Shown here: in pieces, positions 1-64,000 of the stretch
Position numbering within the stretch: position 1 is the first letter of the stretch
Layout of the letters: every line of letters begins with the position of its first letter
The notes under the pieces: generated by a model
Databases searched by the model: none
The model's input: only the letters and a program-made list of their open reading frames with translations
Told to the model about the DNA's origin: nothing
Program-made: the position numbers and the translations under genes
Assembly (NCBI GenBank): GCA_001986395.2
Contig: MQVO02000008.1
Coordinates: 1 to 64,000, forward strand
DNA: 64,000 nucleotides
Reading direction: 5' to 3'
Origin: Irpex lacteus
Lineage: Eukaryota; Basidiomycota; Agaricomycetes; Polyporales; Irpicaceae

Positions 1-1154
1 ATAGTGTTGTAGCTTTGGCCGAGGGCGGTGAGCTGGTTGTTACCATCAACGAGAATGTTCTGGCCTGCCATGAAGTAGGCATATCTCTCAACACCAGAGA
101 GGACCATCCAAGAAAGGGAGCATGGTATTCAGGAAGGCTTGTTGTTGTTGAACAGAACCGCTCGCGCCAAACTAGTTCATGAGAGTATAAAGTAAGCCAC
201 ACGTACGAAATGTGGCAGGATTTTTTGTTGGGGCTTACCTCAGTGACCCAGACGGGCTTACCATACTTGGAAGCGACGGAGGAGATGTAGTTCTGGAAAT
301 AGGCCGTGTTCGTCGCCGAATCGTAAATGTGGATGGCAATAGCGTCAATGTGGCAGCCAGTGCAAGCGCCAAGAAGCTGTCGAGCCAGCCAGTACCCATG
401 GACGGCGGGGCACCGTTCGTGACCGCTGGGGAGACAAGCTTGGCCTTACCAGCGAAAGGCTCCATGTACTGCTTCCAAGCTGCAGCTGCAGCGGCGGGGC
501 TTAAGTTAGACTGCGCTCCCAAGTCAGGCTCGTTGAATCTGTCATGTTAATAACATATCATATCAGACATATCAGTGGTCGTTCCTTTGATTGATAGAAA
601 TCCGGAGAGAGACATACCCGAGAAGGTGGGTAGAACCCGCAGCGATGGCAGCGTTAGCATGATCAGACCAGCCGCTGGCGTGGTTGCATCGGTGCCCCAG
701 AGCATAGGGACGTACTCGACGCCCGTGTTCAAGCTGCCGTCATGGGTGGGCGCCCAATTGTACGCCCAAGTGATTCTGAGCGATAAAAATAGACAATGAG
801 CATGCCAAATATGCTCTTCACGGAGCGCGGTAAGCTTACTTGCTGCCGAAAGGGTGGGTGGCGGCGACATCGTTGAAGGAGACACCGCGCTTGGATCCGG
901 GGTTAGAAGCGGTGGCCAGAGCTTGGCTGTCGCTGGCTGCAGTGGTTTCGGGTCTGTATGGTTCGGCGAAAGCGATGAACTGTCAGTGACAGCGTCTCGG
1001 CCGATGAACAAAAAAAACTTTACTGACGCTGCGGTAGTGCCGCCGAGGGTACAGACGGGCCAGTGCGACGATAGTGGCGCTTCATGTGGTTGTGACCCTC
1101 CACCGTGGCGGCTGCGTACAGGACAAGGGAGACGAGTGTAGCAGTGAACTTCAT
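1..1154 (-). pseudogene. Secreted GH128 (Asl1-like) endo-beta-1,3-glucanase, partial and frameshifted
   Basis: The gene starts at 1154 with a signal peptide (MKFTATLVSLVLYAAATVEG) and runs off the left edge. After a low-complexity linker the exons read KRGVSFNDVAATHPFG, ITWAYNW, VPMLWGT, GSTHLLGFNEPDLG, KLVSPAVTNG and GKPVWVTEFG, which is the GH128 order; the E of FNEPD is the expected acid/base. The family cleaves beta-1,3-glucan in fungal walls. Introns with GT-AG ends interrupt it. The frame breaks three times inside conserved sequence: about 672-680 (one base short, before SGWSDHANAAIAAGS), about 375-380 (one base short, in DSFLGACTGCHIDAIAIH) and about 104-106 (one base extra, before LSGVERYAYFMAG). 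Each break is restored by a single-base change, so this is either a young pseudogene or a stretch with consensus errors. Family assignment is firm; functional state is open. Confidence 0.8.
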
Positions 1155-2691
1155 CGTGAAGGATTCGAACTTGCTGAGTATTTCCTTTTAGAGCAGGTGT
1201 GTGCGGAACTCGGCTCGAGAAGAGTGTGATTGGATAGGCGTGAAGGAATGTACTCGACAATGAATGACAGGAGGGCCCGGAGGGGAGACAATGAATACTG
1301 CAAGAAAACCGACACGGAAACGTTGAAAGATGGAGGTTGAAAGTGGAACTGTGGTGGAATGGCTCGGCGAGACAGATTGTGCTTAAAATACCTGAAGGGT
1401 CAGTGATTAGATAATCAGCGTCTACTGGCCACCGCGCGGTGGCGGAGGTTCCCATCGAAACAACATCAATCCTTCATACTCGCGCATCGGCGGCCTCTTT
1501 GGCTCTCGCCGCAGTACGCAGCAGAGCCCACGTACGATAGCACGCACTCCACTATCAAACGTGGATTCTGCTGAGACATGAGTAAGTAGTGTCAGACTCA
1601 CAGATACGAAACAGTGCTTGTTCAAAGAGATGCATACCTCATGCCTAAGTGCAAACACCTGCCAAGAAATTGCACAAAGGTGGACCTCACGGGGCTGAAA
1701 ACCGCGGACGAAATCCTGTAATTGAAACATTACGTCACGGCATTGTCTGATCCGTTAGGCACGCGTCTCGGAAGGCCAGGTACCTTCGTAAAGTGTTCGG
1801 ACGGGATGCGTTCTAGATTTGTCGGGATCTGTCGTGCATCGGACATCCTACATAGCAACCCCGCGCTGGCGTCCTGGAAATTTGTTGGTTTTGGTAATCT
1901 GAACGATCCTTCTATTCATTCGTCGACATCACTTACTCATTTAGTCTAGAATTGACAATGTTAGTTGACTTAACGGGGTACATAGCTGTTAGCATGATCA
2001 TGGCTGCACACTGACGCTGGGATACGTTGCGCACGGGCTAGTACGCACTCATGTATTCATGAGCTTCTTGCGAAATGTCGACTCTCGATTCTGGAATGTG
2101 ACCCGCGTACTTGAGATGTGACGTGGCCGTTCTGGGGTGATGATTAGGATGTCATTAGATTATTCTTACTGGGCCCTGTGGTTGCGGGTCGGTATATCGC
2201 TGCCACTGTTCATGCCCTAGTCAGCTCGAGATCGCTCTGTTTGATGAACTCTATCAAAACCGCATTCGAGATCAGCGTATATCAGCGTACAAAGATACGA
2301 AGCATACGCCGACGCACAGTTGGAAGTTTCTGCGCATGTGGACTAGAGACGTAGCCTGTGGACATGCGCACTACAGTGGTGGTGTCTCCATTTGTCCCTG
2401 GCCTCGTTGGTGAGTTGCTGTAGTGGAAATGCAACGTTAGAGATCTTTCTTGTCTCTCATGTAGCCCTCGTCATGAGCTCAAAGAGGACAGGCAACCCTA
2501 TACCAGAAGACGACTTTATCGTCCAGACAGCCATCACCTGTACTCATATCTTGGTGCTAGCCCAGTAGCGACTGCCTCATATATGTACAAGCGATACCCC
2601 TCTCGGAGAAAATCATATCGAACAATAAAAAGGTCAATAATCACATAGTCTATCAAAGTAAATAAACCTGAAGATCACGCCCGAGTGACAG
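1155..2691. other. Intergenic, no gene seen
   Basis: No reading frame here has recognisable motifs or convincing splice-joined exons. It contains the promoter of the GH128 gene and the 3' flank of the permease gene. The short frames on either strand start at non-ATG codons or lack any family signature. Confidence 0.5.
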
Positions 2692-5183
2692 TTACATCCG
2701 CGCTTGTTTCTCCTCCATGCTCTCTAGCTTCTCGAGCGCAGCAGGATTGGTGACGTCGATGCCTTTACTCTCGGCTGCACAAACAACAGTATCAGTAAGA
2801 AACACCAAGGTACAGACAGCTGTTCAAGAGACTCGAACGTAGAACGTACCTTCGATCTGTTTAACCGGCCCGTGAACCACTTCCTCGCACTAAGCACCCA
2901 GAAGCCCATGGAATAAGTTATCACGATCCCAACAGCCACTATCGAGTAGTTGAGTGTTTGCGAGTTGACCGGGTTCTCGCTTGGGAGGATGAAAGCGATG
3001 GAGATGAACGCTATCCAAAGGACAGCAGCTACTGCAACGGGATAGGAAAACGCTCCCAGGTGGAACGGCCCTCTGACGAATTTCTTGGCGTAAATCACGC
3101 GTAAAGCGATGGGGATTGCTGGAGTTACGAGAAGAAAGTTAATATGTGTCAGTGATATAATAGGGGTAACATTCCATAAACGTACCATAACGAAATATAC
3201 AGGCCGATAGTGGCAATCGAAGTCGCCGCTGAGAACGCCACTGAGCTCCCCAAACTAGGAAGACCCAAGCAGAAGCTGAGCAGACACGCGAGCCATACTG
3301 TTTCGCAGGGGCATTAGTGTCAACGGCAAATGGGATTGGAGAGAGGGCACAGTGGCGTTCAGCGAGACTCACCGGTGCGAACGGGGGACTTGCGTTTGGC
3401 GTCGACCTTGTGGAAGAATTTATGGCCGGGAATACCACCGTCTCTAGCGAAGGCGTACATCATGCGACTATTGGACGTGATAGAGAAAGTGCCGCAGAAG
3501 AACATGGCACCGATGACGATGACCTATGATAGTATTCGTCAGTCCAACCATCAAGGTTACTCGACACCAGTGCAGGGATTTGCAGACGGATAAGACTTTA
3601 CCATGAGAACAATAGCACCCTTCTCGCCAACGGTGTCGAGGAAAATCTGAGCTACGGGCTCACCAGTGGCGGAGTTGACCGTCCCGTCGAGGTCTTGAAT
3701 CGAGAAGAGAAGGCCAAGAATGAGGAACCAGCCAAGAACAGCTGAGACACCGATGGCCATGATAATACCTATCGGTCCTGCCACAGCTGCGTTATGAGTC
3801 TCTTCAGTCATCTAGGGCAACCGGTCAATATGTTTGGGGTGAAGCATAGGATATAAGGCGTACATGCGCGCTGGCATCGAACCCTACACGACTGATTTAG
3901 TATCAGTTGATGTATGTGAGCGGACTGCTTACCTGTCAGCGTGTTATTGCGCCATGAGAACACCGATCTATTCAAACATGAGTCAGGCAGTGGACTTCTC
4001 TCGAATGAGGGCTCCTACTAACCACGACGACATAGGCTGGGCTCGCACGGACACTCCATCCAGGTCCATCCACTCCTGTTCCGTCAATAAACGTCTGGAA
4101 GACGAACTTTCCGTCTGGTGTGTAGGTGCTTTCGCGAGAATGGCAATGACGAGAGCCGTGGTTCCCACTGCATGCCACCATACTGAGATATTGTTAAGGT
4201 ATCTGAGTAGGTGGACGCCAAACGTATTGATGAGACCTGCAAAGCAAAAGAAGTTGGCCCCAGGAGTGAATTTGGGCCACATGACCACATTACCTTGAGC
4301 GATCAAGACAGCCGCGTATACGCCAATGTTCGTCTTCTCGGTAGAGACAAAGTCTGTTCCGAAGGTCGCAACGGTTGAGATAAACGTTGCGCAAGCAAAG
4401 CTAGATCACACATGAGAGTCAGTGCTCTTGCGGTAGGTGTGTGATAGTCTTGCGAGGAAGGGGGGAGAGCAGCAACCCACCTGATACCGGTAGTGACTGC
4501 CACTTGTCCAAGAAGGTTGAACCATCCCGTCACCCATGATGCGAAGGCTGCGTTCTGGGGTTCGGATAACATAGCTGCCCAGAAATACGGGCCGCCGCTC
4601 GTTGGATGCGCACTGCAGACCTCTATCACGCGGTGAGTCTCAAGCATCGAGAACAACGATACCAAACAGCGTACCAGCCATCGCCAAGCCCACGAGCATC
4701 GTAAAACAAGCTGAATTCGATGAGCCAGTTGCGCAACTCATCAGACGATGGCGTATATGACGCACCAACAACGATCCAACCCCAGACCATCACTGCGGGA
4801 CCTCCAGTGTTCTACAATGACACACATCCATAGTCAACGCATGCGTCTTACAACGTGCGAACAACTTACCAGGCCGTACAGGAACAGAGAAGGTACACCA
4901 GTAATGACACTGATGATCGAGAAGGACACGCCGAAGTTCTGGAGGCGATCCGCGGCATGAGCTCGCTGAGGCAGGTTCGGCACTGTCGGCTTGGAGTAAA
5001 CGGCGTACCTGCAGTAGACCCAAATCTCGTCTGGAAATTGGTCAGGACGAGGTTGCAGTAAGGCAACTGTGCCGTGGTGACTCACTTCAACTCTTGCTTG
5101 TATCCCATTCTAGCGAGCTCGGCCTCATCTGCGCCATAGTTCCCACTAGGAGTTCGCGTCCCGGTTTCCTCGTCAGAAGGCAT
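2692..5183 (-). pseudogene. APC-family amino acid (GABA/choline-type) permease, two frame breaks
   Basis: A 12-helix amino acid/polyamine/organocation transporter. The start MPSDEETGTRTPSG at 5183 is followed by ELK, then after an intron NFGVSFSIISVITGVPSLF (TM1), GGPAVMVWGW, EVCSAHPTSGGPYFWAAML, TGWFNLLGQVAVTTG, GVHLLRYLNNISVWWHAVG, GFDASAHMTEETHNAA, GPIGIIMAIGVSAVLGWF, SNSRMMYAFARDGGIPG and a cytosolic tail ending MEEKQARM. EICSAxPTSGG and GFDASxHxxEE are hallmarks of the fungal GABA/Uga4-like subgroup. About ten short introns can be placed. Two places cannot be joined in frame: near 4106-4126 (APTHQT to KFVFQTFIDGTG, one base short) and 3943-3946 (MAQ then TAA instead of MAQYTLTG, one base extra). 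As written the protein would stop midway. Errors in the assembly remain possible because the rest is well conserved. Confidence 0.82.
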
Positions 5184-6560
5184 CGTAGCAGCAGGGCGGC
5201 CTCAGGCGTAGCAGAACGGACAGAGTACGTGGTAAGAGACAAGCTGAGGTGAGAGAAGCCCCAAGTTCACAAAGCGGCAAATTGAACTCGTGTGATAAAC
5301 GATACACACATTGACTTTTCCATCAACTCTGCAAGGGATCTGGGAAGTACTTCTACTCCGTATCGTGATGCACCCATCATGTGCCAAGCGTACGTCTTAT
5401 TGGGGTGCCAGTCATGATAATGGATTCGAGATGTAAAGTTTGCTTATCTAAACGCGTTTTAGCACCGTCAATGGTTTTTCCCAATGCACGATAAGTACGT
5501 ACCAGCCTTGGCGATGAGCGTTACTTCGCCCGAGGTTGGGGTACATTTGAACTTTCAGTATCACGAAACCCACGTTGGAGGACTTTGCGTAACACCCTGA
5601 CTCGGAGTAGCAGTCTCGCAGAAGTGCTAGTGCTCGTATATCATGCTCAACGTGAAGAATGACTATGCTGGCCAGGCGACGGCAATGACACGACCAGGCA
5701 ACACAAGAGGGATAAGGATAGTGGAAGTGAGACCGTGAGACTGTCGCGACCACATCATTATTTCCGGACTCAGAATGGTAGGAATGAGATCGCTGGCAGT
5801 TCGGATCTCATGTAGATCGAGACCAGATTCCGGGATTCGGTCGACTTTGGTCGATACTGTTATAGTCCTGCTACTTATGCAGTTCAAGTTGAAGTACTTC
5901 AAGGATTTGGAAACATGAGACCGAATGTCTTTGAACAAGAAAATACAATGCTTGTAATAACGCGTACAACGGTGGACGGTAGCTTAGCTGCCAGTGGAAC
6001 TTCGTTGCCCCTCTATTATACCATCGATACCGTTGGCTACCATATCCTTCTCCCCCTCTTCCACAATTCGACGCTTTTCCTCCATGGACATGTTCATCAA
6101 GATGGGGACTTGAACATCCTGATCGGACTCCAGAGTCAGCGGGGTTAAGCAGAAGTAATTCAAGAGAAGGCTCGGATTGTTAAACCTGTTATGCATAAGT
6201 ACCACTCTTGGGGGAGTTGGTCGATACAAACATTCCAGGTTAAGTATTAAGGATACCATATAGTCCAGCTTTAATTATTATCAACTGAGAAGGTTCGGAG
6301 CTCGATATGGAGCCTGTGACGATCATATCGTGACCCGAGTAAGTAGGCGTTATAACGTTAGACAGTGATGGCCATATAACGAACAAAGACCAGGAAGATC
6401 ATCTCGTCATCTACTTGCAGAGGGCCCCAGTGAGTAACTCTCAGTGTATTTTTCCCGACCGCTACATTCAGATCTTACTTAGCAGTATTGCTATGATATC
6501 CAAATTATATCGTCAAATTAAACCCGTGCGTAAGTGATTGACGCCCTTTCTACCCCGGAG
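5184..6560. other. Divergent intergenic region between permease and Argonaute 1
   Basis: It carries the upstream regions of both genes. I found no exon chain with a known domain; the short frames (for example around 5663-5938 and 5984-6259) lack any signature. Confidence 0.5.
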
Positions 6561-6567
6561 TATAAAG
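6561..6567 (+). promoter_or_regulatory. TATA box of Argonaute 1
   Basis: TATAAAG lies 84 bases before the ATG, a usual distance in this window (the second Argonaute, the repeat precursor and one SDR gene have TATA elements about 79-100 bases or a few hundred bases upstream of their ATGs). Confidence 0.5.
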
Positions 6568-6644
6568 TCTGAACACGCAGCATAGACGCACTGCCACAGC
6601 TTTCTTCACAACCACAACAACGAAAAGACCAACGCTTTCACAAC

Positions 6645-9600
6645 ATGAGTCAACCGCCACGAGGCAGAGGAAGGGGTAGGGGACGTGGGGGTCCTGGATC
6701 GGACGTGAGCTCGACGAGCTCTCGAGGTGGTCCGGCTGGCGGACGTGGTGGTGGCCCTCCAGGTGGATTCAGAGGTGGCCCTGGAGGTCGTGGGGGCGGT
6801 GGTCCGCCTGGCGGTTTCAGACCCCGTGGAGGGCCGCCACCAACCGTATTCGCCGCGGGAACACCGGCGACTCCCGGTTCTCATCTCACTGACCTCGACA
6901 ATCTCGTTAACTCCTTCCGTAACCTTCAAGTTACTCCGGAGAGTCCCCTCAGACCTGGCTACGGAACAGCCGGCAGACCCATCAGTCTTCGGGCCAACTT
7001 CTTCTCCCTGCGGCTTCCGAAAAAAATGCTGCTCTACGACTACGAAGTAAAGATCACACCAGACGACGTCCGAGGCCCTCGTAAGACGCGAATTTTCGAA
7101 CTACTCGAAGGTAGTTCGGAATGCGCGCCCTACGCGAGTTTCATTGCGCATGACTCCAGTCAGAGGATCGTGTCCACCCGCCAACTCCCCCAGCCACTCC
7201 AAGTTACCATCACCTATACCGATCCTGGCCAAACTCAACCGGCGACTGGCATTCCCGTCTATACCGTGAAGGTGAACTTTGTCAGAGCACTGAATCTTGA
7301 TGATATGATGTCGTATGTATCTCATAACGTCTTAGAATCTCGCACGATGCTCACAACTCTCGCAGCCATTTGGGCGGCCAGCAGCGGGACTTCGATAATG
7401 GTCCTTTCGTCAGCGCCATGAACCTTATACTCCAGAAGCAGATCACCGGTGTCATTACGCAGTCGAATGCGGTCAAATTGGGGCAGAATAAGTACTTCAA
7501 CCTTGCGCAGCCGAGTTTCCCACTGTCATTAGGCCTCGAGGCCCGTCGTGGCTACTTTATGTCGGTCCGTCCGATGTATAAGCAGCTGATGGTAAACGTC
7601 AACGTTTGTATGGCCGCCTTCTACACTCCTGGGAACATGGCAGATGCCATGTTCGAGTTTGAACGCCAGACGGGTGGTATGCCCTCGCAGTTTGTGCAGA
7701 GGTTGAAGGTTGTGACAACCCATCTCGGCTACCCGAGGAAGCGAGCGATTTTACGCATCATGGGAACCAATCCGCGCCAGGAGAGTTTCCCGTGTGCAGA
7801 GCTCGGCGGAACCGTAACGGTCGAGCAGTACTTCCAGCGAAGTAAGTCCGCCTCTCTTCGCGAATTTGTGATCTCACTAATGGACAACTCTAGAGTACAA
7901 CATCCGCTTGCGGTACGCCGACAAGCTACCTGTCATCGACGTCGGCACGAAGGACAAGCCTAACTACCTTCCGCCCGAAATCTGCAATATCTTTCCCGGT
8001 CAGCCGTACCGTGGTGAGCTGCCGCCAGATGCAACTCGCAGCATGATCGAGGTCGCATGTAACCAACCAGCCGAGAACGCTAACTGGATCGTGAACGAGG
8101 GTCTTCCCTTCCTTGGGTTAAAGACGAACACCGCCACGCTCGGCAGCTTCGGCGTGACCGTGTCGCCAGACATGGCCGTAGTGCCCGCTCGTATCCTCCC
8201 TCCTCCACAGGTGACCTACGCTTCTGGTCGCCCGCCTAACGTCAAGGACGCGTCGTGGAACATTTTGGACGTGAAGTTCCACAAGGGCGGGAATATGACC
8301 AACTGGGCCGTCCTCCTCGTTCAGGACGGCGGTCGAGGCGAATTCTCCGGCGTCGACGATCAGCAGTTGAGGAGCTTCCTCCAGACGTTCATGGCTAAGT
8401 GCAGGAACAGCGGACTTACTGTTGCTAATGGCTTACCCACGATCATGGCGACTCCGCGTTTGCCTCGCTCAAACCAGGACCCAGGCAGAAGAAGAGCCAT
8501 GGAGAGCATTCGCCAGACGATCACCGCAAATTTGAGACCTGCTCAGAAGCCTAGTTTCATCCTCGTTCTTCTGTCTGGCGAAGACAAATTTATCTACCCT
8601 GGCATTAAGCGGCTCTGCGACATGACGCTGGGCTTGCAGACTGTGTTCATGCTCCTCTTACCCAAGAAAGCTGGCGTCCAGGACCCACGGAAGCTCGACC
8701 AGTATTTCTCTAATGTTTGCTTGAAGGTGAACGCCAAGCTCGGCGGCATTAACCATCTGCTGCGGGATGACCCTACGATGAGGTGGCTGAAGTCCAAGAA
8801 GACGATGCTGATGGGCGTGGACGTCACCCACCCTTCGCCGTTGAGTACGAAAGGCACGCCGTCGATCGTTGCTGTCGTAGCGAGTGTGGACGACGACTTC
8901 GTGCAGTATCCTGCGAGTCTGGGGCTGCAGCGTAACAGGAATATCTCCAGGGACTCCGAAGAGGTAACTCAATTTGCATCTATCATCGTAGACGATTAGC
9001 GAGCTGATCTATGTTCGTTAGATGGTACAAGAGCTGACGTCGATGGTCGCCGAGCGACTGATCTCATACGAGAAGAAATCGAAGAAATTACCGGAGAGGC
9101 TTATCGTCTTCCGTGACGGTGTGTCCGAAGTATGTTCCAAGCCTTGTCATAATGATTCGCCTTGGCTGACGATGCGTATACCTCTAGGGCCAGTACAACC
9201 TTGTCATCGACAAGGAGCTACCACGCATCCTCGAAGCTTTCAAGAAGTTCGACACCAAGGCTCGAGGAGGCAAATATCGTCCCGAGGTCTCTATCATCGT
9301 CTGCGGCAAACGTCACCACGCGAGGTTCCCAGCGACTGCCACAGACCATATGGTGTCGAATAATGGAAATACCGTCCCCGGTACCGTCGTCGACAAGGGC
9401 GTGACGGCGATCTATAATCACGATTTCTATCTCCAGGTATGTTGCATACCAATCCTGATTCTCTGACACGGGTGCTTACTACCGGTCGTCTCATCCTCTT
9501 GTCATGTAGGCACACAACGGCTTGAAAGGAACAGTCAAACCAACGCACTACTACGTCGTCTACGACGAAATCAAGATCCCCGCCGACACCCTTCAAGGTC

Positions 9601-9857
9601 TCACGCACAACCTCTCCTACCTCTACACCAGAGCCACGAAAGGCGTGAGCCTCGTCCCTCCCGCGTATTACGCCGACATCGCCTGTGAGCGGGCGAGGCT
9701 GTACCTGAGCCAGCTGATGGATTCTGGTGATGCGAGGTCGGTGACGTCTCGTGGAAGCGGCGGCGAGAGGGAGAGACAGGCTGCGTATGATCAAGCGGTG
9801 CAGCAGTGGGGGAATGGTGTACATGTGGATCTGAAGGAGAGCATGTTTTATGTCTGA
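6645..9857 (+). CDS. Argonaute protein, complete (paralog 1)
   Basis: Small-RNA-guided silencing protein of 972 residues in six exons (introns 7313-7365, 7842-7893, 8964-9021, 9130-9187, 9437-9509). Residues 1-70 are an RGG/GRG-rich disordered tail (GRGRGRGRGG, GGRGGGPPGGFRGG). Then follow the N domain (FFSLRLPKKMLLYDYEVKIT), linker 1, PAZ (VEQYFQRKYNIRLRYADKLP, LPPEICNIFPGQ), MID and PIWI. Visible catalytic residues are D691 (GVDVTHPSPL), the glutamate region RDSEE just before residue 739, D770 (RDGVSEGQ) and D913 in PPAYYADIACERARLYL, where animal and plant proteins usually have H. The protein ends with a normal MFYV tail. The frame is intact across all introns. A paralog lies inverted at 36793-39882. 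The RGG tail could be an arginine-methylation or RNA-binding site (inference). Confidence 0.96.
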
Positions 9858-10317
9858 GGCTGGAGGTGCCTGTTTGGATCTTGGAGCTTTGAACGAAACT
9901 GAAGGAAGGAAGGAATTTGGAGTCTGAATATTCTCACAAGGATGGATATATTTACGTTTCTGGATCTGTGCGCATTTGGATGTGCTATGTTTTGCTTTGG
10001 ATGTGTTGCCAATGTACTAGTAGTATAGCTGTGTCTCGATTGTGCTGTGTTGTGTGACTTACGGATATATGAATGGCTCGTATGTTTACTATATCACCTT
10101 TGTCAGAATATTCTCCGAGGTGGAAACCGAAAGTCCTCTGACGGGTGTACGCGTATGATTGTAAGGCGAAAGACAACAACGATGCACAACCTCATCTGTC
10201 AACCAGCATCTGTAACCAGCTTCGCATACAATGGTTTGCTGCATCGTGCACACAGTCGATAGCAGCTACTGTATATCATTCTCACAGCAAATAATACACT
10301 ACAAATCACAACACGCA
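9858..10317. other. Convergent 3' spacer between Argonaute 1 and PRP46
   Basis: 460 bases between two convergent stop codons, holding both 3' ends; no gene seen. Confidence 0.5.
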
Positions 10318-12007
10318 TTACCTCGCCTGCTCCGAATATATCTGTGAAACCAAGCCCGCCGTCAGCACATCACCCTCCAACCACTCTTGGATATCTATGG
10401 CAGAATGTACGTACCTTGATCGTCTTATCCGCCCCACCCGTAATCAATCTCGTCCCGGTCACATCAAACGTCGAGCAGAACACGCCAGCCTCTGCCTCGA
10501 GCGACCCGGGTTGGGGTATATCGTCCATGTTTTGGAAGGCAGTGCCGGTGTTGTAGTCCCAAAGTGTGAGCGTGCCATTGTCACCTATTGACAAGTAGAA
10601 TTAGCACATTCTAGAGGATCTTACAAGAAATGTCAAAAGGCGTAGCTAAACACGCACCTCCAGAGAAAAGCACGCCCTCAGCGTTCACAGAGAGTGTGTT
10701 TATAATCGCGTTATGTCCACTAAAGTTGAACACAAAGTTACCCTCGGGACACTTCCACTTCTTGATGTTGTTGCCACCAGCCGAGGCCGAGGCGAAGGAG
10801 TACTCGGTGGGGTGGATGGCGAGCGCGCGGACGGACTTTTTGTGGTGGGTGAGCGTGACCATTGTTTTGCCTGCTGCCAAGTCCCATAGTCTGTACGGTG
10901 GCATGAGCATGCGCATATCGAGAAAGGAGAGTGAAGTACGCACCGTACTGTAGAGTCCATACTACCTGTAATGACCTGCGGGTCTGACTCTTGGCATTGG
11001 ACGTCAGCTACGGTGGCAGTATGCCCTGACAGAACGTGAATTTGCGCCTTTGTACGCATGTCCCATACTCGTGCGGAGGCGTCGCGACCTGAAGTCACTA
11101 GAATGTCGAGAGTCGGGTGTAGGCTCATCGCGTACACGCCCGATAAATGGCCATGGTAGTGTCGAATCACTTTATTTGATTCCAAGTCCCAGCACTTCAC
11201 CATCTATACTCACAAGAGAGCAGTGTTAGGACAGGGAGGACGTTGTATAAGAGGGCAACGCACCTTGTCTTCTCCGCATGAGAACAAGTAAGGGTGTCTC
11301 GGAGATACTGCCAGTCCTCTCACAGTCGAGATGTGTCCCGTCAGCGACAACTTCAACTCTCCAGACGCCAAATCCCATATTTTGATGACTCTGTCGCCGG
11401 CTCCAGTGGCAAACCATTTATTCCCCGGTTCCACCGCAACACTACGCACCCAGCCCAAATGCCCAGAGATAACACGCGTGAGTTTCCATGAGGGGTGGTA
11501 CGTGGGTTTGATCGTTCGTGTAGTCTTGTGCAATTGAAGAGCCTTATTGAGTGCGCTGGAGGAGCTGAAGGTGGATGGGATGTGGGTGGGTGTCTTGTCG
11601 ATTTGCGCTATTATGCGACTAGCATCTGCTGTACCAGAAGCTATTAAACAGCATGTGAGAAGAGTGCTCATGGGAACTACATTATAAATGAGCACATACG
11701 ACCAGCTGTGATCATCTTTCGCTGCTCCTTTGGTCTGGCCGGTCCAACCTGGCCCTGTTGCGCCAACAACGGTGCTGGCAGTTCCTTTGCATCTTTATAC
11801 TCGTCATTAATCTTGACCGCAAGTCGTATCCGCGTGCTGCACAAAACCAAGGTCAATGTCAGTACACTACCACGCAATTGCACTTGCATGAACCTACCTC
11901 TTCTCGTCATCTTGCAAGACGTCGTCCGCACATGAGGCAAAGACGTCCCATGTTCTTTTGCCAGACGCCTTGAGCAAGGGATTGAGCGGGGGGAGTGTCG
12001 ATGCCAT
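10318..12007 (-). CDS. PRP46: Pre-mRNA splicing WD40 protein Prp46/PLRG1
   Basis: A component of the Prp19-associated (NineTeen) complex of the activated spliceosome. The start [20 protein letters not shown] at 12007 leads to an N-terminal segment, then [20 protein letters not shown] and seven WD repeats: [60 protein letters not shown] (in part), [42 protein letters not shown] and [19 protein letters not shown] at the C-terminus. The order and the [22 protein letters not shown] stretch (residues split by an intron) are diagnostic of Prp46. All introns join in frame. It converges with Argonaute 1 and is divergent from RPC34, sharing a 437-base promoter region. Intact. Confidence 0.94.
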
Positions 12008-12444
12008 GGACGCGGCGGTGAGTAGTGGTGGTAAGAGGAAGAGAGGTGGCGACTGAGCATGACCGCCTTTCTGGCTGATGCGCCGAAGAGACGCATTTGG
12101 AAAGCGTCGGGCCCGATCAATTTCATGCGTCTTGGCGTCTAATCAATACGTCCAATCTTTACTGTGACTGCGAGCAGACTGCAAGCGTGTATGGACTCAC
12201 TTTCAGAGAAAGGTTCGTGATCCTTAGCTAACTACGGGATGTACAGTGACTCACCATACTATAATATCACTAAAAAAGCCTCATAGTAAACCGTGATCAG
12301 GTTGTAGTTGCGTTGGGTATCTCTTGGAGCAAGCCGAAGCGGTCAAACGACCTGCACGTCAGGTCGTACACCTTACTAGTATCGTTTCAATACTTGCGAT
12401 AAACCTCTGAGGTGACATACGCAACACGAAGAAGGCAAGTCAAG
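12008..12444. promoter_or_regulatory. Bidirectional promoter region PRP46/RPC34
   Basis: 437 bases between two divergent start codons. No defined TATA box was recognised, as expected for housekeeping genes; no ORF of note. Confidence 0.4.
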
Positions 12445-14738
12445 ATGAGCACAAGCAGGAAACTCTCTGCGCTTGAGCAGAAGATTCATCAAGCTGCGTT
12501 GGCTAGTGGGGAAAGGGTGCGTACCTATTGGCAGTGATACAAGTGCATGTGCTCATAAAGTGTATTTCTTAAATAACGACACTTCAACCGGACTCGACAT
12601 GGAATCCCTGCCTGACCTCGCATCCCCTGCTGGCACGCCACCATCCATACCTTCTTCCTACCCTTACGTCGACTTTGGACCATTCACCTCAATGAAATCT
12701 GTAATCATACTCTTCTACAGAGTCTCACCTCTCAATCCCTCGCCACCCTCGCCCCAGATGTCAATGAACGAAAAGTTGCGATCAACTTCCTTCTTGGAGC
12801 CGGTCTACTCAAGCTACTGCAACATCCAGGTGGCAAGGTATCATTCAGAGGAGTTGTGAAGGGAGAGTTAGAGGCGTGAGTGATCCTTTACTCGTACTCA
12901 AGGCTAGAGTCCACACTGGAGACTATGTACGTCTCCCTGCAGGAGTACGAAAGTCGGGCTGTGGGGGAATATCGTTGGCATGGTATGCTGATGCATGTTC
13001 TTCAGGAAGAAAGACCTATCTTCAGAAGAGAATATGGTGCTGAGTCATATTTCGGCTGCCGGCAATGAAGGTGAGTGTAGCTATGCGATGAACGTTACTA
13101 TAACCAATCATGCACTTCCTCTTCCTTTTAACGAGCCAACCTGTCCCGTTCTCCGCTTTATCGTACAATTCTCCACAAACAGCCATTCCCTATGAAATAG
13201 CAAATACTCACCCACTCACTCGTATACAGGCATATGGACAAAACACCTGAAAGACAAAACCGAACTTCACCAGGTCGTACTGGACAGATGCCTGAAATCC
13301 CTCACACAAAAGCAGCTCGTCAAAGTTCTGAAGGGAAGCGTACAAGTGAGCTCCTCCATTCGCTTGTCCCATCCAGTTTTCCCTCACATTCCCGTATCCT
13401 CCCTTTACTGACTCCGCGTGTATTTAGCAACGTAACCGTCGAATCTACATGCTTTTCCACCTTGAGCCCTCGGCTGAGATGACCGGCGGACCATGGTATA
13501 CGGATAAAGAACTCGACACCGAGTTCATCAAGCTACTAAGCCAGGCTTGCCTGAAGTTCATCGCAGACCGAGTACGTGTTCTCCGTCTTCAAATCTTATA
13601 CTTTCACACTCATGGGTTTTTAATCACCTCTGACCTTGGCGATGTGATCACTCTTTTAGAGCTTTCCTCGAAGCAAGAACAAAGACAAAGATACTTCCCC
13701 CACTCAACGCGTCCTCTACCCGATCTCCGCGTCTCCACCTTACCCGACCGCCGTGCAAGTCCAAACGTTCTTGAACAAGAGCAAGATCACAGAGACGCAA
13801 CTTACTGTGGAACATGTAGAGATGCTGTTGAACGTACTGGAGGTCGACGGGTCGATTGAGAAGGTGCGTGACTCCTTATGCCGGTCACCAGTATGATGGC
13901 TGACAACTCGTGATTTTAGATACCAGCTATTGGTGCAGCACTCTGGGAATCGGCGCTCGGCGAGGACGAGGACAGCAGCAGTTCTGAAGAGGAAGAGCGA
14001 TCGAGTAAGAGCAGCAAGAAGCGTAAACGCAGAGATCGAGAAGACGATAGCGGGAAGCGGAAAAAGAAGCGGAGGAAATCAGAATCGTCAACTGAGGACG
14101 ATTCGGATAGTGAGTCAGAAGAGGAGAGGAGGGCCAGGTCAAAGACGAAGAAGAAGAGTAAGTCGAAGAAGAGGTCGCGTAAGGATGACAGTGATAGTGG
14201 TTCGGAGTCAGGAGCGAGTAGTGATGAAGAAGAGGACAGGAAGAAGAGGAAACGCAAAGGAAAGGGGAAGAATACGGACGATGAGAGTGATACGCAGCGC
14301 TCCGACGACGAGGACGACGTGCTGAAGACGTCGCGGTCAAAGTCGAAGAAAAAGTCGTCGAAGAAGCGTCGCCGAGATTCGTCGTCTTCAGAGGATACTG
14401 ACGACTCTGATTCGGAATCGGATTCTGACGACGGCTCGTCACGAAAATCAAAATCACGGTCCAAGTCGAAGTCAAAATCGAAGTCTAAGTCAAAATCGCA
14501 TCGAGATTCGTCTCCTGCTAAGGACTGGGGATTTGACGATGCTGAGCTGCTGGGTAGTGCACACGTGTATAGGGCGATACATCAAGAGCGGATGTTGGGG
14601 TACGGGTTTGGGTTGAATCAGGCACCATGTGGGCGGTGTCCGACCTTTGAGTTCTGCAAGGACGGCGGACCAGTGAATGCGGGAGAATGTGTATACTATG
14701 GGGACTGGTTGAACACAGCAGAGACAAAACTCGTATGA
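12445..14738 (+). CDS. RPC34: RNA polymerase III subunit Rpc34/RPC6 (POLR3F) with a large charged insertion
   Basis: This winged-helix subunit helps Pol III open promoters and contact TFIIIB. The start MSTSRKLSALEQKIHQAAL is followed, through short introns, by winged-helix segments (VNERKVAINFLLGAGLLKLL; SSEENMVLSHISAAGNEGIW; LKSLTQKQLVKVLKG), then RRIYMLFHLEPSAEMTGGPW, FLNKSKITETQLTVEHVEML and a C-terminal Fe-S cluster motif, CGRCPTFEFC with a later GECVYY, giving four cysteines. Between LWESALGEDEDS and KDWGFDDAELLGS lies roughly 190 residues of alternating acidic Ser-rich and Lys/Arg-rich sequence, one open frame from 13920 to about 14520, ending in repeated KSKSKSKS. Human and yeast Rpc34 have nothing comparable there. 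The insertion lies just before the Fe-S module and leaves it intact. The stop lies 78 bases from the convergent rhodanese gene. Confidence 0.93.
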
Positions 14739-14816
14739 CAGGGATACGTACTTGATTGACTACATGTACACATGGTGCAATTACATCTCGCAACTCAAAT
14801 ATACTGTAGATCAAGG

Positions 14817-16052
14817 TCATGCTGTAGAAGACGGCTCTCTCCGAGTCGACTCCGCCGCCCTTGAAACACTCCAGTAATCTTCTATGGGAACACCGGTCGC
14901 CACTATCTCCACTTCACTCGGTAGTCCCGCGTCCTTCCATGCTTTGAAGCCACCGATGATGTCTGTGGCGTTTAATAGCCCAAGATCGTGAAGCGACGCA
15001 GCAGCCAAGGAACTCGTATATCCTTCCGAGCAAAATACGATCACACGCAGGTCGTATCGATCCGCCACAGGCAATCTATGCTTGCACCTCGGGTCAAAGC
15101 GCCACTCCAGGACGTTCCTCTCGACTATGAGTGCACCACCAATCATGCCTTCTTCCAAGCGTTGCGCCTCGGGGCGAATATCCACCAGGACAGTCGGCCA
15201 CGGGCTTGATGGGTCTCGGAGCTCGGTGTAAGCAGTGGAGGGGGTGATGCGTTCAAGTCTTGTGCGCGCATTCGCAAGGATGGTGTCAATGCTCATTGAT
15301 CCTGGAGGAGGGATGAGAGGGTCCATAGGGCTTCGTGCGGCTTTGCGCACCACATCCCATAGTGCGACTTCGTCAAAGGGCGAGGCGCCAAGGTCTTTGA
15401 CGAAGCCAACCCAGCGGCCACCGTCCGGTTGGAGGTTGCGTTGGGAATGATTGTCGAGCCTGCCGAGGAACTTAGAGGATATGAGAAGGGCTGCTCGGAG
15501 GACGAAGTCCTCTGACGAGCCGCATACGAGGAGAGGTACGGACTCTCCGGGTGGACATGTAGTAGATATTGCGAATAGGTAGGAAGATGTTAGGAGGCCG
15601 TGTTTGATTTTGGATGCGACACGTCGTAGGAAGAGTGGGTCGGAGGACGGCGAGATGGTCAGCACAACGCCGACCTTGCTGCCATCGATGATTTCGGACT
15701 TGTTGATCGTACGAACGGCGATACTTTGGGCCACTTGTTCGCGTACATCGTCCAGCGTTCGCTGTTGATGCCCACCTAAGGGTACTGAGCCAGTGCCAGA
15801 CTCGTGGTCACTAACAGTGGTAGCTGATCGGGGAGTTTGGTGGGACCGCGAGGAATGTTGGAGGCTTCGAGCCATCGATTGCGGGGATGCAGAGAAGGGA
15901 CCTGCATCTCCGGTCAGATGAGCGGGTGGGAGTAATCCAGTGGGTATTACCTCGCCATAGCTCTCTGTTGAAGATGTTGCCATCGAGACACGCCGGTGAG
16001 TTATTTCCACAGTGCTCTCGATTTCCGCTTCTTCTGGTACCTCTGAGAGCAT
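14817..16052 (-). CDS. Rhodanese-domain protein with an unassigned N-terminal domain
   Basis: A 411-residue frame with no compulsory intron. Residues about 240-390 form a rhodanese (sulfurtransferase fold): PTVLVDIRPEAQRLEEGMIGG, RNVLEWRFDP, VIVFCSEGYTSSLAAASL and IIGGFKAWKDAGLP. C341 is the candidate catalytic cysteine; its loop is CSEGYTS, the type with no arginine seen in a subset of rhodaneses. The first 80 residues are Ser-rich and disordered. Residues about 100-235 (GVVLTISPSSDPLFLRRVAS, FLGRL, GGRWVGFVKDLG) form a compact domain faintly like a DHHA1 domain of alanyl-tRNA editing proteins; this is only a suggestion. A GT-AG pair inside the N-terminus (15900-15950) could be an intron, so the exact N-terminus is uncertain. 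Convergent with RPC34. Confidence 0.78.
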   Translation of the reverse strand: MLSEVPEEAEIESTVEITHRRVSMATSSTESYGEVIPTGLLPPAHLTGDAGPFSASPQSMARSLQHSSRSHQTPRSATTVSDHESGTGSVPLGGHQQRTLDDVREQVAQSIAVRTINKSEIIDGSKVGVVLTISPSSDPLFLRRVASKIKHGLLTSSYLFAISTTCPPGESVPLLVCGSSEDFVLRAALLISSKFLGRLDNHSQRNLQPDGGRWVGFVKDLGASPFDEVALWDVVRKAARSPMDPLIPPPGSMSIDTILANARTRLERITPSTAYTELRDPSSPWPTVLVDIRPEAQRLEEGMIGGALIVERNVLEWRFDPRCKHRLPVADRYDLRVIVFCSEGYTSSLAAASLHDLGLLNATDIIGGFKAWKDAGLPSEVEIVATGVPIEDYWSVSRAAESTRREPSSTA

Positions 16053-18640
16053 GATTTCTGAATAGTGTATAGAGGCGATGCTCTCAGCCGTGAGAATACT
16101 GTGGAATAATTTGTGTTTGAGCTACAATTTTCGTGTTTAGAGATCGTAGTAATCACCGTACTAGTTACCAATAGTCGTCCGAAACTTGAAGTTGCATCGG
16201 CGCCATTGGTTATCTTCAGCGCCTGTCAGATGCAAACGACCATCCACATCAGGAAAGTGTAGTTGTTGACTCACGATCACGACAACGTTGCTTGGATCAC
16301 TTCAGCTGTACAAATGATGAAGCCTCGGGTGCGAGTAGCAACCTTATCTAGCATCACATTCATACATCCCCTGCCGAACAAGATATGTGGGAGTTGAAGC
16401 GGGCTATTCGAAATTTACTGATTAATGTCCAAGTTTCCGGGGCCATCGTTTTGGGAAAAGAAGTCTGGACACGCGCGTACGACACGACGGAAAACTTACA
16501 TAAACCGATAGAGTTTCATGACAAAGGAAAGGAAATATGGCTATAAATGAATAACAACTGCCCGCGGTGCTGACAGCTATCCGCTGTACCCCGCTAGGTG
16601 TGGTTTTCATGGATCAGGGTCAGACGAGACTCTCTCCGTAGTGTTTCTGGAAGCCAAGGAAGTAGCTTTTCGAACTTGCCCTATCTCGCGGAACCTTGGT
16701 TGCGGGATACGCGGGAATGATACACGGGCCGTCCCACTTTCGGGAGACGTCAGAAGTGACGAAATGCTCAGTCTATATGAAGGGAGTGTGTAGAATGATT
16801 CAGTATGATGAAGTTGGGAAGAGCCGATGAAGATCCTCACGAGTTTGTCCTGCATGGAAGAGCTGGGCCTGTGTACAGAAGATGCATAGTTCACCAGAGT
16901 AATTTGTATTCTGCGTCGCGATTTCTTTCTCTTCACGAGGGGCTTACGTTTTGTACGGGTATACAACCATTGTGGGAGCCACCCGAGTGCACGCAGCGTG
17001 ACTTTTGTCACTATCGATGAGATATACCGGAAGGATGTGAAGAGATCCTATTCAGTAGCACTGATGATATGATGAGTGTGCAGCAGTCATCGTGAACTTA
17101 TGCGGAACTCACCTCTCGGGTGTGGATGCGAAGCCAATCAAAATATCAGCATGCCATGCGAAGCAACACAAGTCCTCGTAATCAAAGTTACCATCTAAAG
17201 AACCCAAATGTCCTCCATCGACACCTGACATTAGCAAGATGGTCATACGCCTCCAACTTGCGGTGAAGACGCGACGCAGAATGAGAGCTCCGTCGAGTTC
17301 CTAGAGGGGAACGCGACTCACCGGACCCGTCATATGACCGCCTGACTCGTAAAGAAAGCACACAGTGTCGCTTGAAACCGAGAAGCAGAAGGTTGACGCG
17401 CCGTGATAGACGTTGATAACCAGAGATAATGTCGGCAGAAAGACGTGCCCAGGAGAGATACTCGCCGCGTAGAAAAGGCGTGTAGCTATTCATCATTTGT
17501 ATCGCCACCCAAAGTACCGAGATCTGAATCAAGCTTTGGCACCCTTATCTGACGTCACAGGATTGAGTCAGGGAAATGCATTGCTGAGTAGTCGGGCCAT
17601 CGACATCTTGATTTCATGCATGTTGTACAGGTTAAGGGCGAAGATACCCCCTGTGGCGACGCATGCGTGATATGGAGAGGCAAGGGTCGTATCGGGCATG
17701 CCTCAACTAGCATGGTCGAGGCCGAGGCGCAGTCACGTCTAATATGCTTGGAAGTCGAACAAATGAAATGCGTGTCTGCGAAGTACCTTCAAATTGGTCT
17801 TGTGCTGTTCCTTCTTGACTTTGTTTATCGGCTGTGCCGCGGAAACGGAGGAACGCCCTGACAAAGGGTTGATGAATGACAAAGTCGATGTAGACCATTG
17901 ATCGCAGGTTAATGCGTGATTGTGGAGCGAATACACGAGATGAGGCTCGTTCTGCAGACTCCGTTCAGCGAAGATTGCGCTTCCAGGGAGACCGAGAATG
18001 CTCCTCGAGTGTATGTAGGAACCTCCTGTAAAATAGACAAGCCTAGATGTATGAGCGAGTTCTGAGCTCACACGTCGGGCTATTAATGAGTGCCACAGAT
18101 CGATGTGAGCACACGACCATCGAATTGGGACGCACGTTGTTTATTTACAGAGCTGGGCGATCACATCGAGGAATATGTGGCGCAATGTCAGAGCACTGAC
18201 CAGGGGCCATGAATATAGATATCTGGTGACTGCCACACTACATATCGAGCCGTTGCCTGGCCTAAAGAAGCGTGTAACAATCGAGTCTGAGGGATTGATG
18301 ATCAGTCAGCTAAACAGCTAAGGGGTACATATCACCATACCTAGGAAGTCCTTGGCTGTCTGAGAGCTTGCTGAAGGCTCCGAGGGCCAAGGGGCCGAGC
18401 AGTGATCATTAAACACGCAGAAGCCCATGCAGAGCTGCAGGTCAAGATTCCAAGTCGAGTAGGCTCAGGAAGCCCCTTTGCCCCGCGATTGATGCGACCA
18501 TAGGAAGCTGTCGCCTTCCGGGCAGTCTCGCAGACCATAACGTGTTTCTGACCATGAAAAATGAGCCACGAGCAAGCAGGTCATACAGTCTCTCTAGCCT
18601 ACCAATGAGGGAAAAGCAGGTGGGTGGTCTAGAGTGCCCC
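16053..18640. other. Gene-poor stretch with unrecognised coding-like fragments
   Basis: No recognised gene. On the minus strand around 17040-17535, frames can be joined by plausible GT-AG introns (for example FLYESGGHMTGP, then VDGGHLGSLDG and FDYEDLCCFAWHADILIGFA), but I cannot assign a family or a start. On the same strand 17739-18071 is open for 110 codons without any signature. This could be an undetected lineage-specific gene or remnants. Confidence 0.35.
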
Positions 18641-19279
18641 TTAGAAGCTGTAGTCCTTTGGAGGCGCAGATACACGTGTGGTGTCATCGATCTTCCACAG
18701 CGTGTTTCCCTCGTCTGAAGTCACAGAGGTTTTCCCGGAGTCCTGAGCAGCTTCTTGCTCTGGGCTTGACCCTGCCGCACGCAACGTGGGCTTGACGCCC
18801 AACGTCGCGCACAGGGCCTTGTAGCGAGAACGTATTTGTCGGAAGAGCTTCGGGATGTCCAAGTCAGACGCGTCTGTGACCGAGGGATTCACGCGCGGGA
18901 ATTGCGCAATGAGCTCTAGCAGATGCCTTATGTTATGGGAAATTCGACTACATGGATAAATCAGATGTATTCAGTCAGACATTGTCGACGTGCAAGAGAT
19001 TGTGCGGAAAACCCACTCGTCTTTACCTCCCTTGGATTCTTGGATACTTCTCCACATGAGCGCGAACCCTTCGTAGAAGCCAAGCTCTTCCCACATCTCA
19101 AACCCTTTTTCTCTTCCCAGAGCTCTGCCTTCAATGAGGCCATGAAGGCGACCGTGATCGAAACCGTCCTTGTAACCTTCGTCGTAAAATCTAGAGAGAA
19201 TTTAGACATACGATTAGAAAAATGAAGCTGCGGCCTACGATTGTTCTACATGAACTAGAGATTCAAGATCGAAATCCAT
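18641..19279 (-). CDS. LTO1: Lto1/ORAOV1-type protein (Yae1-Lto1 Fe-S adaptor)
   Basis: Lto1 with Yae1 delivers the Fe-S cluster to the ribosome recycling ATPase Rli1/ABCE1. The start MDFDLESLVHVEQS at 19279 is followed after one intron by FYDEGYKDGFDHGRLHGLIE, GRALGREKGFEMWEELGFYE and GFALMWRSIQESKGG. Glycines spaced every four residues are the deca-GX3 motif defining the Yae1/Lto1 family. A second intron (donor GTGGGT) joins to RISHNIRHLLELIAQFPRVN, then SDLDIPKLFRQIRSRYKALC and an acidic tail ending in PPKDYSF. Yeast Lto1 binds the CIA complex through a C-terminal tryptophan; here the last residues are DYSF, with a W (TLWKIDD) 20 residues inside. The 224-base spacer to the divergent Whi2-like gene is a shared promoter. 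Confidence 0.9.
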
Positions 19280-19503
19280 CTCAGTAACAAACTCAGCGGT
19301 CTTGTAGATTTCTTCTGCGCGTTGATATAGGTCAAAGAAATGCGAGTAAGTTGCGGTGATGGTGAAGTTGAAGTGCGCAAGTCCGACAAAGGCGTTCACC
19401 CAAAGTTAAGGCGGAGTTTGAGTCGCGGAGTTAGCGACTGCACGTGTGAGTTGGGCAAGCAGTGGTCGCCACCGTCCTACGACCACCGTCTCAACCACCG
19501 AAC
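19280..19503. promoter_or_regulatory. Bidirectional promoter LTO1/WHI2-like
   Basis: 224 bases between divergent starts; it must contain both core promoters. No TATA element seen. Confidence 0.4.
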
Positions 19504-20709
19504 ATGGCTTCAGCAGCGACCTTGGCCAATTCACCAATCACACAGGTGTCACAGACACCTGTGCAGACGAATCTGCAGCCCCAGCTACTCACCCGCCTTC
19601 TGCTGGATTTACGCGGAAAGCGGTTCTCTGTAGACCGCGAAACTATCATGAACCTGCCGGAGTCGGTTCTACTTTGTCTGTTTCCTAATGGTCTCGTCCT
19701 CAGTAGACAGAGTGCTGCGTTATCTGACGGAGGAGGAGATGATGACTACGAAGAGCTGTATGGGGTCGATGTACGTACACCGATCATCATATTTCCTAAC
19801 ACGCTTTACTCACGCGAATGCAGTTCGATCCCGAATGCTTTCAATTTGTGCTTTCATTCTTCCGTACTGCCTCTGAAGCATTCTATGGGAACGCTAGCAG
19901 CCCTGGCCTCTTCGCCGCTCAGCAGCATCTAGCCGAAGGCGGAGGTTCACCTACCTCTGATTTCGGACCTACGCCGTCTCAGAACCCTCTGTTGACGAAG
20001 CAAGCTATCATAGTCCTGCGAGAGGAGCTAGAATACTTCTCGATACCCCCCAAAGACAGCAATGCTACGACCAATGCGGTTGGGATTGCCAATGACGACT
20101 TACTGGATCTTAAGCGACAATGCGGCAACTACCTTCTCCATAAGCGCAATATTTTCACCGCGCTGCAGCGGAATGTCAACAAGGAGAACAACATTGCCGA
20201 ACAGCATCTTATTGATATGCTGTGCATGAGGTCCGTCCGCTCACCTCGGCGTAGACAATGATGGCTCATGTAGACGACTTGCACTTCACAGCGGTTTCGA
20301 CCGAGAAGACGAGTGGGGATACCGTGCATTGGAGCCATCACGATGCTGTATCTCGTCGATCGCCTTGGTATTACTCAAGACGGGTATTATTCATCAAACA
20401 AACGCGAAGGGAGAGAAGCAGGCCCACATCGACTACCCCCAGATGGCTACAGCACAGAAGCTGCTCCTCTTCTGGCGGAAGCCGGCGGTAAGTGGGAATC
20501 ATTTAATGGAGATGTACAGAGAGTGACGTTACCGTGTGTAGCGCAAATGCTGGTGGGACGGCATCGAAGTTAACCTCGCTGAAAGTGGTCAGCCGGAACG
20601 CCTCGTCAAGCTGTGGGCACGACGAGTTTGGACACTTGAATTGAGTTTGGTATGTGACACCTCGGCCGTCAAACATGGCTCATACTGACGATCCGTCGTA
20701 CAGGTTTGA
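19504..20709 (+). CDS. WHI2: Whi2-like BTB/POZ-type protein
   Basis: Yeast Whi2 partners the plasma-membrane phosphatases Psr1/Psr2 in the general stress response and restrains TORC1. The ATG at 19504 begins MASAATLANSPITQVSQ; an upstream in-frame GTG at 19462 is not used. The core reads LLLDLRGKRFSVDRETIMNL, PESVLLCLFPNGLVLSR, YGVDFDPECFQFVLSFFRTA, the KCTD/BTB-like tetramerisation fold. It is followed by IVLREELEYFSIPPK, LKRQCGNYLLHKRNIFTALQ, GYRALEPSRCCISSIALVLL, KLLLFWRKPA and CWWDGIEVNL. Introns at about 19771, 20232, 20490 and 20649 all join in frame; the last exon contributes only V and the stop. Length is about 320 residues. Function is inferred from family resemblance only. Confidence 0.82.
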
Positions 20710-21780
20710 GCTAGGGTCACCAAATATCGGTGGATAGCCTTCTCCGCACGGACGCCTCCATCACAAGCGATACCCATTGCAGCATTCTCCCATTTTGTTT
20801 AGGAGTTCCGATACCCCATTAATTAATCATTGACAAAGGCAACAGTCGGTCTGCACCGCTGGTGGGTGAAGTACCCACCACGCGCGCGCTCTGTCCAGAC
20901 AGACGATGCACGAAAGCCTGGACCACTCTAACCGCAGAATAGACTTCTTCGCAAGAATGCTGCCATAGTACGCGTGTTCGATGGCCACTGCCCTCGCATG
21001 GCAGGCGGGGTCTCCATCCAGTTTCAGCATTAACACGCAGTTTTGGGATGTGTCACTGTGACGGTCTTTCGTATTCATTTTCCCCCTCAATTACTGTTCG
21101 CCGCCGTCTTCTGCACCCGTGCAACGGCATTTGGCTCATTGTTATAGCCCTCTTGGGGCCTGAGCCACAGTGTAATCGATGTACGAGATTTACCTTGCAA
21201 GGAAACGGAGTGCTAAGATCTATCTGACGGGAACATATCACGTTCATTGCCACTCATGCGATGATCTCCGTGTTTGGAGCCAGCATTGAGCGGCGAAATT
21301 GGAGTCTGTTGACGGAGGAGAGGATCTGTGCAGGGGTGATACTCTCCAGAGCCACGGCCCGTCGTGCTAGTACCTCAATCAGCCGGGTGTAATTTGGGTA
21401 AGCCCGGAGGCTCCGTCCGAGTGACGAGAGGATAGGGTAGGCGGCACATTCCATCAAGCTTTTACCGTTTAGTGGGTCGTTGTTCCTAGGCTGTACTTCA
21501 TTTATTGGTTTCGGGTTGCAGCCAGCTGCTCGGGTGCTTCTCCGCGCCAGATGGCATGCTGCTTTCGTTCAGCAAGTCAAAAGTCCGCTTATTGGACCTA
21601 TGTTGCCATACAATACAGCCCACCTTATCTATCCCATCCTTTACCATCCTCAGTCTGGTACCATCGTTTACCTGATCCCATCCGTTGGACCCGGCTAACG
21701 AGCATCGACTGGCAATTCGACCGTCCAGGCCGTTGACGTCTGGGCCCTAGTTCAGCGTGCAGCCGGCTTGCCTCTGAACG
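20710..21780. other. Intergenic, no gene seen
   Basis: About 1.07 kb upstream of the Med25-like gene. Minus-strand frames of 60-90 codons carry no motif. Confidence 0.45.
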
Positions 21781-24251
21781 ATGTCCTCGCCCTCGCACAT
21801 CCCGTTCGCCACACCAGACTCACCTGGTGATGCGACAGTCGTCCTGGTGCTTCTGGAGAACTCTGGAGCCATGCACGGCAACTGGAACGACATTCGGAAC
21901 TCCTACTTGCCGTATTTGCTGGAGGCCCTACGCTCTGCTCAGCCTGGAGCACCGGTCAGTGTTTCGCGCCACCTTATTTTATATACTCCGATCTGTATTG
22001 ACGATATATTATGGACACAAATCTTATAGGTACACATGATTTGGCAGCTCGCTACGAGCTCATATGACCAGGCCGAAGTTGAAGCTTCGACAATGCGCAC
22101 CACTTACACAGAGGCTAGCCGTTATATCCCGAATTTCCAGTTTAACGCTACCAATACTCCGCTCTCTCCCACCACAATCCGTCGGAGTATCGAGGTGAAA
22201 CTTGCATTTTGTATCTTGGAGACTTGGACACATGATTGACATTGCGCTAATGAAGACGCTAAGAGTGAATGTTCCTCGGGACCGCTCATGCACACGACAC
22301 TTGCTAGTCGTTGCAATGTCGCAGCCGGTGACAACCAGCCCAGGGCATTCTCACCAGGGTTTTCTCAGCGGTGTGGAAAGCTGGCAATCGATTGCCTTGT
22401 CGCTGCATCAGGTACGTGATCATCTCGCCATTATATTGCGAGTAATCAACCTGACAAGTTTTATCACTCGGTCTAGGATCGCGCGCGCCTCCACATGATA
22501 TTGCGCTCGAGTTCCCAGTTGAATATTTTACTTGAGCTATTCTACAACACGGTGAGTCAGCTTGCCTATCGATCTACTGTATTTTTAGATGACTGCAGGA
22601 ACTGATCTACGGTTCAAATAGCTTACCTTACAAACACGTGCAGAGGCGCCTCTGTGGTTCCAGGCGAACCCCAGCCATGTCATCCATCTATCTGCCAAGA
22701 GTATCTCGCTCAGTAGCGCAGGCCAGTGATGTCTTCGCATGTCGATTACTTTTTGAAGTAACTAACATCGCTCACCAAATAGATTCGCCCACCCATATTC
22801 CCTCAAGCGCCTCACCCAGCGTACCGGTGACGCCTGGCATAACACCGTCTTCTCTGCCGTTATCTTCCCCTGGTTATGAATCTGCAAGTACAAGTCACGT
22901 CTTGTCTTCTTCCCCACCTACCCGCCGTTCTCGCCCTAAACCCAAGGAGACTCCCCAAGCTGGACAGGCCTCACAAGAGACCAGCCGTCCCCAACTGGTC
23001 GAGTATATCAAGCAGATACACGGGCTTACCAAAAAACGGACTCCCGGTGGAAAAGCGGCCAAAAAGACGGGTGCCGCAGAGCAAGCACGCGCCAGCAGTT
23101 CCCGTCCTATTCTTCCGCGTCTCGAGCTTCCACCGTCCAATTTATCTGTGGATCCTAAAGGCAAGGCGACGGAGCGCGCTGCACTCGAGGCAGCCTCATC
23201 CGGGGGAAGCCGATACGCTGCTATTGCTCCAGCAGGCCCTGCCAGATCTGCGGCGCCTGAGGAAGGTCATCGTGCGCAGTCTCAGTCACCACGTCGTTGG
23301 CCATGGCTACAACCAGCTCCTGTCCCGTCTGCTACTCCGGTAGAAGAGCGCGAGTTGAGCCCAAGTGCGGCTGCTGCACTACGTAATCTGCAGACTATCG
23401 CACCAAGATTGCCAGGGATGGGAACTCATCTCCCTGGCGAACAGCATTCGCCTCCCCGTGCGCGACGGGCAGCTACATATGACACCCATACTAGCCATTC
23501 CGAGGAAACAGTCTCCACAAGCACTTCTCTGCACCGTCAGGCGACCTATCCAGCTCCTGGAATGTCTCCACCTCCGCAATCTGGTAGGATGCACAGCTCC
23601 CAAGCCTATCATACCGTGGCAGGTGATTATCATTACATCATGGGTACAGTGACGCATAACTCACCTCAGTCCACAGGTTCACAGGTATCTCAGGCATACG
23701 CAGCTGAGCACTACAGTGGCTACACCCCGCAACAATACCCGACATTCACTTCTCCCACCGGTCATGGCGGAATGATATCTTCTTCACCCCTGCCTGCACA
23801 AGACGATCCAGAGAATCTACCATTCGTCATCACAGCTGAGTACGAGGCCCTCGCAAACGCCGAGTTCGAACAGGCTGTTCGATCGGGCGCGATGCAGGCT
23901 TCGATGACACCGACAGCACTGTCTCCTGTTGTTACGAGTCCTGGTATGCATCCTGCCGCGACTGGTTACTTCCCATCAGAGCCGGTTGGCTCGGGCAACA
24001 TTATGTCGCCGTCCATGCAGCAAACTCCGACAACCCAAACTCAACAGACTGGCTCAGGTTATACGTCGTATCACCCTTCCCAGCAGGAGCAACACCTCAC
24101 CGGCGAGGTTGTATACCATCAGTCCCATGGCCAGTCACCTCCCGGTACTCGCGGACCACCGTCTTCATCTCCTCCAGGACCCATGCAGTATTATAATCCA
24201 GATTCTCCGCCTGGAAATGACCCTTCTCAGGCACGCCATTGGTATGGTTGA
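21781..24251 (+). CDS. Mediator subunit Med25-like, VWA domain plus long Pro/Gln/Ser-rich tail
   Basis: Mediator links activators to RNA polymerase II; Med25 contributes a von Willebrand A-like module. The ATG at 21781 opens DATVVLVLLENSGAMHGNW, NSYLPYLLEALR, HMIWQLATSSYDQAEVEAST, CTRHLLVVAMSQPV, GVESWQSIALSLHQDRARLH, MILRSSSQLNILLELFYNT and APLWFQANPSHVIHLSA, the strand-helix order of the Med25 VWA fold. Exons are joined over at least five short introns, the last with donor GTAGCG near 22713. From about residue 230 the protein is low complexity: a KKRTPGGKAAKKTG basic patch, then many Pro, Ser, Gln and Tyr (HYSGYTPQQYPTF; TQTQQTGSGYTSYHPSQQEQ) to the end WYG. The conserved activator-binding ACID domain of animal Med25 was not recognised. 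Assignment rests on the VWA module. Confidence 0.68.
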
Positions 24252-25541
24252 ACGCGGGGGACCCTGCCGCGATGTCGCGTCTAGGGTCTATGTTGCCATG
24301 ACCTTCCCTTTCATGCAGGTCTCGTCATCTGCATTTGGACTAGTAGAGGTTGTTCAATATTCATTGGTCGTCTCGTGTGGAATGCATTCTTCCTATTCTT
24401 TGTCGTATATTTGCTATCCAGGTCAATCGCTTTCATCGCAGATTCTCGTAATCACTCACGTTCTGTGCTGTTTTAACTGACATCGAAGGACGTCGCTCGT
24501 TACGTATATCTTAGCCATACCTACACGCGTGGATGTCGTAGTGTTATAATATGATCAACAAGGTAGAGTATATCCCAGCCAAAGAAAAATCAGCGCATAT
24601 TGGTCGGAGGTAACCGTGCCCGATCCATGCTTCGTGTACTCGGCATTCCTGGGAAAGGAAGGGACAGACAGTCGTCCCAGAGAATGACGTGGGTGATGCA
24701 GGCACGGAAGGATAAGGGAACCGAAGAAGAATGAAGGAAAATGTCAAAGGAGTGATAGACAGACGTTGAGGCGCATCATGCTCACACGTGGTAGCCGCCA
24801 TCGCTCGAAAAAGGCAGGTTAAGCGTGCGACAAGTTTACATAAGCATTCAGTTAATTTACATTGTGAAAACCTTCACTAATGACTTGTCGTCCATAATGA
24901 AAGGTATGTGCGGGCCTGCTTTAAGCCTTGTTGACTTACAGAACTGACTGTTGACGTGAGCAAAGATATGTTGCACAACAACAGACGCGAAAACCGTGTT
25001 TGTCCAATCAGCTTTGTTAGATATAGGCGCAGCAAGTGCGGAGAGCTCGGGCAACACAACGGCCGGTGAGGATTTTTCGTAACGTTCATGCTGAAACGAT
25101 TTGAGTAGGGTATCTCGAGTAACTCGGAAGCCACCTATGTACACTCGTCGACTACGATGTAAGTTTGTCTACTTTCGCGCCCCGATACATTGCTGAACGA
25201 CGACAGGTTTACAGGTCGGTATGGCATCTAAAACATGCTGGTCACCAATACTCCGAGCCGACCCTTGTACAGCTCTCTAAGACAGTCTATTTTCACTTCC
25301 TCTACGGCTTTATGACGCTTGCCGGCTTTCAAGGTCAAACGAGGCTCCTCAGACCGCTCTCCTCAGGCCCAACTTCCCCAAGTCAACACCGCTCTGCCCC
25401 AACTACTCTCTACACGGACTCTCTACTAACCCTATCCGCCCTATACTCCTGTAAGGCCCATTTTTGACTTATGTCTCTACACACGATATATGCTCACTTG
25501 TCTCAATACAGGACAGACATCCCATCGTCGCCGCCATCGAA
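24252..25541. other. Spacer between Med25-like gene and MULE gene
   Basis: No gene assigned. An open minus-strand stretch at 24857-25144 (about 95 codons, no ATG at its head) and a plus-strand stretch at 25317-25449 could be exons, the latter perhaps a 5' exon of the MULE gene because an AG acceptor precedes 25512. Confidence 0.35.
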
Positions 25542-28500
25542 ATGCCCAAACTACTGCAGTTATGTGCATCCGATGGCAGTGATACTACTCAAACTCGTGC
25601 GGATGACTTCAAATTTGATGCGAGGGGACAGCCGTCGCATGAGCCTGGGAAGTTTGAGGGCACACAGGTGAGTTGGTACTGTATGGCATTATATGACACA
25701 CCACATACTCAACGTCTTCTGCATGCTAACCAGCTACGCCTCCTTGACGATGTGAACCCCTTCGCTGGAAACAGCCTTCCGCTTGATGCTCAAGCTAGCG
25801 CCCCACTCACAGGTGGTTGGGATGAACGCCGTGGATCTGTAAAGGTGTGTTACTGTTCAAGCTTGTACTCCCTGCATGACATCGCTTACACTCATCCGAC
25901 GTTAGTGTAACACGAAACCTCTTCATTGCAGTGACTCTCAAATGTCACAAATTAAAGCGGTCCATGATGACGGGCGTGCATTTGTAAGAACGTTCTCAAC
26001 GTCGGTGGTAGCGCAGCACTCGGCACAGAAGTTAGTTAAGGAACTATCGTTGGACGACACTTCTCTCGAGCAATTGGAGAGTAAATGGAGTGTCGCATGG
26101 TCAGACGAGTGGAAGGATCGTAAGGGACGCCGAATTGGTAGACGTGTTGTATATCAATGGTGAAATTTATCGTACATCGGTTGCGTATAATCCATTGTAC
26201 TTACGTGTTAATATTATCTCAAAGTGTATGCGGATACAGTACACAAGCGAGAGCAGGTCGGAAGCGGAAGCGGAAAAACGAGCAACAGCCTGAGATTGCT
26301 AACGCAGATTCGGGACGTGACGACGCTTCTCGGCGGGCAGCATACGATTACACAGGCTGCCTTGCCCACGCAGATGTAACCTACAAATACTCGGATGATG
26401 GAACGACCTCAATATGTCGTCTGGTCGGCTATCTCGAGCATAACGAATCATGCCGCGCCGCCAAACTCGTTCGAATTCCTGCTGTCCCTCTGCATACTCA
26501 TGTCGCGGAGGTAGCTGTACACCAACTTGGGAATGGTGCAGGGTACGTGCTTTCCTTGTCTCTACTTTCTCATCTGTGATATATCTTAGTGCTATACTCA
26601 TATGTAACCACGCAGTATTAATACGATACAGAGGACAAATCTCGACATGTTGAATAACCTCGCATACCAAGGGCAACTCACGGCAGACAACGCTACCATT
26701 AACCATCGCTATCAAATCCTGCCCTCCGATTTCAGTCGCCTCTACCGTCAGCATTATCGCAAGGCGTACGGAATCGATGTGAAGATCTCGCCCGAACATA
26801 ATGTCGATAATTGGCTCAATCCGCAGAGTATACAATTCAAGAAACATATCTACGACGCTGTCTTCCACTATCACGCTCGCACCGCCGCACATGAACGACT
26901 TAAGCTCTCGATTGCAACGGCCGAAATGAAGCAAGCTGCGTGGAAGTACTGTCATAAGAAGCAGCTGGTACTAGATGGTACCTTTGGACTTTGCACATCA
27001 CGACTCCTGTTGTGGATTGCGCTTGGTGTTGACGAGTCCGGTCACGGTGTCCCTGTGGCCATGTTCCTTTTTTCTGCGCCAACAGGAAACCGTGCAACAC
27101 ATGCGGGATACGACACCATCATTCTTACTGAGCTGCTTTCGGACTGGCAGACATGGATGGGTGCGAAGGACGGAGAGAGCTTCTGTCCACATGTCGCAAT
27201 CACAGACACGGACCTCAAAGAGCGTGGGGCCCTTCTGCGCGTATGGCCAGAGATAATCCTTTTGTTATGTAAGTTCCACGTTCGACAGTGCTGGACAAAC
27301 AAGCGGAAGTCCTGCCTGCCTCGTGGTGAATCATCTTGGCGGACGCATTTGAGCAATCGCTTTTTCGCACTAGAAGAAAGGTACGTGCAGCCTGTCGTCT
27401 TTCACTACCTTTTCACTGATTCCTGAAAATATCACAGTCTCTTGAATACGATTGACCACGGCGAGGCCCTGCAGATCATTGAGCGGACACGCGAAGGATG
27501 TCGCTTCCTTGCGCTCGACCGTGAGGGCAAGCCTTACGTAGAGGGTGTTGGAAAGTATCTGGACTACCTAGTAGCAACGTGGATGCCCAAAGATATGTGG
27601 GCAGGGTGGTCGCGCTTTGGACGGGACAAGGCTGCGCGATTACTTGACGTGCCCCTCGAAGGTATTATACCTACCACAAACCATCTAGAGTCACTCAACG
27701 GCAGCTTGAAGCGCAAGTATGTCCCTCAATGGCAGCACTCAGGACATCGACTACGCTTCGACATGCTTCTTTACCACCTCGTTTCGAGTATCATCCCTCA
27801 GATCTATGCTCAACGCCGTATGGTCACTCAGTATGCTGCCTGGAAATCACAAAGGTTTGGTGCTATACTCTCTGCATCATCGTCGGGATCCCAGTCAAGT
27901 AGGAAAGGCAAAATAGCAGCAATCTCAGGTTTAGCTACGACCACAGACCCACGTTTCGCTTGGTACATGGTGGATGAGCGCCGCGATGCAGATGCGCGTG
28001 CTATCTTCCTATCGCGACGTCTGGAACCGATCCCAAGTTCACGCCCATACGAGCTTTGGGCCCGCTGTCATTCCATGACAGATAACTCTCTCGTGTACTG
28101 GCTAACCTCTCATCCGACCGGCTCTGCCACTTGTACTTGCCCTGACTGGCTCTACCGTGGTGGTGCATGCAAACACATGCGTGCATTCAGGCTACTCATC
28201 GAAGAATGGATGCAATGCGGCCATCTCCTCCCTTCTTCCTTCCACTTCGCAGGGGATCTCGAAGAGGCCACGGAGATCGACGCACGAAATCGCGCATGGT
28301 ATGGTCAGTCATACGATAGAGAGGTAACTTCCCCACTCGTTGAGACAGGTCCGAGTCGAGGCACCGCTTCACAACCATCCAACTTAACCGCCAGTGTTCG
28401 TATGGATTCCCCGAGCTCGGCTGAACTCCCTGCACATATGCAATCTGCATCTACTATATCCGAGGGCGATACCACGTCGACAGCACTACCTCCACCCGCA

Positions 28501-29155
28501 CATATCCAGTCGACCTCCCTACTACAACTCGAGGGCGCACGAGCATCAGAGCTTCTGCAGCTTACCGGAGATGATTCCCTGTTGGAGTCTGCCAGTGATA
28601 CATCGAGTGAGAGCGAAACACCTGCCGCTGCCGATGCTACTGATATGGTAACTGTTTCGTACCGACTATAGGTTTATTGTCTACTAATAACTGTATCCTA
28701 TAGTCAATGAATGGCCTTAGAGCAGTTGAGCTCCAGCTGACAGATCGACTCGAGCATGACATATCAAAAGTTCTTCCAACACTCCATGGCATTGTCACTT
28801 ACCTCAAGGATCCACACTCAAGGACACATGTAATGCTAAATGCTGCACATATGTCGGAATTCAGAGAGGTCATATCTGAGATCGCTTTGCAGCTACCCGA
28901 CTCGGATGCATTCTGTCATGTATCGAAAATCGGTGAGATCTAAAACAGACTGATGTTTTAGTCACGAAAATGGTTGGCTAATATCTTGGGTACACAGAAA
29001 CCACTGTGCAGAAATATGCAATCTCAAGGCCGGTTACGCCAACCATAACTAACCTCAACACAGCCTCGCATAGGCCGTGGAATAATTTATCGAGATATCC
29101 TTCCACCTTCACCAGAGAAGCGGCAGAAGCGCAAGGACTCTCATAGTGTATTTTA
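25542..29155 (+). mobile_element. MULE-type transposase gene with DDE catalytic residues and SWIM zinc finger
   Basis: A multi-exon gene for a Mutator-like (MULE) transposase. The N-terminal exons (MPKLLQLCASDGSD onward) encode a region with basic stretch GRKRKRKNEQ and a Cys/His cluster (GCLAHADVTYKYSDDG, LEHNESC) like FAR1/WRKY-GCM1 DNA-binding fingers. The catalytic core has D in QLVLDGTFGLCTSRL, D in HVAITDTDLKERGALL with the usual FHVRQCW, and E in TTNHLESLNGSLKRKY. A SWIM finger follows: CTCPDWLYRGGACKHM (CxCx8CxH). A Ser-rich acidic tail, then PRIGRGIIYRDILPPSPEKR and the stop at 29155. Introns near 25670, 25850, 26160, 26540, 27383 and 28650 are in frame. I saw no frame break, so it may be a recent element or domesticated. 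I did not find terminal inverted repeats by eye. The first exon is uncertain. Confidence 0.8.
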
Positions 29156-29637
29156 GAGTCGTCTAGTTACTTGCTTATTAGATTATAATGCGACCGTATC
29201 CTCATGACATGATGCTCGACGGCAATACCCACCAAACGACGTAGATCAATTCTAGAAGGCGCCACTCCCTCGAGATGTAGTGGCGACTTCAACTGCCTAT
29301 TTTGGTAATTCTGTCATTTGCGCCGGCGCATCAATAGAACGAGGATTCGACTCAAGCTCGTCGTTTCATGGACTTTCCAAGTATCTGTTTTCTTGCATTA
29401 GGTTGCTGTGTTCGGATGCACTCTATCTTCTGTTTCTAGTAACCACACATGCCCTTGAATGATAACAATTTGCTATCGTAGTTGTGCTGTTAGCCACTCA
29501 GACGGCAAGAGGCCATTCGTACCACAGCAACTACTTATGTATAAGTATCACAGGATTGAGATATCAGTCAACGTATTCAGGCTTTTGTGTGTGTCTAAAT
29601 GTCATCTCTACTATTGGTAAATACTCCGCAATCGATC
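29156..29637. other. Spacer between MULE gene and HSP70 pseudogene
   Basis: About 480 bases with no gene. If the MULE gene is an active element its right terminus should lie here; I could not identify it. Confidence 0.4.
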
Positions 29638-30563
29638 TCAAGTACTGGTAAGCTCAAACTTGCGGAGCAAGTTCAAGTTTTCGCTCCGTAGCCGAATGTT
29701 CACTCTCGGAGGCCTGGGACAACATGGTGGGCTGATCATCAGCGGTCGTAAATAATCTACAAGAAAACACATCATATAGAGCGTTGTGAAGTGAAGAGTA
29801 AGCAACTTACATCCAGGCCTTGCGAGTAGAAATGACAGTGTCACGAGATGATTTTAGTCATGATACGACCAGTGGTCTCGATACCGAGAGTCGAAAGATT
29901 GATATAAGCGAGAATAACGTCACCGAGGAACTTGTCACCGGAGAGGATACTGCCCAGAACGGCAGCACCATAGGCAATAGCCTCGCCGGGGCCAAGACCC
30001 TTGGAAGGCTCCTTTCCGAAGTACTCCTTGAGGAGCTGCTGGACCTTGGGAATACAAGTAGAACCACCGACGAGAACGATCTCGTTAATGTCCTCCTTCT
30101 TGAGGTTCGCGTCCTTGAGAACCTGCCCGACGGGGCCGCTTCATCGTCTTACGGAAGAGGTCCATGTGGAGCTCCTCGAACTTGGCGCGGGTAAGAGTCT
30201 CGGAGAAGTCGTTACCGTTCTCGAAAGACTCGATCTCGAGACGGGTGGACTGCTGGCTGGAGAGCGTACGCTTGGCCTTCCCAACCTCGCACTTCAGCTT
30301 ACTGAGAGCGCGAAGGTTCTTGGAGATGTCAGTACCGGTTTTCTTCTTGACACTTGTACTGCTTGATGAAGTAGTCCGAGTCCATGACACGGTTGTCAAA
30401 ATCTTCACCACCAGAGTCAAGATAAGTATCACCAGCAGTAGCCAAGACCTCGAAGATGCCGTCGTCAAGAAAGAGAAGCCTGAGAGAGACGTCAAAAGTT
30501 TCACCTTCGAGATCATAGACAATGATTTGTTGCTCACCGCCCTTCTTGTCAAGACTGTAGACG

Positions 30564-30594
<31 letters not shown>

Positions 30595-31190
30595 AGAGGA
30601 CCTGGAGACCGGCGATGGTACCGGCGTCCTTGGTGCTTGATGCTGAGCGTCGTTGAAGTCTAAGGTAAATCCGTCAGAAACGCACGAACGCACGCATATA
30701 TGCGCCACTTACAAACAGGGACAGTGACGACGGCGTGAGTGACGGTGTGGCTGAGGTAAGCCTCAGCGGTTTTCTTCATCTTGCCCAAAACCATGACTTA
30801 AATCTCCTCGGGAGTCTACAGAACAAATTAGCATGAACCTGTAGCAGTCATGAGCACGGACACTTGCAAACTGCTGGTTCTTGTTACGGTACGAGACCCG
30901 AATGACGCGCTTGTCATTCTTCTTAAATAAGATTGAACGGTCAGTGCTTTTGGTCCTGAACAGTCGCGAGGACATCGATCTTACGCCAATGAAACGTCCG
31001 ATAGCACAAACAGTGCTTTCAGAGCTGCTCTGGTATGCATTCTTTGCAGCGGCGCCGACGAGATGTTTCTCATCCGTGGAAATGGGAATTAACCTGTGAC
31101 TGAGTAATACTGAGGTCCCAATGCGACCGTTCGCAGTCGTAGCTTCCAACGCAATGCTAAATGTTAAGATGAATTGCAAAAGGTGAAGGC
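29638..31190 (-). pseudogene. Decayed BiP/Kar2 (ER-type HSP70) copy
   Basis: The minus strand reads a damaged HSP70. From 5' to 3': [92 protein letters not shown] (normally DLGGGTFDVSL), [112 protein letters not shown] and, in a different frame, NLLRKFELTST. [20 protein letters not shown] and [20 protein letters not shown] are BiP/Kar2 signatures rather than cytosolic Ssa. The 5' end with GIDLGTTYSCV is missing, the frame changes several times, and stop codons interrupt it. Intron-like GT-AG gaps remain at least at about 30700-30660 and 29805-29760, so it arose by DNA duplication. The open plus-strand frames over it are shadows. Confidence 0.87.
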
Positions 31191-31423
31191 GTCGGTGTGC
31201 GTGATAAGTAGTCTTGAAGTGGTCATAGTTGAACGTTGATCCCACTTGCTTGACATATGTTACCATCAAAACGCCACCACGTCGGCGCTCATGACCAGGA
31301 CACAACGACGATACTTAAAGTTCTTATCAGCGCACAATGAGAATAATGCTCGCATTCAAGACTTCACATTAATTAAAGTGTGCCATTTTAATATATGTAA
31401 CGATAAAAACGCAAGCGCGGTAT
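31191..31423. other. Short spacer
   Basis: Between the HSP70 pseudogene and the GRF-finger gene; nothing recognised. Confidence 0.4.
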
Positions 31424-33029
31424 CTACTCGTCATCGTGTGTCAGATCTATAACTTCGACCCCTCCTTCCTCATTTCGTTCTGACTTCACCTGCGCCTCCT
31501 CACAAATCAGTGGTCCTCGCAACAAGGAGCCTTCGCATTCTTCCTCCAGCTTGAGAGGCGGTGTTGCCAATGTTGAAGATGATGCATAGGCAGGAGATGA
31601 TGTGGGAGATATGACAGCTGGAGTCGACGAGGCCGAATGCGCATCCGAATCCGAGTCCCTGGCAGCAGCAGCATTTATATCATCAAGAAAGCTGCAAACA
31701 CACCGATGCTTGCTGAATGCGGCTAGTGCCACCACCTCGCCGCACAGCTTACATGAACCAAGCACTTTCATGAGCTCACCCCACTTGACCCCTGGGTTCT
31801 CGGTGAACAATTGTAGCAATACCGCGATCGTTGCATCTAAGGTGGGGACCGGAAGGTCGTGTACTTCGCGGAAATCAAGCAAAGCGGACGCGTCTCCTGC
31901 CTCCGACAGGCGATCGGCGTTAGTGACGAAGCCCTCACAGACATCTAGTGAAACATAAGTGCTAAGTATATGACTTATATAGAGAAGATAATAGATAGTG
32001 GACTCACACGACATCCATGGCTGTGATCTGATCGTCTGTTGACCATCTGCGGTCGAGCCTTGCGAACTCGACGTCGCCTGAGGGCTGCCTACTGAGCTCT
32101 TCACCTCAAAAGCCTCAGAGCCTAGTCCGGAACTGTACGAGAACGGATCCTGCCCGTTGAAGAGGTCGACATGCTCATTATTGTGACCATTCAAAGGGCC
32201 AAATACGTCTATAAATGAGGATATTATGATATTGGTATAGCATACTGGTAATGGAGCCTGAAAAAACATACCATATGTGGCCGCCTGTGGATGAGACGAT
32301 TCGAGGGAGCCGGCGATGTTCATATTGAGCCTCGGAGGCTCCTGTGATGCGGGAGGAGACCCTTCGCTGAGATTCCCTAGGTGATAATGCTGTGAGAGAG
32401 AATCGGATTAACGAGAGATGTGTCAACACATACCGAAGTCCGTCGTCGCCTTCAGTGGGTATTGCTTACAGTGGTCCACGAGACGGCCTTCGAAGAGCTC
32501 CGTCAAGTTCACTGAATTTTTGAGTGAAAATTCGATTTATACGGACCAATGCAAACACACATACCGAAGTACTTGCAACCAGAAGTCTTCCCACCCGGAC
32601 GGCGGCGCCATGACTTACACCCAAGGCAAAGACTCCCGAAGTTATCGCCTGGAGTGCGGGGTTGAAGTATTTTAACAGGCATGCTCACGCCTGTACGGAG
32701 AGAACAAAAGCAGTGGATATTGTCGAGAATATCATGCTCGCGTGTGAACTCTTCCCAGGCGTCGAAGCTGAGAGGGATAGGGATGTTATATTTATCACAA
32801 GGGCTACGCACATGTACGGTATTGTCAGATAATCAACTAACGGTTACTATGCAGCTTTTACGACTCACTACACGATATCCTTAAGGCGAGGGAACGGGTA
32901 GACCTCAAACGATGTGAGCGTGGTGGCCTCCGAAAGCTGGCGCTTGAAAGCCATCTCCGCACGATCAACCGTTGCCGGTGTGATAGTCTTGGGAATGGTG
33001 AGCTGGTGAACGTTGCTGTGTCTCGACAT
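31424..33029 (-). CDS. GRF-type zinc-finger protein with a C-terminal SUMO-interacting motif
   Basis: Unnamed protein. The ATG at 33029 gives MSRHSNVHQLTIPKTITPAT, VDRAEMAFKRQLSEATTLTS and PRLKDIV. After an intron comes SFDAWEEFTREHDILDNIHC and a zinc-finger-like stretch C-F-C ... PGDNFGSLCLGCKSWRRRPG ... SGCKYF, matching the GRF pattern (CxC, a central Cys, then GCxxF). Later exons are Ser-rich, then EVHDLPVPTLDATIAVLLQL, NPGVKWGELMKVLGSCKLCG and a second small Cys/His group (CKLCG ... FSKHRCVC). The last residues are GGVEVIDLTHDDE: VIDLT followed by acidic residues is a textbook SUMO-interacting motif. GRF fingers bind single-stranded nucleic acid in repair and topoisomerase proteins. A role at a SUMOylated nucleic-acid complex is an inference. 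Confidence 0.66.
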
Positions 33030-33104
33030 GAGTGGAAATGGAAGTATGGGACGAGGAGGAGGTATGCGGGGTGATTTTGCCACCAGCTCATCGTCGACGT
33101 CCAC

Positions 33105-33112
33105 CTTATATA
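33105..33112 (-). promoter_or_regulatory. TATA box of the GRF-finger gene
   Basis: TATATAAG on the minus strand, 76 bases before the ATG at 33029. This supports 33029 as the start because no in-frame ATG lies between. Confidence 0.5.
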
Positions 33113-34031
33113 TGGTTCATGTCGTACGGTCCAGCTCACAACGAGTAGGACAACTTCCTACAGCTGCAGAGCGGCTTTTCTACGCCACCCGAACGCAATG
33201 TACGATGTGTCAAGTTTTTTTAAGTTCACGGAGGAAGTTTGTCGCTGATGATGAGTTTTATTTTACATACCAGATTATTTACACAGGCTGATATCCTAAT
33301 CAGGACTATACGGCGGACACCCATTCTGGGACGCGTCGGGTGGGCGCTGATAAACGTCGGCTTGAATGTCAAGTAGATGTCAAGACCATGTGGTAAGCCC
33401 GACTATCAGCTGTCAGAACGAGATTAGATGGACAGATAGGCCACGTCATCCTCTGTGACGGCCGTCTGTCCGAAAGGAAGTCCAGGTTTGAACAGAGATT
33501 TTGGTCACATTTACGGTTGTTGCGAATTCGGCATGTGCGGACTTAGGAGACGCAAGCAGTTCGTGTGAAGAGAAAATTCCTTTCGCGAGCTGCCGCTGAT
33601 TGACAAGGCTGAAATGAAGCCCGTAGATTGTTAATGTCACGCTCTCGCAACGAGATGAATTAATATTCCATGTGCTACAAAAGACGTACACAAGATTCCT
33701 TCCAACTTCTCTACACGCTGACACCTGCACTCGAGATGTCCATACGCTCTCTAACCCCTATCGAATCCCAAAGACTGTGGCACGACGGTCCTGTGATCAT
33801 TGCGCGACTGTTTTCTGTGCTGATTGATCTCGATAGGTGCTTTCAAGCATTATGAGGCCCAGATCTTCGCCGTGCGGCGCTGCTGCTAAAGGAAGAGTAT
33901 AAGATACAAACAACGATATAAGCATAGTACAGGTACACACCGGTAGATGCAGAGGGCATATGATGATAACACAATTCATCGTCCGAACGCGCCGCGTCTT
34001 TCACGGTATGACAACACCGAGCACATCGGAT
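33113..34031. other. Intergenic, no gene seen
   Basis: The upstream region of the GRF-finger gene and the 3' flank of DPH3. Short frames only. Confidence 0.45.
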
Positions 34032-34404
34032 TCATGATGTTATGTGCAGGTTCTCCATGGCGTCCTCGAACTTCTCATCAAGGCTGTCGACTTCACTCTC
34101 GGACTCTGACTCAGACTCCGAGCCATCCTCCTCATCCGTATCGGGCTCGTCCTCATAATCCAACTAATCGGCAACGTTCAGACGACTCGTCATGATATCG
34201 TAAACATGAAGTGATACTTACAGGATCATATATTACTCTGATAATGAGACTGCAGCTAGGACAAGTCGCTATGTCCTCATAATTCTTGAGCTGCTTCTTC
34301 GAGATCTCAAATCGGTCTCCGCATGGGCAAGGGTAGTGATAGACCCTCTTTTCTTCATCCCAGACCATATCCTCTATCTCTACCTCATCGTAATAGGCAC
34401 CCAT
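34032..34404 (-). CDS. DPH3: Diphthamide biosynthesis protein 3 (Dph3/Kti11)
   Basis: A 104-residue CSL-type zinc protein that donates electrons to the radical-SAM enzyme Dph1-Dph2 in making diphthamide on eEF2, and to Elongator (Elp3) in tRNA wobble modification. The start [20 protein letters not shown] matches family start and length. Metal ligands are C26 and C28 ([11 protein letters not shown]) and C48 and C51 ([15 protein letters not shown]). One intron (donor GTAAGT after residue 61) leads to the acidic tail [20 protein letters not shown], which ends MENLHITS. The acidic tail is longer than in yeast Kti11. Complete and intact. Confidence 0.95.
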
Positions 34405-36792
34405 ATCAGCTGGAGAGACGGCGGAAGAGGAGAGTGAGATGAAGGTCGACGGCAAAAACGGATTTGTTTGGCTGCGGCTTCGGATCCTAACAAAAGATTG
34501 CCCGAAATGGTACTTAGGCGCCATTGCTCCCGTCTACCAGAATAGGAAGTTGAACAAGTTCGCGTGGTGGAAACTTCGAGCGTGCCTGAGCCCCACACCA
34601 ATTTCTGGACAAATTCGGGGATGATAAATATGTACACTCGTATAAGTTGTGCCTACGTACCTTACCCCTAGATTTCTGACCCCACCGCGTGGTGATACGT
34701 CTCGCTACACAACCACAAACAAGGCTCCCGCAGCCTTGAGTAGAATGCAACCGCTCACCTGACGGTATTGCAACATATTGATAAAACGATGCATACTCAT
34801 CACCGAAGCGATTGATCACACTATGCGACCTTTCGGGGAGTATAAATCGAGCCCGGAATCTCATAGTTAGAAAATCCTTAATGACCGTGACGAGTTTCAG
34901 CCTCGTGATTACAGCCACAAGCTACCTGTCAATCGTCGAAGATTCTACTCTATCGATGAAATATTAGATACGATAATCAAGTGAAGAATGTTTGATGCCT
35001 TGTCCTAATTCCAAGTCAAGTCCATTGAGATAATGACACTCATGAGTGGCGCCGTCATCATGTATCGCCGCTAATTCACTCCTGGTAGTACGTCCGCACT
35101 TAGAGTAAGAACTTTCTCTGATATAACAATACCAGATAAATATCTTCCAGAAACTCGGTTCCGAAGGGACGAAGGAGCGAGGTGACCCCAGGCTCGTCAT
35201 AGAGAAGACTAACTTACCGCCGCATGTTGGCTTCTATTCAATCGGAGTGGCAGACCACTGACAGAAACCCTACGTCTTCGAATTCTTCACAATCAAAGCT
35301 TCGGATCCATAGGGACGTCTTGAAACCCAAAAGAAAGTCGATAAAGAAATAGAAGTAGAGGGAGCTGACCATGCGGACATGAGGCATACGGACGTGATGA
35401 TGTATAATGAGAAAACGTACGGCTGGTCCAATGCTATCGCCACGGAACCCGAGCGAGAGACTCGCCATTGTACGTAATCTGAGCCCCTTCAACGGCCCTC
35501 GATAATGTGACGAAACAGTTCATATATCGGAGCCAAACGACTTGTGATGCAAAGTGTGAGGGAAAACGACGCCAAAGTTCCGAGAGTGCTCTCACCTCTT
35601 TCCCTCGAGGAGGATCACGAGTTAAGGGCAGCCAACGGACCAGCAGATTGATCTGGATTGAGTGAAGGATATAAATTATCAGGCTGTGCAGTTAGGATAG
35701 CTGACAGTGGCAAGGCTGTTGTTGTTGTTGGAAGGGAAAACGACGATCGCACTATAAAAAGGTGCGAATTCAACGTAATATGAACGTAAAGTTTAGGCCT
35801 ATGGAGGACGGTCAATTAAAAACTGGAACCTCTCAGAATGGGAGTCGGTTTCTACTTGGCCCAATCATCGCGTCATTGAGGGACAGGATGGAAGTTACTT
35901 GCTGGTACTTCTGAATGTTCTCAAGTCGGCTGTCATCTGCGGTATCCCTTCAAAGCGGCCTTGGGAGCCCGACACCCAGCGCTGGAGAATGGCGGTAGGA
36001 GTACAAGACCGACGTAGGGAGGAAGCAACTTTCACAAGTGACCATGTAATGAGTTTTGTCTGTCGCTCGTGTGAACTAGTGGACCCAGAAATACCTGAAA
36101 GCCCTATAGAGGCTGGGAGGCTTATAAGCGACAGGCAGAAGTTCAAAACTCGGAAATACCACCTTGGTGATATGAGAGCGTGAGCTTGTCGTTTTGCAAC
36201 ACCTCGTCAACGAAGTTGCCAGTGCAGAACAGCGGCCCTTCTCTACAATTAGAAAACAGGTCATCCATCATGGCCACAAGTTAGCTGGTAGAAGGTTGCT
36301 CCCGTACGTATAAAGTCTCTTTCTGTGCAATCGCCTGCTGAGATCACGCCTTGCGGCTCGTTAAATACACGCATAGAGTGAAAGGATAGACAGCACCATT
36401 GTAGCAGCCCGGATAGCTTCTGCGCCATGATAGTAAGGCCAAGAGCTACCGTGAGAAATTTGAGGTTCAGGTTCGTGGACGTTTGTTACTATTTAGACGC
36501 TTTACGATTTAGGTCTCATATGTAACTGGTCCACCTGTAGTAAGGCAACGTGAAACTTCCTGCAACATATTTAACGAGAATGATGTAATCAAAAATAGCA
36601 TAGACAGACAGAGCTATACACGATAGATCGACGCCGCCCAGCAGCGTCTTACTGTACTAGTACATCGAAACCATAACACAATCAATAACCAAGAGCGCAT
36701 TCACACCAAGCTACAGCCGTAAGTATCCAATTCCAGCCCTCTTAACTCTGAGCTTCCTTCCATGACGTCCGCAGATGAGGTTCATAAGCACC
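34405..36792. other. 2.4 kb gene-poor stretch
   Basis: No recognised gene on either strand. Frames of 60-135 codons lack motifs, and those I examined do not join into a plausible protein. Confidence 0.45.
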
Positions 36793-36846
36793 TCAAATGT
36801 AGAACATACTGCCTTTCAGATCATCATGCACCCCGCTCCCCCACTC
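36793..36846 (-). other. Untranslated remnant of the Argonaute 2 C-terminus
   Basis: After the TAG the frame stays open for 17 codons, ending MFYI and TGA. The preserved frame and similarity to the MFYV end of paralog 1 show the TAG is recent or is sometimes read through. Confidence 0.85.
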
Positions 36847-39800
36847 CTACACCGCTCGGTCGTAAACCACCTGTCTCTCCGCCTCCGACGAGCCGCTTCC
36901 ACGAGAAGATGCCGACCTCGTATCACCACCAGCCCCATCCATCAACTGACTTAGATACAGCCTTGCACGCTCACAGGCGATGTCAGCGTAATACGCTGGC
37001 GGGACGAGGCTGACGCCTTTCGTAGCTCTGGCGTAAAGGTATGACAGATGGTGTGTGAGGCCTTGGAGTGTGTCTGCGGAAATGCCGATTTCGTCATGCA
37101 AGACGTCGTAATGTGTCGGACGAACAGTTCCTTGCAATCCATGGTGTGCCTAGTGAGAGATCGCCGGGTCGATCAGTATCGAATCCTGAAGAACGATGGA
37201 TAAGTATTACTCACCTGAAGATAAAAATCATGATTGTATATCGAGGTCACACCCCTGTCGACGACGGTACCAGGCAAGGTGTTCCCATTCCTCGTCATGT
37301 CGCCGGGGGCTGTCGCAGGAAACCTCGAGTGGTGGCGTTTACCGCAGATGATGATAGAGACCTGGGGCCGATACTCCTCATGTCTGTTCTTGGTGTTGAG
37401 TTTCTTGAACGCATCGAGGATACGAGGGAGCTCCTTCTCGCGAACGAGGTCGCGTTGACCCTGGGAATCATGTCAAGCGGTAGTAAGCATGAGTCTTATG
37501 GGTCGAACAATAACAAGCCTCACCTCGGACACACCGTCTCTGTAAACGATAAGCCTCTCAGGTAGCGCTCCCATTGTCTTCTCGTATGCGACCAGTCGCT
37601 CCGTGATCATTTTTGTGAGCTCTTGGACCATCTACAAAGCGATTGAGTACTCCGTCAGCTCAACGAATCCAACACGCCTCAACGAGAATCCGTCTCACCT
37701 CCTCCGAGTTCCTTTGGAGGTTCCTATTTCTCTGAAGTCCAAGACTCGCCGGGAACTGCACGAAATCATCGTCCACGCTCGCTACGACAGCAACAATTGA
37801 CGGCGTCCCCTTCGTACTCAATGGGGAAGGATGGGTGACGTCCACTCCCACCAACATGGTCTTCTTCTCCTTCAACCACCGGATCATAGCGTCATCCTTC
37901 AAAAGATGGTTGACGCCTCCGAGCTTGGCGTTAACCTTCAGACAGACATTGGAAAAGTACTGGTCGAGCTTTTTCGGTTCTTTGACACCGGCTTTCTTAG
38001 GCGTGAGGAGCATGAAAACGGTGTGCAGACCGAGAGTCATGTCGCACAGACGTTTAATGCCGGGGTAGATGAACTTGTCTTCGCCGGAAAGGAGGACTAG
38101 TACGAAGCTCGGTTTCTTGTTGTTGGGCAGACGAGGCCTGTTCTCAAGCGTGTTACGAATGATCGTCAACGCACGTCTCCTTCCTGCATCACCGCGAAGA
38201 GCAGGTAAAGGTGGAGTGGTCAAGACAGGGGGTAGGTTGTTAGAGACGGTGAGCCCGCTGGCGCTACATTTGTTTATGAACGTCCGAAGGAAGGTCTTGA
38301 GTCGTGGATCGCGTTCGCCAGAGAACTCGCCCTGTCGACCCTCTTGTACAAGCAGGACAGCCCAGTCGGTCATATCGCCACCTTTGTGGAACTTCACATC
38401 CAGAATGTTCCACGACGCGTCCTTCACGGTGGGCGGGCGACCGCCGTTGTAGGTCACTTGTGGTGGTGTGAGGATGCGGCCAGAGATGTCAGTCATGTCG
38501 GGTGAGACGGTGACACCAAAGTTGCCCAGTGTCGTGGTGTCCGTCTTCAACCCGAGAAGCGGAAGACCGTCGTTAAGGATCCGGTTGGCATTGTCTGCCG
38601 GCGGGTTACAAGCTACCTTGATCATGTTGCGAGTTGCATCTGCAGACAGGTCGCCACGGTATGGCTGGCCTGGGAAGATGTAGCAGAGCTCTGGTGGGAG
38701 GAAGTTGGGCCTATCCTTCGTCCCGACATCGATGACGGGAAGTTTGTCGGCGTACTGCAATTGTATGTTGTATTCTAGAACCCGCACGCTATCAGAAAAA
38801 AAGAAGTATATGGAATGGTAAAGATACCTACTTCGCTGAAAATACTGTTCCACACTCACGGTCCCGCCAAGCTCCGCACAATGGAACGTCTGCTGGCGGG
38901 CGTTGGCCCCCGCGATACGAAGGACGGGGCGCCTCCTAGGATATCCAAGGTGACCCATCTGGACCTTCAACCTCTGCGCAAAGTGTGACGGCATAGCACC
39001 CATCTTCTCCCCGAACGCAAACATAGCTTGTGCCATGTTCCCTGGTGTGTAGAAGGCAGCCATACAAGCGTTGACGTTGACCATCAACTGCTTGTACATC
39101 GGACGAACCGACATAAAGTAACCTCGGCGCGCTTCGAGGCCCAGCTCGAGTGGCACACCAGGCTGGTTAAGGGAGAAATATTTATTTTGTCCGACACGGA
39201 CTGCGTTCTGTTGAGAGATATGCTTCTGAAACACGAGGTTCATCGCGCTGACGATGGGGCCGGTGTCAAACTCTCGCTGCTGTCCATTGAGATGTCTGTG
39301 ATGACGATCAGCGATCGGTAACAGTCAAAATACTTATGAAAATACTTGCGGTATCATCTCGTCGACATTGAGCGCCCTGACGAAATTTACTTTGACGGTG
39401 TACACTGGGGCTCCAGCCGCCGGTTGGGTTTGGCCACGTTCAGTATGAGTAACGAGAACCTCCAACGGCTGGGGGAGTTGCTGAGTCGAAACGATCCGTT
39501 GGCTGGAGTCATGCGCGATGGAGCTCAAGTAAGGCGAGCATTCCGAACTACATTCGAGTAGTTCGAAAATACGCGTCTTACGGGAGCTTCGAACGTCCTT
39601 CTCCGGCGTAATCTTCACCTCGTAGTCGTATAGGACCATTTGCTTTGGTAGTGTCACCGCGAAGAAGTTAGCTTTCAACTTGATTGGACGGCCGGCTGTA
39701 CCGAAGCCTGGTCTGAGGGGACTCTGGTTGCTGTCCGCAGTGGCCTGTAGGCCGCGGAACGACTCGACGAGGGCGTCGAGGTCATCGACCTGGGGAGCCG

Positions 39801-39882
39801 GAGCTGGTGTAGCAGGTGGCCCTGCCACAGCTCCTCGCCGAGCAGGACGACCAGAGCCCTTCTTCCTTGGCTGTTGACTCAT
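36847..39882 (-). CDS. Argonaute protein, paralog 2, with premature stop removing the last 18 residues
   Basis: Collinear with the Argonaute at 6645-9857 and clearly its paralog, with five introns at the same places. The start MSQQPRKKGSGRPARRGA at 39882 has a short tail in place of the RGG region. N domain, PAZ (CAELGGTVSVEQYFQR, LPPELCYIFPGQPYRG), MID and PIWI (GVDVTHPSPLSTKG, YRDGVSEGQ, PPAYYADIACERARLYL) are intact, with the same D-E-D-D residues. Intron 1 (39296-39349) has a GC donor (GCAAGT). At 36847-36849 a TAG follows VYDRAV where paralog 1 has CAG; reading past it gives EWGSGVHDDLKGSMFYI and the ancestral TGA at 36793-36795, matching the paralog tail. The encoded protein is 909 residues instead of 927. 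The conserved C-terminus packs near the guide 5'-phosphate pocket in Argonaute structures, so loss may weaken guide binding. Confidence 0.93.
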
Positions 39883-39960
39883 GCTAGATATATGTTAGTT
39901 GTTCGATGGTGTTGGTTTGGGAAAAGATGCTGACGACGCGTCTAGGCTGCGCAACGAGCC

Positions 39961-39966
39961 TATATA
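39961..39966 (-). promoter_or_regulatory. TATA box of Argonaute 2
   Basis: TATATA (context GGGTATATAGG on the minus strand) 79 bases before the ATG, equivalent in spacing to the TATA box of Argonaute 1. Confidence 0.5.
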
Positions 39967-42900
39967 CCCAACTGTAGGGACCCCCAATAGTCCGCTCACA
40001 GCCGCTTACATATTCTACAGGCGCCTAGCTATCAGAGTCTCAGTACACTTTCATAATCATACAGTACTAGCAGCTGGATGCAAGTGAGATTAGATAAGTA
40101 TTCTTTTTACGGTGTGCCAACAAGCTTAAGAAAGTATGTCAAATTTGAATACACAGTATTCCACTACAGTATTGGTCAGGCTCAGGTACACTTATACTTA
40201 TCCTGAGCTGAACGTACGGACGTGCGTCCGGGGTCCTCACTGTTAGTATTAGTAGGTACTAGTAGTATGCCAACGAGCGCAGTCAGAGTTCAAGAAGCAG
40301 ACTACACATGTTGCCAGACGTTCCTGTACGATGGTAGGTACTTCTAGCACATTCGAGTCATGTTGCGAAGTTTCTCATGGAATAGCTGCGTACTTGGACT
40401 GCGGAAGTGCGGTGTGAGACGGGGGAGTCTGCCGCGGCCAGTGCGTATGCAACACTGAGGCGTATACGCTCTAATGTGCCTGGCAATTCATGTTAAACGA
40501 ATAAATTTGAGGTGGGCAAGGGTACATATTGTGATGTGTGTGCTGCTCTGATGTTTAGGACGGCATTGTGATATTCAATTCTCGCGAGTACTAAGTTAGT
40601 ACCTCTCAGGCTCGTGAACCAGCCTCTATATGCCTCGTACCTCGGAATACTTACCTCAGGCTACTAATGGCCTACACCATCGTGTGATGCCGGTGTCGAG
40701 TGTGGTCTGGTTGTCACGGTACATCACACTCCTAGTAATTCTTGTCACGTACTTTCAAGCATCAGGAAAAAGGGAATTGCGCATACCCGCAGTGCGCAGT
40801 CTGTACCGCCAGATACCGTACCTACCGTGTATACCAATTCGAGCATTTTGTCTTATCACATACCAGTACAGACGCATACATATTACTATGGGGATGGCAT
40901 GATATCTTATGAAACAGCTTTCCAGACCTAAGGTAATCATTGTGTTTGAAGTGTTTCGTCAGTACTAGCGAGCAGGCCAAGGCTCGAGCGCATGTGCATC
41001 TTCACAGTGTGAGCTGCTCATACTGGCCTTCATTTAACTTGACATTCCCTAATGCCATACATAGCTATGTAGCGTAAGTAATCCCGGTCTCGACGACCTC
41101 AATACTGACAGATAATCATCATCAGTAGTATTACGGAAACCGATTCTGAGTCGTAACGACGCAACAATTTGACGGGTACTAAAGTACTAAAGTACGGAAA
41201 ATGTTCGAACGAGCTAGGGTATTTTAGAGCTATCAATGGCAGTGCTATAAGGTAACGACATGTAGGCCTGTACTTGAAACTCGTAGTTATACTTAGGACC
41301 AAGATTCGTGCGAAGTTCAAGTTCGAGGAACAAGCTTAAGCTCACTAAGCGCCATTTAGAAGCCGGTCACATGACTTTGTTGATTGCTCGCACGACTCTG
41401 AGTGAGAGCCGCAGCCTGAGGTTGCTTTCTACTTCTTCCCCATTCCTTCCTCTCTGCCATGACCTCGCCCAGCCTCGCCCGCCACTTTCCTTTTGATGGC
41501 CATCGACAGCCCCTCTGTCACTCACGAGCTATGAGTGTACTGGCCTCGAAACAGCCTATCATCGCGCCGTCCCCCATACTTCACCCCTCGCGCTGCTTTG
41601 TCTGCACGGTATGTCCTCTCGCACCCACGTCGTGCCCATCGTATTAAGTCCTTCTATATCCTCTCGCTAACGCTATTCAAGAGCTCAGGTAGCGCAGGCT
41701 TTCCGTACGATGGATACCTCGACGGCACGTAGCTTAACGGCGCCGATTCACTCTGCTTGCCAGACGACAATCCATAGCGGCACAGTCAAAACCGATAGTG
41801 TTGCAACGTCCGTCGACTGTGCTGTAGGGTCCTGGAGGCTGCACAGTGGAGGAAGGAACAGGATTTTGTCTACCAAAAGTACGTCAATTAGGCTTGCGTT
41901 CGATCATTTAGCGGTCGAGCACTTATGCAGATACCTTTTGCAGGACGAAGGTCTGCTGCAACACGATAGCATGTAGCCATCGGGTCGCAAATTCTCCCCG
42001 ACGACGACGACGTTTTGCCCCACCCACCTTGTTCGCCGGCCGGCGATCTGATACGTGAGGACAAAATCTACGACGGTACAAGTCCATCGCGGGAATTCAC
42101 GGTGGAACGACAGCACGAAGCTGTCGAGTTGCTCAATGGCATCGCAAGCTCGCCACGACGAGGGCCATACATCGCGTCATTCTCATAACATATATTTAAG
42201 GTACGTCTCAATGCAATGTAGATCCAGTCACATCTCCGGTCGGCGGTCGCTATGTAAGACATAGTGCGTATTATCGTCTCGGTCCTTCGTCTATGTACTC
42301 ATCTGCCCTCTAGCTTAGGTAGACCCGCTGCCTGTGGATGACAGTCAGCTTCGCCGTTGTCGGAGTATTATAGGTATGTGTTTGTGTACCTTGTTTCCAA
42401 TGTGCTTGCCTCACCCTTCGGCCTTTCCAGGGTACATTGTCCAAATATCTGTACTCTCCTGCCTGTCCTCACCTTCCTGGGTACTGCATGCTTATTAGTA
42501 TGCTGTTGAGACATCTTGGGTCCGCGTGTAATGGTCGGTGCGCAGCACCGCTATAGTATTGTACGTAGGTCAAAGTAGTACCTATCATACTATGTGGTCT
42601 ACATGTATGATACTAGTTGTGATAATGATAATGCATCATTACTGCCTTGATCACCACGGGTACAATGAATTTTGAGTGAGATCTGAAGGGTTGATCAATG
42701 ATAGCGGTATGGTTCAATATGCATTCTCGCTGTGCTCTGTGTAGTGGTACAGATCAGTGTACACCGGTACAGACGTCTCGCGGATGGTATACAAGAGTAT
42801 ATACATGGGGGGTAGGTAGCCAGGTACAAAGGGTACACATGATACATATCGTTGTGCACCACTTTCTGTTTTTCCAGATGAGTTCATGACTTCCCCCCTT

Positions 42901-43360
42901 TTTGTCCCTCTTAAGAAGTTAAATAGGCAGGTAGATACGCATATATGTAGCTTGAGAACGCGACTGACATCGAAAATATAACCATATGTCCGACTGTGCT
43001 AGCATGCACATACCTCGATCGCAACACACACTGAACCCTTCGCTCTCATCCAGGGACCATCCATGAGTAAGCCAAATACCCAGTACCTGAACTAGTACTT
43101 AGACGTCAAGCAATTTACATATGCGCACACGTTGAAAGGCATGAGAGTACAGCATTAGATTAATGTACGAGCATAATTTCTACATGGCATCGAGTCGAAT
43201 CCGTGTGTAGCCGATGAAAAGAGAAGTGGGTATCGAATTACATGCATATGCGTTTCGCTTCGTTAAGAGTCGTATAGCTTCGTGCGTATCGTCGCCCACG
43301 GGAAAGATGGTGAAAGAACCTTGTCCCCCTTCTACATGGAAGAGGCTCAGAGGCCGATGT
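39967..43360. other. 3.4 kb gene-poor region with one possible spliced gene
   Basis: Mostly non-coding with frequent gtac/tagta-type words. Between about 41459 and 42186 on the plus strand, coding-like pieces can be joined by introns: AAQWRKEQDFVYQK up to a GTACGT donor near 41881, then QILPDDDDVLPHPP, LIREDKIYDGTSPSREFTVE and HEAVELLNGIASSPRRGPYI to a TAA near 42185. I could not fix its start or family, and nothing else in the region is supported. Confidence 0.35.
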
Positions 43361-43722
43361 TTAGTATGTCCCACCACCGACACCCCGACCTCCCCTCCGG
43401 CGTCCAAAGCTGTGTGTGCCTGTGCGACGCCTGGATCTGCGTGAGCCGAAGCAGTTGCAGCAGATGATGTCGAGTATGACGTCAAAGATTGTTACGATTA
43501 TCTGTTGGTTGAAAGGATAGAATCAGTACGAGTGTCGTTGAATGTATATGGAGGTGAACACGCACCGTAACGATGACAGAGACGATTGTCATGATGACAT
43601 TGGCAATGGCAGAGATGATGGCGTTGATGCCGCCTCCAATGGCTGAGACTACTGATCCCTGTTTGCGCTCATCGTCAGCATTCCAATTACATGAACTGGA
43701 GTCGACGACAAAAACATACCAT
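43361..43722 (-). CDS. 78-residue putatively myristoylated and palmitoylated membrane peptide
   Basis: A small protein of a family I recognise as recurrent but unnamed in agaricomycetes. The start codon at 43720-43722 is followed at once by an intron (GTATGT ... AAACAG), so the first coding exon is the ATG alone. The second exon reads GSVVSAIGGGINAIISAIAN and VIMTIVSVIVT, and the third IIVTIFDVILDIICCNCFGS, then the basic tail RRSRRRTGTHSFGRRRGGRG ending GGGTY. Expected behaviour from sequence: removal of Met exposes G2 with S6 (MGSVVS, an N-myristoylation consensus); residues 7-45 form one long hydrophobic or amphipathic segment; C46, C47 and C49 next to it are palmitoylation candidates; the Arg-rich tail should face the cytosol. 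It probably sits on a membrane surface. Cellular role unknown. Confidence 0.82.
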
Positions 43723-45652
43723 TATGTTATGTTTGAATCGACGGAAGATAAAGTTGGTTGTGTTGTGTGGATGACTGAGAGTCGAGAGTGGGGAGTGTTT
43801 GAGAGATATGAAAGTGAGGATGAAAGAACAACGCACGGACCTGTATATATACCGCGTCAGCTAATGTTAATTGAACGATGACGTGGGTGTGGAGGGAGTG
43901 ACGAAGGGGCTCGAGCGTTCTGGCGCGCCCTTGTGCCTGCGGTGAATTGTGGCCATCTTTGGGATTTTGATCCTCGATTCCTGACAGCAGCTCCCCACCG
44001 TCATTTCCCGTGCTTGCTTTACCCCTTGGCCCACGGTCCGCGATGATGTCAGACTCTCAACTGGCCAAGAACGCGATATTGGCTGTTGGGCTCTGAGGTA
44101 ACTCCTTCGTAAATGCTTACGTAGGACAACTGAGATAGAAATGTTGTAGCCAGCAGTCCTCTTGCAAAGAACGGGTGTATTTGACGAGAGGTGCCGGTGA
44201 CGATGGAGTAAGGTGAGACGAAAGAGTTTGGAAGGAGTGCAGCTGAAACGGCGGATGTAAACGTGACATGACGTCACTGTGACGACGTGCTATGTGACAT
44301 ATGTCACACGCGATCGTTTACTTGAAGTTCGCGTCTTCCAGTCCTTCCCTAAACGTTGGACCTCACGATATCAACGTTAACTCTGCATAATACACGCAGG
44401 CTATGTCTTATGTACTGAGCGTTACGCGAAAGTATCGTCGAGAACACGCAGCAATCACCAAGGTTTGATAAGTAAGTACTTATGCTGTATGGCTAGCGAT
44501 CCCACACTTCCCAATCTCTTTTTTGTGCCATTAGATATACGTAGGATATACATCCTTCAGCGACCTCGATATTTCCCTCTGATATACTGTAGCCTTAGGT
44601 ATCTGGAGAGAGCGTCCAATAATCTCCACGCAACTTAACAAGGCTTGGCATCACGCGAACGTTCGGCACACCTTCCCCATGCGGCATCTATACGCACCTC
44701 AACGCCATCAAAAGATGGCCAATCACTAAAGTTTCCATCAACCAAAGCAACAACCGCCACAAGTTTACATATTCTACTTGCTACCACCACATTGTAGTCG
44801 TTATTCCGCCTATAACCCCCTCACGCGTGCACGACTAGCTCCATAGTCTACGTGGGTTCATTCACCATCGGATTGTGATGCATCGGTCGCTCTCAGTTTT
44901 CCTCCGCGAGAGGGAAGAACTCAGACCAAGAGTGGACGATGTCTATAAACCTTGCAGTATACACGACTCACACGATAGAAAACGTAATCAGCAGACAACC
45001 TTCATTTGATGATGTGCATCACAATTGATGCGGAGGCAACAGTCGCGTGGAAGCTGTGTTCCATCCCGTCCTCTAGCGTTCCGCGTTGTTTCACCGCAAA
45101 GCTGTACTCACATGTATCTGTGATCTTCAGCTCTTCATCCGCCGAACGACGAAGATCCGTGCCTGGGACCAAGAACATTGCTGCACATTCGGCGAGTTGC
45201 ATGGCCATGGTGGTGTTCACACTATTTCCCATGCCTCACAATTCGCGACAGGCGGGACGGTCATGGTTTCAGCTCTATATGGTCAGTATAACTCACTACC
45301 TTCTCCCCAGGCAGCTCGAAAATACTCAGGAGGATATCTCACTTTGCTTGGTAGGTTGTCACTGTGCTACACGGTATATATTGTATTAAGGGCATGATGC
45401 TGCATTGATGGCTTGCGCAACTGAGTTCAACGTTAACCTTGCACACGCGCTCCCCTACCGTTCAATTCGTAACCCAGTTCAATCGACATCCCATATCGCG
45501 CATGACGGTGACAAGGCGGGAGTACTAGTGACATCGCACAATCCCGATGCTGCGACCCCCATCAGCAACCGCCTTGTCGTCCCGAAGCTGTTTCATGCTT
45601 TTCAAAGTCTTGGCATGATCTGCCACCAGGGGCAAGTACTGTCCTGTCTGCG
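43723..45652. other. Intergenic, 1.9 kb
   Basis: No recognised gene. A minus-strand ATG frame at 45002-45232 (MGNSVNTTMAMQLAECAAMF) has no motif and is not supported further. Confidence 0.45.
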
Positions 45653-45660
45653 TATAAAAA
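45653..45660 (+). promoter_or_regulatory. TATA box of the repeat peptide precursor
   Basis: TATAAAAA is followed by a C/T-rich leader (45675-45960, with tracts such as ttctcttctggttttcttc and cccctttctcttcagtctcg) and a likely 5'UTR intron beginning GTAAGT near 45761. A strong TATA and pyrimidine-rich leader are typical of highly expressed fungal genes. Confidence 0.6.
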
Positions 45661-45979
45661 GGTGGTGCTGATCGTTCTCTTCTGGTTTTCTTCAGCCCCT
45701 TTCTCTTCAGTCTCGTTTTCGGTTTCGAGCCAACTTATCTTTTTAGCAGGTACTGGTTGGTAAGTTGAACTCCTCTATGCTCTACTATACACGTTTATAG
45801 ATCAACTGCTAACAACCTATTGCACTATGCTTGTTTCTGTAGCCTCGCTTTGACACCCAACTTTTCGTTTTCCCCTTTCACGAACCAACCCTTCGTTCAA
45901 TCTCCCACCGCCTAGTGCAACTCTACAGCTTCGCTCAAACAACTCCACCAAACTTACTCTCATTTACCTTACAATCACG

Positions 45980-47266
45980 ATGCGTGTCTCCACTGCCACA
46001 GCTCTTCTCGTCCTCGCCTCCGCCGCCTCCTACTCCGCTGCTCTGCCCATCGCCGCACCCTCCACCAACGATGTCGTCGCACGCAGTCCCGAGGACATAA
46101 ACTCCATCTTGGCTGCTCTCAGAGCCCACCCTGACATCCCTCTCGGCAGGCCTTTGAAGGTCGCTCGTGATGACCTCGAAGCACGCGATTTCTTCTCCGA
46201 CTTCGTGCAAGGCTTCAAGGAGGGCTTCACAGGCACTATCAAGACGCTCGGTCCCCTCGCCGTTGACTTGATCAAGCGAGAGGCTACGCCTGAGGACATC
46301 GATGCCATCCTTGCCGCACTCCGCGCTCATCCCGATATCCCTCTCGGTAGGCCTCTCAAGATCGCCCGCGATGACCTCGAGGCACGCGACTTCTTGTCGG
46401 ACTTCGTCCAGGGATTCAAGGAGGGATTCACTGGCACTATTGAGACCCTTGGTCCTCTCGCTGTCGACTTGATCAAACGAGACGACTTCGAGCTCATCGC
46501 TCGCGACTTCTTCTCCGATTTCGTGCAGGGCTTCAAGGAGGGCTTTACCGGCACCATTAAGACTCTCGGTCCCCTCGCTGTTGACCTCATCAAGAAGGAG
46601 GACGCTGAGCTCCTGGCTCGTGACTTCTTCTCCGACTTCGTTCAAGGATTCAAGGAGGGTTTCACTGGTACTATCAAGACTCTCGGCCCCCTTGCCGTGG
46701 ACTTGATCAAGCGTGAAGCCTCACCCGAGGACATCGACGCCATCTTGGCCGCTCTCCGCGCTCACCCCGATATTCCTCTCGGCAGACCCCTCAAGATTGC
46801 CCGTGATGACCTCGAGGCACGCGATTTCTTCTCCGACTTCGTGCAGGGCTTCAAGGAGGGCTTTACCGGCACGATTAAGACTCTCGGTCCCCTTGCTGTC
46901 GACTTGATCAAGAAGGAGGACTCTGAGCTCCTTGCTCGCGACTTCTTCTCCGACTTCGTTCAGGGATTCAAGGAGGGCTTCACCGGCACTATCAAGACGC
47001 TCGGCCCCCTCGCTGTCGATTTGATTAAGCGTGAGGCTTCCCCTGAGGATATTGATGCTATCCTTGCCGCCCTTCGGGCCCACCCCGACATTCCTCTCGG
47101 TAGGCCTCTTAAGATCGCCCGTGACGACCTCGAGGCGCGCGACTTCCTCTCTGACTTCGTTCAGGGATTCAAGGAAGGGTTCACCGGCACCATCAAGACT
47201 CTCGGCCCCCTTGCCGTGGACTTGATCAAGAAGGAGGACCTCGAGATCCTCGCCCGCGAATTGTGA
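45980..47266 (+). CDS. Secreted repeat protein with KR/KK sites, probable Kex2-processed peptide precursor
   Basis: A 428-residue single-exon protein. A signal peptide (MRVSTATALLVLASAASYSA) and a short pro-region lead to two interleaved repeat types. Type A, ILAALRAHPDIPLGRPLK, occurs four times (from residues 43, 110, 255, 361), preceded by SPED or TPED. Type B, SDFVQGFKEGFTGTI then TLGPLAVDLIK, occurs seven times. Each B unit ends with a dibasic pair: KR at 99-100, 166-167, 244-245, 350-351 and KK at 205-206, 311-312, 417-418, so spacing alternates between 67 (A+B) and 39 (B only) residues. Three KR sites are followed by EA, as in yeast alpha-factor precursor where Kex2 cuts after KR and Ste13 trims EA. 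There are no cysteines. The released B peptide, about 30 residues, would be amphipathic with several Phe. Role unknown: signal, surface-active or antimicrobial peptide are all possible. Confidence 0.88.
   Translation: MRVSTATALLVLASAASYSAALPIAAPSTNDVVARSPEDINSILAALRAHPDIPLGRPLKVARDDLEARDFFSDFVQGFKEGFTGTIKTLGPLAVDLIKREATPEDIDAILAALRAHPDIPLGRPLKIARDDLEARDFLSDFVQGFKEGFTGTIETLGPLAVDLIKRDDFELIARDFFSDFVQGFKEGFTGTIKTLGPLAVDLIKKEDAELLARDFFSDFVQGFKEGFTGTIKTLGPLAVDLIKREASPEDIDAILAALRAHPDIPLGRPLKIARDDLEARDFFSDFVQGFKEGFTGTIKTLGPLAVDLIKKEDSELLARDFFSDFVQGFKEGFTGTIKTLGPLAVDLIKREASPEDIDAILAALRAHPDIPLGRPLKIARDDLEARDFLSDFVQGFKEGFTGTIKTLGPLAVDLIKKEDLEILAREL
46187..47233 (+). repeat. Seven-copy coding tandem repeat (117 and 201 bp periods)
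   Basis: Copies differ at many third codon positions (for example GACTTCTTCTCCGACTTC against GACTTCTTGTCGGACTTC) while the peptide is almost unchanged, differing only at F/L after DF and K/E in TIKTL. This pattern points to selection on the peptide, not only recent homogenisation. Confidence 0.85.
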
Positions 47267-47741
47267 GCACCATCTATGATTCCTCGTATGTCATATAACA
47301 GTCTCACTCATCGTCATATTTTAGCGACTCCGCGACCCTCAATAACCTTGACTGAGCATCCGGCATGGCTCAATGACACTCACGACTGTATGATGATGAT
47401 TTTTAGTGGTTTGGTTTGGTTTATTTGTTTTTGTGGCGAGTTAGTTGTTTCAGTTGTACTATACGGTTCGTGATTCGGGACGAAATGACAGACTGGGGGC
47501 TCAAAAATGATTCTGTTTGACTTCGTGATTGAGGATTGGCATATGGAAGTATGGTACGTTATTCTCAGAACATATGAGCTACCCGATCACATTATCGACA
47601 TTGTTTACAACACAAAGGATATCCTACACGTTTCTTCCGACTACATTGAACGTCCTAGACATACACTCAGCCCGATATACCTAACATTCGTCCACATTCA
47701 GCCCTATCCTGACTCTTGATGAGCTTAGCTGCTCTCTGAGT

Positions 47742-50700
47742 TCAATTCCGCGAGCAACATGCAGCATCACCATTGGGGAACGCTGGGCCACTACGCGTGT
47801 CATTGGCAGCAGGCACGTCCAACGCAGGGTTCTCTCTAAAGAAGTGAACAGGGCGGAAGAGTATATTCAAATTCTCCTGGGGCATGCTATAAAGAACGGC
47901 ATGTATTAAGTAAGATTGTACGCGAAATCAGCGAACTCAACTTACACGGGCCAATCCTCAGGTCTAGGAATATGTGTGATACCTGGGACAAGGACGCGGA
48001 AACGTCAACATTGGATGCCAAATAGGCTCGCAAACGGAACATACCAGCAGTGAGATAGACCAGAACATCCTCTCCCTCCAAACTCTCATCTTCGCCCTTC
48101 TCTACCCACCCAACGATCGACTCGTCCGGGGCCACCCTCGTACCCGGCACATACTTACCACTCGGCCACACTCTCGAGCCTTTGGGGCCCTCCTTATCCT
48201 TCACTACCCATAATGCCTTCTTCGTGAACCCAGCCCTCTGGACGATCCACGAATCTGGCCTCGCAAAGACAGGCGTCATCGTTCCTTTACTCATGATCGA
48301 GTAACTGGTAGGTTTGCCGCTCACGGGGTGCTTCCTGTTCGCGCTTGTGATTGACCACCTCCTATCCGTGCTCAAGTCAAAGTCGCGTCCACCTTCACGT
48401 TGCTTGATAATGGGCGTCGCACGCGTCGTGAACGCGTTACCGGCGAAGTTCTGCGGCGAACCGGTAGGCGCATCAGGGAGGGGTATGACATCGGTCTCGA
48501 CGACTGTGTTGGCGAGACCGTCGATCATGGGGTCGAGACGAACGGAGAAGATATGTTGGTGGTAGTGTGCGCTGACTCCGGGGGCAACGGTGGTAGCAAA
48601 GGGACTTGAACCGGGCGTCGCAGGGTCTTCAGCGTAGACCTGTAAGATACCCGTCAGACGGATTTCGAGTTCGATATTGCCGTCCTGGTAGAACCGGTAG
48701 TTAAAGATGTACTCTGAGAGAGGAGGAAAATTAGAGCTAACGCAGATTGTAGGAGGACACCAACGTACCGTAGTTTGCAAGGGTGCAGATCATCTGTACG
48801 ACAAGTCTTCGAGCGCGCACTGCATGGCCACGTCCGCCAACACGGAAGTCAGTATGTTTCCACAGCAGCCCAGCGTCCTCTTCATGAATACAGATGACAT
48901 TCTTGATAACGAAGGCGCTGCCGTCGTGCTTGGTAAATGCACCAGGCTACGAAGGAGAGACGAGTGCATGAGAACAGGTATTATAGCGACGAATCAAATG
49001 ATGAGATACCAAGTAGTGAATCTGACCGAGACAGTCACAGCCGATGCTTAGCTCGTTTGCCTGAGTTCCCATTCCATATTCGCCTCTGAAGTCAAATCGC
49101 ATCAGAAGATATACGGAGAGATAGAAGCTTGGAAACGCACGAATCAAACGCAAACTTCCTAGGATGAGGGTGCTCAGGTGCGCCGTATGGTACGACCATT
49201 TCCGCCAACGACAAACGGTACAGAATAGGACGGACGACGCCGTCATCATTATAGGTGACAGTAGACAGAACAATACCCTCGCGATGGTGGAACGCTAAAC
49301 ACCAGTTCGAATGAATATAGTACGGCAATAAAAGGGATGTGTATACTCACAGACATGGAACTTCCACTTCTGCCACTCAACTTCGTGTCCATTCACTTTG
49401 AAACTGACTCCTTCAGGTTGTACGACATGCAAAGGTTTCAAATCGTCCCTCTGTTTCCACTTCTTCTCTTCATGCTTGCCCTCCCCATTCACCGCGCCTT
49501 CAACCTCCTTATTCTTCTCGATCAGATCCGGCAAGAAGTCGTGTCTGGTCGAGGGAGGGGGTACGCGCTGTCTGTCGGCGGCCTTGAGTGGGTCGTCGGT
49601 CAGAGGGGGTGAGATAGTCGTTCCACTGGAGAGCTTCGAGAGACTGGAAGGAGTATTACTAGCAGGAGGCTTCGTGTAATGGGATGGGAAGTCGATATAG
49701 ATAACCTTCTGCGTAAGGGAGTCTACAACAGGGATGAAGTCCTATATATCATTGCCAAGGGTCATGAGCATTGACGAGCAATGACGTCGTAAGAGGAGAT
49801 GTGTACCATAGGGTGTGCGTACAGGTTCTCGTGTCTTCCAAATCTGGCGAAGAGCAGAGCTTGCTGGATGCGCTGTTTCTGCGGGAAGCGCGCATCGTAT
49901 CCTAGCACAAGTTCGTTCGAGTTAGAACAAGTAATGCAGCAGCCATCGAACAACACTTACCAATCGCCCAGCCATCTGCACAGAGCTGATCTCCTTCCAC
50001 ACCTATACGGTGGTGCGAAACCGTATCAGCAAAGGGATTCTCATCGGTCCCAAAACCAGAAGAGAAGGTACAGACCGACTTCCTTGGCCAATTTGATCAC
50101 CCTTTCGTCTTTCCTAATAATCTCCTCGCATTGCAACAGCTCTTCCACCGAGATCTGGGGCTGCACGCCGTCACCCAGCTTCTCGAGTGAGTCGACAGTC
50201 CAGGTGTCCTCTTTCAAGGAGAGAACTGCGTTATACGAATGTCTACAGTCATATAAAGATGGTGTAAAGGCATTGTCAGTATAAGCTGCCAAGCGAGAGG
50301 AAGAAAGACAAGGATAAGCACACACCCTGCCAGGACTTCGATAAACTATCCTCAATCGATTGAGATTTATTAGTACGGAGGCCAAACGCGTGATACTGGA
50401 GATGCTACTCACGTCGACCTCGGCCTTCCTCACTATCTCCTTCTTCTCCTCCGGTTTCTCGCCCGTCTTGAGCGGGATGCCGAGGTACGCCAAAACATCG
50501 CGTTTTGGTGCAGGGAGGAGCGCAATACTGATGAACCTAATGGCCCTGATCGACACATTCTCGCCGTTTACAGACGTTTGAGTCAAGACATGCTTGCGCG
50601 TAGTGAGGGATATGGCTACAATCTACACACCGCGCACCAGAGAATACATTTATATCGTGTGACAGACGGAGGAGAGGGTGATACATGACAAGTTAGCGTG

Positions 50701-50880
50701 ATAGGAGAGAAGAAGATATAATGCCGTGTTACACGGAAAGAGTAAACTCGCCTCTTCAGGAGTGAGCGGATCAAGAGGGTGTTTGTACCCAGGCAATGCA
50801 GCGGCGTGGGTCTCTACGCCTGTTGCAGTGCCTGGGACCGTGACGGGGTCCTTGGTGAGTTTACTGTTGAGTGTCGCCAT
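47742..50880 (-). CDS. Copper amine oxidase (TPQ-containing primary amine oxidase)
   Basis: Oxidises primary amines to aldehydes with release of hydrogen peroxide and ammonia. The start [18 protein letters not shown] at 50880 is followed by the N2/N3-type domains, [67 protein letters not shown] and [12 protein letters not shown]. The cofactor motif is TLANYEY, whose Tyr (codon 48770-48772) self-processes to topaquinone; an intron splits the next Glu codon. Copper ligands are the HxH of [15 protein letters not shown] and a later His in [13 protein letters not shown]. The C-terminus reads [20 protein letters not shown] and ends DAACCSRN, with no SKL-type peroxisomal signal. At least eight short introns; no frame break found. 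Confidence 0.93.
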
Positions 50881-52106
50881 CTTGGTGTCCTTGTAAATAG
50901 TGTGAACTACGATGTCATATTGCGTATGCAGCAGTTAACATCGTTGTACGTTGATTGCGAGCAGCGGACAAAAACATACCTAAGTTGATGATGATCGATA
51001 AGAGGAAAGCTTGGAGCTTGAAGCGCTAGAGCAGTACAAGCTTTCAAAGTGCTTTCAAGCGCTATCTAACGAGAGAATGCTCATGAGTCTCACAGTATAT
51101 ATACCCAACTGACTCGACGGAAGAAGCCCGAGACCACGCACATGACTGTCTTCTCCACATAATCGAGCGCGTTGGAAATGCAGGAAACCAAGATAGCGGA
51201 GATGGGAGATATTGTCATCCTATCTTCCTTCCGGCCGAGTCTGTGAGAACTGTTAAAGGCATGTCAACTGTCAGAAACTACGGTCTGGGGAGGAGTAGGA
51301 GCCCTATGAGGACGCCCGATTGAGTTTGTGTCCGGAGCTTAGTACTTTTGCTTGTCACACAATGGCTTATAGTAGTGTCGCTTGTCTAGAGCTTGGAGAT
51401 GTGCTCTTGCCGTAAGCTTTATGATAGGCCAAGACACTGCTGTCATCTGTTCGATCTTCGGGCGCCGGGTCATTCACTCATACCACCCGTTGTCACAAGT
51501 ATACCATTGCACACCTCGTCAAGCCAGCTCATAGATGTGCATGAGAGAGCGATGAAGCCATGCAAAACGTCTGGGAATGTCTTACGGAAAATGATAACTA
51601 GGACGCGTGCGTTTATCTAAGCGCCTGTGAAAGTCGTGATTTGATAAAAGCACGGAAGTCAAAGCTAGAAGTTGACAGGACAAACCGTTTTAACGACTTC
51701 CGAGGGCCCCGGTACGACTGCTTATCTTCACAGTATCGACGGTGACCCGAAGGACCGTTGCCAAGTTTGAACACCTCTTCAAGCTGGATCTGCATGCTTG
51801 CGGCTTTTGGGACTCTCGGAAGGCCGTATGATATCTCTGTGAGAGGTTGATTCGCGCTGGAGGCTACGCCTTCAGCCTACCTTGAAGATTGATCGTTGGC
51901 CAACTATTGACCGCATGTGAGTGGATCTCCCGATATCTACAGGACTTACCGGAGCCCATCTCCGTACGGCATGACAAACACATATGTTTGAATAGACTGC
52001 TGGCAGCAAGTGTAGTTACTGTTCTCGTCCATACCGACTGCATTGTGAGCAGGTAGATGCAATATTTCATTGCAGATCGAGGTGTTGCGGAGATGGATGT
52101 ATATAT
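50881..52106. other. Intergenic, no gene seen
   Basis: Upstream region of the amine oxidase and 3' flank of MTO1. A TATATATAC element near 51098 lies about 215 bases before the amine oxidase ATG. No coding signature. Confidence 0.45.
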
Positions 52107-54916
52107 TCAGGCAGCGTACGACGAACCCAGTGACAAGTCACTTGATGGTGACCTCCCTGTAACCCTCTTGGCATGCTTGAGCAAAGATACAAGACTGGTC
52201 GGAGTCATGCCCTCCATTCGCTTAGCCACGCCCTGTACAATTGATCCAATTAGTCCGCATCATCACCTCTTGTCAACATGGAAATGCGTCACAAAGGTGC
52301 TCACAATATTAGCAGGTCGCACACGCGAAAGCCGCTCTTTCACCTCCAGGCTCAATCCCTCCACGATAGAATAGTCCATCTGTGGATCGAGAAGAATGCC
52401 TTCATCGTCTTGGAAGGCACGCAAATCAGCCTCTTGACGCTTCAGATGGGCGTCATAACGTCCGTCGATGTGGACGCGGCTGAGAATGTGATGGTCCACG
52501 TCGATGAGAGCTGGAATGGCTGGAGTAAGTTGTTCAGGTGTCACGGTAGGGTGACGGAGAAGGTCGAATGCGCTATAAAGATGTCAGTCTCAGAAGAATA
52601 CGTAGAGGGAGGAGGCTAGATCTACCTGCGCATAATACCGTCTCGCTGTATCTTGAATCCGTACTTTTCCCATCCCTACAAATATACAGATGGTATGTGA
52701 GATGCGCTTCATATGAGAGACGTTACACGAACCTGAGGGCTTAGAGCAAATGTCCGCAACATTTCCGTCACACGAGCTATCTCGTTACGAGTGCTCGTGA
52801 AATGTGACCATCGTGCGTCTAAGACAGCACCAGCCATACGACCTACACAATGGAGCGATACATTAGAACGTTGCTACCCAAAAATTATATTTCCATACCT
52901 TTCTCGGTCAGTCGCAAGTCAGCATTATCACTACGAATTGTCATCCGATACTCAGACCTCGAAGTAAACATACGATCTATAGGTTTGAGGTCAGCGAATT
53001 ACCTAGTATGAGACCAAACCGAAGCAAGGAAAATGGACGTACAAGGCTCTTCAGCACCTTTGACGATGAGATCGTCGATCATAACACCGACATATCCGTC
53101 CGCGCGTGTAATAATTAACGGCGGACGGTCGAGAGCGGCCAACCCTGCGTTTATCCCTGCTACGACACCTTGGGCTGCGGCTTCTTCGTAACCAGTGGTT
53201 CCATTAATTTGGCCAGCCAAGAAGAGTCCCTAAAATGAAGCTGAGAAGTCAGGAAGAGGTGTGGGTAACATTGTTGTTACGTACACCTATGCGCTTTGTT
53301 TCGAGAGTGACTGTTGGATACTGGTCAACACCAATCCTCTCGTATATTTTCAAGGGCTTACGTTTCAATTCTCGAGCATCGACATGGTCATACTCGACCC
53401 CGTAGGCCGGTCTGACAATCTCTACGTTTTCCAAGCCCGGCACCGACCGGTACATCTCTATCTGTGCATCCTCGGGAAGACTGCACGACAGGCCATTAGG
53501 GTATATCAGATCTTCGAGGCTATACGTTAATCTTCGGGTGACCAACAGACAAAATCAGAGAACGAACCACTGTCGTAGCCTTCCGGTTCTAGCCACACAG
53601 TGTGAGCGGTCTTCTGTGGGAACCTCTTCACCTTGGCTTCCAACGACGGACAATATCGAGGGCCCTTCTTCGTTTCTTGGATGTGCACGCTACGATGCAT
53701 ATTGTTCCTGACGACTTGGTGCGTAGATTCATTCGTGAATGTCTTATAGCACATCACTTGATTGTTCTGTATTTATACACTATCAGTAGTAGTTCAGCTA
53801 GTAGTGAAGTAGCTAACGGAGGCTTACAGCGTTGTCAACGGTCCTATTCAGGTAGCTGAACGGTTGCGGGTCTACGTCGCCGGGCTGCTTCTCGAAACGC
53901 TCGTCTGCAAAATTGATAGTGGATGCACGGAGTCGTGCGGGCGTACCGGTTTGCAGACGACCCAGCTTGAATCCAGCGGAACGTAGGGAGCCGGATAGCC
54001 CGACTGATGGAGCTTCATTCATTCGTCCAGCAGGGAAAGTCTTCATGCCTATGAGACAAAGTGTTACTTTGAGTATAGAGAAGTAGGAAACAGAGTAGGG
54101 AATCATGCGAACCAATGTGGATTTCTCCTGAAAGAAACGTCCCTGTACAGATGACTACTTGAGAGCACTGTACAATTTCGCCGTTGTCTAAGGCAGAGCT
54201 AATCAGTAAATTCTTATGATTCCAAAGGATGTATGCGTACCTAGACGAACACCCTTAACAGTACCCCAATTGCCATCCTTCGAACCTGCGTGGTCAAATA
54301 CAAGGTCGTGTACGCTTGCCGCTTTGATGTCAAGATTCGGATAGTTGTGAAGGGTATCTTGCATGTGGTGTTTATACAGTTTCCTGTCGACTTGTGCTCT
54401 AGGTCCCTGACACATGTATTTAGATGCATCGTGCTTTCCTATGCGTATAAACACATACCCAAACTGCAGCACCACGAGATAGGTTTAGCATGTGGAACTG
54501 AATCCCAGCTTTGTCTTGAAGATATGGGCTATTTAGAATACAAAAGCATTTGTTCCAGTGAGATACGTACCTGTCACTCGTCCAATCACACCGTCTAACG
54601 CATCCACCTCCCTCACGAGTGTCCCTTTACCGACTCCGCCGACAGAAGGGTTGCATGACAATTCGCCAATAGTTTCTAGCTTTTGGGTCAATAGAACCGT
54701 CCTGGCTCCAGTTCTTGCTGCACCAGCGGCCGCCTCGCATCCCGCATGCCCGCCACCAATGATACAGACTACACAACATGATAATTAGTTCTACACAAAC
54801 ACCATGGGGAGGCTAATTGACGCACCATCATAAGCGTTAGATCCAGAAGCTACTGAAGCATAGTGTCTTGAAGCTCCCTGGAGATTCCTGACAAACGTTC
54901 GAGCGTTGCTAAGCAT
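52107..54916 (-). CDS. MTO1: Mitochondrial tRNA U34 carboxymethylaminomethyl-modification protein Mto1 (MnmG/GidA)
   Basis: FAD-dependent partner of Mss1 that modifies wobble uridine 34 of mitochondrial tRNAs. The ATG at 54916 gives an Arg/Ser-rich presequence ([20 protein letters not shown]). The Rossmann FAD site is [20 protein letters not shown]. Signature segments are [147 protein letters not shown] and the C-terminal [20 protein letters not shown]. About a dozen short introns all join in frame, and length matches the family. Divergent from the first SDR gene. Confidence 0.95.
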
Positions 54917-55509
54917 TTGCCGTCGCTCGGTGAGCAAGGGAGATGGCGGTCGGGTGAAGCAAAGAATTGAGCGCTCCGAAGTCCCGCCACTTTCTTGTTT
55001 TGGAAACAGCTCGGCTTTTAGCGCCAATCGCTGCCGCACTGTAATCGGCTACCGTCAACTTGTTGTTACACCACGGCCACTAAGCTTGTCTCATATCGAC
55101 TCCCTCATGTATACACCAGATCTTTATTACACGCTTTTTGATGTGAGGTTGGTAAGTCTCGCTCGTGAATCCAACCCAGCGTATCAGTGTTACGGTGTAT
55201 ATCCTCGGGCTCGGCTTTCTCTAGCAATAAGTACGTACTCGGCCATCCAGAACATCTCGTTGACGATTACTTATGCTCCTCATGGGACGTCGTTACTGAC
55301 TCTGCCGACTGTAGCGCACTATCTATGTCAGCCTATCAGCTGTGCTGAATAAGCGTGATCAGTTGCCTCAAGCTTGCGAGAATGACGTTACTGGTCGGAT
55401 GAGTAAAGACCTATAAGTGTGAACTATCCGACCTCGATACTCTCAACATCCAACCCACTGTCAATAACTGTCAATCCTCGAGCCCAACTTCAAAGCACTC
55501 CCAATACCA
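54917..55509. promoter_or_regulatory. Divergent promoter region MTO1/SDR-1
   Basis: 593 bases between divergent ATGs. An alternative GTG-started extension upstream of MTO1 was not accepted. No TATA box assigned. Confidence 0.35.
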
Positions 55510-56658
55510 ATGGCTTCTGCTCGTCCAGTGTTCGTTGTTGCAGGTGTCGGTGCCGGCTCCGGTGAGCACAATTTGGTTTGGGTACCTTTGGCACGCGGTC
55601 TAATAATCCCCTCTCAGGTACTGGCGCATCTGCAGCGTAAGTGTACATAGTAAGTAGCTTAAGTCCAACAACTCACGCGCACTATAGTCGTCTATTCGCC
55701 AAGAACGGCTATAAAGTAGCAGTTATCGCTCGTGGTGCTGACAGAGCCAAGAAACTTGCCGATGAAATCAACAGCTCAGGCGGCGAGGCGGCTGGGTTTG
55801 GAACCTCCGACTATGCTTACAAATCCATCCTCGCTGTATGGGACGAGATCAAATCGTTCAAGTGGCCTTCTTCACAGCAGCCTGCCCCGATCCGCGCAGC
55901 ATTGTGGAATGCTGGTAACTCAGTTTTCAGCCCCTTCTTGGATGTGACGGAAGACAATCTCAATCTATCACTCCAAAGCAACGTTCAGGGCCCATTTGCG
56001 TTCAGCCGTCAGGCAGTATTAACGTTTAGGGAGAACGAACCAGATGAACACGGCAAAAGAGGGGCGTTGCTGTTCACCGGTGCAACAGCGAGCACGAGAG
56101 GAAATACATGGACCAGTGCCGTCGCTGCTGGCAAGTTCGGCTTGCGATCGTTGAGCCAGAGTTTGGCAAAGGAGTTTGGCAAGGACAATATCCATGTGAG
56201 TCGATGGTCGTGAAGCAATATCTCACAGTGAAGACGAGCTAATATGTAATGTTTATCAGGTAGCTCATGCTATTATTGACGGAGGTATGCACTACGTCAT
56301 GTCCCAGGTATCGCAGACATCCTGAATGACATTTGAATCAGTAATTGCAACTGAGCGCACTACTGCCGTGGGGTCTTCCAATATACCTGAAGAGAAGTTC
56401 GAAGAGAGCAAGGGCGTTCGCCTGAACCCAGACAGCATAGCAGCAGTACGTTTCGCCAAGAGCAGTCATGTCAGCCACTTCACCCCAGCTGATCTACGCA
56501 CGTTGTCGTCAGGCCTATCTATACCTCGCGAACCAAGACCGATCAGCATGGACTTGGGAGCTTGACCGTGAGTGCCTTCTCTTAACGATAAGATCGTGCC
56601 AGTGTTAATAGCCCCAATACTGTCATCGCCAGTCCGTCCCTCTCACGAGAAGTGGTAA
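55510..56658 (+). CDS. SDR-fold protein 1 lacking the catalytic tyrosine
   Basis: Rossmann-fold protein of the short-chain dehydrogenase/reductase superfamily. MASARPVFVVAGVGAGSG, then across two short introns TGASAARLFAKNGYKVAVIA, give the glycine-rich nucleotide site, interrupted by introns exactly within GSG and SAA. Next are DEINSSGGEAAGF, IRAALWNAGNSVF, LSLQSNVQGPFAFSRQ, GALLFTGATASTRG, GKFGLRSLSQSLAKEFGKDN and HVAHAIIDG; the last exons read YLYLANQDRSAWTWELDLRP and HEKW. Classical SDRs have YxxxK; here the K of GKFGL is present but the position four residues before it is V. The Ser and Asn positions are kept. Three more copies lie at 60474-61662, 62137-63276 and from 63734. Whether it still reduces a substrate is open. 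Confidence 0.85.
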
Positions 56659-57284
56659 ACATGCATAGCATGACGATACGTGGGGACTTGTAGATTGTGC
56701 TTCAGGACTAGTACGTTGATGCCAATCAATGAAGGAGCTCTGTCTAGGATTAATTACCTTTCAATCTGCACTGGTCTTGTTCGTACACCATGCTCTCTGC
56801 CCCAAGAGGCAGTGTTTACTGGTGCGTACTAATCCCGTCGTATCCGGACGATTAGACTGTCACTGCACCCGTGACTTAAGTTCAAGTCATGCGAGGCGGC
56901 TGCCGTCTGCTGCCGCGTGGTTATTCCGCTGCCAGATCTCTCCGTTCATGTTTTCAATCTTGAGCTTCTCGTCGTGATACACGGTCACAGACCTGCCAAA
57001 GGTTGTATGGCTAATCTAATGCAAATGAACCATCGACATTATTATAGGAATCTACCCATTTCATGTACTCACCGCTTTTCAATATGTCGACGCACAGGTT
57101 CACTCAGGTGTCGAAAACAAGGCAGATCTGCGAGAAGAGATCTCCAAGACAATGATATCGGTGAGTTTAATCAAGGCACACCTCCGCGCTAGCGTCGGGC
57201 TTGGCGCCATTAACGATAGAGGCGATGGTGATGTGCATGTCTCTTGACATATCAGCGCCTCCAGGCGGCATGCATACGTTTCGG
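56659..57284. other. Intergenic, no gene seen
   Basis: Spacer between SDR-1 and the GPI-protein gene; nothing recognised apart from the promoter element listed next. Confidence 0.45.
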
Positions 57285-57291
57285 TATAAAA
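57285..57291 (+). promoter_or_regulatory. TATA box of the GPI-protein gene
   Basis: TATAAAA about 100 bases before the ATG at 57386. Confidence 0.5.
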
Positions 57292-57385
57292 CTCATGGTG
57301 GCACGTTTGACATGGACAGGTCGCGTTTTCTCCCCGCGTTCTACCCCCTCGACCAGCTGAACATTCGTCCGAACTGCTCATAGCC

Positions 57386-58339
57386 ATGAAGTACACGCTT
57401 GCCCTCGTTTCTGCTGTGTTGCTTGCTGGTGAAGGTATGTGATACGCTGTCGAAGATTCTGAATTTGTTGACGATGGAATTGGGTACAGCGGCGGCCTCT
57501 GCTGTTAACTTCGACCGCTCGGTGAGGGCGGTGCTCCAGGCCAGGCAGGGTTCGATTATAGACCCCGGAGACATTGCACCTGAGGTTCGCAACTTGATTT
57601 GCTCTAACTATTTCCAATCGCTCACTCTTCATTTACAGTGCCAAACCACCTGCGCGCCGATGGTCAAAGCGTTCAACGTGAGTGTTTACATAGTGCAGTC
57701 TGAGGGAGCCACCGGCTATAGCTGGCATGTCGCCTCGTAGGGTTGCACAACGAATGAATGCTTGTGCACAAACGAAGTTGTTCAAGCCACCGCCTCCTGC
57801 TTGAATTGTAGTCTCAACGTCAACGGCCGTCCCTCAGCAGCCCTCATAAACCAAGCACAGGAGGCACTCGATGGTACACGTTCAATTATCGCTACTCTGA
57901 ATCGCCGCTAATCATAATATGTAATACAGAGCTCGAGGATGGATGCAAAGCCGCAGGAGAGCCCGTCACTTCCCTGACCCTCTCTGGCGCTGGTTCTGTT
58001 ACAGGTTCTGCCACGCACTCCGCCACGGGCACTGCTGTCATCCCCACAGGCACTGAGACTTCTCAGTCCATCTTCTTCTCTTCTGCCTCTGCTCCAGGAG
58101 CACCATCCGCCACCAACCCTATCAATACCGCAACAACAGGCTTGCCCATCCAACCTTCGCACGTTACTATCAGTGTGCTTCCATCTGACGAGACCTCTGC
58201 TGGAGCTGGGTCGAACACTGCCGCTGGATCGCCCACGCCCACTGGATCCTCCTCTGGTGGTGTGATCACATTGGCTGGAGGATTCTCGAGTGTGGCGGTC
58301 GCTGCTGTCATCGGTGGCGCCATGTTGGTTTTGGCATGA
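57386..58339 (+). CDS. Small secreted Cys-rich protein, probably GPI-anchored
   Basis: A surface protein with a signal peptide (MKYTLALVSAVLLAGE, split by an intron before AAASAVNFDRS). The mature part has eight cysteines: CQTTCAPMVKAFN, GCTTNECLCTNEV, ATASCLNCSLN and ELEDGC. Spacing resembles CFEM-like extracellular domains (CxCxxxx after a Cys pair), but the CFEM heme-binding Asp is not recognisable. From about residue 120 the chain is Ser/Thr/Gly/Pro-rich, with likely O-glycosylation, and it ends in a hydrophobic tail GFSSVAVAAVIGGAMLVLA, a GPI-attachment signal. Four short introns join in frame. Likely at the plasma membrane or cell wall. Function unknown. Confidence 0.83.
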
Positions 58340-59081
58340 TGCGGGGAGATGGACGAGATTTCGCATTTTGTGACTCGGTACCATCTATCCTAGGATATGG
58401 ACTCTCAGACTCTCTAGCTGCTCGCATTTTGTCATGGTATACGATGTAGTCGATTGGAGATATTGGATATACCCCTCTGTTGTACATTTGCATGCACAAC
58501 TAAATGATATTCCCCGTGCATCTTGTCCGAGTATTTCATGTCCGAGACCGACCCAAAGGTCAGCAGATTACAAATTAGCATAGTTTGGGCCGCCGGTGAG
58601 CTTGAGAAGGCTTGCATCCGATCTACTCCTGATCAGTTCTGTGCATATAACGGAGATATGGTACGCTGGTCGAATGACAGGAATGAACTAGGTGCGTCAA
58701 CGTTGAAAGTATTGACTGCGGTACTCAGATGACATGTTCAGTGCATTCAGAGTCGATGACATTTCCAGGCTGCTGCATGTCTGGAGCAGAACGGACTAGT
58801 ACACAGGACGTTTGATAGAGCAGAAACATCTCGCAAGAGCATCGTGCATGTACGCCCATGTTACCGTTTCAGTATTGTGTATCTCAAACAGTCCAACAAG
58901 ATTCCTGCTGGCTATCAGAAGATAATCATATCCAATCTTCCGTGCACGTGCTTCGTAGAAATCTAACTCAGTAGCTTCCCCCATTGACGTTTAAGAAGAT
59001 TGAGCATAGTCCCTCTATTATCCACGATAGCAAGACAAAACCAAATCAGAACAACGCAGGAAATCTATCAACTTACATGAA
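58340..59081. other. Convergent spacer, no gene seen
   Basis: Holds the 3' ends of the GPI-protein gene and the DUF2470 gene. Confidence 0.45.
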
Positions 59082-59909
59082 CTATTGCCCTTTCAAAATA
59101 CTATCAATCCGAGCCTCTTGAACACGCTTGCGGAAATGGGCCCATACAGTGAACCCGCAGACAACAGTTGAAAAGAAGTAAAGAAGCTACAAGTCGGACA
59201 GTCGTTAGTGCTCCAACCTAAAATTGACTGAAGGAAAAACCCACCGAAGCACCGAGAGGTGTCTTGTGTTTCCTGCATAGGTGCAAGGTATACAAACCCT
59301 CCAACGCATGTATACCGAACGAGATGCCCCAGAGGTATGCAATTGCTCTGGGTCCGATCACATTCTCACGGACGTACTCCACGAGAATATAGGTCGGGGT
59401 GGTAGGACCGAGGAGACTCGTAGGGCCAGGGAGAACAGTGAGAAGGGCCAAGGGACCGAATACGTACGCGATCTTGTAGAACGAGTCGTCCCATTGGTAC
59501 GTAGTAATTTGCGGGGCCTTGGTCTGCACGGCAACCTTAGTCAACAATAACTCGACGGTAGTGCAGTGTTCACACACCATTCCAAGAGCCTCTTCCGCAT
59601 CAACCTTCATGCCGAGTAATCTCGGTTTGACCTCTTCGTACCCTGCCAGTGGTGGGTCAAAGGGCACGCGTATATCTTGCTTGCCTGAGCTCGTGGTATA
59701 GGTGAGGGACATGCCCTTAGACCAGCATAAGCATTCAGTCTCCATTTCAAAACATCAGGACTCACCTTAGTGTCAATAGCCGTCATCTGTGCACTGGTCA
59801 CCTTCTGCTTAACCTTTCCCCAATGCCGCACATATGACACAAGGGTGTCGGGGTGATTGGACATGTACATGCAAAGAAACGAAGACTTCGCTGCCACTGG
59901 ATCGGCCAT
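59082..59909 (-). CDS. Membrane protein with N-terminal DUF2470 and C-terminal DUF4499-like region
   Basis: The start MADPVAAKSSFLCMYMSNHP at 59909 opens a DUF2470 domain (DTLVSYVRHWGKVKQ, SAQMTAIDTKGMSLTYT, RVPFDPPLAGYEEVKPRLLG), a small fold found in heme-related and redox proteins. After an intron come YQWDDSFYKIAYVFGPLALL, TPTYILVEYVRENVIGPRAI, AYLWGISFGIHALEGLYTLH and SLLYFFSTVVCGFTVWAHF, three or four membrane segments, and the tail VQEARIDSILKGQ. This pairing is typical of uncharacterised fungal integral membrane proteins. Donors and acceptors at about 59766, 59560 and 59230 join in frame. Function not known; a redox or heme link rests only on DUF2470. Confidence 0.78.
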
Positions 59910-60086
59910 CTTGGTTGGTGCACGTTGTGGTCAAGGTGCAAGAGACACTGGTACGATAATACGTTAGTCAACGTTGTTTACTCACGAGGGTGGGATAATA
60001 AGTGGGATCATGATTCAGAGGTTGCCGGTAAGTGCGATTACCGAGTAGCAACTTGTCATAATGTTATACCACCAGCGCTCTTACAA

Positions 60087-60157
60087 GCATTAATGGGGTA
60101 GTGGTAACCTGGGTCGTTGCCATCGACCCGCCGGGGGTTCGATTCCCCCTTAATGCA
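60087..60157 (+). tRNA. tRNA-Gly (anticodon GCC)
   Basis: Full cloverleaf: acceptor GCATTAA pairs with TTAATGC (60150-60156); A box TGGGGTAGTGG in the D arm; anticodon stem GGTCG/CGACC (60112-60116, 60124-60128) with loop TTGCCAT, anticodon GCC at 60119-60121; T arm GGGGG-TTCGATT-CCCCC, containing the B box GGTTCGATTCC. No intron. Confidence 0.95.
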
Positions 60158-60165
60158 CAGTGCAA

Positions 60166-60171
60166 TTTTTT
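60166..60171 (+). terminator. Pol III terminator of tRNA-Gly
   Basis: Six T residues nine bases after the tRNA 3' end, the usual Pol III stop signal. Confidence 0.75.
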
Positions 60172-60473
60172 GTATGTTCGAGCAACTTTAGATGACAGTG
60201 TTGAACAGCAACCAAATCATACACAGGCTCTATTTTGAGGTGCAATGCAGAGACTGGTTTATGAGCCTCAATCACCTCTTTTCATAAACTCTCGAGCTCT
60301 TATAGGTTATCATCATGCCCTCATCGTTTCGTCCAGTACCCTACACTACCAGCGAGTCCTCGTTTGTGAGTCCATTACATTCTGCTACTTGTTCCAGTGC
60401 TAAGTATACAACGTCACGTATGAAACAGATAACCTTCTATCTGTCCTCTGCTATTGCGGTCTTCCTTAGATGA

Positions 60474-61662
60474 TCACCACTCCTGGTGAGCAGGGCGCAC
60501 TGATGCGTAGCATATATCAGTCAGCGACTCGGACGTGTGTGTGGTCACTGGCCAGAGGAAGTATATATTAGTGCCAAGAAAGACTTACAATCAAGTTCCC
60601 ATGTCCAGGCTGACCTATCTTGATTGACCAGGTATAAGTATGACTGGCAAACCGCAAACGATGTGAGACAATACCAGGGCAGTGATCAGTAATGTATGTA
60701 AAGCTTGTTGAGGACTTACATTGGCAATATTCTCCGGGTCCAACCGTATGTTCTTATTCTCCACAAATTCGTCTTTACCGTGATTCTTTTGGTTCGCAAC
60801 AGACAGGTCCGTCAAGATCCCTACAATTACATCGTCAGAAGGCAGAACACGCCTTTCGTTGTAGGATCATACATCCAGCGATGATTGCATGAGCAACCTA
60901 GCCTCTCCCTTAGTATCGCTCGTCTTACAGTTGTGCTGCACACCTACATGGATGTTATCCTTCCCAAACTCCTTCGCTAGACTTTGCGCGAGTGACCTTA
61001 GCCCCGACTTGCCGATGGAGATAGAGCTCCCGTAGAGGTCAGCCTTCACACTGGCCATTCCACCCGTGAACAGCAACGTGCCCCTCGCACCGCGCTCATC
61101 CAGTTCGTTCTCCTTGAATGCCAGTATCGCCTGTCGACTGAACGCAAATGCTCCCCTGACATTCGCTTCTAGCGATGTCTCTAGGTCATCTTCCGTCTGA
61201 TCTAGAAACAACTTGAACACTCCGTTTGCCGCGTTCCATAATGCTACACGTATCGTGCCCTGTTGTTGTGTGGACGGCCATTTGAATGACCTGACTTCGT
61301 CCCATACAGCTAATACCGACTTGTAGCTGTAGTCGCCACTCCCGAAACCCGCTGCTTCACCGCCTGTGGCGTTAATTTCATCGGCAAGTCTCTTGGCGTG
61401 GTCGCCGTTACGTGCAATGAGGGCGACCCGGTAGCCACACTTTGCAAAGAGACGGCTAAAGAAGTACAAAGATGACAACGATGAATAGGAGACGCAGAAC
61501 AGCAGGTGAGTGGAGTTCTACTCACGCAGCAGAACCACCGGTTCCTTGAGGGTTTTGGTGAGATCAGCGATTTATTGTTCAGTTGAGAAGGACTGGAGGA
61601 CTGAACATACCTGAGCCGTTTCCGACGCCAGCGACCACGAATACAGGACGAGTGGTAGACAT
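60474..61662 (-). CDS. SDR-fold protein 2 lacking the catalytic tyrosine
   Basis: Paralog of SDR-1 with the same exon plan. The start MSTTRPVFVVAGVGNGSG at 61662 is followed across two introns by TGGSAARLFAKCGYRVALIA, DEINATGGEAAGFGSGDYSY, IRVALWNAANGVFK, SLEANVRGAFAFSRQAILAF, GTLLFTGGMASVKADLYG, SISIGKSGLRSLAQSLAKEF, VAHAIIAGWILTDLSV and YLYLVNQDRSAWTWELDLRP, ending AHQEW. In SISIGK the residue at the position of the SDR Tyr is I. A TATATA lies near 61688. It is in tandem with copies 3 and 4. Confidence 0.86.
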
Positions 61663-62136
61663 GATCGTTTGTGTAGACGGAGACTGTATATAGTAGTCCG
61701 CATCCTTGTCTTCGATCCCATGGCTTATATACTTCTGTGCATCTCTCTGTCACCGGTATAATCACCGGCAACCGGTCATATATCGTAGACATCATATACG
61801 CCATTGTCATGAGATCAGTTCAATCAGCACTGGCAGTAGGTGCACCAGATGTATCGGGTCTGCGGCGAAGCACAGATAGGCTGTCTTCAGGTCATTCTGT
61901 GGTCATTGTCTACCGGTCACAGAAGATCCAGAACATACTAGTGCATCGTCTCGGCCGTTCCTCTTAGCTTAGAAGATGTGATCGTCGATGCTCGACACGG
62001 AGAGTTAAGACCGGAAAGCGAAATCTGTGTGCTGTTCCCACAAATGGTAAGGAAAAGTGGTCTTCGACTTGGCTGATCATTGGTGTAGAGATTTGATAAG
62101 GTATGCCTACTACCCCTGTACAAAAGTATCTGTTCT

Positions 62137-63276
62137 TCACCATGCCTCGTGAGCAGGTCGAACTGAAAGCAGTATGTATAAGCGAGTCTTACAAAATCCT
62201 GGGCTGAAAAGTACATACGGTCGAGCTCCCAAGTCCACGCTGATCTGTCCTGGTTCACGAGGAAAAGATACGTCTGTAAGCGAAACGTGCGTATTAGCAT
62301 GCAGCACCGTTTCATGAACACGTCGAGATGGACTTACGCTGGAGATACTATCTGGGTTCAAGCGAATGTCTTTGTTCTCTACGAACTCTTTCTTAGCCTG
62401 TTCTTCCGGCTGACGTGCGACTGCGATGTCCGTCAAAATCCCTGTCAATGAAAGACCATCAGTCAAAAGGTATGATGCCAAATCACAGCTAGCTTCTTAC
62501 GTCCGTCAATAATAGCATGAACGACCTATCGTGCATTGTGGTAAGCCGTACGACCTCCCAACGTGCTCATGACCGGAAGCTTTACTCACATGAATATTCT
62601 CTTTACCAAACTCTTGTGCTAGGCTCAGACTCAACGACCGTAATCCGAGTTTGCCAATAGCGAGTGCGGAGGTGTATGGGTTGCTCCTCCACGAGGCCGT
62701 CCCACCTGTGAAAAGCAGCGTCCCTCTCGCCCCATGTTCATCGACCTCATTCTCCTTGAACGTCAAAATAGCCTGCTGGCTGAACGCAAACGCGCCCTTA
62801 ATATTGCCCTCCAATGCTGCGTCCAGATCAGCTTCGGTATGGCCCAAGAATGGCTTGAACGCCCATCCTGCGGCATTCCACAACGCTACTCTGATCGGGG
62901 CGGGCTCTTGAGAAGAAGCCCATCTATGGGACTTGACCCGTTCCCATACAGCTGTAGTTGACTGAAAGTTATAATCACCACTACCAAAGCTGGCGGCTTC
63001 GCCACCTGCTGCGTTGATTTCATCGACGAGCTTCTTGGCGAGATCTGCGGTACGGCCTATGAGGGCTACCCTGTAGCCGGACGCTGCGAAGAGACGACTG
63101 AAGAGATCCGTCAGGCGTGACTCTGACGAGAGCATCGGAACGAACTCACGCAACGGATCCTCCGGTTCCTAAAAGGAATCATTTGAATGACATACTTGAC
63201 GGAAAAGTCCACATCGACACTCACCAGAGCCATCACCAACTCCTGCAATGACGAAAACGGGTTTCACTGTGGACAT
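62137..63276 (-). CDS. SDR-fold protein 3 lacking the catalytic tyrosine
   Basis: Paralog with the same exon plan. The start MSTVKPVFVIAGVGDGSG at 63276 is followed by TGGSVARLFAASGYRVALIG, DEINAAGGEAASFGSGDYNF, IRVALWNAAGWAFKPFLGHT, ALEGNIKGAFAFSQQAILTF, GTLLFTGGTASWRSNPYTS, ALAIGKLGLRSLSLSLAQEF, VVHAIIDGRILTDIAVARQP and YLFLVNQDRSAWTWELDLRP, ending AHEAW. At the Tyr position it has L; a Tyr in NPYTS is eight residues before the Lys, out of register. A TATAAAG lies about 87 bases upstream. It is 475 bases from SDR-2. Confidence 0.87.
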
Positions 63277-63361
63277 ATTGGTACGGAGCAAATAGTGCAC
63301 GCTGTGGTCCAAGAGAAGACTTGTGAGTACTTGGCAGTATTTATAGATAGAGACCTCACAG

Positions 63362-63368
63362 CTTTATA
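63362..63368 (-). promoter_or_regulatory. TATA box of SDR-3, next to a CCAAT word
   Basis: The minus strand reads CCAATATAAAGC, 86-92 bases before the ATG at 63276. Confidence 0.45.
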
Positions 63369-63733
63369 TTGGTCGCGGTTGGCGTAATTGAGTCAAACAA
63401 TGTCATAATTCTGGCTAAAGATGCATGGTATTGTTGGTCGGGGCGACAAGCAACGATGTGAAGTCAGCAGCCGGACGGGTTCGTCCTCCCGGGTGCAACT
63501 TGTCTCGATGCCGAGCGAAGACGCGTACACAAAACGGGACGCTCATCATAGCAGCATTTAAACGAAAGGCGTACCGACTCGAGCTCCTACCAATGGGCAA
63601 GCACATATTTTTGTCACTCACAACTGATCGGAAGCTTTCAATATGTCACTTGCAACGAACTGCTTCAACAAATCCTTAACTCTTCCATACATATTTGTTT
63701 GCTGCAGTAATTAAACCCCTGAGTTCCATTGGT

Positions 63734-64000
63734 TTACCACTTCTCGTGAGCAGGTCGGACTGAGTAAGCCACAATCATGTCAGTAGACGCCAGGTACAAC
63801 TGCGGCATAGTACGCACGATCAAGCTCCCAAGTCCAAGCAGATCTGTCTTGGTTGGCAAGATACAGATATGACTATGATACGGGTTAGTCGTGAAATACT
63901 ACAGCGTGGATCTGGCAGCTTACAGCGGCGATGCTATCAGGATGCAAGCGAATGTCATTGTTCTGTTCGTATTCTTTCTTGGCATCCCCAGTGCGACGCT
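63734..64000 (-). CDS. SDR-fold protein 4, C-terminal part, runs off the right edge
   Basis: Three last exons of a fourth copy: KKEYEQNNDIRLHPDSIAA, SYLYLANQDRSAWTWELDLR and PAHEKW with TAA at 63734-63736. Introns sit at the same points as in copies 1-3. The catalytic region lies outside the window. Confidence 0.85.

Follow-up and report, generated by a model that had tools for sequence, protein, structure and literature searches.

A candidate KEX2-processed repeat protein of Irpex lacteus with seven near-identical copies of an acidic, amphipathic peptide

Introduction

KEX2-processed repeat proteins (KEPs) are an abundant known class of fungal precursors, often with several types of repeat in one protein, and they represent an established way of making peptides in fungi. 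In the published survey, 7878 KEPs were found in 1345 of 1461 strains (PMC7329392). Basidiomycete KEPs with Ste13 signatures exist (PMC6339444) and some basidiomycete KEPs are apparently processed (PMC9769878). According to the latter work, KEP peptides were detected in Coprinopsis, Lentinula and two Pleurotus species, the knock-out of six kep genes gave no visible phenotype, and most fungal KEP peptides lack a described function despite their large numbers. In Ustilago maydis, repeats of 34–55 aa have been described for Rep1 and of 31–36 aa for Hum3 (PMC4617103).

Here, a secreted-looking precursor of 428 aa from Irpex lacteus, encoded in a window of 64 kb (the whole stretch of DNA analyzed), is compared with these systems. 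Its most notable feature, as read from the DNA, appears to be the presence of near-randomized silent sites alongside a near-fixed peptide.

Results

Organization of the precursor

The precursor ORF (45980–47266, forward strand) is contained in a stop-to-stop frame of 470 codons (45854–47266), and tandem arrays with periods of 117, 435 and 318 nt (scores 407, 1260 and 1104) were detected in the gene. The N-terminus is hydrophobic, with a 9-residue Kyte-Doolittle mean of up to 2.44. The signal peptide proposed in the original prediction fits this profile, and its support is limited to hydropathy. Two interleaved types of repeat, A and B, were recovered in the numbers previously claimed, with the seven B units starting at residues 70, 137, 176, 215, 282, 321 and 388 and the four A units at residues 36, 103, 248 and 354. 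Between a VVAR-ending segment and a terminal spacer the units are ordered A1-B1, A2-B2, spacer-B3, spacer-B4, A3-B5, spacer-B6 and A4-B7 (Table 1).

Table 1. Features of the precursor gene and its upstream region, numbered along the window.
Feature	Position	Strand	Basis
TATAAA element resembling a TATA box, 327 bp ahead of the start codon	45653..45658	+	Pattern only
Probable 83-nt 5'-UTR intron (GTAAGT ... CTAAC ... TAG)	45760..45842	+	Inferred from splice-site sequence
Signal-peptide-like N-terminus, about 22 residues (end about 46045)	45980..46045	+	Hydropathy; cleavage point inferred
Short N-terminal segment ending in VVAR	46046..46084	+	
A1 (SPEDIN...KVAR) with spacer DDLEAR	46085..46186	+	
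B1 and KR	46187..46279	+	
EA and A2 (TPEDID...) with spacer DDLEAR	46280..46387	+	
B2 (F3L, K19E) and KR	46388..46480	+	
Short spacer DDFELIAR	46481..46504	+	
B3 and KK	46505..46597	+	
Short spacer EDAELLAR	46598..46621	+	
B4 and KR, commonest B form	46622..46714	+	
EA and A3 with spacer DDLEAR	46715..46822	+	
B5 and KK	46823..46915	+	
Short spacer EDSELLAR	46916..46939	+	
B6 and KR	46940..47032	+	
EA and A4 with spacer DDLEAR	47033..47140	+	
B7 (F3L) and KK	47141..47233	+	
Terminal spacer EDLEILAREL and stop codon	47234..47266	+	

The B sequence is DF(F/L)SDFVQGFKEGFTGTI(K/E)TLGPLAVDLI, followed by KR in four copies and KK in three. Variation in the 29-residue core is confined to two positions (F3L in B2 and B7, K19E in B2); outside the core, the dibasic pair varies at its second residue. 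The commonest form, DFFSDFVQGFKEGFTGTIKTLGPLAVDLI, has 29 residues and a monoisotopic mass of 3161.63. The A sequence is (S/T)PEDI(D/N)(A/S)ILAALRAHPDIPLGRPLK(I/V)AR, followed by DDLEAR.

Predicted cleavage sites and processing enzymes

A dibasic pair follows every B unit (7 of 7), as had been claimed, with KR at residues 99, 166, 244 and 350 and KK at residues 205, 311 and 417. EA stands directly after the KR sites of B1, B4 and B6, again as predicted, so that KR-EA-(S/T)P is found ahead of A2, A3 and A4; A1 is preceded by VVAR and not by KR. Additionally, a motif absent from the original prediction, L-x-A-R, precedes all seven B units (LEAR four times, LLAR twice and LIAR once). Each B is thus bracketed on both sides, since it has L-x-A-R before it and a dibasic pair after it. 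Ahead of three of the B units, A is replaced by eight-residue acidic spacers (DDFELIAR, EDAELLAR and EDSELLAR) whose middle varies while the acidic start and the A-R end are kept, a pattern of the kind expected for protease sites.

The residues around these sites were compared with the known preferences of the protease. Kex2 substrates are reported to favour acidic P1' and P2' residues (PMC2515848) and an aliphatic P4, and an extended LxxR motif serves for site prediction (PMC8528282). In the precursor, P1' is acidic at 19 of the 20 predicted cut sites (seven dibasic, eight [LV]xAR and five other AR) versus 7 of the 25 other K/R residues, the first residues of the seven dibasic pairs being excluded from the count; all seven of the latter cases are GFK|E inside B. 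For this comparison the Fisher P (4e-6) is descriptive only and overstated, because the copies are related by descent and not independent. KK is listed among the processing sites of KEPs and products possibly cut after a single Arg have been reported (PMC9769878). A review describes P1 Arg as invariant for Kex2 (PMC8528282), which speaks against cleavage at the three KK sites.

Genes for candidate processing enzymes were detected in the same genome. At one locus the catalytic segment matches yeast kexin (PDB 1ot5, E 1.5e-71), and this locus (L002) is the only one of three candidates with a P-domain match over the cut-off. A DPPIV_N gene of the DPPIV family (Ste13-type) was found in two pieces, the larger of which contains one stop that may correspond to an intron. 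The S10 carboxypeptidases gave 58 matches in the genome, counted exon by exon, with Kex1 not singled out among them.

A KEP is characterized by an N-terminal signal sequence, with which the hydropathy of the precursor agrees, and by three or more near-identical repeats separated by Kex2 sites; here, seven B and four A units were found, with one dibasic pair per B. The Kex2-type reading of the original prediction gains support from the bracketed units, the hydropathy and the kexin gene, and the precursor is very probably a KEP that would be processed into B peptides. In the route proposed, the precursor would be secreted and processed in the Golgi. Kexin would cut after KR, possibly with lower efficiency at KK, and also after L-x-A-R, setting the N-terminus of B. 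A Kex1-type carboxypeptidase would then remove the trailing basic residues, and a Ste13-type peptidase may strip EA and SP/TP off A. The output would be seven copies of the 29-residue B and up to four A peptides. Against this scheme, the KK sites are doubtful, and both the cutting at L-x-A-R and the release of the peptides are predictions.

Silent-site divergence between copies

When the 21 pairs of B copies were pooled, pS was 0.580 and pN 0.031, and the corresponding values for the six pairs of A copies were 0.617 and 0.056. The dN/dS comparison suggested with the original prediction, run here as pS and pN, gives a pN/pS of 0.05 for B and 0.09 for A; the constraint on A thus comes close to that on B, and the claimed silent divergence between near-identical peptides was borne out for both units. 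The codon differences were also compared with those expected for independent draws from the codon usage of the gene itself. In the columns identical in all copies, 41% of the codon pairs differed in B (44% expected) and 44% in A (51% expected). Counted pairwise, the differences were 40% in B (43% expected) and 46% in A (51% expected).

The control consisted of seven polyubiquitin stretches, each 67 codons or longer, from the same genome; four lie on contig C54 and three on C165, and all were taken from 26 ubiquitin-family matches. The codon difference was 33% on C54 (36% expected) and 49% on C165 (48% expected), and three of the four C54 stretches were more alike (24–27%). The B copies differed by a mean of 14.6 nt versus 16.3 nt in the simulation (P 0.057), and the B3-B5 (0.19) and B4-B7 (0.24) pairs lay well below the expected codon difference. 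The simulation of the B copies gave no sign of selection for silent divergence beyond equilibrium. The silent memory among the copies is nearly gone, perhaps not wholly, and some shared silent states may remain.

Silent sites this close to equilibrium led to the rejection of recent duplication and of gene conversion as causes of the peptide identity. The repeats evolve much like the polyubiquitin of the same genome, the units being old and selection apparently acting to preserve each of them. The view that selection acts on the released product is consequently favoured by both pS/pN and codon randomization, with the release itself being predicted.

Properties and structure models of the B and A peptides

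The trimmed B peptide (29 residues, average mass 3163.6) has a pI of 4.2, a charge of -2 and no Cys, and the translation contains no Tyr in B or A. Its helical hydrophobic moment at 100 degrees is 0.411 versus a shuffle mean of 0.151 (P 0.0016), rising to 0.487 in the first 22 residues (P 0.0002). At 160, 170 and 180 degrees the moment of B is 0.061, 0.103 and 0.271, and the periodicity is thus alpha and not beta, since it is high at 100 degrees and lower at 160–180 degrees. B would therefore be an acidic, Phe-rich peptide, strongly amphipathic as a helix. The amphipathicity of A was not significant against shuffles (hydrophobic moment, P 0.28).

A 106-residue module modelled by single-sequence AlphaFold2 showed long helices over both of its B units with a weak pLDDT of 60.2, and the full-length mature precursor, modelled in the same way, gave a still weaker result (pLDDT 48.2, pTM 0.23) in which a bend splits B into shorter helices. 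A PDB fold search was made with the module model only; it returned nothing at E≤0.001 and two matches at E≤10. Both models are too weak to decide on an intact globular fold.

Searches for relatives

Sequence searches of the precursor in Pfam, NCBIfam and PDB gave nothing credible. Pfam returned 26 families at E≤10, and two of the best 25 of these 26 exceeded their cut-offs: MinC_N (28.1 versus 27.3 bits, with three stretches passing singly) and DUF3206 (24.1 versus 23.7 bits). Neither was accepted as the identity of the protein, both being read as weak matches summed over near-identical copies. NCBIfam gave nine families at E≤1, none at its own cut-off. The whole precursor had one PDB match by sequence (E 0.18), and B alone had none at E≤10. 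In its own assembly the precursor had no paralogue besides its own gene at E≤0.001, and all eight matches of the 67-aa B-A unit at E≤10 were the gene itself. The viral and prokaryote collections contained 2 and 19 pattern-matching stretches, respectively, none confirmed as a relative.

Six peptide sequence words were present in no paper of the literature searched, a scope outside which the supplementary KEP tables lie, and the literature searches found nothing on this peptide. The original prediction regarded the peptide as unrecognized and possibly new: the class is known and named, and the peptide would be new only in the sense of being unmatched in the literature words, Pfam, NCBIfam and PDB.

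Genomic context

Between position 45641 and the start codon the only ATGs are at 45777 and 45827, both within the intron-like stretch. Codon usage in the precursor gene was compared with that in six further open stretches from elsewhere in the window, a set that may include some non-coding sequence. For TTC, AAG, GAG and CTC the bias was stronger than in these stretches. TTC was used in 32 of 34 cases (58–77% in the others), AAG in 26 of 27, GAG in 23 of 27 and CTC in 32 of 55 (at most 40% in the others); the GAC and ATC biases were no stronger than in one or more of these stretches. GC3 was 0.71 versus 0.54–0.69. This codon bias suggests high expression of the precursor gene.

Downstream of and convergent with the precursor gene, pieces of a copper amine oxidase gene were found at 47887–49741 (reverse strand), and the five small ORFs of the upstream flank had no Pfam match. 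Elsewhere in the window, two Argonaute genes were detected, at 6573–8999 (forward strand) and 37660–39894 (reverse strand), with ArgoN, linker, PAZ, Mid and Piwi matches in pieces. At 26608–28671 (forward strand), an ORF with a MULE transposase domain is directly followed by a SWIM zinc finger ORF, and the two are probably a Mutator-like element. Short-chain dehydrogenase matches were observed at 55641–56213 (forward strand) and 62506–63168 (reverse strand). Outside the window, two pairs of UstYa matches (G000 C241:41892-47735 and C307:657558-663413) have near-equal scores, equal frame lengths and mirrored order; they are perhaps a duplicated cluster or an allelic one assembled separately.

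Discussion

The precursor predicts a sharply defined product, with likely cut sites flanking every copy and predictable masses. Deletion of the gene should be informative because no paralogue was detected in its own assembly. The contrast between silent sites and peptide, which matches that of polyubiquitin, suggests, on the basis of a single genome, that every copy is visible to selection. Such a within-gene contrast may be used for ranking orphan KEPs for experiment.

The function tentatively favoured for B, over a signal or a membrane-active peptide, is that of a self-assembling surface-active helix acting in high dose at hyphal surfaces or interfaces; this is possible, and well short of probable. 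The role would be akin to the one Rep1 has in Ustilago, except that the periodicity of B is alpha-helical. Counting against it, the genome has 18 hydrophobin matches, and for this reason a repellent is not needed as a hydrophobin replacement. The net charge of -2 and the bend in B in the weak full-length model also count against it. Moreover, A is almost as strongly constrained as B yet not significantly amphipathic, and the surfactant model leaves this unexplained.

Somewhat less likely, B or A could be secreted as a signal, much as alpha-factor is, with its receptor in the fungus itself, another fungus or a host. The repeats would then raise the dose, EA/SP would be Ste13 trimming signals and the fit between ligand and receptor would keep the units identical. 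The KR-EA-(S/T)P leaders before A2, A3 and A4, the near-fixed unit sequence and the DPPIV_N gene agree with this, as do the basidiomycete KEPs with Ste13 signatures, some of them apparently processed (PMC6339444, PMC9769878). The leader is nevertheless found ahead of A only, B following L-x-A-R; at 29 residues B exceeds the 9–24 aa class of alpha-pheromones (PMC6339444), and a ligand needs no amphipathicity over its whole length.

It is also conceivable, though rather doubtful, that B defends the fungus against competitors or predators by acting on their membranes, into which its amphipathic helix, hinged at Gly-Pro, would insert. The significant alpha-helical moment of B would suit this role, and so would the helices that the 106-residue model predicts (pLDDT about 60) across both B units. 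Most lytic peptides are cationic, whereas B has a net charge of -2 and a pI of 4.2. Candidalysin is a known cytolytic KEP peptide, but the synthetic KEP peptides reported as tested had no antibacterial activity (PMC9769878).

In a more speculative and similarly unlikely proposal, the Cys-free, acidic, alpha-helical B would self-assemble at the hyphal surface or in target membranes, with A as a co-released partner. Each of the seven copies would be held to a single sequence, since assembly would be poisoned by a variant subunit, and A might act, in a fixed 4:7 ratio, as a solubilizer or as the second half of a two-peptide system. If true, this would be a case of polyubiquitin-like evolution within a peptide precursor.

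That the precursor instead stays intact and acts in the cell wall or matrix as a helical repeat protein, with the basic sites as exposed uncut linkers, seems improbable. Helices are predicted over much of the chain at low confidence, and A is conserved nearly as well as B. Set against this, no compact fold was obtained from the single sequence (a weak model, mean pLDDT 48.2, pTM 0.23), the 106-residue module matched no PDB fold at E≤0.001, the spacers vary in their middle part while keeping their acidic start and A-R end, and the spacing of the units along the precursor is irregular.

A dikaritin core contains Tyr for cyclization. The core described for dikaritins is EDYXI (PMC6339444). A dikaritin-type RiPP with cores cyclized by UstYa/UstYb oxidases has a similar precursor layout, and the genome has ten UstYa matches, but this identity is hardly credible and was rejected because no UstYa/DUF3328 gene is nearby (none of the ten matches in the window, three on the same contig with the nearest about 1.27 Mb off, and none in 30 ORF segments of the window scanned with Pfam, i.e. 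20 of its 45 ORFs of at least 150 codons and 10 shorter ones) and because B and A have neither Tyr nor Cys, as the original prediction had stated for B.

Returning to the precursor as a KEP, its comparison with the known systems is as follows. It shares with ascomycete alpha-factor precursors the KR-EA and XP dipeptides, and differs from them in that this Ste13 XA/XP signature stands before A2–A4 only, with none ahead of B, and in that B is above alpha-pheromone size. The peptides of Candida albicans Ece1, the candidalysin precursor, are similar in length to B. Ece1 also combines repeats with Kex2 sites (PMC2515848, PMC9769878); compared by description, its seven repeats are less conserved (PMC2515848), whereas those of the precursor are near-identical and B is acidic. 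With the basidiomycete KEPs described, the precursor has in common near-identical repeats separated by KR or KK and a signal-like start (PMC6339444, PMC7329392, PMC9769878). Like some of them it carries EA/XP Ste13 signatures and like many it has more than one type of repeat, and it departs from them in the length of B (29 aa, above the commonest class of 9–24 aa) and in the additional L-x-A-R on the N-terminal side of B. The nearest systems in kind are Rep1 and Hum3 of U. maydis, with many amphipathic repeats, similar in length to those here, and Kex2 sites between them (PMC4617103); the amphipathicity was found here for B and was not significant for A. The precursor has neither the long terminal fragment of Rep1 nor the hydrophobin domain of Hum3, and while Rep1 peptides form amyloid-like fibrils, the periodicity of B is alpha-helical. 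Compared by description, the repeats of Rep1 and Hum3 are imperfect, whereas those of the I. lacteus precursor are near-identical and belong to two interleaved types.
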